Of a DNA stretch of 64,000 nucleotides, positions 1 to 64,000 are shown one piece after another; positions within the stretch are counted from its first letter, which is position 1; each line of letters begins with the position of its first letter. The stretch comes from Oscillatoriaceae cyanobacterium M7585_C2015_266 (GTDB lineage Bacteria > Cyanobacteriota > Cyanobacteriia > Cyanobacteriales > Oscillatoriaceae), in assembly GCA_015295835.1 (NCBI GenBank), contig DVEG01000004.1, positions 124,001 to 188,000 of the forward strand, written 5' to 3'. Below the pieces are notes generated by a model that searched no databases, was not told the origin of the DNA, and saw only the letters and a list, made by a program, of their open reading frames with translations. Made by a program: the position numbers and the translations under genes.

Positions 1-2256
1 ACCTATTTAAACCCCGCTGCAGAGCTGCTTTGGCAACGCTCTAGGGAGGAATTAATAGGCAAGTATATCTGGCAAGAGTTACCAGAACTCATGCATTCGG
101 AGCTGGAGGGGGCACTTCGCCGCTCGGCAAATGAAAAAGTGGCAGTCGATTGTCAGGTTTTTTACACGCCGAGGGAGAGCTGGCTATCAGTGCGAACCTA
201 TGCTTGTGCAGAGGGGCTGGCGGTTTACTTGCAAAAAATAAGCGATCGCAACCATGTAGGACAACGAGCGAAACAAGCCGATGCCACAGAAAAAATTGCC
301 CTCCAACACTTGTCAACCTTAGCTGCTAAAGTAGGAATAGCACTGGCGCAAGGAGGGCCATTATCCGAAGTTCTGGAACGTTGCGCCCAAGCCGTAGTCG
401 AACACTTACCAGCTGCCGGCGCCTGCATCTGGACTTACAATGTAGCTACTAATCAAATCAAACTTGAAGCAACTTGCGGTTGCCCGACACCAAAAGAAAA
501 TGCACCGGCAGAAACTGCGCTAATTAGTTTTATAGCAAGCAACAAAGAGCCACTCAGTGGACAGTTGGGAACTATCAATAATCAAATAAAAGCTAAACAC
601 AACCACCTGCTGTCGTCTCGGAAAAATTCAACACCTGCAACTGAACAAATAATTAGAAAGGGTTATTTTGCAGGCTATCCCCTAATTGTCGAGGAGCAAC
701 TGGTGGGAGTGCTGGGGGTATATAGCGAGAAATCTTTGACAGAGGAAGAGGGCAAATTTTTGCAATGGTTGGCCCATAGTATAGCGATCGCAATTGATCG
801 CTATCGCGCTAGAGAAGCCCTGCTCAAACGCCGAGGCAACTTGCTTTTCCGCCTTGCTAACCAAATCCGGAACTCTCTCGATCTCAACACTATTCTCGAA
901 ACCGCTGTTCACGAAATCCGCAACTTACTCCAAATTGATCGCTGTCACTTCCTTTGGTATCTGCCCCACCCAGAAAACCCCAGCTTAATGATCACCCATG
1001 AATCCCGTGCTGCCGAGCTCCCCAGTTTAATAAGTGACTGCCCACCCGCTCATGTTGAATTTTTGGCTGCCAAAATCGAAAAAATGGAGATCCTGCGCAT
1101 CGATGATGTGGATAACGATGCCAACGTGGAAAAGCAAGCGCGCAATCTACTCAAAAGTCTAGGCATGACTTCGCAACTACTCTTGCCCTTGGAAACGCGA
1201 TCAGGACAACTTGGCGCGGTGGTGTGCAGTCACTGTAGTGGCCCACGGCCCTGGAGCGATAGCGAGATAGAGTTACTGCAGGCTGTGGTCAACCAACTAG
1301 CGATCGCAATTGATCAAGCCGAACTTTACGCCCAAACCCATGCCGCTGCTCTTGCTGCTCAAACTCAAGCACAGCAACTTTCTGAAGCTCTGCACAATCT
1401 CAAGCAAACTCAAGCTCAACTGGTTCAGAGCGAAAAAATGTCCAGCCTTGGTCAAATGGTCGCTGGTGTCGCCCACGAAATCAATAACCCAGTTAACTTC
1501 ATCTACGGCAACATCACTTACGCCAAAAACTACATCCAAGAAATCCTCGATCTTCTCGCTCTCTACCAACAATACTGTCCCACAGACGTGCCCGTTATCC
1601 AAGAGCGACTTAAAGATATTGACCTAGATTTTATCATAGAAGACTTGCCCAAAATACTCTCCTCAATGGAAATGGGCGCTGAGCGCATTCGCCAGATTGT
1701 ATTAAGTTTGCGCAATTTCTCCCGCCTCGACGAAGCCGAAAAGAAATCTGTAGACATCCACGAGGGCATTAATAACACTTTGCTGATTCTGCACAATCGC
1801 TTAAAACCAAAAGGCAATCATCCTGGCATTGAAGTTATCAAAGAGTATGGCGATATCCCCCTTGTCGAGTGCTATCCAGGTCAACTTAACCAAGTATTTA
1901 TGAATATACTTTCCAACGCGATCGACGCTCTTGAGAATAGCAGCCCTCCACGCCAGATATTTATTCGCACCGAGCTTTTAGAGAAAGTCGAACCCTCGTC
2001 TCCTTATCGGCACTGGGTGGTTATTCGGATTCGAGATACAGGTCCCGGCATGACTGAAAATGTCAAACAGCATTTATTTGATCCCTTCTTTACGACAAAG
2101 CCTGTAGGTAAGGGCACGGGTTTGGGTTTGTCAATTAGTTATCAGATTGTGGTGGAAAAACACGGCGGGCTGCTAAAGTGTTTCTCTGAACTGGGACAAG
2201 GCTCTGAGTTCTGGATTCAAATTCCCCTGCACTCTCAGCCTCGATTACACAAATAA
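1..2256 (+). CDS. PAS-GAF-GAF sensor histidine kinase (5' end outside window)
   Basis: This is a cytoplasmic two-component sensor kinase that autophosphorylates a histidine and would pass the phosphate to a response regulator. The frame is open from base 1, and the residues before the first internal ATG (position 91) read NPAAELLW...REELIGK, a PAS domain, so the true start lies upstream. In order I see the PAS end, GAF 1 (about residues 95-270), GAF 2 (about 285-450; no bilin-binding cysteine context seen), a short coiled coil, the H-box VAHEINNPVNF, and a HATPase_c domain with N-box NILSNAIDAL, G1 RDTGPGM and G2 GKGTGLGLSIS. The kinase core looks intact and there is no transmembrane segment in the visible part. 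No regulator gene follows directly; the nearest signalling genes are the chemotaxis cluster from 2865. The family is certain, the signal unknown. Confidence 0.93.
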   Translation, partial: TYLNPAAELLWQRSREELIGKYIWQELPELMHSELEGALRRSANEKVAVDCQVFYTPRESWLSVRTYACAEGLAVYLQKISDRNHVGQRAKQADATEKIALQHLSTLAAKVGIALAQGGPLSEVLERCAQAVVEHLPAAGACIWTYNVATNQIKLEATCGCPTPKENAPAETALISFIASNKEPLSGQLGTINNQIKAKHNHLLSSRKNSTPATEQIIRKGYFAGYPLIVEEQLVGVLGVYSEKSLTEEEGKFLQWLAHSIAIAIDRYRAREALLKRRGNLLFRLANQIRNSLDLNTILETAVHEIRNLLQIDRCHFLWYLPHPENPSLMITHESRAAELPSLISDCPPAHVEFLAAKIEKMEILRIDDVDNDANVEKQARNLLKSLGMTSQLLLPLETRSGQLGAVVCSHCSGPRPWSDSEIELLQAVVNQLAIAIDQAELYAQTHAAALAAQTQAQQLSEALHNLKQTQAQLVQSEKMSSLGQMVAGVAHEINNPVNFIYGNITYAKNYIQEILDLLALYQQYCPTDVPVIQERLKDIDLDFIIEDLPKILSSMEMGAERIRQIVLSLRNFSRLDEAEKKSVDIHEGINNTLLILHNRLKPKGNHPGIEVIKEYGDIPLVECYPGQLNQVFMNILSNAIDALENSSPPRQIFIRTELLEKVEPSSPYRHWVVIRIRDTGPGMTENVKQHLFDPFFTTKPVGKGTGLGLSISYQIVVEKHGGLLKCFSELGQGSEFWIQIPLHSQPRLHK

Positions 2257-2350
2257 AATAAATAAATGATCGCTGCATTACAGAGGGCTGTTACAATTTA
2301 TCATAGAGGTTTCAGGGTTTCAAAGAAAAATAAGTTAAATTATTAAAGAA

Positions 2351-2467
2351 ATGTTTTCCCGTTTACAAAGTAAGGCAGGAGAGGGATTTACGGTTTTCTT
2401 CCAGCTCCCTGAAGGCGAGATGCATTCATGTCCAATTGCTGAATTATTAAAAATTAGTAAGTTTTAA
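2351..2467 (+). pseudogene. possible remnant of a histidine-kinase C-terminus
   Basis: A 38-codon reading frame begins at ATG 2351 and contains AGEGFTVFFQLPEGE. This resembles the last beta strand of a HATPase_c domain (G-x-G-S-x-F-x-V-x-L-P). It follows an intact kinase gene by 94 bp, and no kinase core precedes it in frame (a stop lies at 2336-2338). It may be the stub of a duplicated kinase tail or a chance ORF. The similarity is short, so confidence is low. Confidence 0.22.
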
Positions 2468-2864
2468 GGCTTCGGAAAGGAAGCGGGGGAGATAATAGTG
2501 ATTGTAGAAAGTCTTTTTCAAGACAATTTGTGGTGATTTGCTTTTCCAAACTACAGTAATCGGTTTGGAGCAGCTCTGATATAGAATAAAAATCGAGCGG
2601 CGAGGGCGCGCGGCAACCCTATAAAATTAACCAGTGGCTTAGTCTATTGACAAAAAAAGAACCGGAGGAGGGATAATTAGTTTTATCAATTATGAATTTT
2701 ATTGGAGCAAAAACTAAATCCTTGTTGTTTTGATTGTATAATTTTTTCAGGATTGTCTATGGTAGGGAAGAGAATTGTGAGGAAGGAGCAAAGGTATGAG
2801 AAAGTGGGAAATAGATGTTGTTGGAAGGCGATTTATAAAGAGGTTATAAAGGAAGTTTATAAGA
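2468..2864. other. intergenic region before cheR, with a 17-codon mini-ORF
   Basis: No recognisable gene is present. A 17-residue ORF (2796-2849, ATG AGA AAG ... TAA) follows a purine-rich stretch AGGAAGGAG at the right distance for ribosome binding. It ends 15 bp before the cheR ATG, which has its own AAAGGAAG. It could be a leader peptide coupled to cheR translation or chance. The rest is AT-rich with no clear repeat. Confidence 0.3.
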
Positions 2865-4550
2865 ATGAATGATGCTATAATAGAACAATTTGTAAAGTTA
2901 ATATCTGATTATACTGGTTTGCATATCCGCGAACAAGAGCACAATGCTTTGCAGCAAAAAATATGGATTAGGATGAGGGCGCTGAAATTATTTCAGCCAG
3001 AGGAGTATTACCAAATTTTAGCAGCAGTAAATGAGCCAAACAGATTGGACAATTATAAAGAAAGCGAAGCTGAATGGAAAAGACTGATCTCATTGTTGAC
3101 GACTGGAGAGAGTTATTTTTTTCGCGATCGCGGGCAATTTCAAGTTTTAGAAAATCATATTTTTAAGGAATTAATTGCTCGTCAATATTCACAACAATTA
3201 ATAGCCAAAGTTGCTATGACGAAATCGCTCCGAATTTGGAGTGCAGGCTGCTCTACTGGCGAAGAACCATATTCCCTAGCAATACTACTTCAGGAGATGA
3301 TACCCAATTGGCAAGAGTGGGAAATTCTAATTATCGGAACGGATATTAATCAAGAGGCGATCGAAAAAGCTAAACGCGGAATTTACAGTCAGTGGTCATT
3401 TCGTATGGTAGATCCAGCACTGCAAAAGCGGTATTTTATAGAGCGATACGGAGAATGGGAAATAAAAGAGACAATCCGCTCAATGGTGAAGTTTCGCTGC
3501 GGAAATTTAGTGCAAGATAGTTTTCCGAATAAGGAAAACGAATTAGAAAATATGGATTTGATAATCTGTAGAAATGTATTTGTTTACTTTGACGCCGATG
3601 CGATCGCAAAAGTTCTGGAAAAATTTTACAATACCCTAAAACCAGGCGGATATCTAATAACGGCGCATGCAGAACTACACGGGCAGAATTTAGGAAAATT
3701 CAAAACCAAATTATTTCCCGAATCCATCGTTTATCAACGGGGAGAGGAAACCAGTAATAGGGAAACCAACCCGAAAGCTTCGACAGTTACTGTCACATCT
3801 GAACTGCCATCTTTATATTCGTCAGCAATTTCCTATCAGAAATCCTCTGGTGAAAAAACAGAATCATTTCTCAATCCTTTTTTTGCTGAAAAATACCTTT
3901 ATGCCATAATACCATCGCCTAACATACAAAGTTGTAATTCCCTTAATAATACAAGCTCTCTAAAAATTTTTATAGAGCCGCAGAGCTCCAAAACAGTTAC
4001 GATTGAAAAAACAGATTCTACTTCAACTAAAACTAATCCAGACGAGTTCGACATTGAAGAAATGATGCGGGAAGCAGAAACACTTTTTAAACAAGAAGCT
4101 TATACCGAGGCGATTCAAAAAGCAGAACAAGTACTTGCTAAGAAACCCCGCCATTTTGGCGCTCACTATCTCATCGCTCAGGCATATGCTAATCTCGGAG
4201 AATACGAAAAAGCTCATCGCGCCTGTCAGTTAGCAATTCAAATCGATTCTCTCTCGCCAGAACCCTACTATCTATTAGCCCATTTGGCAGAAGAACAAGG
4301 AGATATCGAAACCGCTAAAATGTTTTTCAAGCGGATTATTTATCTAGAACCAGCTTCTATCATTGCTTATCTCGAACTAGCTTCCCTATACGAACGAGAA
4401 GGGGATATGCTCAGAGCCAGAAAAATGCGCTCTACAGCAATAGAGTTACTCTCGGAATTGCCCGCTGACGCTACAGTAGACGAGCAATACCAGTTGCAAG
4501 CAGGAGAATTGCTCTTTTATGTACAAAAAATGCTCGGAAATGTAAAATAA
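2865..4550 (+). CDS. cheR: CheR-type chemoreceptor methyltransferase with C-terminal TPR repeats
   Basis: The enzyme transfers methyl groups from S-adenosylmethionine to receptor glutamates in chemosensory adaptation. The N-terminal CheR helical domain spans about residues 1-75, followed by LLTTGESYFFRD (about 77-88). The SAM pocket is seen in IWSAGCSTGEEPYS (about 125-138), GTDINQEAIEKA and LIICRNVFVYFD (about 230-242). A linker rich in Ser/Thr precedes TPR-like repeats from about residue 395 to 530 (EAYTEAIQKAEQVL, ANLGEYEKAHRACQLAI and others). At 561 aa it is about twice the size of plain CheR; TPR-bearing forms such as WspC/PilK types are known and usually belong to alternative-function or twitching systems. 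It starts at ATG 2865 with AAAGGAAG upstream, and the CheW gene follows 31 bp after its stop, probably as one operon. Confidence 0.93.
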   Translation: MNDAIIEQFVKLISDYTGLHIREQEHNALQQKIWIRMRALKLFQPEEYYQILAAVNEPNRLDNYKESEAEWKRLISLLTTGESYFFRDRGQFQVLENHIFKELIARQYSQQLIAKVAMTKSLRIWSAGCSTGEEPYSLAILLQEMIPNWQEWEILIIGTDINQEAIEKAKRGIYSQWSFRMVDPALQKRYFIERYGEWEIKETIRSMVKFRCGNLVQDSFPNKENELENMDLIICRNVFVYFDADAIAKVLEKFYNTLKPGGYLITAHAELHGQNLGKFKTKLFPESIVYQRGEETSNRETNPKASTVTVTSELPSLYSSAISYQKSSGEKTESFLNPFFAEKYLYAIIPSPNIQSCNSLNNTSSLKIFIEPQSSKTVTIEKTDSTSTKTNPDEFDIEEMMREAETLFKQEAYTEAIQKAEQVLAKKPRHFGAHYLIAQAYANLGEYEKAHRACQLAIQIDSLSPEPYYLLAHLAEEQGDIETAKMFFKRIIYLEPASIIAYLELASLYEREGDMLRARKMRSTAIELLSELPADATVDEQYQLQAGELLFYVQKMLGNVK

Positions 4551-4581
4551 AAATCCAGATACGAGATTATAAAAATATAAG

Positions 4582-5625
4582 ATGCAAGCAATTCAAGAAG
4601 TATCATACAAACCGTATCTTATTTTTAGTCTGGATGGAGCGCGCTACGGAATAGAAGCATCCTGGGTTCAGGAAATTTTTTTCCTGCCAGAGTTAACGCC
4701 AGTAGCAGAAGCGCCTAGGGATATAGTCGGCATTTTTAACTTGCGAGGGCGTATCTTGCCAGTTATGGATCTCAATATCCGTCTTGGGCAACGAGCACGC
4801 GACTATCAGCTTTCAGACAGCATCATCGTCTTAGAGTTGCAAGAATTTCAGATTGGCATTATCGTCAATGAAGTTCACGAAGTCCAAAATATCTCTTCAG
4901 AAGATATAATAGGCGAAATCTCCTACGGGCGAAAAATCCCAAGAGAGTACCATCAATTGATAAGTGGCGTTGCCAAAACCCCGGATGGGATCGTGATGTT
5001 GCTCGATCTCAAACAACTGATCCACTTTTCTCCTGTCGTCGAATTGACTAATGAAGAGGAAAATTCTGAGCTAGCAGAGTATCGGGTTTTCTGCCCTAAC
5101 GCCACGCCGGAAGAGCGAGCGATATTTCGCTCACGAGCTGAAAATCTCATGCTGCCGAGTACTCGCCAAGATTTTACCGGTTTAATCCCGCTGGCAGTTG
5201 TGGGCTTGAACGGAGAATATTTTGGCATTGATTTGGAGATAGTACGAGAATTTACTGACATCCGCAAAATTACCCCCATCCCCTGCACTCCGCCACACAT
5301 TGTCGGTAATATGAATCTGCGGGGTGAAATTTTGACACTTATCGATCTTCGCGGCGTCTTGAATCTGCCGCCAAATAGTATCGAGGCAACATCAAAAGCA
5401 ATGGTACTTCAGGTTGACGATATTGTGGCGGGAGTAGTAGTCGATCATGTATATGATGTAACTTATCTCAATCCGAAGGAAATTACGCCAATTCCGACAG
5501 CAGTGCATTCTAGTAACGACGAATTCCTACGCGGTACTGCTCCCTATCGAGATAAGATGATGACATTATTAGATATTCCTAAAATTTTCGCCAAAGGTGA
5601 TTTAGTTGTGAATGAAGAAGTTTAA
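4582..5625 (+). CDS. cheW: CheW-type coupling protein with two CheW domains
   Basis: This scaffold links chemoreceptors to the CheA kinase. Two CheW (SH3-like) domains are arranged in tandem: domain 1 about residues 10-155 (contains GIFNLRGRILPVMDLNIRLG) and domain 2 about 195-340 (contains GNMNLRGEILTLIDLRGVL). The G-N-x-x-L-R-G-x-x-x-x-x-x-D-L hallmark is in both copies. A single-domain CheW is about 150-170 aa, so 347 aa fits a duplication or fusion. No membrane segment or catalytic site is present. It lies 31 bp downstream of cheR in the same direction and converges on cheB (stop at 5733). Confidence 0.92.
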   Translation: MQAIQEVSYKPYLIFSLDGARYGIEASWVQEIFFLPELTPVAEAPRDIVGIFNLRGRILPVMDLNIRLGQRARDYQLSDSIIVLELQEFQIGIIVNEVHEVQNISSEDIIGEISYGRKIPREYHQLISGVAKTPDGIVMLLDLKQLIHFSPVVELTNEEENSELAEYRVFCPNATPEERAIFRSRAENLMLPSTRQDFTGLIPLAVVGLNGEYFGIDLEIVREFTDIRKITPIPCTPPHIVGNMNLRGEILTLIDLRGVLNLPPNSIEATSKAMVLQVDDIVAGVVVDHVYDVTYLNPKEITPIPTAVHSSNDEFLRGTAPYRDKMMTLLDIPKIFAKGDLVVNEEV

Positions 5626-5732
5626 TCTGTTTTTTGTTTTTTCACTAAAATTGAAGAGCTAATATTATTAAGAAATATTTAGAAAATTTTGATTTAGTTG
5701 CGAGGTGTAACAAGTGAATTATCTTAATTAAA

Positions 5733-6941
5733 TTAAACTTTTTTTAATCCAAGCTTGGCAATCAATACTGAGGCAATTTCGTGGATAGGTAAAACGTGGT
5801 GAACAGCGCCGAGGGCGATCGCTTCTTTGGGCATTCCGAAAACGATGCAGGTTTTTTCGTCTTGAGCGATAGTCAAGCCGCCGGCAGCTGCGATTGCCTG
5901 TAAACCTTCCGCGCCATCTCTACCCATTCCTGTAAGCAGCACCCCAATCGCTGCCTTACCATAATAGCGGGCTACCGAATTAAACATTACCGTAACAGAG
6001 GGGCGGTGCCCTGCGATTGGTGGTGCAGAAGAATATTTAAATCGCCCTTGAAAATCTAACTCCAAATGTACCCCCTCTGGTGGAAAATAAACCGTTCCTG
6101 GTTTTGGCAGCTCGCCAGCGCCAGCAATTTTCACCTGCAGGGGGCTTTCTGATGCCAGCCAGTCTACTAATCCTTGCAGAAAACCTTCACTGATATGCTG
6201 CACACACAAAATTGGCACAGGAAAATCTGATGGCAACTGGCTGAGGATGGTGTGTAGGGCTTGAGGCCCTCCTGTAGAAGCCCCAATGGCCAGCACTTTT
6301 TTCTCTAAACAGGTTGACGAAAAAATCGAGTCGCGGGCGAGCTCCTTAGGATGAAATTGCAGCAAATTTGTTTTTTCATTATTTATAGTTAGTAGGATAT
6401 TTTTTTCCTTGTCAGGAACTAACCTACTTTTGCGCCACTGACTGCTGCTTTTTTCCAGAGTAGCCTTTGGTGCGGAAAGAGTCTGATTTGGTAAGGGAGG
6501 AGTTTTTTTCCGACGCAGCGTAAAAACTGTGACTCCGCTGAGTATTTTAATCTTATTTATCAGTTCCTGCCGTATCGACTCATAATTAGCAAAGATTGCC
6601 CCACGTGGTTTAGGGAAGACATCTACTGCTCCGGCTTGGAGGAGGCGGAAGACATTTTGAGTATTTTCGGCTTGTACCGAGGAACTAATCACCAGAATTG
6701 GGCGAGGAAATTTAGCCATTACTTCTTGGGTAAATTCCAGCCCATCCATTTGCGGCATGTGCAAGTCGGTGCAAATTACTTGTGGCTGGAGCTGGGGAAT
6801 CAGTGCGAGGGCTTCTTTGCCGGTACGTGCTTCTCCCACGACAACTATTTCGGGGGATGAAGAGAGCATTCGTTTGAGGATAATGAGAGCGACTGGCGAA
6901 TCCTCTACGAGCAAAACGCGAATGGGGGAAGATGATTTCAT
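5733..6941 (-). CDS. cheB: CheB: receiver-regulated receptor methylesterase/deamidase
   Basis: CheB removes methyl groups from chemoreceptor glutamates when phosphorylated by CheA. The N-terminal receiver (about residues 5-125) shows the acidic pair VEDS, the phospho-acceptor in CTDLHMPQMDG and ISSS. After a linker of about 80 residues comes the methylesterase domain (about 210-400) with the catalytic triad: Ser in GASTGGPQ, His in VQHIS and Asp in GMGRDGAEG. Its usual length is about 350 aa; the long linker accounts for the difference. I prefer ATG 6941 over the in-frame TTG at 6953. It lies downstream of cheA on the same strand (127 bp between ends). Confidence 0.94.
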   Translation of the reverse strand: MKSSSPIRVLLVEDSPVALIILKRMLSSSPEIVVVGEARTGKEALALIPQLQPQVICTDLHMPQMDGLEFTQEVMAKFPRPILVISSSVQAENTQNVFRLLQAGAVDVFPKPRGAIFANYESIRQELINKIKILSGVTVFTLRRKKTPPLPNQTLSAPKATLEKSSSQWRKSRLVPDKEKNILLTINNEKTNLLQFHPKELARDSIFSSTCLEKKVLAIGASTGGPQALHTILSQLPSDFPVPILCVQHISEGFLQGLVDWLASESPLQVKIAGAGELPKPGTVYFPPEGVHLELDFQGRFKYSSAPPIAGHRPSVTVMFNSVARYYGKAAIGVLLTGMGRDGAEGLQAIAAAGGLTIAQDEKTCIVFGMPKEAIALGAVHHVLPIHEIASVLIAKLGLKKV

Positions 6942-7067
6942 ACATGTTGACAAGCTGGTATGGGCTGCCCGCTATTAGCTAGTAGCAAGAAAGGAATTAA
7001 TCTGAAAGCTGCCGCAGCCAATTGCGATACCGTACTCCTCACGCCGACAAGCTAGTTACTTTTCTGT

Positions 7068-10000
7068 TTATACAAGTCTTCTAAGAGTTTCTAAAAGTAC
7101 CTCTTGATTAAAAGTACTTTTAGTGATATATGCATTGGCACCGACTTCTGCCCCTCTACGTTTGTCTTCGTCTGTTGCTAAAGACGTGACTAAAATAACT
7201 GGCAGTTCTTTATATTCTTTGTGCTGGCGAATTTTGGCAGTTAGTTCTAAACCATCCAAATTGGGCATTTGAATGTCAGAAACCACTGCGTCAAATGAGC
7301 GAGTTCTTAATTTATTATAAGCATCCAATCCGTCTACTGCGGTTACGACTTCATATCCTGCTCCTTCCAGGATACGTTTTTCTAGGGTGCGAGTTGTGAG
7401 CGAATCTTCCACCAGCAAAATCACGGGTTTTTTTCTTGCCTGTTCAATTTGTTGAGCAGGTAGAGCGGTTTTGGCTGAGGAGCGCACGGATTTGATTAAA
7501 TCTTGGGGATTTAAAACCATGCAAACCTCGCCAGTGCCGAGAATCGTTGCTCCTGCAATATTGCGTACTCGTTTAAGTAATTTACTTTGAGGTTTGAGTA
7601 CGACATCTTGCTCGTCGAGGAGGGCATCGACGATTAATCCCAGACGTTCTTCGCCTACTTTTATAATGATACAAGGTAAAGGGACAGAAGAGTCAGGCAA
7701 GCGCTCGCCATTAGGGGTAGTTTGTAACAAATCCCCTAGACGTGCTACCGACACTGGCTGAGCGTCTAGAACAATTGTTTCTCTACCTTCTATTGTAAAA
7801 ATATCACTTTGAGGCACCAACCGAGCTATTTGTACAAATTCTACTGGTAGGGCGTAGGTGATGCCATTGCAGCTGACTAACAGCACGTGAGCTGTGGCTA
7901 GAGTAGTGCTTAATTGCAGGCGCAGGGTACATCCTCTGCCTGGGGTAGATTCAACTTGAATACTGCCTTTGAGGCGTTCGACATTAGTGCGCACCACATC
8001 TAATCCTACGCCGCGCCCGGAAACTTCGGTGACGAAAGTTCGAGTTGAGAAGCCGGGGGCAAAAATGAGGGATTGAATTTGCTGGGTAGTCATGGCTGCG
8101 AGTTCTTCTTCGCGATACATTCCGCGTTTGATAGCTGTGCGTTTAATGCTCTCGATATCAAGCCCGCGCCCGTCGTCTGAGACTTCTATGACGATGTTAG
8201 TAGCAGTTTGGTAGCCCCGCAGACGAATTATCGCTGGTAGTGGTTTGCCTAATTGTTGACGCTCTGCTGGTGTTTCGATGCCGTGATCGATCGCGTTGCG
8301 CAAGATATGCATGAGCGGATCTTTCATTTCTTCGAGGATGCGTTTATCTGCTCTGGTTTCTCCTCCTTCGATAATCAGTTCGACTTGTTTGCCTTCTTTA
8401 CGGGCTAGATCCCGTACCATGCGGGGGAAGAGGCTAAAAATCGTGGACAATGGCAGTAGGCGGAGGGTACGTATGCCTTCTTCTAGTTCGTCAGTGATGA
8501 CTTCGAGGCGGGCGATGTCTTCATAAACGGCTGCTCGCAAGCGGTTGAGGTGGGTTCCCAGTTGCTCGAGTCGTTCTTCGGTGCGGTGGTATATTTTGTG
8601 TATTTGCTCGATCTTGCCGTTGCGCTCGCCTTTTCCTAATTCTTCGATTGCAAAGCGATTAATGAAAATATCGCGGCTCCATTCTTCCCAAAGGTTAACT
8701 ATTTCTTCGATTTCTGCTAGTCTGTGGGCAATGCGGATTTTGGTTACTGTTAGTTCTCCTGTTTGTGTCATCAAGCTGTCGAGATTTCGGGTTTCGACGC
8801 GAATGGTGTCGATACGATAGCGCTCGCTACTGCTTGTGGCACTTTGCTGTTTTTTCCCATTTTGGGATGTGGGGGTTGTGGTGCTTATGTCTGCGATTTG
8901 ATTTTGATGTATAGGTTCTGGTGTGGGTTGATTGAAGTTTTGGTGTTCTTCAGGTAAGGTTTTCTGGCGTAAAGGTGGGAGGAGGGGTTCTTCTTTGTCT
9001 GATTTGTGGGGTAAATCAGAGCTGGGGGGTGTGTCGTTTTCTGGGTGTGGGGTTTTTTGTTCGACTTCGGCGAGGGATGCCTGGATTTGGGGGAGGTTGA
9101 TGTTGCTGATATTGCCCGTCACTGCTTCGCTGACGAGTTCGCGGAGGGCGTGTAATCCTCCTGAAAGGCGATCGCATAGGGCTGGCGATATGGCTATTTC
9201 GCCCCTTTTGATGGCATTAAGTATATTCTCCAGCTGATGCGCTAGGGTACCTATATCTCTGACGCCTAACATGCCGGCGTCGCCTTTGATACTGTGAGCT
9301 TCTCTGAGTAGTTCTTCTATTTTGGTGTGATCTTCGGGGTTTTTCTCCAGATATAATAATCCTTCGTCAAGTTTCTGCAGGTGCTCTTCACAGGCGATTT
9401 TAAATGTTTCCCGCAATTCTTCTTCTTCTATGTAGCGATGGCTTTTCTGGTATGGAGGTGGGGCGTCTCCAGATACTTGATTTCTTGAGGAAACTATATT
9501 TTTCAAGAAAGGAGAATCAATATTTTTATCAGCGGCTGCTTCTATGGCGGTGCTTTCTTTCTGGGGTTCAGGCGCTGTTTCTTGCTCTGGCTGTGGCTGC
9601 TGTTGTTGGTTGAATATAAATAATGCAGTGCTTGAGGGAGAAATTTCGTTGAGGCTCTCGGCTATTTCTATTAGGGGTGGGGTTTTGATTTTGGGTTCTG
9701 CGCCCATTAAGTGAGCGAGAACATAAAAGGTGTTGACGCCGCTACTTGTGCCGGTTACTGCTTCGCGCACTAGGGCGCGGATGGCATCTAATCCGCTGCA
9801 GATGCGATCGCATAGCTCTGATGTTATTTTTTCTTCGCCCCGCTTGACTGTAACGAGTATGTGTTCTATTTGATGTGCTAGTGTTCCGACATCTTTAACC
9901 CCCAGCATATTTGCATCCCCTTTGAGGCTGTGGGCTTCCCGTGTCATTTCATCTAATTTTTCTATATCGTTTGGATTTTTCTCTAAATGCAGCAACCCTT

Positions 10001-10070
10001 CTTCTAGTTTTTGTAAGTGTTCTTCGCTTGCTATTTTAAAAGTAATCCGCAATTCTTCATCTTCTATCAT
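7068..10070 (-). CDS. cheA: CheA-type hybrid histidine kinase: two Hpt domains, kinase core, CheW domain, receiver
   Basis: This is the central kinase of the chemosensory array. The N-terminus holds two Hpt domains, about residues 1-110 (EAHSLKGDANMLGV) and 215-320 (EAHSIKGDAGMLGV), each with the phospho-accepting His. A variable linker rich in Pro/Ser/Gln follows, then the dimerisation helices, the ATPase (HILRNAIDHGIETPAE; SDDGRGLDI; GRGVGLDVV), the CheW-like regulatory domain (about 720-860) and a C-terminal receiver (ILLVEDSLTTRTLEK; VVSDIQMPNLDG; LVTSLA; TKS). All kinase boxes and both His residues are intact. Hybrid CheA with several Hpt domains and a receiver is typical of cyanobacterial Pix/Tax/Hmp and of Pil-Chp systems, which control type IV pilus motility. 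The start is ATG 10070. Confidence 0.95.
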   Translation of the reverse strand: MIEDEELRITFKIASEEHLQKLEEGLLHLEKNPNDIEKLDEMTREAHSLKGDANMLGVKDVGTLAHQIEHILVTVKRGEEKITSELCDRICSGLDAIRALVREAVTGTSSGVNTFYVLAHLMGAEPKIKTPPLIEIAESLNEISPSSTALFIFNQQQQPQPEQETAPEPQKESTAIEAAADKNIDSPFLKNIVSSRNQVSGDAPPPYQKSHRYIEEEELRETFKIACEEHLQKLDEGLLYLEKNPEDHTKIEELLREAHSIKGDAGMLGVRDIGTLAHQLENILNAIKRGEIAISPALCDRLSGGLHALRELVSEAVTGNISNINLPQIQASLAEVEQKTPHPENDTPPSSDLPHKSDKEEPLLPPLRQKTLPEEHQNFNQPTPEPIHQNQIADISTTTPTSQNGKKQQSATSSSERYRIDTIRVETRNLDSLMTQTGELTVTKIRIAHRLAEIEEIVNLWEEWSRDIFINRFAIEELGKGERNGKIEQIHKIYHRTEERLEQLGTHLNRLRAAVYEDIARLEVITDELEEGIRTLRLLPLSTIFSLFPRMVRDLARKEGKQVELIIEGGETRADKRILEEMKDPLMHILRNAIDHGIETPAERQQLGKPLPAIIRLRGYQTATNIVIEVSDDGRGLDIESIKRTAIKRGMYREEELAAMTTQQIQSLIFAPGFSTRTFVTEVSGRGVGLDVVRTNVERLKGSIQVESTPGRGCTLRLQLSTTLATAHVLLVSCNGITYALPVEFVQIARLVPQSDIFTIEGRETIVLDAQPVSVARLGDLLQTTPNGERLPDSSVPLPCIIIKVGEERLGLIVDALLDEQDVVLKPQSKLLKRVRNIAGATILGTGEVCMVLNPQDLIKSVRSSAKTALPAQQIEQARKKPVILLVEDSLTTRTLEKRILEGAGYEVVTAVDGLDAYNKLRTRSFDAVVSDIQMPNLDGLELTAKIRQHKEYKELPVILVTSLATDEDKRRGAEVGANAYITKSTFNQEVLLETLRRLV

Positions 10071-10807
10071 TTTTAATCCCTCATTAAATATTTACTTTTA
10101 TTCTCCTTTCATTTTATAATTTATTCCCCATTTTTATTTGAATTTTAACAGTTAATTTAACTTCTGCTTTACTTTCATGTTTTACGCTATCTAAACTACG
10201 CAATCTCCCCTTTTTTACACTTTTACAGTTTCCTCAAGCAAGTTTTTGCATGTATATATTTTTTAATATGATAGCTTAGGTGTAAAAAATAAATATCCAT
10301 GCTAAAAACAACAAGAAGTTTAACTTAACTTTTCCATCGATGTATATAAAATTATTGTTGTGTCGTAAGTTTGCTATTAAAGGCACCCTGAGTTTGATAG
10401 TTGTTTATAATATAGCTCAAGCTGGGAGGCTGAGGCGAGCGCGCTGCTGCGAATGGAGCAAATTTGGCCATTTATAACAGATGTCTTAACTAAATTTTTA
10501 TCTTTTCAGAAAATATCCTTAGGCTGCGATAAAGAAAAAGCCTAAAGGTATGGGGGAGAGGAGAAAGCTACTGTTTGAGGCGCAATTGCTGTAAGGTGAT
10601 TGCGCTTATAGCACAGTGCCGCTTTAGTTTATAATAATTTTTGCCAAACAGACGTTAAACTTTTTCTTTCCCCCATTGCTATCAAAATTTTATTGAGATG
10701 GGATAATTTTACCTAGCGGTTGTAGAAGAGAATTGGTTCGCTTATTCATTAATCCTAAAATTCAGCCATTTTTACTGAACAAAAAGCGCCTAGCATTTAC
10801 AAACTTT
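10071..10807. other. long intergenic region between cheA and the CheY-like gene
   Basis: No protein-coding gene or RNA gene was recognised in about 740 bp. Two hairpins can be seen: a perfect 7-bp stem GCGCAAT...ATTGCGC near 10580-10605, and TAGGCT...AGCCTA near 10519-10543. The stretch probably holds the cheA promoter at its left end (the AT-rich run 10080-10300) and the 3' end of the cheY-like transcript at its right. No further function can be supported. Confidence 0.4.
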
Positions 10808-11221
10808 TTACAGACTTGGTGTGGCGTCAGGTGAAATAGTAGCTCTAACAAATTTTCGGACAACCTGTCGCAGTTGTTCAGCATCGAATGGTTTAGTTAA
10901 ATATTCGGTTGCCCCGGCTAATCTGCCTTGTACTTTGTCAAACAGCCCATCTCTGGCAGTCAGCATAATAATTGGCAGATTTTGAAATTGAGGCAAATTG
11001 CGTACAGTGCGGCAAAGTTCTAATCCGTCAATTCCGGGCATAGAAACATCAAGTAACAAAACTGCGATTGGTTCATGGTAAATCATCGATAGCGCATCCA
11101 CAGCATTGTCTGCGACTAAAACTTGATATTCATCTTCTAATGCTCGTTTTACCAAGTTTTGCATGACTACGCTATCATCGACTGCCATTATTTTTGGTTT
11201 AGTATTGATATTTGTAAGCAT
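10808..11221 (-). CDS. single-domain response regulator (CheY/PilG-H type)
   Basis: A stand-alone receiver of 137 aa. The motifs are MAVDDS (acidic pocket), LLLDVSMPGIDG (phospho-acceptor Asp), LTAR (Thr) and LTKPF (Lys-Pro), all in the right order, with no output domain. The likely phosphodonor is the hybrid CheA encoded next upstream in reading order, although 740 bp separates them, so it may have its own promoter. It could act on pilus motors or the flow of phosphate within the array. The start is ATG 11221. Confidence 0.9.
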   Translation of the reverse strand: MLTNINTKPKIMAVDDSVVMQNLVKRALEDEYQVLVADNAVDALSMIYHEPIAVLLLDVSMPGIDGLELCRTVRNLPQFQNLPIIMLTARDGLFDKVQGRLAGATEYLTKPFDAEQLRQVVRKFVRATISPDATPSL

Positions 11222-11832
11222 ATTTTTTCTCTGGCTCTTTTTTTTGTAGAAATATACCCCAAATGTTCAGGCTGTCACTTCAATTTTATATAAGGTGAAA
11301 GCATCAGCGTAGGGAGCGAACAGGGGGAACAATTTAACAATTAGAAATGCAGAAGCATTTCATCGGTGGGAACCGGAGTGATTGAGTGGAGGCGGTGCGG
11401 ATAAATTAGTAAGAGATTTTGGTATTTTTGCGATCGCTATTAGCTTTAGTACCCTTTATTTTTAATAAAAGTTGGCTGAGCAATATCCGCAAGGGATTGT
11501 TGCCAGCGTTAATCCCGATTAAGAAGTCGGGTTTGGGGACATTTTGCGTGGGCGAGCGCAGAACATTTGAGGTTCTAAAGTACAGTTTACTATTTTACTC
11601 TCAAATTTTTTAAGGACGGAGTGGGGGTGCTTAATACTTTTTCACAAGTAAGCTTACTTTATTATTATTTTAGTGGCCTATGGCATGTGACTTGGTAAGG
11701 TGCTATTAGAGTGCATTAAAGTGAACAAAGTGGACAGTCGTCCAAGTGGACCTTATAAGGGGCACAGGAGAGGCTGAGAACCCTTGTGGGGAGGGAACTT
11801 TAAAAAAATTAAAAAATTTTTTGTAAAAGTTA
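11222..11832. other. intergenic region upstream of tRNA-Gln, no gene seen
   Basis: About 600 bp lies between the response regulator start and the tRNA promoter. One short open stretch around 11381-11450 reads LSGGGADKLVRDFG... and then stops; it has no start signal and no family could be named. I see no RNA gene, repeat array or insertion sequence here. Confidence 0.35.
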
Positions 11833-11863
11833 TTGACAAATTCTGGGAGTCAACTGTTATGAT
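11833..11863 (+). promoter_or_regulatory. putative promoter of tRNA-Gln
   Basis: A perfect -35 hexamer TTGACA (11833-11838) and a -10-like TATGAT (11858-11863) are spaced by 19 bp, about 18 bp before the tRNA 5' end. The spacing is slightly long for sigma-70-type promoters, but the position is right for a tRNA transcript. Confidence 0.5.
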
Positions 11864-11880
11864 AATTAACGTCAAGGCGA

Positions 11881-11952
11881 TGGGGTGTCGCCAAGTGGTA
11901 AGGCAGCTGGTTTTGGTCCAGCCATTCCGAGGTTCGAATCCTTGCACCCCAG
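11881..11952 (+). tRNA. tRNA-Gln (anticodon UUG)
   Basis: A 72-nt cloverleaf. The acceptor arms TGGGGTG and CACCCCA pair fully, with G as discriminator. The D-arm is CCAAGTGGTAAGG. The anticodon stem GCTGG/CCAGC encloses the loop TTTTGGT, which gives anticodon TTG. The T-arm contains GGTTCGAATCC. CCA is not encoded after the discriminator (the sequence continues CATCC). It decodes CAA/CAG. Confidence 0.95.
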
Positions 11953-12052
11953 CATCCAAACCTAAAAATACTAAGAATACTGTTTGCAATTGGCGGCTTA
12001 ACAACAATTAGGCTGCCATTTTTAATAACAAGGGGTTGTACAAGCGCGCATA

Positions 12053-13022
12053 TCAACTCCAAGCACGGAAAAAAGTGCTATCCTGCCAGGCAACAGCTGT
12101 GCGTTGGGCGCTCGCTGCCATTTCTGCTTCGCTAAGCGGTAGGTAAGCACGCGCAACTTTTACATTCGATTCTAATTGCTCCACTGTCTCGGCAGCAACC
12201 ACACAGCAATGTACTCCTGGCACTGAAAGGCTATATCCCATTGCTTGGTGCATCCCGTCTAGAATTCCATTTTTGAATAGACGCCCGTAAGCTGGAACCT
12301 TCATAGCAATCACACCGACATTTTTCTCCCGCGCCACTGGCATAACGCCGGTAATAAATGGGCGCGGGTGGTGTATGTCGGCAGCATTAATGCAAATTAA
12401 TATGGTATCGAAGGGATATCGTCGCAAGGGCGATGACATCGGATTCGTTCTGGTGATGCCAGTGAAGCGAATTAGTTTTTGCTGTTTGGCTTCTTCTATA
12501 GCTTTAATTGCTCCATTTTTGCTAAAGATTTCTTCTATTTCCTGTTTATAGGAAACATGGTGTAACTGCCATAAATCTAGGTAATCGGTTTTCAGACGAG
12601 TGAGCGATTGCTCTAAATGTCGCCACGCCCCATCCCGAGCTCGCGCATGGGTTTTGCTTGCCAGAAATATCCGCTCTCGATAAGGCGGCAATACTTTCCC
12701 CAAATAATCTTCACTCGGGGAGCATAAGACGCTGCCGTATCAAAATAACGAATCCCTAATTTTAGCGCCGCTTCAATAATCGCCACAGATTCTTTTTCTT
12801 GCCCGTTTTTAGATAGAGGTGTCTGCCCAGCGCCTCCCAATCCAAAAATTGGAACTTTTACTCCGGTTTGGCCTAAAATTCTTTCTGGCATGGCTGCTGC
12901 TAGCGGTGCAGACGGTTTAAATGTACTGCTTTGGTTATGGTTAAAGCTGTAACTCCTACAATTGAGCCTGCTACGGCTGCGGTACTTGCCAAAAATTTGC
13001 GTCGCGTTGTTTTACGTGTCAC
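12053..13022 (-). pseudogene. Tat-exported aldo/keto reductase broken by two frameshifts
   Basis: Read on the minus strand from GTG 13022, the first frame encodes TRRKFLASTAAVAGSIV, a twin-arginine signal peptide (RRxFL then a hydrophobic stretch). Near 12930 the frame must shift to continue into PSAPLAAAMPERILGQTG, the start of an aldo/keto reductase. A second shift is needed near 12717, after DTAASYAP, to continue into SEDYLGKVLPPYRERIF. The catalytic tetrad survives across frames: Asp and Tyr in DTAASY, Lys in LASKTH and His in WQLHHV. The C-terminal fragment is open to 12053. Both lesions are consistent with loss of one base (or gain of two). Two sequencing errors are the alternative. If it were repaired, the product would be an exported oxidoreductase of about 320 aa. 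Confidence 0.85.
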
Positions 13023-13085
13023 TTTCGGCTACTCCATAAAAAATCTTTATCTATCAGCGTAACGCAGCAGCTTAGGAGCGCCCAC

Positions 13086-13457
13086 TCAAATATTTCTCTC
13101 TTCAGAAGCAGATTTACTCTGGTTAATACGTTCTATCCACTCTTGATTCCGATCCATCGTTAAAATAATCCTTCGATAGGGTTCATCTTTCAATTCCAGA
13201 GTCAAATAATCTTTATCTCGCGTTACATACCAAAATTCTTTACCTTTTGAAGTATAATATGTTCCAGCTTTAATTATTCCAGGGATAAAAATACCGGGAG
13301 CGCGGATTTCTGCCCAGCTACTATGCGGCTCTTCTGCCGTGATTCGTTCGATATGTTCAAGAGGTATTTCTATAGTTTTATTCAGAGTAAAAGCCCATAA
13401 CTGTTCGTACCATTCCAAATCTATAAGTAATTTGTTATCAATTATACTCATATTCAT
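13086..13457 (-). CDS. conserved hypothetical protein (bacterial PH-like fold suspected)
   Basis: A 123-aa soluble protein without a signal peptide. I do not recognise a named function. It contains the phrases IPLEHIERITAEEP, IRAPGIFIPGIIKAGTYY and GKEFWYVTRDKDYLTLEL. The alternation of short beta strands with a final helix (QEWIERINQS) suggests a small pleckstrin-homology-like bacterial domain; this is inference from pattern. It starts at ATG 13457, stands alone between a dead reductase gene and recJ, and has normal coding character. Confidence 0.7.
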   Translation of the reverse strand: MNMSIIDNKLLIDLEWYEQLWAFTLNKTIEIPLEHIERITAEEPHSSWAEIRAPGIFIPGIIKAGTYYTSKGKEFWYVTRDKDYLTLELKDEPYRRIILTMDRNQEWIERINQSKSASEERNI

Positions 13458-13527
13458 GGCTAGCCTCTAGATTAAATCAGGGAATTCAACTTTATTATAA
13501 AGAAAGAGTAGGGATGTCATTATTATA

Positions 13528-15927
13528 TTATCTCCAATTTAATTGGGATAATCTCGCAGCCGGATATAAATACCATCCTTGCAAGCGCAACAATTCCTGC
13601 TCAATAGGATAAGTATTGGGAAAATCAGGGCAAGGATAGCCCATTTCCCGCAAAGCTGCAACCAAGGTGCAGGGAGCCACCCACCACTGTTGCCCCAACA
13701 TTAGCAAATTTAAAGGCTGATTAGGAAATTTTTGCAGATGCGCTTGCAGGCGTGAAAACAATTGTTGCGTGCCGGGAATTGATGGCATTTGATTGCAAAC
13801 ATAAACTTGACGTGGCTGCCCGACGGCAAGTAACCATTGTAGGTGTGTGCGCGAAGGAGGCAAAGTATATAATATGAAAGTATCACATATACTTGGCGGT
13901 CGATCATATTCGATTTGGCACTGAATATCGCTGCTCAATTTCAGGGATTTTTTATCAGCTCCATATAATAAAACTCTTCCGCGTAGTTTAGAGAGCAAGC
14001 CATTAATATATCTGCAGTCAAACCATTCCGGTATTTTCTTAATCCCTGGAGGTTCTGGATAAAAAAGTGTGGGAGAATTAACAATAGAAAATGATGTCTT
14101 GTGCAGGGAGGATTGGATAGTGGCTGGTTGTAGGGTGGGTGTGCTGCTACCTTCGTTGTTTTGAGGAAGACGAATGCCTACTAATTCTAACTCAATGGTT
14201 GTGGTGCCATTCCAAGTATTTTCTTTTAATTGATATGCTACATCGAGGTGTGACGGCAGGGGATAGTATTTGCTCCACCGCCATGCTATTGCTTCTAGAG
14301 TTACTAAATGTTTGCCAATTGTTTGCTCTAGGGTTACTTTTAAGTGCTTATTTTTGATGATGTTCTGATCGATTACGCGAACGTTGGGAGTCCAAAAAAT
14401 CGGCGGTTTGTTTTCAATGCCGCAGGGTTGGAGTAAATTGATTTTTTGGTAAAGGTGGAGATTGATTTGATTGAATTCAGCTTGGGCGTCGATTTCGATA
14501 AGTGGCTTTAAATGCCAGATTTCTAAACAGCTATTGGCAAATTTTATCAAGCGATCGCGGAATGCTTCTAAATTCTCAGCCGAGAGAGAAAAACCACCTG
14601 CTGCTTTATGCCCACCGTATTTTCCCAATAAGTCATCGCAGAGTTGCAGAGCTTCAAAAACATGAAATTCTGGAATTCCCCGTGCCGAGCCGCGAATCTG
14701 ATTATTATTTTCATAAGTGCCAATGAAAACAGGAACTCCGTAGCGCTCTACCAGTCGCGAGGCAACAATACCAATAACGCCGTGATGCCAGTTAGGTTGT
14801 ACGATGATTAAAACACGCTCATCGTATAAATTAATTTTGCTGCTTTCTACCCAGGCGATCGCTTCTTTTTCGATTTCCTCACACAATTGTTGTCGGCGCT
14901 GATTAATTTCTTCGCACTGCTTTGCCCTTTCCAATGCCACCTCCATGTCATCTGTTGTCAACAATTCAATAATAATTTGCGGCTCACCAATTCGCCCCAC
15001 TGCATTAATCCGAGGTCCTAAACGAAACCCGATATCTTCTGGTTTCAGTGCTTTATTAGAAGATGATTCTGCATTCAGCCCTGCTACCTGAATCAGAGCT
15101 TGCACGCCGGCGAGTTGCGATTGCGGGAGCAGTTGTAATCCTTTTTTCACCCAGTGGCGGTTTACTCCCGTTAAAGGTGCTAAATCGGCAATTGTTCCCA
15201 GAGTCACCAGTTCCAGAAATGGAGCAATTAAAGCTTCTGATTTGTTAAATTTTTGGGCAAGGCAAATTGCTAAAATATATGCTACGCCTACTCCAGCGAT
15301 TCCCCGATAGGGAGAATCTTTGTGAATTAGTTTTGGGTTAAGTATAGCGTTAGCAGGCGGGAGTTTTTCGGGGATATCGTGATGATCTGTAACTATGACT
15401 TTTAAACCTAGTTGGCGGGCTTTTTTTATCGGTTCAAAAGCGGCAATGCCATTATCAACTGTTAAAATAAGTTTGACGCCTTCGCTATGAAATTCTTCGA
15501 CAATTCGATGATTAATGCCGTAGCCTTCTTTCATACGGCTGGGAATGACATAATCAGCTTTTGCTCCCAACCACCGCAGTGCTCGCAATAATAAAGCGGT
15601 GCTTGTCATACCGTCGGCGTCGTAGTCACCACAGATGGCGATTTTGTCTTGGTTTGCGATCGCTTCTTCTAACAATTTTATACTGATTTCCAAATCGGGA
15701 AATTCATCTAGTGGCGATGGCAATGTCTGGGAGTCTAAATTCAAAAATTCGATTGCCTGCGATGGTGTCTCGATTCCCCGATTGATAATAACTTGAGCGA
15801 GTATAGGCGGCAAACCCGTCACATCAGCCAAATGCTTTGCAAGTTCTGGCTTTTGCGGGAAAATATGCCATCGCTGATTTGGGAGTCGGTGTGGTTGTGG
15901 GTAGGGTTGGGAGGTGGAGTCTATCAC
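13528..15927 (-). CDS. recJ: single-stranded-DNA-specific exonuclease RecJ
   Basis: RecJ degrades single-stranded DNA 5' to 3' in recombination and repair. The DHH phosphoesterase motifs are present: ICGDYDADGMTST (about residue 100), VDNGI and VTDHHDIP (about 170-180). The DHHA1 domain carries GKYGGHKAAGGFSL (about 430-445), followed by an OB-like domain. The last roughly 220 residues form an extension beyond the E. coli-type protein (577 aa), as in other cyanobacterial RecJ proteins; the extension looks non-catalytic. The start is ATG 15927. No partner repair gene is adjacent, although sbcD is nearby at 17756. Confidence 0.93.
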   Translation of the reverse strand: MIDSTSQPYPQPHRLPNQRWHIFPQKPELAKHLADVTGLPPILAQVIINRGIETPSQAIEFLNLDSQTLPSPLDEFPDLEISIKLLEEAIANQDKIAICGDYDADGMTSTALLLRALRWLGAKADYVIPSRMKEGYGINHRIVEEFHSEGVKLILTVDNGIAAFEPIKKARQLGLKVIVTDHHDIPEKLPPANAILNPKLIHKDSPYRGIAGVGVAYILAICLAQKFNKSEALIAPFLELVTLGTIADLAPLTGVNRHWVKKGLQLLPQSQLAGVQALIQVAGLNAESSSNKALKPEDIGFRLGPRINAVGRIGEPQIIIELLTTDDMEVALERAKQCEEINQRRQQLCEEIEKEAIAWVESSKINLYDERVLIIVQPNWHHGVIGIVASRLVERYGVPVFIGTYENNNQIRGSARGIPEFHVFEALQLCDDLLGKYGGHKAAGGFSLSAENLEAFRDRLIKFANSCLEIWHLKPLIEIDAQAEFNQINLHLYQKINLLQPCGIENKPPIFWTPNVRVIDQNIIKNKHLKVTLEQTIGKHLVTLEAIAWRWSKYYPLPSHLDVAYQLKENTWNGTTTIELELVGIRLPQNNEGSSTPTLQPATIQSSLHKTSFSIVNSPTLFYPEPPGIKKIPEWFDCRYINGLLSKLRGRVLLYGADKKSLKLSSDIQCQIEYDRPPSICDTFILYTLPPSRTHLQWLLAVGQPRQVYVCNQMPSIPGTQQLFSRLQAHLQKFPNQPLNLLMLGQQWWVAPCTLVAALREMGYPCPDFPNTYPIEQELLRLQGWYLYPAARLSQLNWR

Positions 15928-16470
15928 AGAAATGTTAAATTTATTCTAGGGATAAATAAATTTTCACCGATTATATCACTGCCGAGATATTTTTAACCTA
16001 CCTGCCGTTATTCAGCATTCAGTGCTCCCCCACTATTCTAACAAAAATGTGTACTTCTGTTTTTTGACGTTATCGTAGGGAGAATATGCTCTGTAAGCGC
16101 CAGGCTGGTATCTAATAAGGTTGTTAATTTGAAAACGTCAGGGCGCATGTTTATGACGGCTCCAATGCCAGAAATTGCTAAGCGATCGCTTTCTTACAAC
16201 CTTTATATCATTTTTAATATCGCTGTAACACTCTAATATGCATTGATGTTGGCAGAGAGGAATTTCAGGAAAAGCTTGTACATAGCCAATGTAGATTTTA
16301 ATATTTCCAATTGATATTATAGAAGTAATTGGTTAGCAATTTACCTGGGTGTTTACTTTCCTTGGCTCCTATTTTTGTAAAAAAGAAAAAATGGCCATTA
16401 TTTTTTATATTTATTTATCAATATCAATTTATCAATATCAATAGTATATTTCTAAGGAACATCAGGGTAA
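15928..16470. other. intergenic region between recJ and the CBS-MCP gene
   Basis: Two divergent genes (recJ on -, CBS-MCP on +) are separated by about 540 bp, which must hold both promoters. One HIP1 site lies near 16182. The right end is AT-rich and contains the perfect tandem repeat listed separately. No gene or RNA was recognised. Confidence 0.4.
16414..16441 (+). repeat. two perfect tandem 14-bp units upstream of the CBS-MCP gene
   Basis: The unit TTTATCAATATCAA occurs twice without mismatch, ending 29 bp before the ATG at 16471. The position fits the promoter/leader region, so it may be a binding site for a regulator or a slippage tract. Confidence 0.7.
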
Positions 16471-17748
16471 ATGATTGACTTATCTCAACTGACTCCAGAG
16501 TCTACCATAGGCAATCTTCCCAGCCACGACTTCCAAGTAAGTCTTGATACGCCTTGTCATGTAGTGGCACAAAAATTTGCTCTTTCTCCAGAAATTCCAG
16601 GAGTCATAATCATGGATGGCTCTCGGCTGGCAGGTATGATTTCTAGACGAAAATTTAACGAGTGGATGAGTCAGCCTTACAGTATTGAGCTTTACATGAA
16701 TCATTCTATAAAAAATCTGTTAGATTTTATTAAAGTTACACCTTTACTACTAGCAGATAATTGCCAAATTGATGAAGCGGCAAAACTTGCACTCAATCGT
16801 CCAGATGATTTAGTATATGAGCCAATAGTTATTGTTTTTAAAGAAGAAATTTTTCGTTTAGTTGATATGCAAGTTTTGCTGTTAGGACAATCTCAGATGC
16901 TGACTTGGGCAAGGGAGATTATTAAATTACAAAAAATAGAAGCACAGGGGTATTTAACAAAGCTCAAAAAAGAACAAGAAAAAAGCAGAAGTTATTCACA
17001 GCTTTTAGAGTTAAATTTAATAGAAATTCAAAAACAAAATAAAAGACTAGAAGAACAAAATAAAAAACTGCTTAAACAAGCTCAAGAAATCATTTCATTG
17101 AAAAAGCAATTGATAGAGATTAGCCGATTGATTTCTGTGGAGGGGAAAAAAGCTTTTCAGGCTACTTTTGTAGGGATTAATGCGATTTGTCGTCATACTG
17201 ATGGAATTGTCGATATTGGCAAAGCCCTAGCTAAAGAGTTAGAAATGGTGAATGTTGCTTCTCGAATAATTGCAAGAGTAAGCCAACAGATTCGCTACTT
17301 AGCTGTACAAGCAGCTGTTGTGGCTAATCGTTCAGGAGGTTCGTTTAGCGAATTTAGTAAAGTGGCGTCTGAAATAGGTCAATTAGTAAGCCAAACATTC
17401 GAGGCAGGGAGAAGTCTTGATCAACTAGCGAATCGTTTTAAACTGCGGGTTCAGGAATTAACTGAGTCGGCGCGAGAGGGTGCAGAATCGGCGCGCTCGC
17501 TAGTACAAAAAATAAAATGGGCACAAGCTGCGATCGCGGATTTAGAAGAACTTGTGGAACATCAAAACTTAAAATTTACAGCTAGTGATAACTCGGATGC
17601 AATACAGGAGCGCTCGCTTATCCAAAAGATCGAACAAGTCGAAGGAGCTTTAGCTGAACTTGAAGAATCCGTCAACCATAAAGATTTTAGACGCCTAATT
17701 CAGAGGATGGAACGGATGCTGAGTATCAGTAAACAAAAAATTATTTAA
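16471..17748 (+). CDS. soluble CBS-domain protein with coiled coil and MCP-like signalling hairpin
   Basis: A cytosolic protein of 425 aa with no transmembrane segment. Residues 1-150 look like a CBS-type pair (GVIIMDGSRLAGMISRRKF, then SIELYMNHSIKNLLDF, then EPIVIVFKEEIFRLVD), which in other proteins binds adenine nucleotides or acts as a sensor. Residues 165-235 form a charged coiled coil. Residues 250-345 include QQIRYLAVQAAVVANRSGG, then FSEFSKVASEIGQLVSQT, which matches the receptor tip (consensus ...NLLALNAAIEAARAGE...GFAVVADEVRKLAERS) with the usual insertion shortened. A further coiled tail follows. I infer a soluble chemoreceptor-like partner for the CheA/CheW proteins encoded 5-10 kb away. 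AAGGA lies 12 bp before the start. Family exact name unknown. Confidence 0.75.
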   Translation: MIDLSQLTPESTIGNLPSHDFQVSLDTPCHVVAQKFALSPEIPGVIIMDGSRLAGMISRRKFNEWMSQPYSIELYMNHSIKNLLDFIKVTPLLLADNCQIDEAAKLALNRPDDLVYEPIVIVFKEEIFRLVDMQVLLLGQSQMLTWAREIIKLQKIEAQGYLTKLKKEQEKSRSYSQLLELNLIEIQKQNKRLEEQNKKLLKQAQEIISLKKQLIEISRLISVEGKKAFQATFVGINAICRHTDGIVDIGKALAKELEMVNVASRIIARVSQQIRYLAVQAAVVANRSGGSFSEFSKVASEIGQLVSQTFEAGRSLDQLANRFKLRVQELTESAREGAESARSLVQKIKWAQAAIADLEELVEHQNLKFTASDNSDAIQERSLIQKIEQVEGALAELEESVNHKDFRRLIQRMERMLSISKQKII

Positions 17749-17755
17749 GTGGTTA

Positions 17756-19063
17756 TTACAACAATCGCAACTGAGTGCTTGTCTCTGTCTCTGTCACAGG
17801 TGCGATTTTTTCTTCACTTTCGACTATTTCGCTCCACTCTTTTTTATCCTCGTCGAGCAAAGTTTGCGCTGCTTCTATCAATTCGAATTTAATATCTTTG
17901 AGATCTTCTCGATTGGCAATATATGCTTTTAAAGCTTCCAAGGGTTCAGCGATCGCACCTACTCCCAATTCCGGCATTCTTGGGCATGTAAGCTGACTAA
18001 TTAATTCTGGTTGAATCATATAACTGTGTGCTTGACTAAGTGCCTGATGTATGGCATTATTATCGATAGCATTCATCTGCTCAGGTCGAATTTTATAAAT
18101 TAATCGCACTACTGCATCTTTAATATCTTTTTTGGTGAGCGCCTTTATCAAAGCAGTCTGCGGCTCTTCTGCTTGCGAAATATCTACTTCAATAGTTTTA
18201 AATGAGCGTACTGGCAGTGGGCAAAATTGCCAGCGTGTTTTTCCCTTTTCTAATTCTACCATTACATAACCTTTTTCTTCTTTTTCTTCGCTGAAATCTA
18301 CTCGTTCGATGCTGCCGGGGTAAACTACGGGTGGATCGTTAGATGGGTTTAGATTTTGGTGTAAGTGAACGTGCCCTAGTGCTACATAATCGAAACAGGA
18401 TCTTACTAATACCGACATAGGAATAGTAAAACCTTTACCGACGGCGAGGAAACGTTCGGCTCCATATTCTGCTTTGTCTGCCATTAAGTGCGCTAATAAA
18501 ATTGTCGGCATCTTTGGATCTAACCGACGGATTTCTCCTTCTAGCGCTACTCGCAAGCGTTCAATTAATAAGTGGTTAATTTCTGAAAGAGAAAGCTTTT
18601 CAGTTTCTGCTCGCGTCATTAATGTTGAACGTGTAAGCCAAGGTAATGTAATTACTTGTACTAATCCATTTTTTGTTGTGATGCGGTGGGTTTCCAAGCG
18701 ATCGCCTACTATAAATCCTGGTACACCTAATGTACGATAAATACATAAACTCGCTCCTCCTTGCCCTTGCGAATGCTGATCATGATTTCCTACGACTAGC
18801 ACTGTGGGAATTGCTGCATCTGCTAAGCGGCGAAACTGACTAGCAAATGCTTCTTGTACAAATGGTGGCGGTGTGGCATCGGGAAAGGCATCGCCACCAA
18901 ATAATACTAAATCGACTGATTCAGCGAGCGCTCTATCAATGCACAGCGACAGACTCTTGACAAAATCTTCAAACCGTGTATTTAATCCTGTAGCTGGATT
19001 AATACGCCCGTGAGAAAATCCGCTGCCAATATGGGTATCCGAAAAGTGAAGAATTTTTAGCAT
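17756..19063 (-). CDS. sbcD: SbcD/Mre11-type DNA double-strand-break nuclease subunit
   Basis: The metallophosphoesterase motifs of Mre11/SbcD are complete: FSDTHIG (residues 7-13), LFGGDAFPD, VVGNHDQHS, LLAHLMAD and ALGHVHLHQ. These bind two metal ions and catalyse 3'-5' exonuclease and hairpin endonuclease activity with the ATPase SbcC. The C-terminal part (about 270-435) is the capping/latching region. At 435 aa it is of usual length. The SbcC partner is not in this window. Its stop is only 8 bp from the convergent CBS-MCP stop, and the start is ATG 19063. Confidence 0.9.
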   Translation of the reverse strand: MLKILHFSDTHIGSGFSHGRINPATGLNTRFEDFVKSLSLCIDRALAESVDLVLFGGDAFPDATPPPFVQEAFASQFRRLADAAIPTVLVVGNHDQHSQGQGGASLCIYRTLGVPGFIVGDRLETHRITTKNGLVQVITLPWLTRSTLMTRAETEKLSLSEINHLLIERLRVALEGEIRRLDPKMPTILLAHLMADKAEYGAERFLAVGKGFTIPMSVLVRSCFDYVALGHVHLHQNLNPSNDPPVVYPGSIERVDFSEEKEEKGYVMVELEKGKTRWQFCPLPVRSFKTIEVDISQAEEPQTALIKALTKKDIKDAVVRLIYKIRPEQMNAIDNNAIHQALSQAHSYMIQPELISQLTCPRMPELGVGAIAEPLEALKAYIANREDLKDIKFELIEAAQTLLDEDKKEWSEIVESEEKIAPVTETETSTQLRLL

Positions 19064-19087
19064 TTTTTCAGAAACAATCTAATTAAT

Positions 19088-19885
19088 TTAGAAAAAAGGC
19101 TGTTTAATACCAAATCGTTCGCACATCAAGTGCAATTCAAAATCTGAAATACCCACAGTCGGCTCCCCCGCTATTAAATTAAGATATTCGTAGTGGGCAG
19201 CAGTTTCGGCATATTCGACTAAATCTCCGGCTTTGCGAACGCTGGTATCCGCTCGTGTGACGATGCCGTGTCGTCGCCATATAACAGCACGGTGGGAGCG
19301 CAGCAATTCTACCGTATTTTCCGCTAATTCTGCTGAGCTGGGAATTAAAAACGGTAGTACGCCGATACCTTCGGGAAATTCCAGAATAGTTTCAGGTTGC
19401 CAACGTAACAGCCGTCGGTTAAAGGCAATGGTTTCACTGTAACGCTCAAGGTGGCTCAGATAAGTAAGATAAAGTGGTTGGGCGTGGATAATTGCATGAT
19501 GAGAAAGCGAGCGCCTAGCTACTTGCTCATTATGAATAGCCAAGTGTGTATTAAACTCGCTCGTCGGTTGGATATCAGCTGCGGCGTAGATTTCGGCAAA
19601 TTCGCCACCTTCTTGAATATGGAGCAAACACAAAGTAATATCTGGATTATTAGCGATATCCCGGAGACGACATCCAGAACCGCTAACAATTAGCCATCCG
19701 TCAGATAGTGCTGGAGTTTTCACCGGCAGATTAATTATGCCGCGCTGCAGAAAGCGGTTGTCCATATTTGGGAGCGAGCGCAAAAATACCGAAATATTTC
19801 CTGCCGCCCCCTCTGCCGCATTGATTTGCATCATCCGCCGCCCTGCATCTCCAATTTCCCAAAGTATTTCTTTAAAGTTTTGCAC
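19088..19885 (-). CDS. class II aldolase, rhamnulose-1-phosphate aldolase (RhaD)-like
   Basis: Zinc-dependent class II aldolases cleave sugar phosphates to DHAP and an aldehyde. The order of motifs follows E. coli RhaD closely: AAGNIS, LIVSGSG (phosphate site), TSEFNTH (with the catalytic Glu), IIHAQPLYLTYL, ILEFPEGIGVLPFLIP, WRRHGIV and DLVEYAETAA. In RhaD the zinc is held by H-x-H and a later His; here the H-x-H reads H-A-Q, so one ligand is Gln. Activity may be altered, or the family may be a distinct subgroup. The protein is soluble, 265 aa, and starts at ATG 19885. It lies 24 bp after sbcD in - strand order with no sugar-pathway neighbours. Confidence 0.8.
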   Translation of the reverse strand: MQNFKEILWEIGDAGRRMMQINAAEGAAGNISVFLRSLPNMDNRFLQRGIINLPVKTPALSDGWLIVSGSGCRLRDIANNPDITLCLLHIQEGGEFAEIYAAADIQPTSEFNTHLAIHNEQVARRSLSHHAIIHAQPLYLTYLSHLERYSETIAFNRRLLRWQPETILEFPEGIGVLPFLIPSSAELAENTVELLRSHRAVIWRRHGIVTRADTSVRKAGDLVEYAETAAHYEYLNLIAGEPTVGISDFELHLMCERFGIKQPFF

Positions 19886-19936
19886 ACTATTTCTCCACTG
19901 ACGAGCAAGAGGCGCTCGCTAATTAACTAACTTAAA

Positions 19937-20668
19937 TTAAACATGAATACCACATTCAGTCTTACCAGTGCCCCGCCAGCGCCCCGCACGTTCATCTTCC
20001 CCTTCTGCAACTGGCGTCGTAATCGGTTCATCGCCGATACTGGGATACCCTTGATCGTGCAAAGGATTATAAATTACACTGTGTTCAAACACGTAAGCCC
20101 ATGTTTCCTTACGCGTCCAAGTAGCTAAAGGATTTATTTTCAAGCGTTCTTGCTTATCAAGCTCAAAAATTGGCATATTAGCACGTGTTACTGCTTGATC
20201 CCGGCGACGCCCCGTAATCCAAGCTACCGTATTCAGTTCCGCTAAACCCCGCTGTAGTGGTTCAATTTTAGTTAATTGATGGAATTGCGAAATATCTTTA
20301 TCCCAGAGCGCCTCACCGTAGCGGGCGGCAAATTCTTCCCGTGTGTTTATATCTGGAATCTTGTAAACCCTTAAATCTAGATTATAAATTTCTTTAGCTT
20401 TGCTTACAAGTTCAAGGGTTTGTGGAAAATGATGCAAAGTATCCAAAAAGATTACTGGCACCGGATTTACTGGCTTAAGTTCGCGGTAGAGAATATCTGT
20501 AATTACCATATCATCGACATTAAATGCACTGGTTTGCACTAAACCAGTCGGGATATTTTCCACGCTCCAAGCTAAAATATCTCTGGGATGGGCGGTTTCA
20601 AATTTCTGATTCAGTTCGTCTAGGTTAAACTGAGAAGCTTGAATGGTAGATGTACTGGATTGACTCAT
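19937..20668 (-). CDS. cysH: phosphoadenylyl-sulfate (PAPS) reductase
   Basis: CysH reduces PAPS to sulfite with thioredoxin in assimilatory sulfate reduction. The PP-loop-like core includes TGLVQTSAFNVDD and VIFLDTLHHFPQT. The region RRRDQAVTRANMP and the C-terminal GRWRGTGKTECGIHV carry the nucleophilic Cys. The extra Cys pairs that hold an Fe-S cluster in APS reductases are not visible, so the PAPS-specific type is favoured. At 243 aa it is of normal length. The start is ATG 20668; it is divergent from cobA-hemD (GTG 20762), whose siroheme product serves sulfite reductase, so the shared 93-bp gap may coordinate sulfur genes. Confidence 0.92.
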   Translation of the reverse strand: MSQSSTSTIQASQFNLDELNQKFETAHPRDILAWSVENIPTGLVQTSAFNVDDMVITDILYRELKPVNPVPVIFLDTLHHFPQTLELVSKAKEIYNLDLRVYKIPDINTREEFAARYGEALWDKDISQFHQLTKIEPLQRGLAELNTVAWITGRRRDQAVTRANMPIFELDKQERLKINPLATWTRKETWAYVFEHSVIYNPLHDQGYPSIGDEPITTPVAEGEDERAGRWRGTGKTECGIHV

Positions 20669-20761
20669 GGTAACTTTATGTTATGAGGGTTTCGCTTTAC
20701 TACAATATAGGATTCTTACCTCTGTATAAGAAAAAACATTATTTTACCCAAGGATGTAAAG

Positions 20762-22312
20762 GTGACTCAGGGCAGGGGCAAAGTCTATATAGTAGGAGCG
20801 GGACCTTCTGACGCCGCTTTCCTAACTGTGCGGGCACGACAGTTATTAGAATGTGCTGAGGCATTAGTTTGCGATGCTCTTGTCGATAAGCGACTACGGC
20901 AGTTATTGCCTAAAACGGCAGAGGTGTTTGAGGTAGGTAAGCGCGGTGGCAAGCCTAGCACTCCTCAATCAGAGATTAATAATCTGTTGGTGGCTTTGTG
21001 TCGGCAAGGTAAGCAAGTAGTACGGCTTAAGGGTGGCGATCCGTTTATTTTTGGACGTTGTACTGAGGAAATCCAGGCGCTAATCGAAGCAAATTGTACG
21101 TTTGAAGTGGTGCCTGGGTTATCGTCGGCTTTGGCAGCTCCTCTGTTGGCGGGGATTCCTCTTACTGATTCAGTGTTGAGTCGGTGTTTTGCTGTGGCTA
21201 GTGCTCACGAGCCGGATGCTTTAGATTGGGAAGCTCTTGCCCGTATGGATACTCTGGTATTTTTAATGGGGGGAAGTCATCTTGGTGAGATTATCCAACA
21301 ATTGCAGCGCCACGGCATGTCTTATCAAACGCCGATTGCAGTAATTCACAAGGCGGGTTATCCACAGCAGAAAGTTTGGACGGGTGTTTTATGGAATATT
21401 GTAGAAAAAACTGCAAATCAATCTCTATCGCCCGCTGTGATTGTGGTTGGGCAGGTGGTGAGGTTGCAGGAGTTTTTGATGGCTAATCGGGAGCAAAAAA
21501 ATATGGCGGTGGGAGTGTCTAATTTGCCTTTGGCAGGGAAAACTGTTTTAGTGACGCGCTCGCTTCTGCAATCAAGTGAACTTGGCGAGCGCCTTTCTGA
21601 ATTGGGTGCTGTTATAATTGAAATGCCTGCACTGGAAATTGGACCTCCTTCCAGTTGGCAGCCTCTCGATGATGCTCTCGCTCGTCTTTCTGATTTTGAT
21701 TGGTTGATTCTTACTTCTACTAATGGTGTTGAGTATTTTTTTAATCGTCTAAATGCTAAAGGATTAGATGCCCGCGCTTTGGCAAATTTGAAAATCGCTG
21801 TCGTGGGAGAAAAAACTGCTCTCAGTTTGAAACAGCGATCGCTTTATCCAGATTTTATTCCGCCTAATTTCGTGGCTGACTCCCTCGTGGCGCACTTTCC
21901 TGAACCCGTAGCAGGGAAAAATATCTTATTTCCCAGAGTAGAAAGTGGCGGGCGAGAAGTACTTGTAAAAGAATTAAGCGATAAGGGAGCAAATGTAGTA
22001 GAAGTTGCAGCTTATGAGTCGCGCTGCCCTGATGCTATTACTCCAGAAGCTTGGGAGGCTTTACGGCAACATTCTGTCGATGTGATTACTTTTGCTAGCT
22101 CTAAAACAGTTAAAAATTTTTGCCAATTGGTAAAACGTGTTGACAAAGATGCACGAGGAATTGTATCATTATTGGAGGGAGTTTGTATAGCATCAATTGG
22201 CCCTCAAACTTCTAAAACTTGTATAGAATTGTTGGGGAGGGTAGATGTAGAAGCACGAGAATATACTCTGGAAGGATTAGTACAAGCGCTCGCTGACTAT
22301 TTCCTACGTTAA
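20762..22312 (+). CDS. cobA-hemD: fused uroporphyrinogen-III methyltransferase / uroporphyrinogen-III synthase
   Basis: Two tetrapyrrole enzymes are joined in one chain. Residues 5-245 are SUMT (CobA): VYIVGAGPSDAAFLT, EVGKRGGKPS, VVRLKGGDPFIFGR and VVPGLSSALAAP. They methylate uroporphyrinogen III to precorrin-2 for siroheme and cobalamin. Residues 255-510 are HemD: GKTVLVTRSLLQSSELGE, WLILTSTNGVEYF, FPRVESGGREVLVKEL and ITFASSKTVKNF. They close the uroporphyrinogen ring. GTG 20762 is taken as the start because CobA homology begins at residue 8. The next gene begins 11 bp after the stop. Fusion of these domains is known in several bacterial phyla. Confidence 0.92.
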   Translation: MTQGRGKVYIVGAGPSDAAFLTVRARQLLECAEALVCDALVDKRLRQLLPKTAEVFEVGKRGGKPSTPQSEINNLLVALCRQGKQVVRLKGGDPFIFGRCTEEIQALIEANCTFEVVPGLSSALAAPLLAGIPLTDSVLSRCFAVASAHEPDALDWEALARMDTLVFLMGGSHLGEIIQQLQRHGMSYQTPIAVIHKAGYPQQKVWTGVLWNIVEKTANQSLSPAVIVVGQVVRLQEFLMANREQKNMAVGVSNLPLAGKTVLVTRSLLQSSELGERLSELGAVIIEMPALEIGPPSSWQPLDDALARLSDFDWLILTSTNGVEYFFNRLNAKGLDARALANLKIAVVGEKTALSLKQRSLYPDFIPPNFVADSLVAHFPEPVAGKNILFPRVESGGREVLVKELSDKGANVVEVAAYESRCPDAITPEAWEALRQHSVDVITFASSKTVKNFCQLVKRVDKDARGIVSLLEGVCIASIGPQTSKTCIELLGRVDVEAREYTLEGLVQALADYFLR

Positions 22313-22323
22313 GAGATTTTACT

Positions 22324-23370
22324 ATGAATTTGCATTTAAAATGGCACTGGCTCTTAGCATCATGGATGGCAGCAGCAAACCTAATAGCTATAATTTCACC
22401 AGCACTAACCCAAACACTACCATATTTTTCAGGAAGTAGTCAAAAATGTCAGCTTGGCAATCCCCAAAATGATTGTAATCAATTAGGTATTTATAGCTTT
22501 AATTTAAGAGAATATCGTAAAGCGATCGAATTTTTTACACAAGCAATACAGCAAGCTCCCAATCGGGCTGATATTTATGTCAATCGAGGAATAGCTCGTC
22601 GTCAATTTGGCGATATAGAAGGCGCACTTGCCGACTATACACAAGCCCTTGCTCTAAAACCAGATTTTGCCGGCATTTATTATAGTCGAGGAAATCTCTT
22701 TGCCCAACAAGGAAATTTATTTAAAGCCGTAGAAGATTATAGCAAAGCAATACAACTAGAGCCTAACTATTCAGAAGCGTATTATGCCAGAGGATTAGCA
22801 CTTCGACGTCTGGGAGATAGCGCAGGAGCAATTGCTGATTATACAAAAGTTATTGAGCTTCAACCTGATAATCACCAAGCTTATCATAATCGAGCAGTTG
22901 CTAAGGCGGTGTTAGGAAACCACTTTGGCGCGATTGAGGATTATACTAAAGCAATTAATCTCAATCCCAATGCTAATTACTATGTTAATAGGGGGCGCTC
23001 GCATTATATTTTAGGAAATAAACAAGCCGCGCTTGCTGATTACGAGCAAGCAATAAAAAAAGAGCCAACTAATTCTTTTGCTTTATTCTATAAGGGTAAT
23101 ACTCTAATGGATTTAAAACAGTATCAGGCTGCTGGTGATGCTTATGAATTAGCAATTCGAGCTAGTGGGCTAACAACGAAATCTATTGCGCAGTTGGAAC
23201 CCGCTAACCTGGCTAAAGCTTATCAAAATTTGGGTATGGCAAGAAAACAAATAGGCTTCCGCCAAGGTGCGCTTGAAGCTTGGCAAAAAGCTGCAAATCT
23301 TTATCAGCAGTTAGGAAATATTGAAAAATATCAAGAAGTGATGGAGGCGATTAAAACTCTTCAACCGTGA
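22324..23370 (+). CDS. exported TPR-repeat protein
   Basis: An N-terminal signal peptide (hydrophobic residues 8-28, possible cleavage after SPALTQ) is followed by about seven TPR units from residue 55 to 340 (examples: YRKAIEFFTQAIQQAPNRADIYVNR and GALADYTQALALKPDFAGIYYSRG, each cited in part). Such proteins are protein-protein interaction scaffolds and the partner is unknown. The Asn-Arg-Gly pattern (YVNRGIARR, YHNRAVAK, YVNRGRSH) is typical of cyanobacterial periplasmic TPR proteins. It sits between cobA-hemD (11 bp) and coaE (19 bp to ATG), so it is probably cotranscribed without a clear functional link. Confidence 0.85.
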   Translation: MNLHLKWHWLLASWMAAANLIAIISPALTQTLPYFSGSSQKCQLGNPQNDCNQLGIYSFNLREYRKAIEFFTQAIQQAPNRADIYVNRGIARRQFGDIEGALADYTQALALKPDFAGIYYSRGNLFAQQGNLFKAVEDYSKAIQLEPNYSEAYYARGLALRRLGDSAGAIADYTKVIELQPDNHQAYHNRAVAKAVLGNHFGAIEDYTKAINLNPNANYYVNRGRSHYILGNKQAALADYEQAIKKEPTNSFALFYKGNTLMDLKQYQAAGDAYELAIRASGLTTKSIAQLEPANLAKAYQNLGMARKQIGFRQGALEAWQKAANLYQQLGNIEKYQEVMEAIKTLQP

Positions 23371-23389
23371 AAATCAAATATTGTTTAAT

Positions 23390-23986
23390 ATGACTCAGCG
23401 TCTAATTGGTTTAACTGGCGGTATTGGCACCGGCAAAACAACAGTTTCTAATTATTTAGCAGATAAGTATCAATTGCCGATATTAGATGCTGATGTTTAT
23501 GCACGAGAAGCTGTTGATATAGATTCGCCAATTTTACAAAATATAAGCGCTCGTTACGGAGATGATATTCTCTTTCCAGATGGCAGCCTCAACCGCAAAA
23601 AACTAGGCGAAATTATCTTTAATAATTCAGATGAGCGTCGCTGGCTAGAGCAACAAATACATCCTTTTGTTCGTCAGCGGTTTACAGAAACAATAGAAAA
23701 ATTGCCTCCAGATTCTACCGCTGTTTTAGTAGTGCCGCTATTATTTGAAGCTAACCTCACAGATATTGTAACAGAAATTTGGGTAGTATACTGTTTTCCG
23801 GAAAAACAATTAGAACGAATCATGAAACGCGATCGCATCACTTTAGAACAAGCGCAAGCAAGAATTAATAGTCAAATGTCTCTAGAGGAAAAAAAACAAA
23901 AAGCTGATGTAGTTATCGATAATACATCCACTTTAGAAAATTTGTTCAAACAAGTTGACTTAGCAATCAACAGAGACTATTTTTGA
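23390..23986 (+). CDS. coaE: dephospho-CoA kinase
   Basis: CoaE phosphorylates dephospho-CoA, the last step of coenzyme A synthesis. The P-loop is GLTGGIGTGKTTVS (residues 6-19); DADVYAREAV, VPLLFEANL and RDRITLEQAQARI are family hallmarks. At 198 aa it is of normal length. I use ATG 23390 (MTQRLIGLTGG); an in-frame TTG at 23381 would add three residues. Its 3' end overlaps the convergent larB stop by 10 bp. Confidence 0.95.
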   Translation: MTQRLIGLTGGIGTGKTTVSNYLADKYQLPILDADVYAREAVDIDSPILQNISARYGDDILFPDGSLNRKKLGEIIFNNSDERRWLEQQIHPFVRQRFTETIEKLPPDSTAVLVVPLLFEANLTDIVTEIWVVYCFPEKQLERIMKRDRITLEQAQARINSQMSLEEKKQKADVVIDNTSTLENLFKQVDLAINRDYF

Positions 23987-24756
23987 GTAAGCTTACTAGC
24001 AGTTCTAAGAATTTGTCCAGCCAGAATTGCAGCTCCAAATCCATTATCAATATTAACCACACCTATACCAGCAGCACAAGAATTAAGCATTGTCAACAGG
24101 GGAGCAATGCCACCAAAATTTGCACCATAACCAATGCTAGTAGGAACTGCAATTACGGGGCAGTCAACCATCCCAGCAACTACACTAGGTAGAGCTCCTT
24201 CCATTCCCGCAACTACAATTAATACATCTGCCTGCGATAATAAATGACGGTTACTCAATAAACGGTGAATACCAGCAACGCCCACATCCCAAAGACGCAT
24301 TACTTGGAAGCCGCAAAGAGCAGCCGTACAAGCAGCTTCTTCTGCTACCGGCAAATCAGCAGTGCCAGCAGAAATTACTGCGATCGCACCAGGATAGCGG
24401 GGTTCTAACGCCGCCGGTACTGTTGCACAAATGCGTGCTTCTGGATAATAATAAAGCCCAGCAATTCTTTCTTGCAATTCAATAAAAACATTAGGTTCAA
24501 TGCGAGTCACCATAACTACTGAATGGTGCCTACGCATAGTATTAATAATACTAGCAATTTGCTCCGGCGTTTTGCCTGGACCCCAGATAACTTCTGGAAA
24601 GCCGGTGCGCAGTTGGCGGTGATTATCAATTCGGGCAAAATCTTCTACCGGCTCAAAATCAAAATATTTTAGTTTGTCAAAAGCATTTTCTGGGCTAATA
24701 TCACCTTTAGCAACAGCTTGCAGAAGAGATTGCAGGGCTTCCGGCTCCATAGTCAA
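23977..24756 (-). CDS. larB: LarB, nickel-pincer cofactor biosynthesis carboxylase
   Basis: LarB carboxylates and hydrolyses nicotinic acid adenine dinucleotide to begin synthesis of the nickel-pincer nucleotide of lactate racemase and related enzymes. The PurE-like domain shows VISAGTADLPVAEEA, LWDVGVAGIHRLL, VVAGMEGALPSVVAGM, PTSIGYGANFGG and GIGVVNIDNGFGAAILAG. The N-terminal helical region covers about residues 1-110. At 259 aa it is of typical length. larC and larE are not in the window. It is the last member of the - strand run trmD-ispF-SBP-SBP and lies 27 bp after the second binding protein. Confidence 0.92.
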   Translation of the reverse strand: MTMEPEALQSLLQAVAKGDISPENAFDKLKYFDFEPVEDFARIDNHRQLRTGFPEVIWGPGKTPEQIASIINTMRRHHSVVMVTRIEPNVFIELQERIAGLYYYPEARICATVPAALEPRYPGAIAVISAGTADLPVAEEAACTAALCGFQVMRLWDVGVAGIHRLLSNRHLLSQADVLIVVAGMEGALPSVVAGMVDCPVIAVPTSIGYGANFGGIAPLLTMLNSCAAGIGVVNIDNGFGAAILAGQILRTASKLTQK

Positions 24757-24782
24757 TTATTATCAGTTACGAGTAAATATAA

Positions 24783-26579
24783 CTACTGCATAACTTGCAG
24801 TTCATAAATGTTCCAAAATGCACCACCGAGGGCAGAAAATTTAATATTTTTAATGCGCTCACGTACTGCTTCAAATGAAAGGGGATTCACCAAATAAATA
24901 AACGGCAACTGCTCCTGAGTTATTTGCTGGAACTGAGCATAAATCTCCTTGCGCTTATTTTCATCTAATTCTCTCACCCCAGCATCAAAAAGACGATCAA
25001 TTTCTTTCTCCCAATCAGAAACTTCCCACCCCGATATTGGCGGCTCTCCCGGTTGTGGCCCTTGATTAAATTGATGCAATGATCCCTGACTAGACCAAAT
25101 ATTAAATCCACTGTGAGGTTCAATCCCTCCGCCGCTAAATGCTCCGATATATGCTTCCCAATTCCGGCTGAAAAGTCTTTCTTGTACGGTATTAAAACTC
25201 ATCACCTGCAAGTCAGCTTGAATCCCAATCTTACTTAGGTCATTTTTAATTTGAACCGCCATATCTACTCTAGATTTTTCTTCTGATTTTACCAATAAGG
25301 TAAATTGAACACGATTATCATCCCAGTCTAGCAACTGCCCTGATGAATTATACTTAAAACCAGCTCCCAGTAGTAACTCTTTGGCTTTCTCAGGATTATA
25401 ATTATAAACTTTTAAACCTTTTTCTGGCGATAGATAATAGGGGCTTTGTACCTGAATTGGGGAATTTTGGAAATCAGCCAATCCCCGAAAGATATTTTTT
25501 TTCATTGTTTCGCGATCTATTGCATAAGCAACGGCTTGTCTAAAAGCAAGATTATTGAACCATCTGGACTTTATTGGCTCTACAAAAGGTTGCCCTTTAT
25601 GATTGCGTGCCTTATTTAGATTGAATCCTAAAAACCGTGTTGTAGATTCTGGTCCTCCATTATAAATGGTAAATTTTCCGCGTTTTTCTTCTCTTTTTAG
25701 CAGCGGAAATGCTTCTGGCGTTACGGAAAAACTGTCTAGCTCTCCTGAGCGAAAGCTTAATAGTTGGTTGTCGGTGTTTTCGATAATTTGCAATACAATA
25801 CGTTTAATATAAGGCTGAGGATTTCCGGCGGTATCTTTGCGCCAGTAGTAGGGATTGCGTTCGAAGATAACTCGCTGAAAGGGGGTATAACTGGCTATTC
25901 GGTAAGCTCCGTTGACTATAATTTTTTTTGGCTCGGTGTCGGTTCCCCAGGTGCTGAGAAATTTAAGATTACCATTGCTGTCTGTTGTGCGCACAGATTC
26001 TTGTAAAATATGGGCAGGTAAAATTGATAATCCACCTGCAAACCGCAAGAAAGGAGCAAAGGGTTCGGGAGTACTAAATTCCACTCGTCGCTCGTCTATT
26101 TTTCTGACTGAGGGAAATTTGCCTGTTGTGCCGATTCGGAGAATGTCTCTGACGCTGCTAGGAATTTTTTCGTTTAGATATATTTCCTGATAGGTAAATA
26201 CTACATCGTCGGCTGTAAGCGGGTATCCATCAGACCATTTTAGCCCTTCGCGTAGGGTAAAGGTTATTCGTTTTTTGTCTTTAGATATTTGCCAGGATTC
26301 TGCTAAAGCAGGCTCTAGTTCGCCGGTAATTCCATTCTGAGTAAGTAATCCTTCTTCTATGAAGCCAAAAACGTTGAAGGCAGATTGATTTAAGGGTGAG
26401 TTAAATGTAGTCGGGTTGCTGGGGCTGGCAAAAACTAATTGTGGAACTCGTGCAGCTTGCGTTTTAAATAAGGCTGGGTTACAGCCGCTTAGAGCGATCG
26501 CAATCGCTACTAAAGAAAAAAATCCCCTAAGTTTTATTGACTTTTTTATTCTGTTACTCTTAGTTCGTAAATGTTCCAT
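24783..26579 (-). CDS. family-5 ABC transporter solute-binding lipoprotein (second copy)
   Basis: A periplasmic peptide/oligopeptide-type binding protein (SBP_bac_5) of 598 aa. The lipobox is IALSGC near residue 33, after a basic segment and hydrophobic core. Family motifs: EPALAESWQIS, FTLREGLKWSDGYPLTADDVVFTY, RRVEFSTPEPFAPFLR and FRQAVAYAIDRETM. Its ATG 26579 and an excellent AGGAGGGG ribosome site lie inside the end of the preceding gene, a 34-bp overlap that implies coupled translation. It is clearly a paralog of the upstream gene through its entire length. No permease or ATPase gene is nearby. Confidence 0.9.
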   Translation of the reverse strand: MEHLRTKSNRIKKSIKLRGFFSLVAIAIALSGCNPALFKTQAARVPQLVFASPSNPTTFNSPLNQSAFNVFGFIEEGLLTQNGITGELEPALAESWQISKDKKRITFTLREGLKWSDGYPLTADDVVFTYQEIYLNEKIPSSVRDILRIGTTGKFPSVRKIDERRVEFSTPEPFAPFLRFAGGLSILPAHILQESVRTTDSNGNLKFLSTWGTDTEPKKIIVNGAYRIASYTPFQRVIFERNPYYWRKDTAGNPQPYIKRIVLQIIENTDNQLLSFRSGELDSFSVTPEAFPLLKREEKRGKFTIYNGGPESTTRFLGFNLNKARNHKGQPFVEPIKSRWFNNLAFRQAVAYAIDRETMKKNIFRGLADFQNSPIQVQSPYYLSPEKGLKVYNYNPEKAKELLLGAGFKYNSSGQLLDWDDNRVQFTLLVKSEEKSRVDMAVQIKNDLSKIGIQADLQVMSFNTVQERLFSRNWEAYIGAFSGGGIEPHSGFNIWSSQGSLHQFNQGPQPGEPPISGWEVSDWEKEIDRLFDAGVRELDENKRKEIYAQFQQITQEQLPFIYLVNPLSFEAVRERIKNIKFSALGGAFWNIYELQVMQ

Positions 26580-28315
26580 AGCGCCCCTCCTAAAGCAGAA
26601 TATTTAATTCCTTGAATGCGCTCGCGAATTGCACTCAAAGCCAATGGATTTACTAAATAAATTACTGGCAAATATTCTTGGGTAATACTTTGTGACTCCG
26701 CGTATATTTCTTTACGTTTATTTTCATCTAATTCTTGTGCACCTTTAATATAAAGATCCCCAATTTTTCGCTCCCAATCTGCTACTTCCCAACCTGTTAT
26801 CGGTGGTTGGCCTGGTTGTGGCCCTAGGTTAAAAATATGAGCTCTGCCTTCTGGAGCCCAGAAATTTGCTCCTTCATTTGGCTCAACTCCGCCAGTAAAA
26901 CCAATAATGGTAGCTTCCCAATCACGAGTATTGGTAAGTTTTTCAACTAGGGTACTAAAAGCTATAGGATTGAAATCTACTTGAATACCTATTTTACTCA
27001 AATCTTGTTTTATTTGCGCTCCCATTGCAACGCGGGTTCTGTTTTCAGCATTTGTCAGTAAAGTAAAACGAACCCGATTGCCTTCGCTGTCGAGTAATTC
27101 ATTTCTATCGTTATATTTAAATCCTGCTTCTAAAAGTAACTTTTTAGCTTTTTCCAAATTAAATTCATATACTTTTAACCCTTCCTCTGGTGAAAAATAA
27201 TAGGGACTTTGTACAGAAATCGGCGAATTTTGCGGCTCTCCAAGCCCTCGGTAAATATTATTGATCATAGTCTGACGAGCAATGGCACTGGCGATCGCTC
27301 TTCGGAATTCTACTTTATTAAACCATTTAGATTTTATTGGTTCCACAAACGGGCGATCGCTAGCGTTCCTGCCCTTATTTAAATTAAATGCCAAAAAAGT
27401 TGTCCCCGGAGCTGGACCCCCATTATAAATTTTAAACTTATATCTTCTTTCTTTCTGCTTTAGAAAAGAAAAATTTTCCGGGCTTACTCCCATGACATCC
27501 GATGTACCTGCTATAAATTTTAGTAAAGAGGTATCTTGATTTTCAACAATTTGCCAGACAATCTTTTCTATATATGGCTGAGGGTTGCCTTCTGAGTCTT
27601 TGCGCCAGTAATACGGGTTACGTCGAAATACGACTTGTTCGCTAGTTCTGTAACTTTCTAGTTTGTAGGGACCATTGCAAACCAGTTCTTTCGGATCGGT
27701 ATCAATTTTCCAGGTAGATAAAAAGCGTGGTTTGCCCTCTGAGTCAAATGAGGTGACGGATTCTAAAAGAGCATGAGCAGGCAAAATTGATAATCCTGTA
27801 CTCCTTAGAAATGGGGCAAAGGGTTCCGGTACGCTAAATTCTATTCGGCGAGCGTCTAATTTTCGCACTGTCGGTAAGGCACGATTTTTACCAATTCTGA
27901 GAATATCTCTGGCACTGCTGGGAATTTTTTCGTTTAAGTAAATATCATTGTAAGTAAATACTACATCATCTGCTGTTAGTGGATGCCCATCAGACCATTT
28001 TAGCCCTTCCCTTAGAGTGAAGACAATCTTTTTTTTGTCTTCAGAAATTTCCCAAGATTCGGCTAAAGCTGGTTCGATTTCACCGCTCAGCCCGTTTTCT
28101 GTTACCAATCCTTCATAAGTCAGTCCAAAAATATTCGGTGATTCTGTACTTAAGACGGGGTTGAAGGTTTTCGGATCACTGAGAACGCTGTAAACTAACT
28201 GTGAAACTGGGGCAGCATTAGTTCTAAATTGCTCAAGGCTGCATCCTATTAAAGCAATATTTAGAATTAATACTAGTAATACTACTTGCCAACGAGACCA
28301 AATATTTGTTATCAT
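26546..28315 (-). CDS. family-5 ABC transporter solute-binding lipoprotein (first copy)
   Basis: A 589-aa member of SBP_bac_5 with lipobox ALIGCS near residue 25. It has the same block order as its downstream paralog: EPALAESWEIS, FTLREGLKWSDGHPLTADDVVFTY, RRIEFSVPEPFAPFLR and FRRAIASAIARQTM, ending LGGALWNIYELRV. The ligand is unknown; small peptides or nickel chelates are the usual substrates. A nickel link is tempting because larB follows in the same run, but that is inference only. The gene begins 5 bp after the ispF stop, so it is almost certainly in the trmD-ispF transcript. Confidence 0.9.
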   Translation of the reverse strand: MITNIWSRWQVVLLVLILNIALIGCSLEQFRTNAAPVSQLVYSVLSDPKTFNPVLSTESPNIFGLTYEGLVTENGLSGEIEPALAESWEISEDKKKIVFTLREGLKWSDGHPLTADDVVFTYNDIYLNEKIPSSARDILRIGKNRALPTVRKLDARRIEFSVPEPFAPFLRSTGLSILPAHALLESVTSFDSEGKPRFLSTWKIDTDPKELVCNGPYKLESYRTSEQVVFRRNPYYWRKDSEGNPQPYIEKIVWQIVENQDTSLLKFIAGTSDVMGVSPENFSFLKQKERRYKFKIYNGGPAPGTTFLAFNLNKGRNASDRPFVEPIKSKWFNKVEFRRAIASAIARQTMINNIYRGLGEPQNSPISVQSPYYFSPEEGLKVYEFNLEKAKKLLLEAGFKYNDRNELLDSEGNRVRFTLLTNAENRTRVAMGAQIKQDLSKIGIQVDFNPIAFSTLVEKLTNTRDWEATIIGFTGGVEPNEGANFWAPEGRAHIFNLGPQPGQPPITGWEVADWERKIGDLYIKGAQELDENKRKEIYAESQSITQEYLPVIYLVNPLALSAIRERIQGIKYSALGGALWNIYELRVTE

Positions 28316-28320
28316 ACTTT

Positions 28321-28821
28321 TTAATAGATATTTTCTTCAGGCTCTAAACTAACTAACAGAGCAACTGCATAAGCAGAAATTCCTTCTTCTCTTCCTTCTG
28401 GACCTAATTTTTCGTTTGTAGTAGCTTTAATACTAATTTGGCTGGCATTTATTTGTAATACTGTACTGAGGCGATCGCGCATTATTGGAATATGTGGCTT
28501 TAATTTCGGACGTTCTGCTACTATTACTGAGTCAATATTGTTGACTTGCCAGCCTTTTTCTTTGATTAACTGATTCACCTGAGAGAGTAAAACCAGACTA
28601 TCAGCACCTGCCCATTTAGGATCACTAGGGGGAAAATAGTGCCCAATATCTCCTAGACTCAATGCTCCAAGCATAGCATCCATAATTGCATGGGTGAGTA
28701 CGTCAGCGTCGCTGTGCCCCAGTAAACCTTTTTCGTGGGGAATTTTGACGCCTCCGAGAATTAGGGGGCGCTCGCTTACTAAACAGTGAATATCATAGCC
28801 GTTACCAATGCGAATTTTCAT
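28321..28821 (-). CDS. ispF: 2-C-methyl-D-erythritol 2,4-cyclodiphosphate synthase
   Basis: IspF makes MEcPP in the plastid/bacterial (MEP) isoprenoid pathway that feeds carotenoids, phytol and quinones. The metal-binding motif [11 protein letters not shown] (residues 3-13) and [20 protein letters not shown] are intact, with the C-terminal [19 protein letters not shown]. At 166 aa it is of usual length. The start is ATG 28821. It lies 72 bp after trmD and 5 bp before the first binding protein. Confidence 0.96.
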
Positions 28822-28893
28822 TCTTATCTCACTTTTTATCTAAATTTAGAAGAGAAAATCTCTCACTTTTTGACCCTGTTACTGGCGATCGCC

Positions 28894-29598
28894 TTAAATT
28901 TTTTCTTGATTTATGGTAAAATTCGAATTGCTCAGCAAGTCGGGACGGCGGGCGCGAGTGCGTGCGATTTGCTGCTCTAGTCGCCAGCGAGCAATCGCCG
29001 CGTGATTACCTGAGAGCAACACATCAGGCACCTTCCAGCCCCGGAAAACAGCCGGGCGCGTATATTGGGGATAATCCAACAAACCAGCTTCAAAACTTTC
29101 AGTCTTAAGAGATTCTTGCTTACCCACTGTACCAGGCAGGAGGCGCACCACACCATTAAGCAAAGCCAAGGCTGGGATTTCCCCACCAGTGAGAACGAAA
29201 TCACCCAAAGACACCTCGCGAGTAACTAAATGCATCACCCGCTCATCAAAGCCCTCATAGTGGCCACAGAGCAAAATTAACTGATCGTAATTATTAGCCA
29301 GTTCCCGCAAAAGATTTTGATGCATTCTTTCCCCTTGAGGCGTCAACAGGATCACCTCTCGCCGTGGCAACTGAGGTAGCGACTCGACAGCGGCAAAAAT
29401 TGGCTCTGGTTTAATTACCATACCCACACCGCCTCCATAAGGTTCATCATCGACTCGGCGGTGTTTATCAGTAGTAAAATCTCTAGGATTGACAAGATTT
29501 ACTTGAGCAATATTTTTGGCTATGGCTTTCCCCAGCAGCCCGGATGCGAGGGAAGAAGTGAAAAAATCTGGGAAAAGAGTTATAATATCAAATCTCAC
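28894..29598 (-). CDS. trmD: tRNA (guanine-N1-)-methyltransferase
   Basis: TrmD methylates G37 next to the anticodon of several tRNAs and helps prevent frameshifting. The N-terminal FDIITLFPDFF and the SPOUT knot with ILLCGHYEGFDERV, SLGDFVLTGGEIPAL and LPGTVG are diagnostic; the C-terminal helix domain has YTRPAVFRGWKVPDVLLSG. I start at GTG 29598 (VRFDIITLFPDFF); an in-frame TTG at 29622 would add eight residues not found in the family. It is probably the first gene of the trmD-ispF-SBP-SBP-larB run. Confidence 0.94.
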   Translation of the reverse strand: MRFDIITLFPDFFTSSLASGLLGKAIAKNIAQVNLVNPRDFTTDKHRRVDDEPYGGGVGMVIKPEPIFAAVESLPQLPRREVILLTPQGERMHQNLLRELANNYDQLILLCGHYEGFDERVMHLVTREVSLGDFVLTGGEIPALALLNGVVRLLPGTVGKQESLKTESFEAGLLDYPQYTRPAVFRGWKVPDVLLSGNHAAIARWRLEQQIARTRARRPDLLSNSNFTINQEKI

Positions 29599-29622
29599 GC
29601 TGACTAATACGAACAGACACAA

Positions 29623-29987
29623 AAGTTAAGAAAAGGTAAAAAAATCAACTTCATAGTCGCTCAAGTCCGATGATAATTGCTGGCGACAGTGAGTCACCAC
29701 TTGAGCTACTAACAAGAGTTCTCAAACAGAGGTGGAAAGTAAGCTTCCCATAACTGGACTAAAGTCCTAAGCTTTAGACCTCATCCTTGTAACTTTGGCT
29801 TTTAAACTCGCTTACTTTTAGCCACCGGCCGGGACAATTCGGATTATAACAGATAAAAATAAATCTGTGTCAGGAGCTTTCCTCCTCACAATAAATTGTT
29901 CTTTCCAGACTACTTTTTTGTCAGAGATAGCTTAAATCATGAAAAAATAGGACAATCCTGGACATAATGCTTTAACTAGGATGTTAA
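29623..29987. other. intergenic region between trmD and the IS607 remnant
   Basis: About 365 bp with no recognised gene. It separates the divergent trmD gene from the IS607 fragment and must include the trmD promoter. Some of it may be the outer end of the decayed insertion sequence; I could not identify an inverted or direct terminal repeat. Confidence 0.35.
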
Positions 29988-30353
29988 ATTGAGAGAACTG
30001 CCATTGACAGATTTGTTACCCCGAAAGAAGCAGCGAAGATTCTTAGTATCCATGAAAGAACTTTTCGTCGATGGCATAAAAACGGACATATCCATACCAT
30101 CAGAACCCCCTCCGGACAATGCCGATATGATGTTGACTCCTATACAGCAAGCACTCGACTTGTGGACAAACCAACCGTTATCTACGCGAGAGTCAGCAGT
30201 GCAGCCAAAGAAACCAACCTTCAACGACAAGTCGCTTACCTCAAATCTCTCTATTCCTCTGCTCAAGTCATTGCCGCCGAAATCGGCAGGAGTCTCAACT
30301 TCAAGGGCAAAAATTATGGCTTCAGCAGCAGGCTTCACTGCAGAACTGAATAA
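29988..30353 (+). pseudogene. tnpA: IS607 TnpA serine recombinase, truncated
   Basis: In frame from about 30015 the translation reads VTPKEAAKILSIHERTFRRW, then HIHTIRTPSGQCRYD: a MerR-type helix-turn-helix. It continues into VIYARVSSAAKETNLQRQVAYL (cited in part), the serine-recombinase catalytic start, with the nucleophile Ser in YARVSS. Then AEIGRSLNFKGK, where the family has a Gly-Leu-Asn-Phe-Lys block, after which homology stops and the frame ends at 30353. No ATG or GTG precedes the HTH in frame after the stop at 29985, so the start codon too may be lost. An intact protein would be about 200 aa. Confidence 0.8.
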
Positions 30354-30633
30354 AACTTGGCGCAAGTGGCTGGCTGCCTGTCGCTATTGCTTCAATCAGG
30401 CCATCATAGCATGGCAGAAACAGAATAAACGGGTTACTAAGCGAAAGCTAAGAGATATTATAATGCAGAGCGAACTGCCTGACTGGGTCAAAGAAACACC
30501 ATGTCATATTCGGCAAAACGCTATCTTTGATACTCATCAGGCATATACAGCCAGCCTCGCAAAGTTTCGCAGCTGTCGAGATTATCAACAAAATATTAAG
30601 TTTATTTACTCCGAAATTATCGGTATTGTGTAG
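30316..30633 (+). pseudogene. tnpB: TnpB (IS200/IS605/IS607-associated nuclease), truncated at both ends
   Basis: The frame encodes AELNKTWRKWLAACRYCFNQ, then KRKLRDIIMQSELPDWVKETP and QNAIFDTHQAYTASLAKFRSCRD, the N-terminal helical portion of TnpB. Homology ends near 30590 and the frame stops at 30633. The RuvC-like nuclease motifs and the zinc finger are absent; a full TnpB is about 400 aa and only about 85 recognisable residues remain. It cannot be an active guided nuclease. Confidence 0.8.
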
Positions 30634-30710
30634 CGTAAATGTATCAAAATTGACTTTCAGTCAATTGGTTCTGTCAGCCAACAAACCCAGCTCAGTGATA
30701 AAAAATCTAG

Positions 30711-31643
30711 ATGACGGACAAGATGCTTTTGAGTGAGCTACAGAATCGTCTGAGTTCGCTCGTGCCCAGACGCAACGCCATACTACAGTTAGAAGATCAA
30801 TCTTTGGAATCAAAAATGCCCCAACCAACCAAAACAACCGTCATGGTGATTGGCGGAGCGGAAGACAAAGTGCACGGACGCGAAATCCTGCAGACGTTTT
30901 TTGCTCGTTCTGGTGGGACGGAAGCGAGGATTGCCATTATTCCCAGTGCTTCCCGCGAACCGGCGGTAATTGGAGAGCGGTATCGTGCTATCTTCGAAGA
31001 AATGGGGGCCAAAGCTATACAAATATTAGACATCCGCGAGCGAGCGCAAGGAGAAGACCCCATTTGGCAAGACTACCTAGAAGGGTGTACCGGTGTATTT
31101 ATGACCGGCGGCGATCAATTGCGGCTTTGCGCCCTCATAGCTGACACACCGCTAATGGAAAAAATCCGACTGCAAGTACAATTAGGTCAAATTGTTCTGG
31201 CAGGAACCAGTGCCGGGGCAGCAGTTATGGGACATCACATGATAGCCGGTGGAGGTTCAGGCGAGTCTCCCAATCGTTCATTAGTGGATATGGCGACAGG
31301 ACTGGGGATCATCCCAGAAGCAATCATAGATCAGCACTTTCACAACCGCAATCGCATGGCCAGACTTCTGTCAGCTTTAGCCTCTCATCCTGACAGAATC
31401 GGCATTGGCATCGACGAAGATACCTGCGCTATGTTTGAGGGCGATGGTCTGATACAAGTGATTGGCAAGGGTACCGTAACCATTATCGATACCAGTGAAA
31501 TCTCCCATACCAACGAGCCATTTGTAGGAGCAACAGATCCCCTCAGCCTTTTTAATTTAAGGTTGCACGTTCTCTGCCACGGGGATTGCTACGATCGACA
31601 TAAGCGGACCGTTATAGCAGGGGCTTATCGCTCTCCTAATTAA
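30711..31643 (+). CDS. cphB: cyanophycinase
   Basis: Cyanophycinase is an intracellular serine exopeptidase that releases beta-Asp-Arg dipeptides from the nitrogen store cyanophycin. The core begins VMVIGGAEDKVHGREILQ and contains IIPSASREP, FMTGGDQLRL, the nucleophile elbow LAGTSAGAAVMGHHM, DQHFHNRNRMARLL and GIGIDEDTCAMFEGDG. These match Synechocystis CphB, which is 271 aa and begins near residue 36 of this frame, so ATG 30816 is a possible alternative start; I keep the longer form because the extra residues resemble N-terminal tails seen in some relatives. cphA follows 168 bp downstream on the same strand. Confidence 0.95.
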   Translation: MTDKMLLSELQNRLSSLVPRRNAILQLEDQSLESKMPQPTKTTVMVIGGAEDKVHGREILQTFFARSGGTEARIAIIPSASREPAVIGERYRAIFEEMGAKAIQILDIRERAQGEDPIWQDYLEGCTGVFMTGGDQLRLCALIADTPLMEKIRLQVQLGQIVLAGTSAGAAVMGHHMIAGGGSGESPNRSLVDMATGLGIIPEAIIDQHFHNRNRMARLLSALASHPDRIGIGIDEDTCAMFEGDGLIQVIGKGTVTIIDTSEISHTNEPFVGATDPLSLFNLRLHVLCHGDCYDRHKRTVIAGAYRSPN

Positions 31644-31811
31644 ATAATTAAGAAATTAAGAAGGCTTGCATTAAGGTATTTAAACATAGCTCCCACAAAG
31701 CAGAAAAATGTTCACCATGAACAGCACAGCAGCTCTCAATAACCCGAAACTAGATAAGATGCTCCACTTGCACCCTAAATTCGCGCATCTTCTTCGGACA
31801 CGGACACGGAT

Positions 31812-34511
31812 ATGAAAATACTTAGAATTCAGACCTTACGCGGTCCAAATTACTGGAGTATCCGACGGCACAAACTAATCGTCATGCGTGTCGATTTGGA
31901 AGAACTCGCAGACAAGCCAACCAACCAAATACCAGGCTTCTACGAAAGTCTAGTCGAAACGCTACCCAGTCTAGTAGAACACTTCTGTTCCCCCGGAGTT
32001 CGCGGGGGATTTCTCAGCCGCGTCCGAGAAGGCACGATGATGGGTCACGTCATTGAACACGTCGCCCTAGAATTACAAGAACTCGCCGGCATGAAAGTAG
32101 GCTTCGGACGGACTAGGGAAACATCCACTAAAGGTGTATATCAAATCGTGTTCGAATACCTCGACGAGCAAGCTGGACGCTATGCGGGACGGGCAGCAGT
32201 ACGTTTGTGTCAATCTCTCGTCGAAACGGGACGTTATCCAGCCTCCGAACTTGAACAAGATATTCAAGACCTCAAAGAACTGTGGGCAGAAGCAGCCCTC
32301 GGACCAAGTACGGAAGCGATCATCAAAGAAGCAGAAGCCAGGGGCATACCCTGGATGCCCTTGCCTGCACGGGCTATGATTCAACTCGGTTATGGTATTC
32401 ACTTAAAGCGCATTCAGGCAACCCTAACCGATTTTAGCGGCATTTTGGGTGTAGAACTCGCCTGTGACAAAGAAGGCACGAAAACTATTCTCCGCAATGC
32501 TGGTGTGCCTGTGCCAAGAGGCACGGTTATCCGCTATCTAGACGAACTTGCTGATGCGATCGAAGAAGTAGGCGGTTTTCCAGTCGTCATCAAGCCCCTG
32601 GACGGCAACCACGGACGGGGCATCACCATTGATATCAACTCGATGGATGAAGCAGAAGCCGCCTACGACGCCGCTTCCGCAGCCTCCAAAACCCGCTCAG
32701 TAATTGTCGAACGCTACTACAGGGGGCGCGATCACCGACTGCTAGTTATCAACGGCAAATTAGTCGCTGTCGCTGAACGAGTGCCAGCCCATGTCATCGG
32801 AGACGGCAAATCTACCATTCAAGAACTTATCGACGAAACTAATCGCGACCCTAATCGGGGCGTCGGTCACGATAACGTCCTCACTAAAATAGAAGTAGAC
32901 CGCAATACCCACCAGCTTCTCGCTAAAAAAGGCTACACCCTCGATACAGTACTCGCGGCTGGGGAAATCTGCTACCTACGAGCAACAGCCAACCTCAGCA
33001 CCGGCGGCATCGCTATCGATCGCACCGATGAAATTCACCCAGAAAATGTCTGGCTCGCTGAACGAGTCGCTAAAATTATCGGTCTTGATATCTGCGGCAT
33101 GGATGTGGTAACACCCGATATCTCCCGCCCCCTACGAGAAGTTAACGGTGTGGTTGTCGAAGTCAATGCCGCCCCCGGCTTCCGTATGCACGTATGTCCC
33201 AGCAAGGGCCTGCCACGCAATGTCGCCGCCCCTGTGTTGGACATGCTCTTTCCCCCCGGCACCCCCAGCCGCATTCCTATCCTCGCCGTCACGGGCACTA
33301 ATGGCAAAACTACTACCACCCGCCTGCTAGCTCATATCTACAAGCAAACCGGTGTAACAGTTGGTTACACTACTACCGATGGCACTTACATCGGCGATTA
33401 TTTAGTGGAAAAGGGTGATAATACTGGCCCTCAAAGTGCTGAGTTGATTCTCTGCGATCCGACCGTGGAAGTAGCCGTACTCGAAACGGCTAGAGGCGGC
33501 ATCCTCCGCTCTGGCTTGGCTTTCGATACCTGCAATGTCGGTGTGGTTTTGAATGTCTCGGCTGATCACCTGGGAATCGGCGATATCGATACGCTCGAAC
33601 AAATGGCAGCTTTAAAAAGTGTTCTCGTCGAATCGGTAATGCCCAGCGGCTACGCTATTCTTAACGCCGATGACCCGCTCGTGGCTGCTATGGCTAAGAA
33701 AGTAAAGGCGCAAGTCGCTTATTTCTCTATGAACCCTGATAACCCCCTGGTGCGCAGCCACACTAAGCAAAATGGCTTGGCAGCAGTTTACGAAAATGGC
33801 TATTTGTCGATTCTAAAAGGTGATTGGACTCTGCGCATCGAGCAGGCAGTAAATGTTCCCCTCACTCTTAAGGGCATGGCTTATTTCCAAATAGCTAATG
33901 CTCTGGCGGCTTGTCTGGCAGCTTATTCTCAAGGTGTGGCTATCGAGCATATTCGCGCCGCTCTTACTAGCTTTACCTCATCTGTGGCACAAACCCCCGG
34001 ACGAATGAATCTGTTTAATATGGGTTCCTTTCACGTTCTGTTAGACTATGCTCACAACGCCGCCAGCTATGAGGCAGTAGGTAGTTTTGTACGTAATTGG
34101 CCAGGCGAACGCATCGGTGTTGTCGGAGGTCCCGGCGATCGCCGCGATCAAGACTTTATCAATCTCGGCAAATTATCAACAGAAATTTTCGATCGCATTA
34201 TTGTTAAAGAAGATACAGATACCCGAGGACGCCCACGCGGCGATGCTGCTCGTTTGATTTGCGAAGGCATTGTCAATACCAAACCAACCAGCCGCTACGA
34301 ATCAATCCTAGATGAAGAACAAGCCATTGAAACAGCTCTTAATACCGCTCCTCAAGGCAGTTTAGTCGTCATTTTCCCAGAAAGCGTCAGTCGTGCCCTT
34401 CGCTTAATCGAAGCACGCCGCCCCGTCACCATTAATGGAAGCGCCTCTCCCCCTGCCCCCTTAAATGAAGTTGAAAATCCTATCCAAACTTCCATTGCCC
34501 AGACAACATAA
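31812..34511 (+). CDS. cphA: cyanophycin synthetase
   Basis: CphA makes cyanophycin (multi-L-arginyl-poly-L-aspartate) without ribosomes, using ATP to add Asp and then Arg. The N-terminal domain (about residues 1-160) is followed by an ATP-grasp domain (about 215-480; VVIKPLDGNHGRGITIDI) and a Mur-ligase-like domain with P-loop AVTGTNGKTTTTRLL (about 495-509) and LDYAHNAASYEAV near residue 740. At 899 aa it matches family length. All motifs are intact. With cphB upstream it forms the normal storage/mobilisation pair. A rho-independent terminator follows at 34537. Confidence 0.97.
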   Translation: MKILRIQTLRGPNYWSIRRHKLIVMRVDLEELADKPTNQIPGFYESLVETLPSLVEHFCSPGVRGGFLSRVREGTMMGHVIEHVALELQELAGMKVGFGRTRETSTKGVYQIVFEYLDEQAGRYAGRAAVRLCQSLVETGRYPASELEQDIQDLKELWAEAALGPSTEAIIKEAEARGIPWMPLPARAMIQLGYGIHLKRIQATLTDFSGILGVELACDKEGTKTILRNAGVPVPRGTVIRYLDELADAIEEVGGFPVVIKPLDGNHGRGITIDINSMDEAEAAYDAASAASKTRSVIVERYYRGRDHRLLVINGKLVAVAERVPAHVIGDGKSTIQELIDETNRDPNRGVGHDNVLTKIEVDRNTHQLLAKKGYTLDTVLAAGEICYLRATANLSTGGIAIDRTDEIHPENVWLAERVAKIIGLDICGMDVVTPDISRPLREVNGVVVEVNAAPGFRMHVCPSKGLPRNVAAPVLDMLFPPGTPSRIPILAVTGTNGKTTTTRLLAHIYKQTGVTVGYTTTDGTYIGDYLVEKGDNTGPQSAELILCDPTVEVAVLETARGGILRSGLAFDTCNVGVVLNVSADHLGIGDIDTLEQMAALKSVLVESVMPSGYAILNADDPLVAAMAKKVKAQVAYFSMNPDNPLVRSHTKQNGLAAVYENGYLSILKGDWTLRIEQAVNVPLTLKGMAYFQIANALAACLAAYSQGVAIEHIRAALTSFTSSVAQTPGRMNLFNMGSFHVLLDYAHNAASYEAVGSFVRNWPGERIGVVGGPGDRRDQDFINLGKLSTEIFDRIIVKEDTDTRGRPRGDAARLICEGIVNTKPTSRYESILDEEQAIETALNTAPQGSLVVIFPESVSRALRLIEARRPVTINGSASPPAPLNEVENPIQTSIAQTT

Positions 34512-34536
34512 ACCTATAGCTGTCTTTGCTCTTTTT

Positions 34537-34564
34537 TCCGAGTGCTCTCGCTCGGATTTTTTTA
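34537..34564 (+). terminator. rho-independent terminator after cphA
   Basis: The stem TCCGAG (34537-34542) pairs perfectly with CTCGGA (34551-34556) across an 8-nt loop and is followed by a run of eight T residues. It lies 25 bp after the cphA stop. Confidence 0.85.
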
Positions 34565-34579
34565 TCCCTTTAAATCTCC

Positions 34580-35128
34580 TTAGCACCCTTTATCATTTGC
34601 TGTTCTCACCGCCCCAAGCAGAGTCGAAATTATCACACAGCGTTTATTATTTTGATTAGAACTCGATAAAGTAATACGCCCAAGCTGCCCGTTAGTATTC
34701 CCTTTATAATTAAATTGCACACGCCATAAATTATTTTTTTTATCCCTATATAAAGTCGTGCGCTCAGTATCTATAACCACCCCTGCATGCTTGATCGTAT
34801 TCCAAACACTTGGAGGATTCCCCGCCAAATGAACCGCCTACTGAACCTTCCCGTTTTCCTCTCGAAAACTAGCTTGCCATGTAGCATTGCGCCGCTTGGC
34901 AGTGCTTTGAGCATCGCGAATTGCTATTAAAATAGTATCCCTGGCATCGTTTACTCTCAAACGTTCAAACCACCCCAAAAAGCCTGCACCGCCAAGAGCA
35001 GCAAGCACGCCAACCATAATCACAACTACCAACACCTCAAGCAAAGTGTAACCGGCAGTTGATTGAATCCACTGAGGCTGCTGATTTTGTTTTGTTGTTA
35101 AAATCAAGGCAAGTAGAAGTAGATGCAC
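34580..35128 (-). pseudogene. GspH/FimT-type pseudopilin interrupted by an amber codon
   Basis: A single frame from GTG 35128 to 34580 encodes the prepilin motif AGYTLLEVLVVVIMVGVLAA and the body of a GspH-like pseudopilin, with one TAG at 34838-34840. The reading before and after is ENGKVQ-stop-AVHLAGNPPSVWN; the intact paralog encoded upstream has VIQWAVHYADTNPSVWN, so the stop replaces Trp (TGG to TAG). No frameshift is present and the rest is well conserved to the C-terminal GAVRTAN. The start is weak, with no good ribosome site. It is either a pseudogene or, less likely, read through. The product would have been secreted as part of the hps pseudopilin set. Confidence 0.85.
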
Positions 35129-35257
35129 TGAAATTACAGATTGGTCTCTAATCTAGATTACTTTTGCGCCTTTGTCAATCTCAAAACTATTATACTTTAT
35201 TTTTTTCATTAAAAATTTATTTTTAATATTTTGTTTTTTTTTGATAAAAAAATAAAA

Positions 35258-35290
35258 ATAAAAAAATCGGTCTTTGGAAAAAACCGAGTT
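35258..35290 (-). terminator. hairpin terminator downstream of the intact GspH-type pseudopilin
   Basis: On the minus strand CTCGGTTTTTTCCAAAGACCGA forms a TCGGT/ACCGA stem followed by seven T, a few bases after the stop at 35294. The plus strand also shows a T run, so it could act in both directions. Its sequence resembles the hairpin at 62684. Confidence 0.75.
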
Positions 35291-35293
35291 TTT

Positions 35294-35872
35294 TTATTTC
35301 TTACAATTATCGTTTCTATCCGCCCGCACTGCCCCTAGAATGCTAGCAACAAACAGACAGCGCTTATTTCTACCATTAAGATTAGAAATCGTGATTAACC
35401 TCCCAACTTCATTAGGATCTCTAACTTTACCTTGGTGATTAAATACTACTTTCCACGCTCCGCTTGGATTATTATTAGTCGTAATATTTGTATTGGCTGC
35501 ATCTATTTCTATCCCATCTTGTTCTATCTTATTCCAAACACTAGGGTTAGTGTCAGCATAGTGAACAGCCCATTGAATAACATTCTTACCACCAATAGTA
35601 GTTTCTCTAAAACTAACTTGCCAGGGGGCATTGCGCTGTTTGGCAGTCAGCTGAGCATCGCGAATAGCATTGAGCATAACATCTTGAGCTGCATTCACCC
35701 GCAACCTATTCAACCATTCGAGATAGCCTGCACCGCCTGAAGCAGCCAGTACCCCTACCATAATCACTACGGTGATTAATTCCACCAAGGTGAATCCAGC
35801 GACGCTCTGCTGCTGTATTTTCTTTTTCCTTTTTAGTAAAAACGTATTTAGTAAAAACGTAATTGTTGTCAT
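35294..35872 (-). CDS. GspH/FimT-type pseudopilin
   Basis: A type IV pilin-like protein of 192 aa. The prepilin peptidase site is AGFTLVELITVVIMVGVLAA (Gly then Phe, with Glu at +5), preceded by a basic leader of 27 residues. The GspH-like body includes RDAQLTAKQRNAPWQVSFRE and NKRCLFVASILGAVR. It is expected to be processed by PilD and inserted into a pseudopilus-like export machine. It lies 7 bp after hpsC, in the position where pilin-like genes such as hpsD occur in Nostoc, though I cannot assign hpsD by sequence. A terminator follows. Confidence 0.85.
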   Translation of the reverse strand: MTTITFLLNTFLLKRKKKIQQQSVAGFTLVELITVVIMVGVLAASGGAGYLEWLNRLRVNAAQDVMLNAIRDAQLTAKQRNAPWQVSFRETTIGGKNVIQWAVHYADTNPSVWNKIEQDGIEIDAANTNITTNNNPSGAWKVVFNHQGKVRDPNEVGRLITISNLNGRNKRCLFVASILGAVRADRNDNCKK

Positions 35873-35879
35873 AGGTTTA

Positions 35880-36875
35880 TCATTTAATTGAAGAAGGCTT
35901 TCTTTGAAAGACTGCGCGAGTTTTAACTCTAGTCTGAACTAGAGGTTTATAAGAAGGAGAATTTCTGATATCTTGTCCCCCAGCCCGCTCTATGGCGTTG
36001 CCACGCAAATAAACAATCACCTCTTGACTATTACCTAAAGAATAGGGTTCGACGCAGGCATAAAAATAAAAATTAAGTGCGTTTGGAGGAGTAAGGCTGT
36101 AACCATTTGGGCAAGCAGGGGAGGGAGGGGAACCCGAATCTACTAAGTCCACTAATACTACATCCCTAAATTGTGGTCTTGATGACGGTACTGAACCATC
36201 GCTTGCAAGCGGCCAGCTTGCAAAACTTCTACCATTTGTAGTAGGATCAGCCCAACCCTGAGTAATTCTCTGTGGATTAGAAGATACTGCCCTTGCTAAG
36301 TCATCAGGGTCAAATTGACGTAGCTCGTAACGAGTAATTCTTGCCAAATTTTTGTTCCAAATATTGTTTGGATTCTCTGTACTTAGGGAATAAACAACCA
36401 GGGTATAACTGCTACGATTTAACAATGTATTAAGACAGTCGTCATTATTATTACAATCATCAGGACTAGGCAAGTTTTGTGCTGTAGTGGGATTTTCCCG
36501 ATAGGGGAGTTTATCTATTTTCCAAAAAGCTAGAACTGGTGTTACATTGGTAGGAAAATTAATCCACTTAGTAAGTCCATAACAATAATTTTGGTCGCCA
36601 GCCTGGCCGCGTCCAGTTAGGCATTCTCCTTCATAAACATACACCGCTTCTTCTAATTCATTTTTAATATAACTCAGTGCTTCATCCATTTCTACCTGAG
36701 TTTGTGCTAGAGCAAATTCCTCTTGGTTTGTTTCTAGCATCTGCCACATGAAATATACTAGAGCAGAAATTATGATCCCGCCAATAGCAGTAGAAGTCAA
36801 AACTTCAATTAATGTAAACCCTGTCGGTTGGCGTTTTCTTTGTTTGAAAATATTGATGAACTTTTTCTTTAACAT
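35880..36875 (-). CDS. hpsC: pseudopilin HpsC-like, hormogonium polysaccharide system
   Basis: 331 aa with the prepilin motif TGFTLIEVLTSTAIGGIIIS after a basic leader (residues 1-18). The C-terminal part holds Cys and Trp residues and the phrase ITRYELRQFDPDDLARAV. In Nostoc punctiforme the hps locus secretes the polysaccharide needed for gliding of hormogonia and begins hpsA-hpsB-hpsC; the same order and sizes are seen here. GGAAG precedes ATG 36875. The name rests on gene order and length as well as the pilin motif. Confidence 0.8.
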   Translation of the reverse strand: MLKKKFINIFKQRKRQPTGFTLIEVLTSTAIGGIIISALVYFMWQMLETNQEEFALAQTQVEMDEALSYIKNELEEAVYVYEGECLTGRGQAGDQNYCYGLTKWINFPTNVTPVLAFWKIDKLPYRENPTTAQNLPSPDDCNNNDDCLNTLLNRSSYTLVVYSLSTENPNNIWNKNLARITRYELRQFDPDDLARAVSSNPQRITQGWADPTTNGRSFASWPLASDGSVPSSRPQFRDVVLVDLVDSGSPPSPACPNGYSLTPPNALNFYFYACVEPYSLGNSQEVIVYLRGNAIERAGGQDIRNSPSYKPLVQTRVKTRAVFQRKPSSIK

Positions 36876-36940
36876 TTTCTATTCTTCCCACGGTTAAAAT
36901 AAGTCTTGATAGCAGGGCTTCTCTACAATTAATTGCTGAG

Positions 36941-37666
36941 CTAGTAGCAAGAGGTAAGAAGGTTGTTAATTTTATTGTCTAGTTCGCAATAAAGCTCTCT
37001 AGAAATATTCAAATCACTGCGCACTATAATTTCAGAACGATTTACTAGAGGTAGAGTCAGTGATTCGCCTGCAGTCATACCCAAAGAAACTGTTTTATCT
37101 CTGGGAAAATTTCCGGGAGGCTTGTTTAAATTGCCAGATTCGAGAGCGGCTCGCGTATATACTCGCACAGTCATTACAAATGCGATCGGCATGCCGTACG
37201 GATATTCATCTGTGCGGGGATTGCCACGAGTTGTGAATGGTGGTGTGCGGAAGGTTTGTACTCCCAAATCCCACTGACCATCTCCATTAATATCCACGCT
37301 GCACCAAGTAGTTCTCGGATTAGCATCCCCCTGAACATTTGTAAGTGGACAGGGGCCATTTGGTGTAGTTGTTATTGGTGCTCCTACACCGAGATAATCA
37401 AAATCATTTAGTGGCATTTGAGGCGGTAGTCCTCGAGTCCAACCAGCTTGATATTTTCCCTTTTCTACCAAGAGCCGCACTCGCTCTATTTCTCCCTGGG
37501 CAATTTTCATCGCTTGAGAAGCTTTGTAATTTTGCACTCGTGTAGCGAAGGCGATTAGCAGCGGTGGGGTTATGGCACTAATAATGATTGCAATTACCAT
37601 CATCCCCACTAGGCACTCTATCAGCGTCAGACCCTTTTCTGTAATATTCCTTTTAGTTAATAGCAT
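36941..37666 (-). CDS. hpsB: pseudopilin HpsB-like, hormogonium polysaccharide system
   Basis: About 241 aa with the prepilin motif KGLTLIECLVGMMVIAIIIS, in which Cys follows the Glu. The start is set at ATG 37666, which has GGAGG eight bases upstream; an ATG at 37687 that overlaps the hpsA TGA would give a longer leader and is less likely. It is a secreted pseudopilin expected to be cut by PilD. It follows hpsA directly and precedes hpsC by 65 bp, so these three genes form one operon. Confidence 0.8.
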   Translation of the reverse strand: MLLTKRNITEKGLTLIECLVGMMVIAIIISAITPPLLIAFATRVQNYKASQAMKIAQGEIERVRLLVEKGKYQAGWTRGLPPQMPLNDFDYLGVGAPITTTPNGPCPLTNVQGDANPRTTWCSVDINGDGQWDLGVQTFRTPPFTTRGNPRTDEYPYGMPIAFVMTVRVYTRAALESGNLNKPPGNFPRDKTVSLGMTAGESLTLPLVNRSEIIVRSDLNISRELYCELDNKINNLLTSCY

Positions 37667-37686
37667 TTTTTTCACCTCCGCAGTCA

Positions 37687-40600
37687 TCAAGGGCAGGGAT
37701 AATTAAGCTTCTCCCGCAGCTTGCAAATATAAGGATCGTTTGCTGGCAGTTCTCGATAAAATTCGCTGCGTTCATCAGAAGGCGTTACCATTCGTTTGGC
37801 TACTGGTGGAGCAGACACATACTGTAGCGCGACATCATAACCCCAGCGACGATTTGGTGGTTGATAATAGTTGAACCGTTCATCTGACTGCGGTCGATTA
37901 GAAGGTTCCATTGTATCTTGGTCGTATGGCCCTGTTGCGTAGTTACTGAAATTGAGTTGTATCAGTGACCCGAGGATGTGTAGGTTCACACCATTCCAAT
38001 TCTCATGCAAGCGAGGGAAGTTGTGTAAGCCACCGTTGGAATTATTCACTCGCGTAGGAACTACACCGCTGACGATAATTGTATTCACCCGCGTTTCCGT
38101 TGCTCCGTTCCCTTCTCTGTTTGCATTAAAAGCTCTGTAGTTTGTATAAGGAGTAATGACGTTGGCATTATTAAAATATCTCACCTCTCCATTGCGGAAA
38201 ACTTTGATTGCACCAGCACAGCCTCGGCGCCTTGGTTCATTATTGGGATCGCTGGCAAGTGCCGAACCTAGGTCAAATGGATTCTCACAAATATATCCCT
38301 GTCCGGAGGTTGCCAGATCGTTTGGGTCACCTATCATTAAGCCATTCTCATAAGATGATACTGTATTACAATTACCACCGGTCCCGTTGCGAGTGTTTGC
38401 GTTATTGCTGCGAAATCCACTTTCAACTGTACCGTCAGTACAAACGTTCCAGTTATTAGAGAGAATGTTTACAGCATCGGCAATAATTTCAGATGGACGC
38501 CAGCGATCAGAACCTCTCGCAAAATTAATATTAATGCTATTTCGTGTGTAGAAATTGCTGTAATTCCCTGATAGGGCTTCTGTAAACTCCTCAACTACGT
38601 CAGAGCCATTGGTAGTGTGCAGGTTGAAATTTCCCTGGATGTAAACGGGGTTATCGGAGATAAAAGACAAACCGTACAGATTTTGCCGACTTCTGTCATT
38701 AAACGACGTTCTCCTCAAATCGCTGCCATTTCGTAAACGGAAGCCATAAGGACGACGAGCTGGATCGGGATAATAATCGACCGGCTTGGGACTGATCTGA
38801 TTTACCTTCGGCGGATCTGCCGGTCCCCACACATTCATAATATGGTTCACATTCGTTGGATCGCCGTCACTTTCATACCAAACTCCTGTGGGCGGTTCTT
38901 TCGAGTAGTCGGCATAAGCAGTTTCTGACATAAACTGTGGTCGTGCTATTCCTTCTTCCCGTACTGCATCTTCTCGGAAGGCATAGACTATGCCACTGCT
39001 TGGTAGCCATGATTCCTGGTTACTGGCTGGAACTGTTGTATTTTGGCGCAGCAGATTGAGGTCAATATCCAACAGCCGCACATTCATGATTTCCCGCCCG
39101 TCAAACATGGCTTTATCCATGAAAGCGATGCCGATTGAATTGCTATTGTTTGGATTGGTTACTCTTTCAGTAATCAGGTTTGCGGGTGCGGGAGTTCCGC
39201 CTGTTCCAGCAACGACGGGGAGACACCAGTTATTACCAGTACATCTTTGACTGACATTGGTTGTCATAATTCGTGGCATGAGCGCCAATTCGGCGATGCC
39301 ATTTTCGTTAGCATCTTCTAACCCATTGTTATTATTGTCCTCAAGAACTGAATACTGAAAGTTGGAGCCGCCATTGACGTTGCTCCTCATGATATAGGCG
39401 TCAGTGACGTAAGGTTCGGGAGTCGGGCGTTTCTCAGGCGGGAGGGAATTTAGGTCAGGATGACCCGGTTGCAGGTATTCGGTTGCTATTGCACCGGGTG
39501 GAACGGCACCACCTGAAGCACGAGAATTTCCTTGGTGATCGTGATTGTATTTGGGGAATAGGTAATAAAGGGAGGGGAACTTGGGTTGTACTGGACACAG
39601 GGATGTTGCTAGACGAATAAATTTTTGTTCTTCTGCTGCGTTTGCTGGTGCCCCAAATCCAAAGTAGTTATTTCCTGTTGTTGGGCTGAAGTCACATCCT
39701 AGGTTGATTGAATCGTTGTTTTTGTAGGTTATGCCAGCATATTTAAAATCTTGATTCAGACGTTGGATTTTGTATTGGTAGATATTTAATGTTGTTGGTG
39801 TATCTCGGAACCCGAATTTGCGATCACGTTCCACTTGTTCTTTCAAATGAATCAGCTTAGCCAACTCCAGCGCTTCTTCCGCCTTAGTCTTATCTGTTCC
39901 TGTCATTCCTGCTGCTTGTGCTTCCAGAGCTGCTATAAATGCATCTGGCGGTGGTGCTCCTAGTGTAGTACCAATTGGAACTCGAACTCTTGGTTGACTG
40001 CTTGAATTTGAACCAGGCGAATAAATTTTTATTTCTAAGGGATTTGTTGTACTGACTCCCTGACTCGGATTTCTGGCTTCTATTTCAATTTCCCCATTAT
40101 TTCTTGAATTTGCTGTATCTTCGCTCAATGTTCGCAGCTGATCATCTAATTTATTCAGCAAATTTCTGTTATTGGTATTCGCATAATCAAATTCTTGAAG
40201 ATAGCTGATATTGTATGCTAGCATTCCTAGCGTACTTGCTGCCGTTTGGATATAGCTTTGATCTGCTAGACTAAGGTATCTTCTATCTGTAGAATTATCC
40301 TCCGGCCGGGGATAAACTTTCTCACCGCTATCCAGTAAGCGAATTGCTCGCCGCAGGTTAGAAAAATCTCCCCACATTGTCAAAACTGGATGGGGATGAA
40401 CTATGTTTCCTGTTGTTTCCTGAGTAGGCGGAAATGCTCCTTCGGGATCTCCTGCAAAATACGCTAAGTTTCTCAGCGCTCTTCTCAAAACGCTGTTTGG
40501 ATTGTTGATATCGTTAATAAATTGCGTCCTATCTGTATTATCTAAGCCGTTGTTATTTGTATCTCGGATTGGTTGAAATTCCCATCCATTTGTTCCTTCA

Positions 40601-42762
40601 CCGGTGAAAAAGTTTATCAGTATTTCGTTATTTTGATCTCCAAATTCTGCCCCAAATATTGAAGCAGCGCCTGTTTTTGTTCTAAAATTTGCTCTTGGTT
40701 TAGAAAATGTTGTACTTTGGCTCAGAGTGTTCTGAGTTCCTGGATGTACAGTTGTCGCTATACTTGCAACTGGAAAATAACCGCCTTCGTTGATATCAGC
40801 AGTGCTTTGATTATCGCCAAAACGACTATGATAGACGGCGGTTGATTGAACTGCTGCTAAATTATCTCGCAGGGTTCGATACCCCAGAAATTCATTGCGA
40901 CGATTATTACTTGTTGCAAAAGCCGGACTTCCGTCTGTTATATCATCATTTCTGTCGGGAGCCGCAGGATATAAGTCGCGATCAGTGGGTGGTGGCAGGC
41001 TATTATTGTTATGACGCGTATCATTCAATACGATATTATCTCCGTCGTCGTCATTTAAATCAACATTCCAGCCAGCGGGATTACCCAATTCTAAACGTTG
41101 CCCCACTAATACTCGCAATCCTTCGTATCTGGCTCGTCGTTCCCAGTATCCATCTAAACCGACATCAGTAGACAGATCTGGTGATGGTGGCTCATTTTTA
41201 ACTAATTGTTTTAAATCAATACTACTAGAGGCAGCTGGTGGTTGAGAGTGGATATCTACGCCTTGATTGCCTGTTGGCTGAGCAACACACCGCTTGTTTT
41301 CTGGATCAAATATTTCTCTGGTGTAGCTGGGCTTGGGGCCATACCGATTGTCTGCACGATAGGTATCATCTATATAGGGGGCACAAGTTGGGCGGGAGAT
41401 GTTCATCCGTTGTTTTAATTCGCCATTTTCCCAATTTGGGTCTTTTTCCCAAGTAGAAGGACCGGCAGGCTTTCTTGGTATTGATATCCCTCGTGTCAAA
41501 AGGCTGAGGGGATCGGTTGAGGTTTCGATTGGCCCTCTGTTATTATTTACCTTTACAGAGTCTGTGGTGGTATTTAGGGCTTTTCTCGTCTCTACAGTTC
41601 TTGTGTCTTTTTGAATGTCAATTTCGACATTTGGAGTACTGACGTATTGATTGCTTCGTAGTAATGCAGAGATTAAATGTCCCCGCGCGCTTAAGGAGGA
41701 GTTGAGTGAGGGGTTGAAGAAACAAGATGCGGGGGAGCTGATTAGATAGGAGCGGAACCCTGTATTACTTTGAGCGTAGAAATTACCTTCTGTATGGATA
41801 GCGCCATTCCAGTTGAATAGAGGACCTGGATAGATTTCCAAGTCGTAGCGGAACCAGGCACCCCATTTGTTACCGCGCTCGAAACTACGATCTTGTTGGT
41901 ATTCAATGGTGGCGAGCGCTGGTTTCCCACCTTTTTCCCCTTTGGCGAAAGCAAAGGTTTGCAAGCTCTTAAAAACCATTACGTCGTTATTTCCAAACCA
42001 GCCTGCCGGTGAATCCCCACTACTTGTCGGACATCTTTGGTCCCTGGTAGAAGTTGTAGTTACTATTGGGCCATTGCGAACTAACCAGTTATTTGCTTTC
42101 TCTTGATCATTTGTTAAAAATTTTGCTTTTTTATTTGTTGGATCTATTGAAACTAAATTTCTTCCTTCTCCTCTCTCAGCTCTAGAAGCAATTCCGTAGA
42201 TTACTTCTGTCCCTTTATCTCTAAATTTCCAGACATTATCTGGTTTATTTCCATTTTCTCCGCCTATATCAACTCGTTCTTCATCTGGAAATGTATAAGG
42301 ATCTGGGTTTAAAATTGGTACGTCATTACTGCCATCATTAAGTAATATTGATTCTAGAGTTTTCTCGTCAGGAATCCCGGCAGGAAGACGAGAATCTATT
42401 GTAAAAAGATATTCTAATTTTGCTTTAGCGCGATCAATAGCTGGGGTAGCAGCATTAATTACTTGTTGTTTTTGCCCTATTTCGATTATCTGAGTTGAGC
42501 GTGTGAAAGTACGGAATAGTACTGCTGTTACTACTAATGCCAACACCATCAGCATCATTGCGATTGTTGGCAACACAAAACCTGCTTGACTCCAACGCCT
42601 ACGGTTTGTCACCAATAGCGATCGCGTCAACCAGTAAAGCTGGTCATTTTTTATAGTATTGATGTATTTGATCATCTCCCGTAGCAGGAGAGCCAATGCT
42701 TTTCGGTATTTATGCTTAGCCATATCTTCTAGGTAGACGCAGATGGGAATAGGGAAAGCCAC
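37687..42762 (-). CDS. hpsA: hormogonium polysaccharide protein HpsA, giant pilin-like
   Basis: A 1691-aa protein with a long N-terminal leader and the segment SQAGFVLPTIAMMLMVLALV (about residues 57-76), a pilin-like site followed by a membrane helix. The next part has AINAATPAIDRAKAKLEYLF and RLPAGIPDEKTLESILLND, which I recognise from the HpsA family of filamentous cyanobacteria; the rest is a long Asn/Gly/Pro-rich exported region without known catalytic motifs. HpsA is needed for hormogonium polysaccharide and gliding in Nostoc. The start could be GTG 42762 or ATG 42723. Base composition is like that of neighbours. hpsE-G glycosyltransferases are not found here. Confidence 0.85.
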   Translation of the reverse strand: MAFPIPICVYLEDMAKHKYRKALALLLREMIKYINTIKNDQLYWLTRSLLVTNRRRWSQAGFVLPTIAMMLMVLALVVTAVLFRTFTRSTQIIEIGQKQQVINAATPAIDRAKAKLEYLFTIDSRLPAGIPDEKTLESILLNDGSNDVPILNPDPYTFPDEERVDIGGENGNKPDNVWKFRDKGTEVIYGIASRAERGEGRNLVSIDPTNKKAKFLTNDQEKANNWLVRNGPIVTTTSTRDQRCPTSSGDSPAGWFGNNDVMVFKSLQTFAFAKGEKGGKPALATIEYQQDRSFERGNKWGAWFRYDLEIYPGPLFNWNGAIHTEGNFYAQSNTGFRSYLISSPASCFFNPSLNSSLSARGHLISALLRSNQYVSTPNVEIDIQKDTRTVETRKALNTTTDSVKVNNNRGPIETSTDPLSLLTRGISIPRKPAGPSTWEKDPNWENGELKQRMNISRPTCAPYIDDTYRADNRYGPKPSYTREIFDPENKRCVAQPTGNQGVDIHSQPPAASSSIDLKQLVKNEPPSPDLSTDVGLDGYWERRARYEGLRVLVGQRLELGNPAGWNVDLNDDDGDNIVLNDTRHNNNSLPPPTDRDLYPAAPDRNDDITDGSPAFATSNNRRNEFLGYRTLRDNLAAVQSTAVYHSRFGDNQSTADINEGGYFPVASIATTVHPGTQNTLSQSTTFSKPRANFRTKTGAASIFGAEFGDQNNEILINFFTGEGTNGWEFQPIRDTNNNGLDNTDRTQFINDINNPNSVLRRALRNLAYFAGDPEGAFPPTQETTGNIVHPHPVLTMWGDFSNLRRAIRLLDSGEKVYPRPEDNSTDRRYLSLADQSYIQTAASTLGMLAYNISYLQEFDYANTNNRNLLNKLDDQLRTLSEDTANSRNNGEIEIEARNPSQGVSTTNPLEIKIYSPGSNSSSQPRVRVPIGTTLGAPPPDAFIAALEAQAAGMTGTDKTKAEEALELAKLIHLKEQVERDRKFGFRDTPTTLNIYQYKIQRLNQDFKYAGITYKNNDSINLGCDFSPTTGNNYFGFGAPANAAEEQKFIRLATSLCPVQPKFPSLYYLFPKYNHDHQGNSRASGGAVPPGAIATEYLQPGHPDLNSLPPEKRPTPEPYVTDAYIMRSNVNGGSNFQYSVLEDNNNNGLEDANENGIAELALMPRIMTTNVSQRCTGNNWCLPVVAGTGGTPAPANLITERVTNPNNSNSIGIAFMDKAMFDGREIMNVRLLDIDLNLLRQNTTVPASNQESWLPSSGIVYAFREDAVREEGIARPQFMSETAYADYSKEPPTGVWYESDGDPTNVNHIMNVWGPADPPKVNQISPKPVDYYPDPARRPYGFRLRNGSDLRRTSFNDRSRQNLYGLSFISDNPVYIQGNFNLHTTNGSDVVEEFTEALSGNYSNFYTRNSININFARGSDRWRPSEIIADAVNILSNNWNVCTDGTVESGFRSNNANTRNGTGGNCNTVSSYENGLMIGDPNDLATSGQGYICENPFDLGSALASDPNNEPRRRGCAGAIKVFRNGEVRYFNNANVITPYTNYRAFNANREGNGATETRVNTIIVSGVVPTRVNNSNGGLHNFPRLHENWNGVNLHILGSLIQLNFSNYATGPYDQDTMEPSNRPQSDERFNYYQPPNRRWGYDVALQYVSAPPVAKRMVTPSDERSEFYRELPANDPYICKLREKLNYPCP

Positions 42763-42895
42763 CCCTTCTATTTCAGTGATAGCCTATAGAAAAGGGTAAT
42801 GGCAATCTTTTTTTGCTATCTAAGACTAAGCATACCCATGTTTACTCCGGAAGCGATCGCCTCTATAATGGATTTTACTTACCTATTCATATCCT

Positions 42896-42926
42896 CTAAA
42901 AAACAAGAAGCGGGAAAACCCCGCTC
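42896..42926 (-). terminator. hairpin terminator after the 205-aa membrane protein gene
   Basis: On the minus strand AGCGGGGTTTTCCCGCT forms a 6-bp GC stem followed by TCTTGTTTTTT. It lies 34 bp after the stop at 42960 and upstream of hpsA, separating the two transcription units. Confidence 0.8.
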
Positions 42927-42959
42927 CAGTTTAACAAAACATAGCTATTGTTATATAAT

Positions 42960-43577
42960 TTAGGGAGGAGAAGAGCTTTCCGGCTCAGACCAACTTGCGG
43001 GTGGGACAACAGGTGCAACTGGTGTTGAGGCAGGGGGGCGGGAGTTGGCCAGTGTTGAGGACACTAACATAAAGCCTAAATAGGCTGGTAGTATTATTGC
43101 CGTCGCTGCTGCTATTCCTGCTGCCCAGTTAAGCCAGTTAGATGATGGCCCATAGTGACTGCGATAGGGGTCAAAGGTGATCGCATCTGGTGTGATTACT
43201 TCTCGCATAGCTAGTGGGCGTTTGAAGCGTACTCGGCGATCGTCTAGTTTTTCAAATAGAATCCAGCCTGCCAGAGACTCTTCTTCACAAAGTTTGGCCA
43301 GCACAGCGGGATCACGAAACAAATCCGAACTTGCCCGTACGATTTTATATTCCCAACCAGATAAACGGGGATCTTGAGGCGGTTCTCCTTTATTAGCGCG
43401 CTGAGGTTGCTCAGAGTCTATTATATTATCTTTAGAATTATAGGAAGTCAACATTTCTTCCTCCTCTTGATATTCTTGTTTAACCACAACTTGTTGCCAG
43501 CGCACAAAGGCACTTGCCATCACCGCCTCAATACCAAGCGTGCCTACAAATACACTCCAGACTAAAATTTCCAGCAT
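42960..43577 (-). CDS. conserved cyanobacterial membrane protein of unknown function
   Basis: 205 aa. There is an N-terminal hydrophobic segment (residues 3-25), a soluble middle with WEYKIVRASSDLFRDP, ESLAGWILFEKLDDRRVRFKRP and AMREVIT, a second membrane segment (about 145-170; AAGIAAATAIILPAYLGFMLV) and a Pro/Ser-rich tail. I recognise the central block from other cyanobacterial hypothetical proteins but know no function. The start is ATG 43577. It is a single gene with its own terminator. Confidence 0.8.
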   Translation of the reverse strand: MLEILVWSVFVGTLGIEAVMASAFVRWQQVVVKQEYQEEEEMLTSYNSKDNIIDSEQPQRANKGEPPQDPRLSGWEYKIVRASSDLFRDPAVLAKLCEEESLAGWILFEKLDDRRVRFKRPLAMREVITPDAITFDPYRSHYGPSSNWLNWAAGIAAATAIILPAYLGFMLVSSTLANSRPPASTPVAPVVPPASWSEPESSSPP

Positions 43578-43692
43578 TTTATTGAAGGAACGGGAATTAC
43601 TAATTAGTAATTGGTAATCAGTAAGAGGTCAGAATATAGTTTTGTAATTTTCGATAACTGCTTACTGATTACTCATACTCCCGTTTTGAGGT

Positions 43693-44856
43693 TTAATGGT
43701 TAGGTTTAAGATACCCCTCTACCAAATAATCTGGTCCCACTAATTTACAAGTAACTCGTTCTAGAGACAGGGCATCAGTCATGTTAGCCAATCCCAAATC
43801 GCCGACAGGGGAGGGAGCGCTCTTACCACCGACGATTTTAGGAGCGATAAAAGCGAGGATTTTTTGTACAGCTTTGTCAGCGATCGCTTTAGCGGCGAGA
43901 GTGCCGCCGCATTCCCACAAAACAGAGAGAAAGCCGCGCTCGTAGAGATAAGCCATAGCCAGAGCAGGGGTTAAGGGAGTCAGCTCTACAACTTCAACCC
44001 CTCTATTCACTAGGCATTGATAGACATCAGGATTAGATTTTGCTTCTGTTAGTACCAATGTTGGTGCTGTCTGAGTATTCCACAAGTGAGCCTCTGTTGG
44101 TAAATTCAGCGAGCGACTCATCACCACTCGTAAAGGATTACGGGCAGCAGTATCATGGCAAGTTAGGAGGGGGTTATCGTAGCGCACTGTATTTCCTCCG
44201 ACAATCACAGCATCGCAAGCCGCTCGTAGTTGGTAAACCTGATTGCGTGCTTCTGTACTCGTTATCCAACTGCTGTGACCGTTTGTTGTGGCAATTTTGC
44301 CATCTAGTGTCATAGCATATTTTAAAATTCCAAACGGACGCTGATAGAGGATACGATGGATAAATGCCTCATTTAACTGACGACAAGCTTCTTCTTCAAC
44401 GCCTACTAATACTTCTATACCTGCTTGGCGCAAGCGAGCGATACCGCTGCCAGAGACACGTGGATCGGGATCAACCATGCCCACTACTACTTTAGCTACA
44501 CCCGCCTTTATCAAAGCTTCTGAGCAAGGAGGCGTTCTTCCATAATGATTACATGGCTCTAGATTTACATAAACAGTTGCTCCCTTAGCGCGCTCTCCTG
44601 CTTCTTGGAGGGCAAATATTTCTGCGTGAGGATTCCCTGCACCTGGATGAAATCCTTCGCCAATAATTTGCCCTTCTCGAACAATTACAGAGCCTACTAG
44701 GGGATTGGGAGCCGTTTGCCCCAGAGCACGGCGAGCGAGTGTCAGACATCGCTGCATCATGGCTCTGTCAAAGGCACTGATGCTTTGGGTTATTATAGAT
44801 GAAAGATTGACTGCTGAGGAGGAGTCTGCTCGCTCGCTAGTGGGAATTTTTTCCAT
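43693..44856 (-). CDS. ribD: bifunctional riboflavin deaminase/reductase RibD
   Basis: RibD carries out the second and third steps of riboflavin synthesis: deamination of the pyrimidine and NADPH reduction of the ribose. The deaminase domain (about residues 35-170) has zinc motifs HAEIFAL and PCNHYGRTPPCSEAL. The reductase domain (about 175-385) includes GILKYAMTLDGKIATTNGHSSWI and VIVGGNTVRYDNPLLT (cited in part). At 387 aa it is of normal length. The first 30 residues are a non-conserved leader, so the start may be a later Met (MMQRCLTLARRA). No FMN riboswitch was seen upstream. ribF lies 2 kb away on the other strand. Confidence 0.95.
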   Translation of the reverse strand: MEKIPTSERADSSSAVNLSSIITQSISAFDRAMMQRCLTLARRALGQTAPNPLVGSVIVREGQIIGEGFHPGAGNPHAEIFALQEAGERAKGATVYVNLEPCNHYGRTPPCSEALIKAGVAKVVVGMVDPDPRVSGSGIARLRQAGIEVLVGVEEEACRQLNEAFIHRILYQRPFGILKYAMTLDGKIATTNGHSSWITSTEARNQVYQLRAACDAVIVGGNTVRYDNPLLTCHDTAARNPLRVVMSRSLNLPTEAHLWNTQTAPTLVLTEAKSNPDVYQCLVNRGVEVVELTPLTPALAMAYLYERGFLSVLWECGGTLAAKAIADKAVQKILAFIAPKIVGGKSAPSPVGDLGLANMTDALSLERVTCKLVGPDYLVEGYLKPNH

Positions 44857-45790
44857 AATTATTACGACTGCCTATCCATCCCTGAGTTTATCGGAAAGGA
44901 ATTATTACGTAACAGTAGGAGGTTATTTTAAGTAGTTTTGCTTAGAATAGGGAGTGGCAGTTGGAATTGCGGATTAGTTTGGTAAATAAGTGGAGAATCC
45001 CGGTGCTGCTTGTCAATTATATACTTTTTTGTAGTGCCAATGTCTTCTTTGTCTGAATCTTGCTCTGCTTTTAGTAACCCTTACATGCTCCACATCGGCT
45101 TTCTGGAGCTTATAAACTGACTTTTTCAGTTATTATAGACTATTAGATAGTAACTTTTCTCTGGAAAATGTATACTTTTCAGCCCAAAAATTATTATATA
45201 TTTTTTATTTTGATTTTTCAGATGAAATTAAAAATAAAATCTAATAATTTAATTTGAAAAATAAAAATAAAAGCGGCCAATTTATATTATAAACTAGGAA
45301 TCATTAAAATTTTGTCAGCTCTTCTGAAAAATAAAAAATATTATTGAATAAAATTTTTAGGAAAGTTAAAATTTATTCAATATCACCTTTTTGGTTTTAT
45401 GACCCAGCTTAAAAGAAAAAGCAGCTCCAAAGCTCAGATTTTTCCAGATAAAAACATTATTTTAGAGGTCTGTTACCATATACCCATAGCACAGTTCAAA
45501 ATCTAAAATTATTTTTAGTTTTCGTGGAGCAGTATATTTGTATTAGGAGATTATGAGCATTGTTTTTAAAGAGATTGACTACCATTGTCTCAGTCTTTAT
45601 TTTACCATAAGCTACGAGGGGGCGTTATCTATCCCTTTTCTAAAGCACAGGAGTACTGTTGATGCTTTCTGGTAAAATTAATATCAGGGGTACAGAAATT
45701 CTGGTATCTAGATTAAATTTAATCACAGAGACCAGTGCCTTAATTAACTAATCTGGCTAAACCGTCTAAAGAACTTAACGAAAAATACCC
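44857..45790. other. long AT-rich intergenic region
   Basis: About 930 bp without a secure gene between the divergent ribD and the metallo-beta-lactamase-fold gene. The stretch 45170-45400 is very AT-rich with many A/T runs (possible bent DNA). A 40-codon ORF is listed separately. No tRNA, repeat array or insertion sequence end was found. Confidence 0.4.
45553..45675 (+). CDS. possible small protein, 40 aa
   Basis: ATG 45553 is preceded by TTAGGAGATT, a good ribosome site at normal distance, and opens a 40-codon frame (MSIVFKEIDYHCLSLYFTIS...). It has no hydrophobic helix and no recognisable family. The support is the ribosome site and the lack of any other gene in the gap; a chance ORF is possible. 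Confidence 0.3.
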   Translation: MSIVFKEIDYHCLSLYFTISYEGALSIPFLKHRSTVDAFW

Positions 45791-46696
45791 ATGTCTAACA
45801 CGAAAAATCAATTTACAGTTCATTTTTGGGGCGTTCGAGGCAGCATAGCCTGCCCAGGTTCAGAGACAGTGCGCTACGGAGGTAATACACCCTGCGTGGA
45901 GATGCGGGTTGGAGGCACTCGCCTGATATTTGACGGGGGTACGGGCTTGCGAGTGTTAGGACTTTCTTTGCTGTCGCAAATGCCAGTGGAAGCTTATATT
46001 TTTTTCACCCACTCTCACTGGGATCATATACAAGGTTTTCCATTTTTCGTACCTGCGTTTATTAAAGGCAATCGCTTTCACATATACGGAGCGATCGCCC
46101 CCAATGGTTCTACTATAGAGCAGCGCCTCAATGATCAAATGCTGCACCCCAACTTTCCGGTGCCATTACAGGTTATGGCGGCACAGCTAGAGTTTAACGA
46201 CATTACCATCGGGGAACCAGTCCAGATTGGGGACATAATAGTAGAAAATGCCCTTCTTAACCATCCGGGAGAAGCAGTGGGCTATCGTGTTAATTGGCAA
46301 GGCTACTCTGCGGCTTACATTACAGATACAGAACACTTACCAGATCGTTTAGACGAAAACGTGCTATGGTTAGCTCGCAATGCTGACGTAATAATTTATG
46401 ACGCCACCTATACTGATGAGGAATATTATTCGGAAAAGTCTAGCAAAATCGGGTGGGGACATTCCACTTGGCAGGAAGCGGTGAAAGTGGCAAAAGCCGC
46501 TAACGTAAAGAGACTGGTAATTTTCCATCATGATCCTTTACATAACGATAACTTTCTAGATCGGGTTGGTGAGCAAGTAGCCGATGCTTTTCCCAACAGT
46601 ATAATGGCCAGAGAGGGACTAACTATACAGCTTGTGCCACCAAATGGTATTGGCATTGAAAACGAAGTCGTCTGCGATGCCAAAGTGTCAGCATAA
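45791..46696 (+). CDS. metallo-beta-lactamase-fold hydrolase
   Basis: 301 aa, cytosolic. The zinc motif THSHWDHIQG (H-x-H-x-D-H) is near residues 76-85, with further His in LNHPGEAVG, the Asp in ITDTEH and VIFHHDPLH near the C-terminus. The N-terminal phrase VHFWGVRGSIACPG and RYGGNTPCVEM are typical of a cyanobacterial branch related to RNase Z and class II cyclic-nucleotide phosphodiesterases. The substrate is unknown. The start is ATG 45791. It stands alone upstream of ribF (73 bp). Confidence 0.88.
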   Translation: MSNTKNQFTVHFWGVRGSIACPGSETVRYGGNTPCVEMRVGGTRLIFDGGTGLRVLGLSLLSQMPVEAYIFFTHSHWDHIQGFPFFVPAFIKGNRFHIYGAIAPNGSTIEQRLNDQMLHPNFPVPLQVMAAQLEFNDITIGEPVQIGDIIVENALLNHPGEAVGYRVNWQGYSAAYITDTEHLPDRLDENVLWLARNADVIIYDATYTDEEYYSEKSSKIGWGHSTWQEAVKVAKAANVKRLVIFHHDPLHNDNFLDRVGEQVADAFPNSIMAREGLTIQLVPPNGIGIENEVVCDAKVSA

Positions 46697-46769
46697 ATAC
46701 AATTGCAATCTAAAGCCAAGCACGTTTACGTAGCTGGGAAATATACTATGTTGTTGCAAAATGTAAAGT

Positions 46770-47864
46770 GTGAGGATAATATCTTCTTTAGAAACAGCAA
46801 ACGAGCCAACTGCAATTGCCCTAGGAAATTTTGACGGCGTACATAAAGGGCATAAGCGGGTTATCCAGCCAATCTTAAAAAGCCAAGAAACGCAGGCTCA
46901 ACTTGCGAAAGGCGGGAATAATACAGTAGTGAAAGAAGATTGGCAACTGCCAGAGGTAAAAAAAGTTCCATCATTTGGGGAAATAAAAGACAAATGGGAG
47001 CAAGAAGTAAGTAAATCGCCTCTGGAAGGAATTACGAGGGTGACTTTAAAAGGGGAAGCGGTGTCAACAGTGGTGACTTTTTATCCGCATCCCCAAGAAT
47101 TTTTTACCTGTCAGCCTAAACCAAAATTGACGGTAATAGGGGAGAAAATAGAGCTGTTGGCAGCAATGGGGGTTGAACAGCTCGTATTGCTGCCATTTGA
47201 TGAAAAGATGGCGCAATTGAGTCCACACGAGTTTGTGGAAAGGATTTTGGTGGAGCAGTTGAGGGCAATCCATGTCAGCGTGGGGGCTAACTTTCGCTTT
47301 GGTGTAAAAAGATCAGGAGATGCAGAGGATTTAAGAGCGATCGCGGCTAAATATGGAGTCAAGGTTACTATTGTGCCTTTGGAAAGTTGCCAGGGAGAGC
47401 GCATTAGCAGCTCCGCTATTCGTGCTGCTCTAGAAAAAGGCGACGTCAAAAAAGCTAATCGCTTACTTGGTAGGAGTTGGAGCCTCACAGGCACTGTAGA
47501 AGCTGGGCAACAGTTAGGTAAAACTTTGGGATTCCCTACTGCTAATTTGCGATTACCAGAAGAAAAGTTTTTACCGCGATATGGGGTTTATGCTGTTAGG
47601 GTGTGGCTAAACCAAAAAGAAAGCGATCGCCTTTCCTTAAAAGGAGTGATGAATATTGGCTGTCGCCCCACCGTTGCCGGCACCCATCCCACGGTTGAGG
47701 TCCACATTTTGGACTGGTCGGGAAATTTGTATGGACAGAAATTAACTGTTTATCTAGAGGAATTTTTACGTCCTGAAAAGAAATTTTCTTCTTTAGAAGC
47801 TCTAAAAGAGCAAATAACAACTGACTGCTTGACAGCGAAAACTATTTTAGTAGCACAAGAGTAG
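46770..47864 (+). CDS. ribF: bifunctional riboflavin kinase / FAD synthetase RibF
   Basis: RibF phosphorylates riboflavin to FMN and then adenylates it to FAD. The adenylyltransferase part contains ALGNFDGVHKGHKRVI (residues 17-32), TFYPHPQEFF, VGANFRFG and ISSSAIRAAL. The kinase part has GKTLGFPTANL and GVMNIGCRPTV, then TVEVHILDW. Between HKRVIQPIL and VVTFYPHP there are about 55 extra residues (charged and low in complexity) where relatives have about 15, so the loop is enlarged. GTG 46770 is used as start because the conserved N-terminus begins within 15 residues of it. Confidence 0.93.
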   Translation: MRIISSLETANEPTAIALGNFDGVHKGHKRVIQPILKSQETQAQLAKGGNNTVVKEDWQLPEVKKVPSFGEIKDKWEQEVSKSPLEGITRVTLKGEAVSTVVTFYPHPQEFFTCQPKPKLTVIGEKIELLAAMGVEQLVLLPFDEKMAQLSPHEFVERILVEQLRAIHVSVGANFRFGVKRSGDAEDLRAIAAKYGVKVTIVPLESCQGERISSSAIRAALEKGDVKKANRLLGRSWSLTGTVEAGQQLGKTLGFPTANLRLPEEKFLPRYGVYAVRVWLNQKESDRLSLKGVMNIGCRPTVAGTHPTVEVHILDWSGNLYGQKLTVYLEEFLRPEKKFSSLEALKEQITTDCLTAKTILVAQE

Positions 47865-47995
47865 GGAAAGAGAAGGGGGGTTTGGAAGGCTTTTCTGTTA
47901 ATTATGTAGTACCGTAATGCCGTAGTGCGATCGCCAAAGAATTGTAACTAAAGTATAACTAAAAAATTCTATAATTCTATTGGAGCATCTATCAA

Positions 47996-48904
47996 ATGCG
48001 GGAACGAGTAGAGAAACTAATCCAAAACTTAGGGCGCACAATTGTAGGAAAATCCAACCCCATTCGTCTAGTACTGGTTGCTTTACTTTCCGGTGGCCAT
48101 GCTCTACTCGAAGACGTTCCCGGCGTTGGCAAAACCCTACTAGCCAAATCCCTGGCGCGTTCAATTTCCGGCAAATTTCAACGCATCCAATGTACCCCCG
48201 ACTTACTACCCACCGATATTACCGGCACAAACATTTGGAACCCGCGTACAGGTGAATTTGAATTTCTTCCCGGACCGATATTTGCCAATATTTTACTTGC
48301 AGACGAAATCAACCGCGCTACTCCCCGTACCCAGTCTGCTCTTTTAGAAGTTATGGAAGAGCGCCAAGTCACCGTCGATGGCGTTTCCCGCCCCGTGCCC
48401 AAACCATTTTTTGTCATTGCCACTCAGAATCCCATCGAGTATCATGGCACCTTTCCCTTACCAGAAGCGCAGATGGATAGATTTACTTTATCTTTCTCGA
48501 TGGGATATCCCACAGAAGCTGAAGAACTAGAGATGTTAAAAAGGAGTATAAATGCTATCCCTATTGAAGAATTACAGCCTTGTATAACACCCGAGGAAGT
48601 GCAAGAGTTACGAAATCTTTGTAGCCAAGTTAAAGTAGATCCCTCCTTGCAACAGTACATAGTCAACTTAGTGAGAGCAACAAGAGAAGATGAAGAAGTT
48701 ACTCTTGGTGTTAGCCCTCGTGGTGCCGTTGCTTTACAGCGAGCTACACAAGCTTTAGCTTTTCTAGAAGGGAGAGACTATGCTATCCCCGACGACATTA
48801 AGTTTCTGGTGCCTCACGTTCTTTCTCACAGGATGATAGCTGCTGGCGGCAGACAAACAAAAACTATTTTACAACGCCTGTTGCAAGCTGTAGAAGTTCC
48901 TTAA
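47996..48904 (+). CDS. MoxR-family AAA+ ATPase
   Basis: MoxR ATPases are chaperone-like assembly factors for enzyme complexes. Walker A is EDVPGVGKTLLAKSLA (about residues 39-54), Walker B ILLADEINRATPRTQSALLEVMEERQV (cited in part), sensor 1 FFVIATQNPIEYHGT and the C-terminal lid SPRGAVALQRATQALA. At 302 aa it is complete. MoxR genes usually stand next to VWA-domain or DUF58 genes, which are not present here. The neighbour downstream is a dihaem cytochrome gene. The start is ATG 47996. Confidence 0.92.
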   Translation: MRERVEKLIQNLGRTIVGKSNPIRLVLVALLSGGHALLEDVPGVGKTLLAKSLARSISGKFQRIQCTPDLLPTDITGTNIWNPRTGEFEFLPGPIFANILLADEINRATPRTQSALLEVMEERQVTVDGVSRPVPKPFFVIATQNPIEYHGTFPLPEAQMDRFTLSFSMGYPTEAEELEMLKRSINAIPIEELQPCITPEEVQELRNLCSQVKVDPSLQQYIVNLVRATREDEEVTLGVSPRGAVALQRATQALAFLEGRDYAIPDDIKFLVPHVLSHRMIAAGGRQTKTILQRLLQAVEVP

Positions 48905-48980
48905 AAGTGAGTTAAAAGTGAGTTTTAAAAATATTTAAGTGAAATTATTTAATCAGTATTCTTTGTTTGTTGTATTATCA

Positions 48981-49508
48981 ATGTCACAAAAAGTCAAGAC
49001 AAAGATAAAAAGACAAAAACGGCTACAAGCCCTGTTGATATTGTTTGGGCTGTTACTATGGAGTTTGATACTTGCATGGGGGTTAACCAATAACGAACGG
49101 GCAAAAGCACTGGGTACAGTAGATCCTGTAACCAGTAGCCAAAAACTAGGGCAAGAACTTTACATAGAAAACTGCGCCACTTGCCACATTGCCTTGCCGC
49201 CTGCTGTATTGCCAACAGAAACATGGCGTCAACTGCTGCAAGATCCCCAGCATTACGGGATAGAGCTGACTATGCTTGCCGAGCCGCACCGCCTAATCGT
49301 ATGGAATTATCTGCGAACATTTTCTCGTGTACAAAGAAAAGAAGAAGAAGTACCATATAGAGTGGCACAATCCCGTTTTTTCAAAGCTTTGCATCCACGT
49401 GTCAAATTCTCGATGCCAGTTGACGTCAAAAGTTGTGTCACCTGTCACCCTGGTGCTGCCGAGTACGATTTCCGAAAATTAATTCCTGAATGGGAAAACT
49501 CTCCTTAA
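48981..49508 (+). CDS. membrane-anchored dihaem cytochrome c
   Basis: About 175 aa. A basic N-terminus is followed by one hydrophobic helix (LQALLILFGLLLWSLILAW) that is a signal anchor to the thylakoid lumen or periplasm. Two haem c sites: CATCH near residue 67 and CVTCH near residue 153. The layout (CxxCH near the N-terminus of the domain, a middle helix RLIVWNYLRTFS and a second CxxCH near the C-terminus) agrees with the dihaem cytochrome c family (DHC). I chose ATG 48981; an in-frame GTG at 48939 would add 14 residues. The electron partner is unknown. Confidence 0.85.
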   Translation: MSQKVKTKIKRQKRLQALLILFGLLLWSLILAWGLTNNERAKALGTVDPVTSSQKLGQELYIENCATCHIALPPAVLPTETWRQLLQDPQHYGIELTMLAEPHRLIVWNYLRTFSRVQRKEEEVPYRVAQSRFFKALHPRVKFSMPVDVKSCVTCHPGAAEYDFRKLIPEWENSP

Positions 49509-49679
49509 ATCCTTAAAATATAAGATCGAAGTAATCTATGAAGTGTGAAGTGTGAAAAGAAAACTAACATAGAACGCAGACATCAAAAACTGCGATCGCT
49601 CTAACAACCCTTCACCCTTCTGACTTCGTGACTTATAAATTATAATTTTTGATCATTACGCAAGCCTCTCCCTTCTGCC

Positions 49680-52490
49680 ATGCTGAAAAATTTGCTAGGC
49701 GATCCGAACACACGCAAGCTAAAGAAGTATCAGCCGCTTGTTGCTGAAATAAACATCTTGGAGGAAGAAATCAAAGCCCTCTCAGACGAGGCTTTGACAG
49801 CCAAGACAGCGGAGTTCAAACAGAAACTAGACAAAGTCAAAACTCCCAATGCAGTCAACGAACTATTAGACGAGCTGCTACCAGAAGCCTTTGCAGTAGT
49901 TCGAGAAGCAGCACGGCGAGTTTTAGGCATGCGCCACTTTGATGTCCAAATTTTAGGTGGGATCGTACTCCATAAGGGACAAATAGCTGAAATGAAAACC
50001 GGTGAAGGCAAAACCCTAGTGGCCACCTTGCCATCATATCTAAATGCCCTCAGCGGTAAAGGAGTACATGTCGTCACAGTAAACGATTATCTGGCTCGCC
50101 GAGATGCAGAATGGATGGGGCAAGTGCATCGTTTTTTAGGGCTGAGCGTTGGTTTGATTCAACAGGGAATGAATTCGGACGAACGCCGGAAGAACTACAA
50201 TTGTGATATCACTTATGCTACAAACAGTGAGCTAGGTTTTGATTATTTACGAGATAATATGGCGACTTCTATGTCAGAAGTCGTACAGCGCCCCTTTAAC
50301 TACGCCATTGTCGACGAAGTAGACTCTATATTAATAGACGAAGCACGTACACCTCTAATCATATCAGGACAAGTAGAACGTCCAACAGAAAAATATCTGC
50401 GAGCGGCAGAAATTGCTGAGGCACTGCGAAAAGAAGAACATTATGAAGTTGATGAAAAAGCGCGCAACATTTTGCTCAGTGATGAGGGATTTGCCGAAGC
50501 AGAGAGATTACTGGGGGTGAAAGATCTTTACGATCCCGCTGATCCCTGGGCGCATTATATTTTTAATGCTATCAAGGCAAAAGAATTATTCATCCGAGAT
50601 AAAAACTATATAATCCTTAACAATGAAGTCGTAATTGTCGATGAATTTACTGGGCGGGTGTTGCAAGGGAGAAGATGGAGCGATGGCTTGCACCAGGCGA
50701 TTGAGGCAAAAGAAGGGGTACCAATTCAACCGGAAACTCAAACTCTAGCGACAATTACCTATCAAAACTTTTTCTTACTTTATCCGAAACTTGCCGGAAT
50801 GACGGGGACGGCAAAAACGGAAGAGGCAGAATTCGAGAAGATATATAACCTAGAAGTAACGCAAATTCCTACTAACCGCCCAAACAGACGCCGGGATTTT
50901 CCAGATGTGGTTTATAAAACTGAACAGGCAAAGTGGCGTGCTGTGGCTGAAGAGTGCGCTCAAATGTATAAAATTGGGCGTCCGGTTTTAGTGGGGACTA
51001 CGAGTGTAGAAAATTCAGAATATTTATCGAGACTTTTGCATGAGCGAGGCATTCCGCATAATCTGCTGAATGCTAAACCGGAAAATGTGGAGCGAGAGTC
51101 AGAGATTGTGGCGCAAGCAGGGCGCAAGTATGCAGTGACGATCGCGACTAATATGGCGGGGCGCGGTACAGATATTATCTTAGGCGGGAATGCAGACTAC
51201 ATGGCAAGGCTAAAGCTGCGTGAATATTTTATGCCTTTAGTAGTAAAACCAGAGGATGAAAATGCTATTGTTGTAACTGAAGTGCCAGGAAGGCGAACGC
51301 GCAACCCTGCACAAGGTTTTGCTACCAACAAAAAAGTAAAAACCTGGAAAGCATCTCCTCAACTTTTCCCGACTGAACTCTCCCAAGAAACAAAGAAAAA
51401 ACTCGAAGAAGCTGTCCGTTTCGCTGTACAGTATTATGGAGAACGCTCTCTACCAGAATTAGAAGCCGAAGATAAAGTAGCTGTAGCGTGCGAAAAGGGT
51501 CCCACAAATGATCCTGCTATCCAAAAACTACGAGAAGCTTATAACGCTATTCGTAAGGAATATGAACAATTTACTAATCGTGAACATGAGGAAGTAGTTG
51601 AATTGGGAGGGCTACACGTAATTGGTACAGAACGTCATGAATCTCGCCGAATTGATAATCAGTTGCGCGGGCGCTCAGCACGTCAGGGAGATCCCGGTTC
51701 GACTAGGTTTTTCCTGAGTTTGGAAGATAATTTGCTACGGATTTTTGGAGGCGATCGCGTTAAAAACCTGATGAATGCCTTCCGAGTTGAAGAAGACATG
51801 CCTATTGAATCTGGCTTGCTTACCCGCTCTCTGGAAGGAGCCCAAAAGAAAGTCGAAACCTATTACTACGACATTCGTAAACAAGTATTTGAATACGACG
51901 AAGTAATGAATAATCAACGTCGTGCTATCTATGCTGAGCGACGGCGTGTCTTAGAAGGGCAAGACTTGAAAGAGCGTGTTATCGAATACGCTGAGCGGAC
52001 GATGGATGATATTGTAGAGGCTTACGTCAATCCGGATTTACCTCCTGAAGAGTGGGATCTCCCTGGCATGGTAAACAAGGTTAAAGAATTTGTTTATTTG
52101 CTGTCTGATTTGGAGCCTAATCAGTTGGAAGATTTGTCAATAGACGAAATTAAGACTTTCTTATACGAACAGGTACGAATTGCCTACGATCTTAAGGAGG
52201 CTCAAATCGAGCAAATTCAACCTGGATTAATGCGGCAGGCGGAGCGGTTCTTTATCCTGCAACAAATTGATACTCTCTGGCGGGAACACCTCCAGCAAAT
52301 GGATGCTTTACGAGAGTCTGTGGGCTTGCGTAGCTATGGTCAAAAAGATCCTCTAATTGAATACAAAAGTGAGGGTTATGAATTGTTTTTGGATATGATG
52401 ACTGATATTCGCCGGAATGTGGTATACTCCCTATTCCAGTTCCAGCCACAGATACAGCAACCAGTGCAGACTTCTTCGGAAATAGTTTAA
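49680..52490 (+). CDS. secA: preprotein translocase ATPase SecA
   Basis: SecA drives proteins through SecYEG with ATP at the plasma and thylakoid membranes. Walker [15 protein letters not shown] (about residues 104-117), [19 protein letters not shown], the second nucleotide fold with [12 protein letters not shown] and [15 protein letters not shown], and the HWD/two-helix-finger region near [19 protein letters not shown] are all present. A long insert of about 100 residues (about 515-620) before [15 protein letters not shown] is typical of cyanobacterial and plastid SecA. The C-terminal Cys-rich zinc tail of E. coli SecA is absent. A hairpin terminator follows. Confidence 0.97.
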
Positions 52491-52502
52491 GACTTAGGGT
52501 TT

Positions 52503-52548
52503 GACATGGAATAGGGGAATTTCCTTGTTCCATGTCTACTTGATTTTT
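52503..52548 (+). terminator. hairpin terminator after secA
   Basis: GACATGGAA (52503-52511) pairs perfectly with TTCCATGTC (52528-52536), a 9-bp stem, followed within five bases by a T-rich run. It lies 12 bp after the secA stop and 10 bp before the convergent gene stop at 52558, so it may serve both directions. Confidence 0.8.
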
Positions 52549-52557
52549 TGGGCTTGT

Positions 52558-53145
52558 TTATTCTGCCTGCTCTTCGCGATCGCGTCTTTCTTTAAAATAC
52601 TCTCCAAAACTTCGATAACCTAAAAAATTAAGAACAGCTACTGCGTGGGGACAAGGTATTTGACCACCTAGAATTTTGTGAAAATCAATTAGTGCGCGTA
52701 AACGCGGGGTTTCTGCCCAAATATGGTTATTTAAACACCGATATTGTTCGCAATTGCAAAATATCTGCCTGGTATAGAGACGTAGAGATATTTCCTGATT
52801 TGGAGCTTTTCGCGATCGCACTCGACAAGTTTCAGTTGTCTCCGTTATTTCCGAAACTAGCTCCCAACTTCTTGCTCTGTTAATGGCTTTCGTAACCGCT
52901 TTTTCTAGATAATCCTTATAAGATATAAATGTCGATACACCCCACGGGCAGTCACGACGGAGTATGTTTCTAGTCAAACGTACCCAAATAACTCTGGCCC
53001 ATACTTCTACGGTTAAGTCTTCTTGACAATCTTCTAACCTTCCTGCCACTTTACCTTTCTCTGTCAGTATTTGCCAGGTAGTGGCATATGAAAACATTTC
53101 AGATCTGAGAGCGGCACTTACTTCTGGTGATCTTAGTCTAGTCAT
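52558..53145 (-). CDS. hypothetical protein with SWIM-like Cys/His motif
   Basis: 195 aa, soluble, with no known name. Residues near 128-170 read FCNCEQYRC and later IPCPHAVAVLNFLGY, which gives C-x-C...C-x-H, the order of a SWIM zinc finger, although the spacer of about 32 residues is longer than the usual 6-25. The first part is helical and rich in Arg. It could bind DNA, RNA or protein; this is not established. ATG 53145 is preceded by AGAGGAAATTATAAC. The leader is unusual and listed separately (hairpin, start-stop codon pair, 14-bp repeats). Confidence 0.72.
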   Translation of the reverse strand: MTRLRSPEVSAALRSEMFSYATTWQILTEKGKVAGRLEDCQEDLTVEVWARVIWVRLTRNILRRDCPWGVSTFISYKDYLEKAVTKAINRARSWELVSEITETTETCRVRSRKAPNQEISLRLYTRQIFCNCEQYRCLNNHIWAETPRLRALIDFHKILGGQIPCPHAVAVLNFLGYRSFGEYFKERRDREEQAE

Positions 53146-53156
53146 GTTATAATTTC

Positions 53157-53257
53157 CTCTGGGGTTTATTTTCCTTGAGGTTTATCTCCTTTAGGGTTTA
53201 TCCTTTAGGGTTTATCCTTTAGGGTTTATCCTTTGGGGTTTATCCTTTAGGGTTTAT
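53157..53257 (-). repeat. 14-bp tandem array with SD-like core, in the leader of the 52558 gene
   Basis: Four contiguous 14-bp units begin at 53194, 53208, 53222 and 53236 on the plus strand (GGGTTTATCCTTTA, the third with one A-to-G change at its end). Degenerate units flank them at 53161-53193 and 53250-53257. On the coding (minus) strand each unit reads TAAAGGATAAACCC, so each carries AAAGGA, which resembles a ribosome-binding sequence. Units are made of two related heptamers (TTTAGGG/TTTATCC). The array ends 12 bp before the start codon. Confidence 0.85.
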
Positions 53258-53265
53258 AGCCTCCT

Positions 53266-53274
53266 TTAGATCAT
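53266..53274 (-). promoter_or_regulatory. start-stop mini-ORF (ATG ATC TAA) with ribosome site in leader
   Basis: On the minus strand AAGGAGATTACAAC precedes ATG ATC TAA. The first 16 bases, GGAGATTACAACATGA, closely match the authentic start region GGAAATTATAACATGA of the 52558 gene (14 of 16 identical). It therefore looks like a duplicated start site that now terminates after two codons, upstream of the repeat array. Confidence 0.5.
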
Positions 53275-53300
53275 GTTGTAATCTCCTTATTTTTATTACT

Positions 53301-53336
53301 AGCCCCTCGTTAGTTCAGTAGGTCCACGGGGGGCCT
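53301..53336 (-). promoter_or_regulatory. strong GC hairpin at the head of the leader
   Basis: AGCCCCTCGT (53301-53310) pairs with ACGGGGGGCCT (53326-53336) with one mismatch and one bulge in otherwise AT-rich DNA. On the coding strand it precedes the start-stop mini-ORF by about 30 bp. It is not followed by a T run there, so a terminator role in that direction is doubtful; an RNA structure in the leader is the better reading. Confidence 0.5.
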
Positions 53337-53498
53337 TACTTTTTGCCTCTTTTTACTTCTGCTTTTATTATAACGCATTTGAGCTATTTAACAATAACTA
53401 CACCAATACAAATAGCTTATAAAAAGCTTGCATTAAATTAGCCAAGCTTATAGATTTAAGCTAGGGGTGTTCGGCGGCCAAAAATAGATACTATAAAG

Positions 53499-56294
53499 TT
53501 ATATTACAGATGGTAAGACTAATTTACTTACAGTCCGACCTTCCTCATTATAATAAAAATGCAATTCACCTGCCATTTGCTCAACAAGGTATCGACAAAT
53601 CAACAGGTGACGAGCAGAAGGATAATCGAGACTAGAAAGGTTAATTAAGTCAGCAGAATAACCAACTTGTAAATCAGCCATTAAAGTAGAGGGGAGTGAG
53701 CCACTATCAATCACTGACAGCTCAACCTTTGCGGAATTTAAAGTACGACACCAGATATCTAGACGACCCCCTTTTGGGGTGCGGCGACAAGCAGCAACAA
53801 GGATTTCGTAGACAATCCATTCAATTTTCAACATATCTGCTCGAATGCTGAGCTTGTCTTCACCGTGGACTTGGGACCAGATTTGACGCTTATAAATAAT
53901 AGAAGCGACTCGCTCAAGCCCTCGCCTCAATAAACCAGCAACAGGTACAATTTCCGTTTGCAAGTGCAGTTGCCATTGTTCCGAGGTAAGCAACTCACGC
54001 ATAGATTGCACTGAAGAAATCAAATGTCGAGAGATTTGCTGTAATTGCATAGCTTGTAAAGAACCAAGAGTACCTCGAAAACGTTCTGTTGACTCATTTA
54101 TTTCATTGCTTAAAACTTGCAGACGATTAACAGCTGCTTCTACGATTCGATAAAAATCTTCAAAACGACGATGTTTGTACCAGTTAAGACATTCCAACTC
54201 TTGTCGCTGCGACTCAAAAATTTGCTGCAAAAGCAAATAACGACGGCACCAAGCTATTTGACAGACAGTAAGATTAATTCCTTCTATTGTTTCTTGGGAA
54301 AAACGACAACCAGACTGGGGCGCTAAAAACAGCACTCCTGTTGGTTGGTGATGTGGAGCGGTACGTAGAGCGATCGCTAAAATTTGGTCAACATTTGGAC
54401 TTTTTAAACACCTCATAATTTCCGGAGACAAATCACTGACTTTAACCTGTAAAGGTCTTTCAGTGGCCAAAATTGACTGTAATAAAGAATCGCTTTGCAC
54501 AGGAATATTAAACAAAGTATCTTGCTCATTAGTTACAAAAGTAACAAAGTGACCAAAATTTCTACCAGGTAACCAAAAAATTGCTGCTGCCAAAGAACAA
54601 TCATAAAATTTAGCTAACTGTTGCAAGATTAAACGCTCATATTTTTGCAAATTTACATTAGACTGTGCCAGAGCGTTGAAATTAAACTGTAGAGTATCAA
54701 AAAATCGTTGCTGCTCCTCAATAGTGCTTTGTAATCGCCACTGATGAAAAAGTAAACCGATTTGCTGGCTGACAGTATAAATAAGCTCGCATTCTCTAAG
54801 ACTCCAAGTGCGTGCTGAGTCATTGGTAAATATAATCAGCCCTTCCAAAGAATGGCCACTCATTAGACTGCAAACTACGAGCGCTCGCACGCCCACTTCC
54901 AAAAAAATCGGGCGCCAATCAAGCAACTTTAGTTCCTCACCCCAATTCTCAATTTCAATTGCCTCTTGAGAACCTTGCAGCATTTGCAAATCTATCTCAT
55001 TCAGAGCTGGTAGCGGCGTTGGTATAGAAATCGGTTTTTTAACGCGAGTATGAGCAGTCTGATAGACAACATCGAACTTGCCGCAATCACGCTTGTAAAG
55101 CAAAACCAGAAATCGTGAACCTCCCAAATGTTCTAAAAGTCTTTCACCGCAGAGCTTCAGTATTGCTTTCCAATCTGGCTCATTACAAATAGCGTGAGTC
55201 AAATCTGCTGTCAAAATCTGATCCGACTTTATTTGCGAAATAGTATCCTCCAAATTCATCACCGGAGCGACTAATGCCACTAATTGAGCTACTCCCCGGA
55301 TATAATTTTTTTCTTGTTCTTGCCAGATACGGGCATCATTATTTTCTACAGCCAAAAAACCTAATAGTTTTTTTTCAACTAGGATAGGAGCTGCTAAAAG
55401 ACTTCGTACCCGTATTAACTGCATTAAAAGGTTGGTAACTTCTGCGTTAAGAGATGAGAAAGACTCACCAATAGTAACAAGATTATCAGCCACTAAAGCT
55501 TGGTAGAAACTGGTGACTTCGGATACCATAATCCCAGAGACGGGGCGCTCGCTTTCTCTAAAACCCGTTATTCTCTTACAACTGCTAGCACGCAGCCAAA
55601 AATAGCGACGTTCTGGATTATACCAATAAATATTAGTACGGTGAGGTTCAACAAACTTGTGAGTTTCCTCAACAACAGCTTCCAGACATTGCTCAAGAGT
55701 AGTGCTCGCCCGTAATTTCCCCAGCAATCTTAGTAGAGGCTGATTGGGATGTTTAGTTTGCTGTCTTTGCCAATCTATTTCAATCTGATATAATGCTGCC
55801 CCCAATCCTCCTAATACCATTGACAATTGAGCTTTTTCTTCTGCCTTTAACGATACTCCCCAGAGCTGTGTGCCCAACAGGGCGACGCCAAAACAGCGGT
55901 TTTTGTAGCGGATAGGGAAAATTAAAGTTCCTTGAATGTTAAATTGTTGTGCTACCTTGCGCCATTCTCCTGCTCGTAATTCTTCCCGCAAGTCAGAAAG
56001 TACCACTGCCCGCTGTTGAATGACTACTTGTTCAAGAATATCCCCTGGCATCAAGATAAAACGCTGTTTTAACAGAGGGATATCTCCCTCTGGGGTTCGA
56101 CCTCCTTTTCCCAGTAAGCGATGATCCAAGCGATCATAAAAACCAATCCAAAGTAATTTATACTCAAACTGCGTTTCCAAGTAGGATAGAGTTGTTTCTA
56201 TTAAGATCTCGACATTTTCCTGTTCGCGGAGGATTTGTAGAGTACGCCCTAGGGCAATAATTCGTTTTTCATAGCTTTTTTCCGGTAAACCCAT
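53499..56294 (-). CDS. multi-GAF sensor with degenerate histidine-kinase end
   Basis: About 931 aa, cytosolic. Four GAF-like regions can be followed: about 10-175 (ILREQENVEILIETTLSYL), 190-345 (LRASTTLEQCLEAVVEETHKF), 370-520 and 560-700. The last 230 residues have a helix-rich dimerisation-like part and an ATPase-like end, but no H-box (no HEIR/HELR-type motif), an N-box reduced to VYEILVAACRRTPKGG and a G-box SVIDSGSLPS. It is therefore probably not a classical kinase. ATG 56294 has GGAG nine bases upstream (CTCCATTTGGAG context), better than the in-frame ATG at 56396. No regulator gene is adjacent. Confidence 0.82.
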   Translation of the reverse strand: MGLPEKSYEKRIIALGRTLQILREQENVEILIETTLSYLETQFEYKLLWIGFYDRLDHRLLGKGGRTPEGDIPLLKQRFILMPGDILEQVVIQQRAVVLSDLREELRAGEWRKVAQQFNIQGTLIFPIRYKNRCFGVALLGTQLWGVSLKAEEKAQLSMVLGGLGAALYQIEIDWQRQQTKHPNQPLLRLLGKLRASTTLEQCLEAVVEETHKFVEPHRTNIYWYNPERRYFWLRASSCKRITGFRESERPVSGIMVSEVTSFYQALVADNLVTIGESFSSLNAEVTNLLMQLIRVRSLLAAPILVEKKLLGFLAVENNDARIWQEQEKNYIRGVAQLVALVAPVMNLEDTISQIKSDQILTADLTHAICNEPDWKAILKLCGERLLEHLGGSRFLVLLYKRDCGKFDVVYQTAHTRVKKPISIPTPLPALNEIDLQMLQGSQEAIEIENWGEELKLLDWRPIFLEVGVRALVVCSLMSGHSLEGLIIFTNDSARTWSLRECELIYTVSQQIGLLFHQWRLQSTIEEQQRFFDTLQFNFNALAQSNVNLQKYERLILQQLAKFYDCSLAAAIFWLPGRNFGHFVTFVTNEQDTLFNIPVQSDSLLQSILATERPLQVKVSDLSPEIMRCLKSPNVDQILAIALRTAPHHQPTGVLFLAPQSGCRFSQETIEGINLTVCQIAWCRRYLLLQQIFESQRQELECLNWYKHRRFEDFYRIVEAAVNRLQVLSNEINESTERFRGTLGSLQAMQLQQISRHLISSVQSMRELLTSEQWQLHLQTEIVPVAGLLRRGLERVASIIYKRQIWSQVHGEDKLSIRADMLKIEWIVYEILVAACRRTPKGGRLDIWCRTLNSAKVELSVIDSGSLPSTLMADLQVGYSADLINLSSLDYPSARHLLICRYLVEQMAGELHFYYNEEGRTVSKLVLPSVI

Positions 56295-56615
56295 CTTTAT
56301 TATCTCCAAATGGAGTAGTATTGTTGTTACATAGGTGGAAGAAATGGTAAAAAATAGTAGATTTTGGAGCTTGTGGCATTTAAAAGCCCGTCTCACCTTT
56401 TACTACGCAGTTTTCTGAAAATAATTTTAAGAAGTAATATTTCTGTGTATTCTAAAGTTCTCATCACGAAATAACATTGCTAAAATCTGTAAAATAAAAG
56501 GAGTCTTTCAAATTGGATTAAAGAAGATAATCTCACTTATTGTATAACAAAATAAGTAACTTAACATATAAAGCGTACTTAATTTCGTGACCTCCTAAAT
56601 TCAACCTAGTACCTT

Positions 56616-57749
56616 ATGGATATATATAAGTCTATTCTCCGCCCTATTTTGTTCTCTGGATTAAAAGCTGAGCCAGAATTCTTGCACCATCAAGTTATGC
56701 AGATATTGCGCTGGCTAGCTGAAGATAGAAAAAGTTTCCCACCTAGTTTAATTCGTGACTATTTTCAGCAAACGTGCTGTCTGTCAGATGAACGTTTAAA
56801 ACAAACCCTCTGGGGACTTTCTTTTCCGAATCCTATCGGGTTGGCTGCGGGATATGACAAAGATGGAGAGGCTCTAAGTGTGTGGTCAAATTTTGGCTTT
56901 GGGTTTGCTGAAGTTGGTACTGTGACTCTGGAGGCTCAACCAGGAAATCCTCACCCCCGCTTATTCCGTTTGCCGAGAGATTTAGCGGTTTTAAATCGGA
57001 TGGGATTTAATAATCAAGGAGCGGCGGCAATGGCAAAACGATTTTCTTTGTTTGCAAGGGAAAAAATTGCACAAAAAATTCCTATAGGAATAAATTTAGG
57101 AAAATCGAAAGTAACACCTTTAGAAAAAGCGGCAGCGGATTATTTAGGAAGTTTTCGGCTTTTGAAAGAATGGGGAGATTACTTTGTTGTTAATGTTTCG
57201 TCTCCGAATACGCCTGGATTGCGATCGCTACAGGAAAGTAGTCAATTAGCTACTATCTTCGACGCTATCCAACAGGAGAATCAGGGGCAGAAGCCGCTTT
57301 TGGTAAAAATTGCCCCAGATTTAGATTGGGAGGCGATCACTCAAATAATTGAACTTACTAAAACCTATCAACTCTCTGGAATTATCGCCACCAATACTAC
57401 TATCAGCCGCGATGGCTTAAAAACTAAAATTATAGACAAAACTGGCAAATCCGTTAAAGAAGAAGCTGGTGGAATTAGCGGTGCCCCATTAAGACAACGT
57501 TCTACAGAAATTATCCGCTTTATTTGGCAACAAACACAAGGCACCCTGACAATTATCGGTAGTGGTGGTATCTTTACTGCTGAAGATGCTTGGGAAAAAA
57601 TCATAGCTGGTGCAAGTTTAGTACAAGTTTATACCGGATTAATTTATGAAGGTCCCTGGATGATACGCCGCCTTAATGAAGGGTTGCTACAAAAATTATC
57701 AGAACGAGGATTATCTAATATTTCCCAAGCAATTGGTTTAGAAAAATGA
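56616..57749 (+). CDS. pyrD: dihydroorotate dehydrogenase (quinone), class 2
   Basis: PyrD oxidises dihydroorotate to orotate in pyrimidine synthesis and delivers electrons to membrane quinones. The FMN barrel has [43 protein letters not shown] and [16 protein letters not shown] (catalytic Ser region). Then [31 protein letters not shown] and [13 protein letters not shown]. The N-terminal about 40 residues form the membrane-associating helix pair of class 2. At 377 aa it is of typical length. The start is ATG 56616. It converges on the DUF1400 hydrolase gene. Confidence 0.96.
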
Positions 57750-57792
57750 GCTATAAAAAATACTATTTACTCTGAATAAAATTTTTTATAGC
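57750..57792. terminator. bidirectional terminator, 12-bp perfect inverted repeat
   Basis: GCTATAAAAAAT (57750-57761) and ATTTTTTATAGC (57781-57792) are perfect reverse complements separated by 19 bases. The pair spans the pyrD stop region and the last codons of the convergent hydrolase gene (stop at 57763). T runs occur on each side, as expected for an overlapping two-way terminator. Confidence 0.65.
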
Positions 57793-59388
57793 TATTTCAA
57801 GTTCAGCAGGAATATGTCTAACAAGACGAATTGGAAAAGCTTCTGTAGAAGCATAATAAGCATATTCAGGTGTGAGAAATATGGCATACTTTTCGGCATC
57901 GGCAGTCATTTGAGCAGCCATTGCTAAAGTGATTGCTTTCATATAATTACGAATTTCGAAAGACTGTTCGCCGTATATTTCACCTCCTCTAATTGGAGTA
58001 TTTGTATTATCTTCGCGATTAATAGCGAACCAAGGATCTTGAATACTAAGATGAGTAGCTCCTAACATTGCTACAAGCCATTTAGGAGCAGAAATTTTTG
58101 TAAAAGGCAGAATTTGTTCGCTGAGCGCTGGAGTAATTTTATCGGCAGATGCGGCTACAATTAGGGTAGGAATTTGAATTTTGCTTAATCCGGTTTCGCC
58201 AAAGATTAGAGAGCTAATGGGATTAATAGCGATCGCACTTTTAATACGATTATCTCCTACTTGATAGCGGTTTTCCGGAAGCCCGCTAGCAACACACTGT
58301 AACCCTTCTCCCAAACTCAAAGAAATCAAATTACTTTGACAGCGCTGTTTCAATTTTTCGAGTTGTAATTCACCCCCCGCACTAGATAATGCTGTACCCC
58401 CGCCCATTGAATGCCCGACTATCATCACATTATTAGTAGCTAGTTTACCTTGTAGGGGATTAACTGTTTTATTTAATTTTTCTAATTCATCTAAGACAAA
58501 ACTAATATCTCTAGCTCGCTCTAAAAATTCTTCCGGTTTTATCAGAGAACCACCTGCTAATGCCTTATTATAATGCTCTGCATTGCTACCAGGATGTTCT
58601 GGAGTAACAGCAATATAACCATGAGAAGCAAGATGTTCAGCAAGATAACGCATATCAGTACGAACAGAGCTAAAACCATGAGAAAAAATAATTATGGGTT
58701 TAGCTGCAGTAGCAGAAGTTGAGTAATAAATATCAACTGGAATAACTCGCTGACGCTGTGTATCTTTTAAAATCAGTTGCCGCACTTGTACAACAGCGCT
58801 CCCTGATTGTGTGGGATCAAAAGGTAAATTCATAGAAAAATTTTGGGGAGCTAGTTGTGGGGAAATAGCGCTCATGAATCGCTGGGTTTGCCAAAAAGAG
58901 GTATTTAAATTACTCATTACTTTAAATGCCTGCTTTAAATCAATTATTAAGCGATCGCTTGGATATGCTTCAATAAAACTGAGAATCGACAAACCTTTTG
59001 GTGCTCTCGCTCCTAATATCATTGCTGCTCTCAAAGCAATTGTGCCGGCATAGTCTTCCCGTGGTGTAATCGTTGCTAAATCTGAAAGAATTATCATTCC
59101 CATGCGAGTATTTAATAATTTACTTAGTGTAACTATATTGATAGGAATGCTTGTTTTTAAAGCTTCTATTACTAGATTCCTCTGTTGAGGAGACAGTCGT
59201 TTTGCATAACTTTTCAAAGACTCTGGAATAGTACCTGTTTCAGCAAGATTTCGTAATTCTTTGACGTCAATTGATTGTGATAAAGAAGCGTAACGAAGAA
59301 CTATTTTTTGGGCGGCTAAAGTTGGCTCGTTGATTATGCAAATCACGGCCATTGCCGTTGCTATTCTCAATAGCTTTTTGATGCTCAT
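57763..59388 (-). CDS. exported alpha/beta hydrolase with N-terminal DUF1400
   Basis: 541 aa with a signal peptide (residues 1-26; LLRIATAMAVICIINEPTLAAQ, cited in part). Residues 27-165 resemble DUF1400, a cyanobacterial N-terminal domain (IVLRYASLSQSIDV, LSPQQRNLVIEAL). Residues 200-530 form an alpha/beta hydrolase of the chlorophyllase/platelet-activating-factor acetylhydrolase type: IIFSHGFSSVRTDM (oxyanion), GHSMGGGTALSS (nucleophile Ser), and a C-terminal His region ATHLSIQDP. The substrate is unknown; it is expected to act in the periplasm. ATG 59388. Confidence 0.88.
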   Translation of the reverse strand: MSIKKLLRIATAMAVICIINEPTLAAQKIVLRYASLSQSIDVKELRNLAETGTIPESLKSYAKRLSPQQRNLVIEALKTSIPINIVTLSKLLNTRMGMIILSDLATITPREDYAGTIALRAAMILGARAPKGLSILSFIEAYPSDRLIIDLKQAFKVMSNLNTSFWQTQRFMSAISPQLAPQNFSMNLPFDPTQSGSAVVQVRQLILKDTQRQRVIPVDIYYSTSATAAKPIIIFSHGFSSVRTDMRYLAEHLASHGYIAVTPEHPGSNAEHYNKALAGGSLIKPEEFLERARDISFVLDELEKLNKTVNPLQGKLATNNVMIVGHSMGGGTALSSAGGELQLEKLKQRCQSNLISLSLGEGLQCVASGLPENRYQVGDNRIKSAIAINPISSLIFGETGLSKIQIPTLIVAASADKITPALSEQILPFTKISAPKWLVAMLGATHLSIQDPWFAINREDNTNTPIRGGEIYGEQSFEIRNYMKAITLAMAAQMTADAEKYAIFLTPEYAYYASTEAFPIRLVRHIPAELEIAIKNFIQSK

Positions 59389-59816
59389 ATTTTTTATTTA
59401 AATTCTCAATCTATTTGCTATTAACACGATATTGGTGTCGGCATCGGGAGATTTTAGCTATTGTTAAAGCCGAGATTACCAGGATTATGGAATTATGATA
59501 TTTTTGCGGTTATTGGGTATAAAAAATGGAAAAATAAAGAATATAGCTTTTTAAACTTGTATATAAAAGACAAAGAAACTTATGCGATCGCAGTTGGGGC
59601 GTATCTCTGAAATTTGAAATTAAGTTTTTGTGTGGCGGGAGAATTTATTTAGTAACTGAAGATACTTTTTTTCTTCTATAAGTTCATTCTTCTAGCTTTC
59701 ATTAAAAAATTCCGGAAATATTGACGGCTAGCTTGTAGAGATTCTTTCAGAAGCTATAAGAGCTTGGTACGGAAAAGTGCCATAGACTGTTCGCGCTGTT
59801 TACTAGAAGCAAAGCT
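59389..59816. other. intergenic region, no gene recognised
   Basis: About 430 bp separates the divergent hydrolase gene and the next small ORF. It contains one HIP1-like site near 59584 and AT-rich sequence that probably holds promoters. No RNA gene or repeat was seen. Confidence 0.35.
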
Positions 59817-60005
59817 ATGTCAGAAAAACTTATTCTAGCCTTATTTATCACTTGTTTACTACAGATACTAGCAAATCTTTATTCTTCTGCCATCTCAATC
59901 TCATCGATTATTCGGAAGTTTGATACATTTAAGGCTTTTACGGAATATACTAACCATATGGCAGAAAATTCTAAACATGTTATTTCCCCTCTCGCTGAAG
60001 GTTAA
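59817..60005 (+). CDS. possible small membrane protein, 62 aa
   Basis: ATG 59817 opens a 62-codon frame with one hydrophobic helix at residues 4-28 (LILALFITCLLQILANLYSS) and a polar tail. The ribosome site is weak (GAAGCAAAGCT) and no family was recognised. It lies 110 bp before the peptidoglycan-binding protein gene. A real small membrane protein is possible. Confidence 0.35.
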   Translation: MSEKLILALFITCLLQILANLYSSAISISSIIRKFDTFKAFTEYTNHMAENSKHVISPLAEG

Positions 60006-60114
60006 AAAATGTTGCTTTTGATTGCGTTTCCTTAAAATTATCTGCTCAATTACGACATAAAACATTTTCCAGTTAAACTAAAAAGAGAAAATAATTTGTA
60101 AGTTCTAAAAAAAT

Positions 60115-60933
60115 ATGAAAACTGCTAATTGTATGCATCCAACAATTGTAGAAAAACCAGCATCCTTTACTTTTAAAACCTGTCTGTTATTATTACGCTG
60201 GCTTAAGCTCCCGCTGGCATTGTTTATTCTTAGCACGACAAAAGCCGTACATGCTGCTTCGCCTGGAGATTTTGGCGAAACTGTTAGTTGTATTCAACAG
60301 CAATTATATGATTTCGGGTATTTTTATGGCCCTTTCACTGGTTATTATGGCCCTCTGACTCAAAAGGCGGTGACTCGTTTTCAACAAGACTATGGTTTGC
60401 AGGTTGATGGTATTGCTGGTGTTGCTACTCTACGCAAACTCGGCTGTATCAGTAAGTCTGATAACAAAAGCAGTGGTTATGACGGGGAAATACTATCACG
60501 CGGTTCTAGAGGTTCGCGAGTATATGCCCTGCAGCGGGATTTGACTGCTGTCGGTTTTTATAATGGTCCAATTACTGGTTATTTTGGTTCTTTGACTGAG
60601 CAAGCTGTTATCCGTTTTCAACGTTATTATGGGTTGCGCGCTGATGGGATTGCTGGCTCTTCTACTTTAAGTAAGTTAGTATTTGCTCTCTCTGGTAAGG
60701 AGAATGTAAATTTTCAGAGTGGTAATTTGGCACGTGGTTCTAGAGGTTCACGAGTGTATGCCCTGCAGCGGGATTTGACTGCTGTCGGTTTTTATAATGG
60801 TCCAATTACTGGTTATTTTGGTTCTTTGACTGAGCAAGCTGTTATCCGTTTTCAACGTTATTATGGGTTGCGTGTTGATGGAATTGTTGGGCCAAGTACT
60901 CAAAGGCTTTTGTATGCTATGACTTTTCGTTGA
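60115..60933 (+). CDS. exported protein with three peptidoglycan-binding (PG_binding_1) repeats
   Basis: 272 aa. The N-terminus has a basic stretch, a hydrophobic segment and a likely cleavage site VHAAS near residue 46. Three PG_binding_1 domains follow: about 52-108 (LTQKAVTRFQQDYGLQVDGIAG, cited in part), 128-190 and 206-268 (GFYNGPITGYFG...LTEQAVIRFQRYYG). No catalytic domain (amidase, lytic transglycosylase, L,D-transpeptidase) is present, so it is a wall-binding protein of unknown job. Repeats 2 and 3 are nearly identical in DNA. It is followed by a related gene (128 bp). Confidence 0.88.
   Translation: MKTANCMHPTIVEKPASFTFKTCLLLLRWLKLPLALFILSTTKAVHAASPGDFGETVSCIQQQLYDFGYFYGPFTGYYGPLTQKAVTRFQQDYGLQVDGIAGVATLRKLGCISKSDNKSSGYDGEILSRGSRGSRVYALQRDLTAVGFYNGPITGYFGSLTEQAVIRFQRYYGLRADGIAGSSTLSKLVFALSGKENVNFQSGNLARGSRGSRVYALQRDLTAVGFYNGPITGYFGSLTEQAVIRFQRYYGLRVDGIVGPSTQRLLYAMTFR
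60523..60872 (+). repeat. 116-bp perfect direct repeat inside the 60115 gene
   Basis: Bases 60523-60638 and 60757-60872 are identical over 116 bp (offset 234 bp, 78 codons), with a few silent or conservative changes just outside. The identity includes third codon positions, so the duplication or a gene conversion is recent. The reading frame is kept. Confidence 0.9.
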
Positions 60934-61060
60934 TTTTAAGGTAAATGGTGTTGGTTTCTTTGATTATTGTTTGTGGCGATCACATCTTTATCTCTAGCAA
61001 TACCATATTTTTCAGGAGTAAAACTTTTCTAAGGCTTTTGCAACTATTGGAAAGACAATT

Positions 61061-61954
61061 ATGGAAGCTCTAGCTTATGCACATTTGGTGACAGTTTATG
61101 AAAAATCTGTAAAACAAGAAAATCCGGTTTTTCGAAAAAACTGGATTTCTGAGTCAAAGGAAGGCTGCTACTGGAAAAATTTATTTCGGCGTGTTTCATC
61201 GCCGACTCTTTCGCTGTTGGCTGTGTCGCTGAGTTGGTTTGGTATGGCTGACAGTTCGATAGCAGCTTTACAGCGAGGAGATAATGGTCAAGAGGTGACG
61301 CATCTGCAACATTTATTAATGAAATCTGGTTATTATAATGGCCCGATTACTGGGTATTTTGGTGAATTGACAGAGGAGGCTGTTAAGCGGGCTCAGCAAG
61401 CTCAGGGGCAATCTGTAGATGGGATTGCTGACGAACGCTTGATTTCTTCTTTACAGAATTCTGGCAATAATACTACTCAGGTACAGTTAGCCAGAGGAGA
61501 TAGCGGTGAAGCAATTATTGATTTGCAAAATAATTTAAAAGCTGCTGGATATTATGATGGCCCTGTAACTGGCTTTTTTGGTTCTCTGACGGAAGCGGCT
61601 GTGATGGCATTTCAACAAGCCAAGGGGCTATCGGTGAATGGTATTGTCGATGAAAAAATTCTCTCTCTCCTCAATGAGGAGATAAAGGCGATGTCATCTG
61701 TTTCGCCTGTGGTTAGTGCCTCTGCCACAGAAACCGCTTTTCCTGTTGATAATCTTTTTTTTGGCTGCAGTGGTGATGCCGTACTTGAACTCCAGAAGCG
61801 CTTACAAGCTGTTGGTTACTATGATGGTATTCTATCTGGGGATTTTGATATCGATACAGAAGCTGCTGTTATCCGCTTTCAACGTGATCAGGGTATTAAA
61901 GTCGATGGCATTGTTGGCCCTATTACTCGAGACCGTTTGATGGCTCTGCGTTAG
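61061..61954 (+). CDS. exported protein with three peptidoglycan-binding repeats (paralog)
   Basis: 297 aa. A basic, unusually long N-terminus (about 45 residues) precedes the hydrophobic segment SLLAVSLSWFGMADSSIAA. Three PG_binding_1 units follow: about 70-125 (GYYNGPITGYFGELTEEAVK), 142-200 (GYYDGPVTGFFGSLTEAAVM) and 230-293 (GYYDGILSGDFDIDTEAAVI). No catalytic domain was seen. It is a diverged paralog of the 60115 protein and ends before a terminator at 62001. The start could be later than ATG 61061. Confidence 0.87.
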   Translation: MEALAYAHLVTVYEKSVKQENPVFRKNWISESKEGCYWKNLFRRVSSPTLSLLAVSLSWFGMADSSIAALQRGDNGQEVTHLQHLLMKSGYYNGPITGYFGELTEEAVKRAQQAQGQSVDGIADERLISSLQNSGNNTTQVQLARGDSGEAIIDLQNNLKAAGYYDGPVTGFFGSLTEAAVMAFQQAKGLSVNGIVDEKILSLLNEEIKAMSSVSPVVSASATETAFPVDNLFFGCSGDAVLELQKRLQAVGYYDGILSGDFDIDTEAAVIRFQRDQGIKVDGIVGPITRDRLMALR

Positions 61955-62000
61955 CACTTTTGCTTGACTGTTCAATCGGTTTTTATTTTAGTTATTTTTT

Positions 62001-62020
62001 GCGGGCAATGCCCGCTTTTG
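62001..62020 (+). terminator. hairpin terminator after the second PG-binding gene
   Basis: GCGGGC AAT GCCCGC (62001-62015) makes a 6-bp GC stem with a 3-nt loop followed by TTTTGATTTTATTTT. It lies 46 bp after the stop at 61954. Confidence 0.85.
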
Positions 62021-62192
62021 ATTTTATTTTAAATTTAGTTTAAATTATTGATAATTAATCATTTATTTTTCCAAAGAGAAGGGAAGGATTAACTATTTTT
62101 AATAATTTGTAATAAAATGTAAAAGAAAGAACTGGAGAAGGCGATCGCACTGGGAAGAGGCGATCGCAATGAGAAAAGAGGTTGTAGAGGCA

Positions 62193-62489
62193 ATGGCTAA
62201 TATAAAATTTGCGAAAGAAAATAGAGAAGCGATCGCTGCCGATGGGGCCAACTTGAGGTTGAAAGCCTTAGAGAATGGCATCGATATATATACAACCTGG
62301 GGAAAGATGATGAATTGCGGGGGCTATGGTCAATGTGGCCTTTGTGTGGTAGAAATAGTCGAAGGGATGGAAAATCTTTCACCCCGTAATCAAGTAGAAG
62401 AGCGGAAGCTAAAGAAGAAACCGCCAAGTTACCGTTTAGCCTGTCAAACTATCGTCAATGGCTCAGTGACGGTGAAAACTAAGCCGTGA
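62193..62489 (+). CDS. 2Fe-2S plant-type ferredoxin
   Basis: About 98 aa. Begins [14 protein letters not shown]; the cluster ligands are in [11 protein letters not shown] and LACQT (Cys x5 Cys x2 Cys ... Cys). A glycine follows the first Cys as in low-potential plant-type ferredoxins. It transfers electrons in the cytosol or stroma-like space; the acceptor is unknown. ATG 62193 (GAGG upstream) matches the start I recall in relatives; an in-frame ATG at 62169, with GAAGAGG upstream, would add eight residues. Two HIP1 sites lie just before. psbM follows 47 bp downstream. Confidence 0.9.
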
Positions 62490-62536
62490 TATTCTAAAAT
62501 TGCCAAATTTTAATTTCGTTAGAGAGGCTACAATCA

Positions 62537-62650
62537 ATGCAAGTTAATGATTTAGGATTTGTGGCTAGTATCCTGTTCGTACTTGTTCCCAGCGTTTTTC
62601 TGGTAATCTTGTATATTCAGACAGCAAGCCGGGAAGGAAAAAAGTCCTAA
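62537..62650 (+). CDS. psbM: photosystem II reaction-centre protein PsbM
   Basis: A 37-aa single-helix protein of photosystem II at the dimer interface. It begins [20 protein letters not shown] and ends TASREGKKS. The length, the N-terminal Gln-Val-Asn, the membrane helix with LVPSVFL and the ending Tyr-Ile-Gln-Thr are diagnostic. It is too short to be found by ordinary ORF cutoffs. GAGG lies 10 bp before the ATG. It is probably cotranscribed with the ferredoxin gene and followed by a terminator at 62684. Confidence 0.96.
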
Positions 62651-62683
62651 AAGTTTGCTGTTGAGAGTTTATTCTTATGTATA

Positions 62684-62718
62684 CAAAAACCCGGTTTCTT
62701 AAAAAACCGGGGTTTTTG
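62684..62718 (+). terminator. hairpin terminator after psbM
   Basis: CAAAAACCCGGTT (62684-62696) pairs with AACCGGGGTTTTTG (62705-62718) with one bulge and is followed by TGTTTTTTG. It lies 33 bp after psbM and 19 bp before the convergent universal-stress gene stop, so it may work in both directions. The core resembles the hairpin at 35258. Confidence 0.85.
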
Positions 62719-62736
62719 TGTTTTTTGTTAGTTAGG

Positions 62737-63567
62737 TTACTCGACGCTGCGAGCTAACAAAACTGGACAATTAGCGTGGACACGAACATAATCAGACAGG
62801 GAGCTGCCGAGTAGCCTATCCAAATCTACTAGACTCTTAGCGATCGAAGGACGGCGATCGGGCGAGCCAAGCAGTAATAGATCTGCATTCAACTCATCTG
62901 CAATTCGACAAATTTCTTCACCGGGTTTGCCCTTACCGGTGATACAGCGATAAGAAACACCTTGTTTTTTCGCTTCTGCCGCTGCTGCTGCCAGAATTGG
63001 ATCGGCTTCAGGTTTGGCCTCAGGATCAGCGGGGTTGATGTGGGTAAGAATCAATTGTCCTTCTTTATTATCTCGTAGCAGGAATAAAGCTAGTTTTAAA
63101 GCATACTGGGAGGCTGGTGCGGAACTGATCGCTACCATAATGCGATTCAGCCGCTTAACATAGATATCGTCCTTTACGAGGAGCATGGGGCGAGAAGTCA
63201 ACTGGAAGACATACTGACTAACAGAATTTTCCAAGATGGCTTGCAGACGTCCCAAACCTCGCGAACCCATAATAATCAAGTCGGCATTGATTTCGTCAGC
63301 TACTTCGCAGACGGTAGTTTTGGGGTCACCTTGTGCTAGTCTGGCTGTAACTTTATTCGGGTCTAAGTTTAAAAACTTAATAGCTTCAGCGAGGATTTTA
63401 CCGCCTTCTTGCAATTTTTCCGACATAGCATCGGAGCTGACTTGATTGGGGACAACGTGTAGAACTGTCACATGTGCGCCTTGGATAGAGGGAATTTTCA
63501 TTAATTCTTTGAGCATTTGTTCGCATAGTCCCCGACCCGCTACAGCTACCAAAATTTTTTCTATCAT
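62737..63567 (-). CDS. tandem universal stress protein (two UspA domains)
   Basis: About 276 aa. Two Usp domains: residues 1-140 (MIEKILVAVAG; ATP-binding motif GSRGLGRLQAILENSVSQYV, G-2x-G-9x-S) and 143-275 (NRIMVAISSAPAS; LLLGSPDRRPSIAKSLVDL, a less canonical loop). The first domain therefore probably binds ATP and the second may not. Such proteins are cytosolic stress regulators of unknown partner. I prefer ATG 63567; an in-frame TTG at 63582 would add five residues. It is convergent with psbM. Confidence 0.9.
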   Translation of the reverse strand: MIEKILVAVAGRGLCEQMLKELMKIPSIQGAHVTVLHVVPNQVSSDAMSEKLQEGGKILAEAIKFLNLDPNKVTARLAQGDPKTTVCEVADEINADLIIMGSRGLGRLQAILENSVSQYVFQLTSRPMLLVKDDIYVKRLNRIMVAISSAPASQYALKLALFLLRDNKEGQLILTHINPADPEAKPEADPILAAAAAEAKKQGVSYRCITGKGKPGEEICRIADELNADLLLLGSPDRRPSIAKSLVDLDRLLGSSLSDYVRVHANCPVLLARSVE

Positions 63568-63749
63568 CTGTTTATCTCGCAATAATTAAAATAAACAATT
63601 GATGAGGCTTGCGATCGCTCGTCCTAGTTCGCGGTGGCACATAATTGCCCACTAGCAAAAAACCAACTCAGGACAAACTGCGCCCTCAAAATCAGCATAA
63701 GCCTCAGAGATGTCAGAAAATTTTAAAAAATGTATCTTTACTAACACTC

Positions 63750-64000
63750 ATGTCCAATTCGCAGCCTGCAATCTCTCTAACAATCTCAGGAGTATCAGCT
63801 TCCGGGTGGTTTGAATATCCTGTGCGGGTACAACCGCATCATACTGACTATGCTGGTATAGTTTGGCACGGTTCTTACATCGCTTGGATGGAAGAGGCGC
63901 GAGTGGAATACTTGCGTTCCCTTGGTCTTGAATATGCTGATTTGGTGGCCCTTGGTTGCGACTTGCCGGTAGTGGAGCTATCGATACGTTACCATCGCCC
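63750..64000 (+). CDS. hotdog-fold acyl-CoA thioesterase (3' end outside window)
   Basis: The 83 visible residues start at ATG 63750 and contain FEYPVRVQPHHTDYAGIVWHGSYIAWMEEARVEYLRSLG (shown in parts: PHHTDYAGIVWHGSYI and WMEEARVEYLRSLG). This is the active-site helix of the 4-hydroxybenzoyl-CoA thioesterase/YbgC family. In cyanobacteria related enzymes hydrolyse 1,4-dihydroxy-2-naphthoyl-CoA for phylloquinone; that assignment is possible here but the chain is cut at base 64000, so specificity is open. Confidence 0.85.
   Translation, partial: MSNSQPAISLTISGVSASGWFEYPVRVQPHHTDYAGIVWHGSYIAWMEEARVEYLRSLGLEYADLVALGCDLPVVELSIRYHR

Follow-up and report, generated by a model that had tools for sequence, protein, structure and literature searches.

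A tandem array of Shine-Dalgarno-like heptamers between two copies of a start region in a cyanobacterial leader

The leader of a 195-aa ORF in the 64,000-nt stretch of cyanobacterial DNA analysed here (the window) carries seven tandem repeat units between two copies of one start region, and each unit is complementary to the cyanobacterial anti-Shine-Dalgarno (anti-SD) sequence. We give about an even chance to the reading, drawn from sequence comparison, that the leader is a ribosome-binding site (RBS) array which has grown by slippage and tunes translation of the gene at 52558-53145.

Anatomy of the leader

On the minus strand, which codes for the ORF that it precedes, the leader passes from a predicted promoter and a GC hairpin to AAGGAG-8-ATG ATC TAA, the seven units and CAGAGGA-9-ATG (Table 1). 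The hairpin, AAGGAG, ATG ATC TAA, the repeats and the true SD with its ATG had been picked out by the first-pass annotation, and all are present. Its 'four or more' 14-bp units are accurate for the four 14-mers (units 2-5, three identical and one with a single change) but fall short of the whole array, which has seven units, three of them longer (15, 17 and 19 nt). The units are built on TAAAGGA and TAAACCC in alternation, the extra bases of units 1, 6 and 7 being inserted after AAGGA, which makes the array a tandem repeat of 7-nt units, and TRF gives it a period of 14 and five near-perfect copies. The array lies in sense orientation and runs up to the RBS that serves the ATG at 53145; at its other end, the TAA of unit 1 is also the stop codon of the ATG ATC TAA mini-ORF. 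The array contains no ATG, GTG or TTG between both ATGs and has stops in all three frames, and was therefore rejected as a coding sequence or leader peptide.

Table 1. Features of the leader and its gene, listed in the order of the coding strand
Feature	Position	Strand	Basis or remark
Predicted promoter TTGTTA-16-TATAAT	53367..53394	-	Consensus scan, 10/12 matches; high chance level
GC-rich leader hairpin	53301..53335	-	RNA folds and leader alignment; position conserved in three Oscillatoria orthologues
Ancestral ribosome-binding site and start codon, AAGGAG-8-ATG	53272..53288	-	Orthologues use AGGAGATTATATCATG as real start
Start-stop ORF ATG ATC TAA	53266..53274	-	Sole start codon between 53274 and true start
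Unit 1, TAAAGGAGGCTATAAACCC, 19 nt	53250..53268	-	Best SD-like match in the leader, -11.7 kcal/mol
Unit 2, TAAAGGATAAACCC, 14 nt	53236..53249	-	
Unit 3, CAAAGGATAAACCC, 14 nt	53222..53235	-	
Unit 4, TAAAGGATAAACCC, 14 nt	53208..53221	-	
Unit 5, TAAAGGATAAACCC, 14 nt	53194..53207	-	
Unit 6, TAAAGGAGATAAACC, 15 nt	53179..53193	-	SD-like, -8.8 kcal/mol
Unit 7, TCAAGGAAAATAAACCC, 17 nt	53162..53178	-	SD-like, -5.2 kcal/mol
Present ribosome-binding site and start, CAGAGGA-9-ATG	53143..53161	-	14/16 identical to 53272-53287; SD-like, -5.9 kcal/mol
195-aa protein, weak SWIM-like CxC...CxH motif	52558..53145	-	

The start regions at 53287-53272 (AGGAGATTACAACATG) and 53158-53143 (AGGAAATTATAACATG) lie 129 nt apart and agree at 14 of 16 bases, as had been claimed, and repeat detection returned the pair at the same spacing (129 nt) with 88% identity over 17 nt. 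The hairpin (53335-53301) folds with an MFE of -14.8 kcal/mol (z = -2.0). It was rejected as an intrinsic terminator of the coding strand, since the sequence downstream is A-rich and not T-rich, and a T tail is found on the opposite strand only. No Rfam element lies near the leader, the sole match (54376-54443) being far below the gathering cut-off. On the plus strand at 53187-53257, one of the unit heptamers reads TTTAGGG, the plant telomere unit, which is taken as a coincidence.

Orthologous leaders and the origin of the array

The SWIM-like motif of the 195-aa protein scores below the cut-off, and prediction of its function from structure was dropped because the model is too poor (pLDDT 56) for a fold search. 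Three close orthologues came to light, all in Oscillatoria (Oscillatoria sp. PCC 10802, O. princeps RMCB-10 and Oscillatoria sp. Prado101) and at 42-48% identity, and that of PCC 10802 adjoins secA, as does the window gene. Between the convergent secA and SWIM-like genes of the window there is a terminator-like hairpin (52503-52536) of 15 pairs followed by a T-rich tail on the plus strand.

All three Oscillatoria leaders consist of a GCCCCC hairpin, 17-20 nt, AGGAGATTATATCATG and then coding sequence, and the array and second start are absent from all of them. The distance from hairpin to AGGAGATTATATCATG is 14 nt in the window, close to that in the orthologues. Because the orthologues have the hairpin and this motif with neither array nor second start, ATG ATC TAA is explained as the old start, left stranded. 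The upstream start copy is thus, on leader alignment, the positional equivalent of the ancestral start, as the orthologues mark it, and the array with the second RBS and ATG is a derived insertion. In the N-terminal alignment, the orthologue starts fall within three residues of the present start. The hairpin was already present in the ancestral leader and is independent of the array. A GC hairpin also precedes the ATG of three more distant homologues in one further genome (G050), and such a hairpin may be a leader feature conserved across the SWIM-like gene family. These three paralogues (L006, L008 and L010, at about 1340-1460) have in common a promoter-like block together with the GC hairpin before the ATG, like the window gene.

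Duplication of the RBS followed by slippage is well supported as the origin of the array. The ancestral leader would have had a promoter, a GC hairpin and a single RBS with ATG, as Oscillatoria still has. The RBS/start segment would have been duplicated in this lineage, and heptamer-pair units would have grown between the copies by slippage, leaving the old start as a two-codon dead end (ATG ATC TAA) and moving the beginning of translation 129 nt downstream. That the units descend directly from the RBS is inferred from the likeness of units 6 and 7 to the RBS copies, part of which is accounted for by AAGGAG itself.

Related arrays in the genome and across the order

The array (53162-53268) has a TRF score of 135-137 and is the strongest tandem repeat in 304 kb of the contig, where the runner-up scores 130; inside the window the second-best array scores 61. 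Allowing at most one mismatch, the 14-mer has four matches in the whole 3.98 Mb genome, all inside the array, and two further genome searches for AAGGA arrays returned, besides the array itself, no more than an AAGGAAG run on a different contig and a single degenerate site. The genome-wide search that the first-pass annotation had proposed therefore places the 14-mer array at this locus only. The array is unmatched at up to three mismatches in 385 other genomes of the phylum, and likewise in viral contigs, and TAAAGGA + TAAACCC as a paired 28-mer was not seen elsewhere. A dispersed or mobile repeat was rejected, given the single locus in the genome and the lack of matches in phylum genomes and viral contigs. 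Two other heptamer runs were observed on contig C7: (CTAAAAT)n, on the coding strand and 5 nt before the start of a minus-strand ORF (114113; L046:14113-14160), and (TTTGATT)n, upstream of a plus-strand ORF by about 50 nt (227131; L048:19131-19173). Their presence suggests that this genome has further heptamer arrays in leaders, unrelated in sequence.

A search of 340 genomes of the order for arrays of at least three AAAGGA at a pitch of 12-16 nt found them in 85, mostly as AAAGGAC AAATGAC or AAAGGAC AAAGGAC; arrays of the AAAGGAC/AAATGAC type come as 7-, 14- and 16-mers. The two-heptamer build had been likened to the short repeats of cyanobacteria, and these arrays bear the likeness out, as does a 16-mer, AAAGGATAAAACCCAC, that is almost identical to the window unit. 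It belongs to an array (AAAGGAYAAAACCSAC) that stands upstream of the gene for an FHA protein in four species of one genus (L062, L063, L065 and L100, at about 1500-1630 in each) and differs between them by whole 16-nt units.

Eighty-two arrays were retrieved, 66 of them non-coding, and the nearest ORF starts on both sides were located with simple ORF calls. The non-coding arrays at 15 independent loci stop no further than 17 nt from a start codon while reading in sense, and no antisense array does so (binomial p = 6e-5), the last AAAGGA being most often 7-10 nt from the ATG. With a shorter ORF cut-off, and GTG and TTG starts allowed, there are 16 sense and one antisense; the comparison was designed around the TTG content of antisense arrays, and the bias holds. 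The genes behind the arrays include dapF-, trmFO-, rdgB- and sbcD-like ORFs, assigned by reading the sequences. Control arrays of TAACTGA, a heptamer that does not pair with the anti-SD, gave nearly the same result (11-12 sense and 0-2 antisense before starts), and an SD-specific sense bias was accordingly rejected; pairing with the SD need not explain a bias that a non-pairing heptamer shows as well. As judged from these sequences, the general pattern is one of sense heptamer arrays before start codons, with SD content an added feature of unproven role.

Anti-SD pairing, translation and comparison with known systems

The mature 16S rRNA of Synechocystis ends in GAUCACCUCCUUU (PMC6847405). Duplex energies were computed against the cyanobacterial tail as CACCUCCUUU; the 16S 3' end and anti-SD pattern of the window genome itself were not found in its assembly. 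Nine sites in the leader pair with the cyanobacterial anti-SD, every unit included, in agreement with the SD-like character first ascribed to the repeats. Unit 1 is a perfect match (AAAGGAGG), the old RBS reaches -8.2 kcal/mol and units 2-5 about -5.5 kcal/mol (for the others, see Table 1). The two best SDs (units 1 and 6) have no start codon, the third (the old RBS) belongs to the dead-end ATG, and the productive RBS pairs less strongly. The whole leader folds no better than its shuffles (z = -0.55), and 91 of 100 shuffled versions of the array are at least as open, so that the array tends, if at all, to be a little less open than they are; selected single-strandedness is not supported by this comparison. 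In the predicted fold, the true start region is mostly unpaired (mean unpaired probability 0.61). RNA folding models thus show nothing to suggest selection on structure. The two heptamers of the unit are preserved to the same degree, as plain slippage would leave them.

If the array is transcribed and bound by ribosomes, as we infer, 30S subunits could bind any of the nine SD-like sites, only two of which come with a start codon, and the first of the two leads nowhere. Units 1 and 6 and the old RBS, where the SDs are strongest, would act as decoys, and a ribosome terminating at the TAA might be released onto the strongest SD and drift along the array by short-range diffusion to the true start. 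The array would then set the initiation rate according to copy number. With decoys at its strongest sites and a first start that goes no further than two codons, such a layout would probably lower translation relative to the ancestral leader. That comparable arrays stand immediately before genes in other cyanobacteria hints at a part in adjusting protein output.

The main rival to tuning, and a serious one, is a neutral product of slippage, functionless in itself and tolerated in the stretch from promoter to start because the leader is non-coding. Cyanobacterial DNA readily gives rise to heptamer arrays, and an existing RBS that seeded the repeat would account for its SD-sense orientation. We regard this as a real possibility, somewhat short of even. 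The array is confined to this genome and missing from the orthologues, its near-perfect central units and degenerate edge units are what recent slippage predicts, related genomes have heptamer arrays of many sequences, and RNA structure gives no signal. Set against this are the AAAGGATAAAACC-type array, retained at one gene in four species as pure decay would not favour, and the sense bias directly before starts; moreover, nine SDs and a dead-end start should affect translation somehow, whether neutral in origin or not.

It is very unlikely that the units form a binding array through which an RNA- or DNA-binding regulator (CsrA-like, S1, Csp or a repeat-binding protein) acts on this gene. GGA motifs at a 14-nt pitch do resemble the spacing of CsrA sites, and similar proposals have been made for TAACTGA repeats (PMC4679880), but a single locus in the genome implies no regulon, and no CsrA (PF02599) was found in this 98.5% complete genome, with E. 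coli and B. subtilis controls positive. CsrA regulation was accordingly rejected as a form of the regulator binding that had been raised, and the leader is not classed with CsrA/RsmA targets. A classical standby site, where 30S would wait on a single-stranded platform beside a structured RBS, would suit a leader such as this, long, A-rich and with SD motifs downstream of its hairpin, but is highly improbable, given that the predicted folds (start region and whole leader, above) leave the true RBS unsequestered and no waiting needed; the ribosome-loading site suggested at first is doubtful in this strict sense.

A broader proposal, advanced tentatively and with the chances rather against it, is that tandem SD-bearing heptamer arrays before starts may be a widespread, undescribed class of cyanobacterial leader that tunes translation, in which slippage of units would change the decoy and landing sites met by 30S, the window locus capturing the birth of one through RBS duplication, start-stop dead end and expansion. 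Multi-SD leaders offer a natural test of the 30S search for a start codon, in which extra SDs may help, trap or do nothing. The Oscillatoria leader and the expanded leader form a clean before-and-after pair, and the sense-oriented arrays across the order supply a large set of natural constructs. Should output depend on unit number, cyanobacteria would possess a repeat-based translational rheostat outside the contingency loci of pathogens.

Among known systems, TAACTGA heptamers sit in sense orientation before start codons in Beggiatoaceae and also in cyanobacteria, where they vary by 7-nt indels between strains (PMC4679880). Like the window array they are short tandem heptamers directly before a start codon, but they have little SD character and many dispersed copies, whereas the window array has an anti-SD match in each unit and two alternating heptamers, and occurs once. 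TAACTGA triplets are absent from the window genome, and the unit sequence sets the array apart from TAACTGA leader repeats; another genome of the order (G559) has over 1200 overlapping matches, a huge contrast for members of a single order. Closer are the cyanobacterial AAAGGAC/AAATGAC arrays (of the STRR kind), which share an AAAGGA heptamer with a second AAA-heptamer at 14-nt pitch and often end at a start codon. The window array differs from these in its TAAAGGA + TAAACCC pair and in its flanking duplicated start regions, and is not filed as a member of an STRR family, since its unit is confined to one locus and not dispersed. The FHA-gene array (AAAGGAYAAAACCSAC) has a near-identical unit in sense orientation, its last AAAGGA lies 9 nt before the ATG and its unit number differs between species; unlike the window array, it has a 16-nt pitch, precedes another gene and lacks both a duplicated start and a start-stop ORF. 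Repeat number in the leader is known to change expression of Moraxella uspA2, with (AGAT)n (PMC4679880), and Haemophilus hmw1A, with (ATCTTTC)n (PMC8262952). There, as here, the tandem repeats lie between promoter (a predicted one in the window) and start codon, but their units are not SD matches, as those of the window are, and the window array is known from the sequence of a single isolate. With respect to control by uORFs or leader peptides, the window leader has a candidate in ATG ATC TAA, which is preceded by a good SD.
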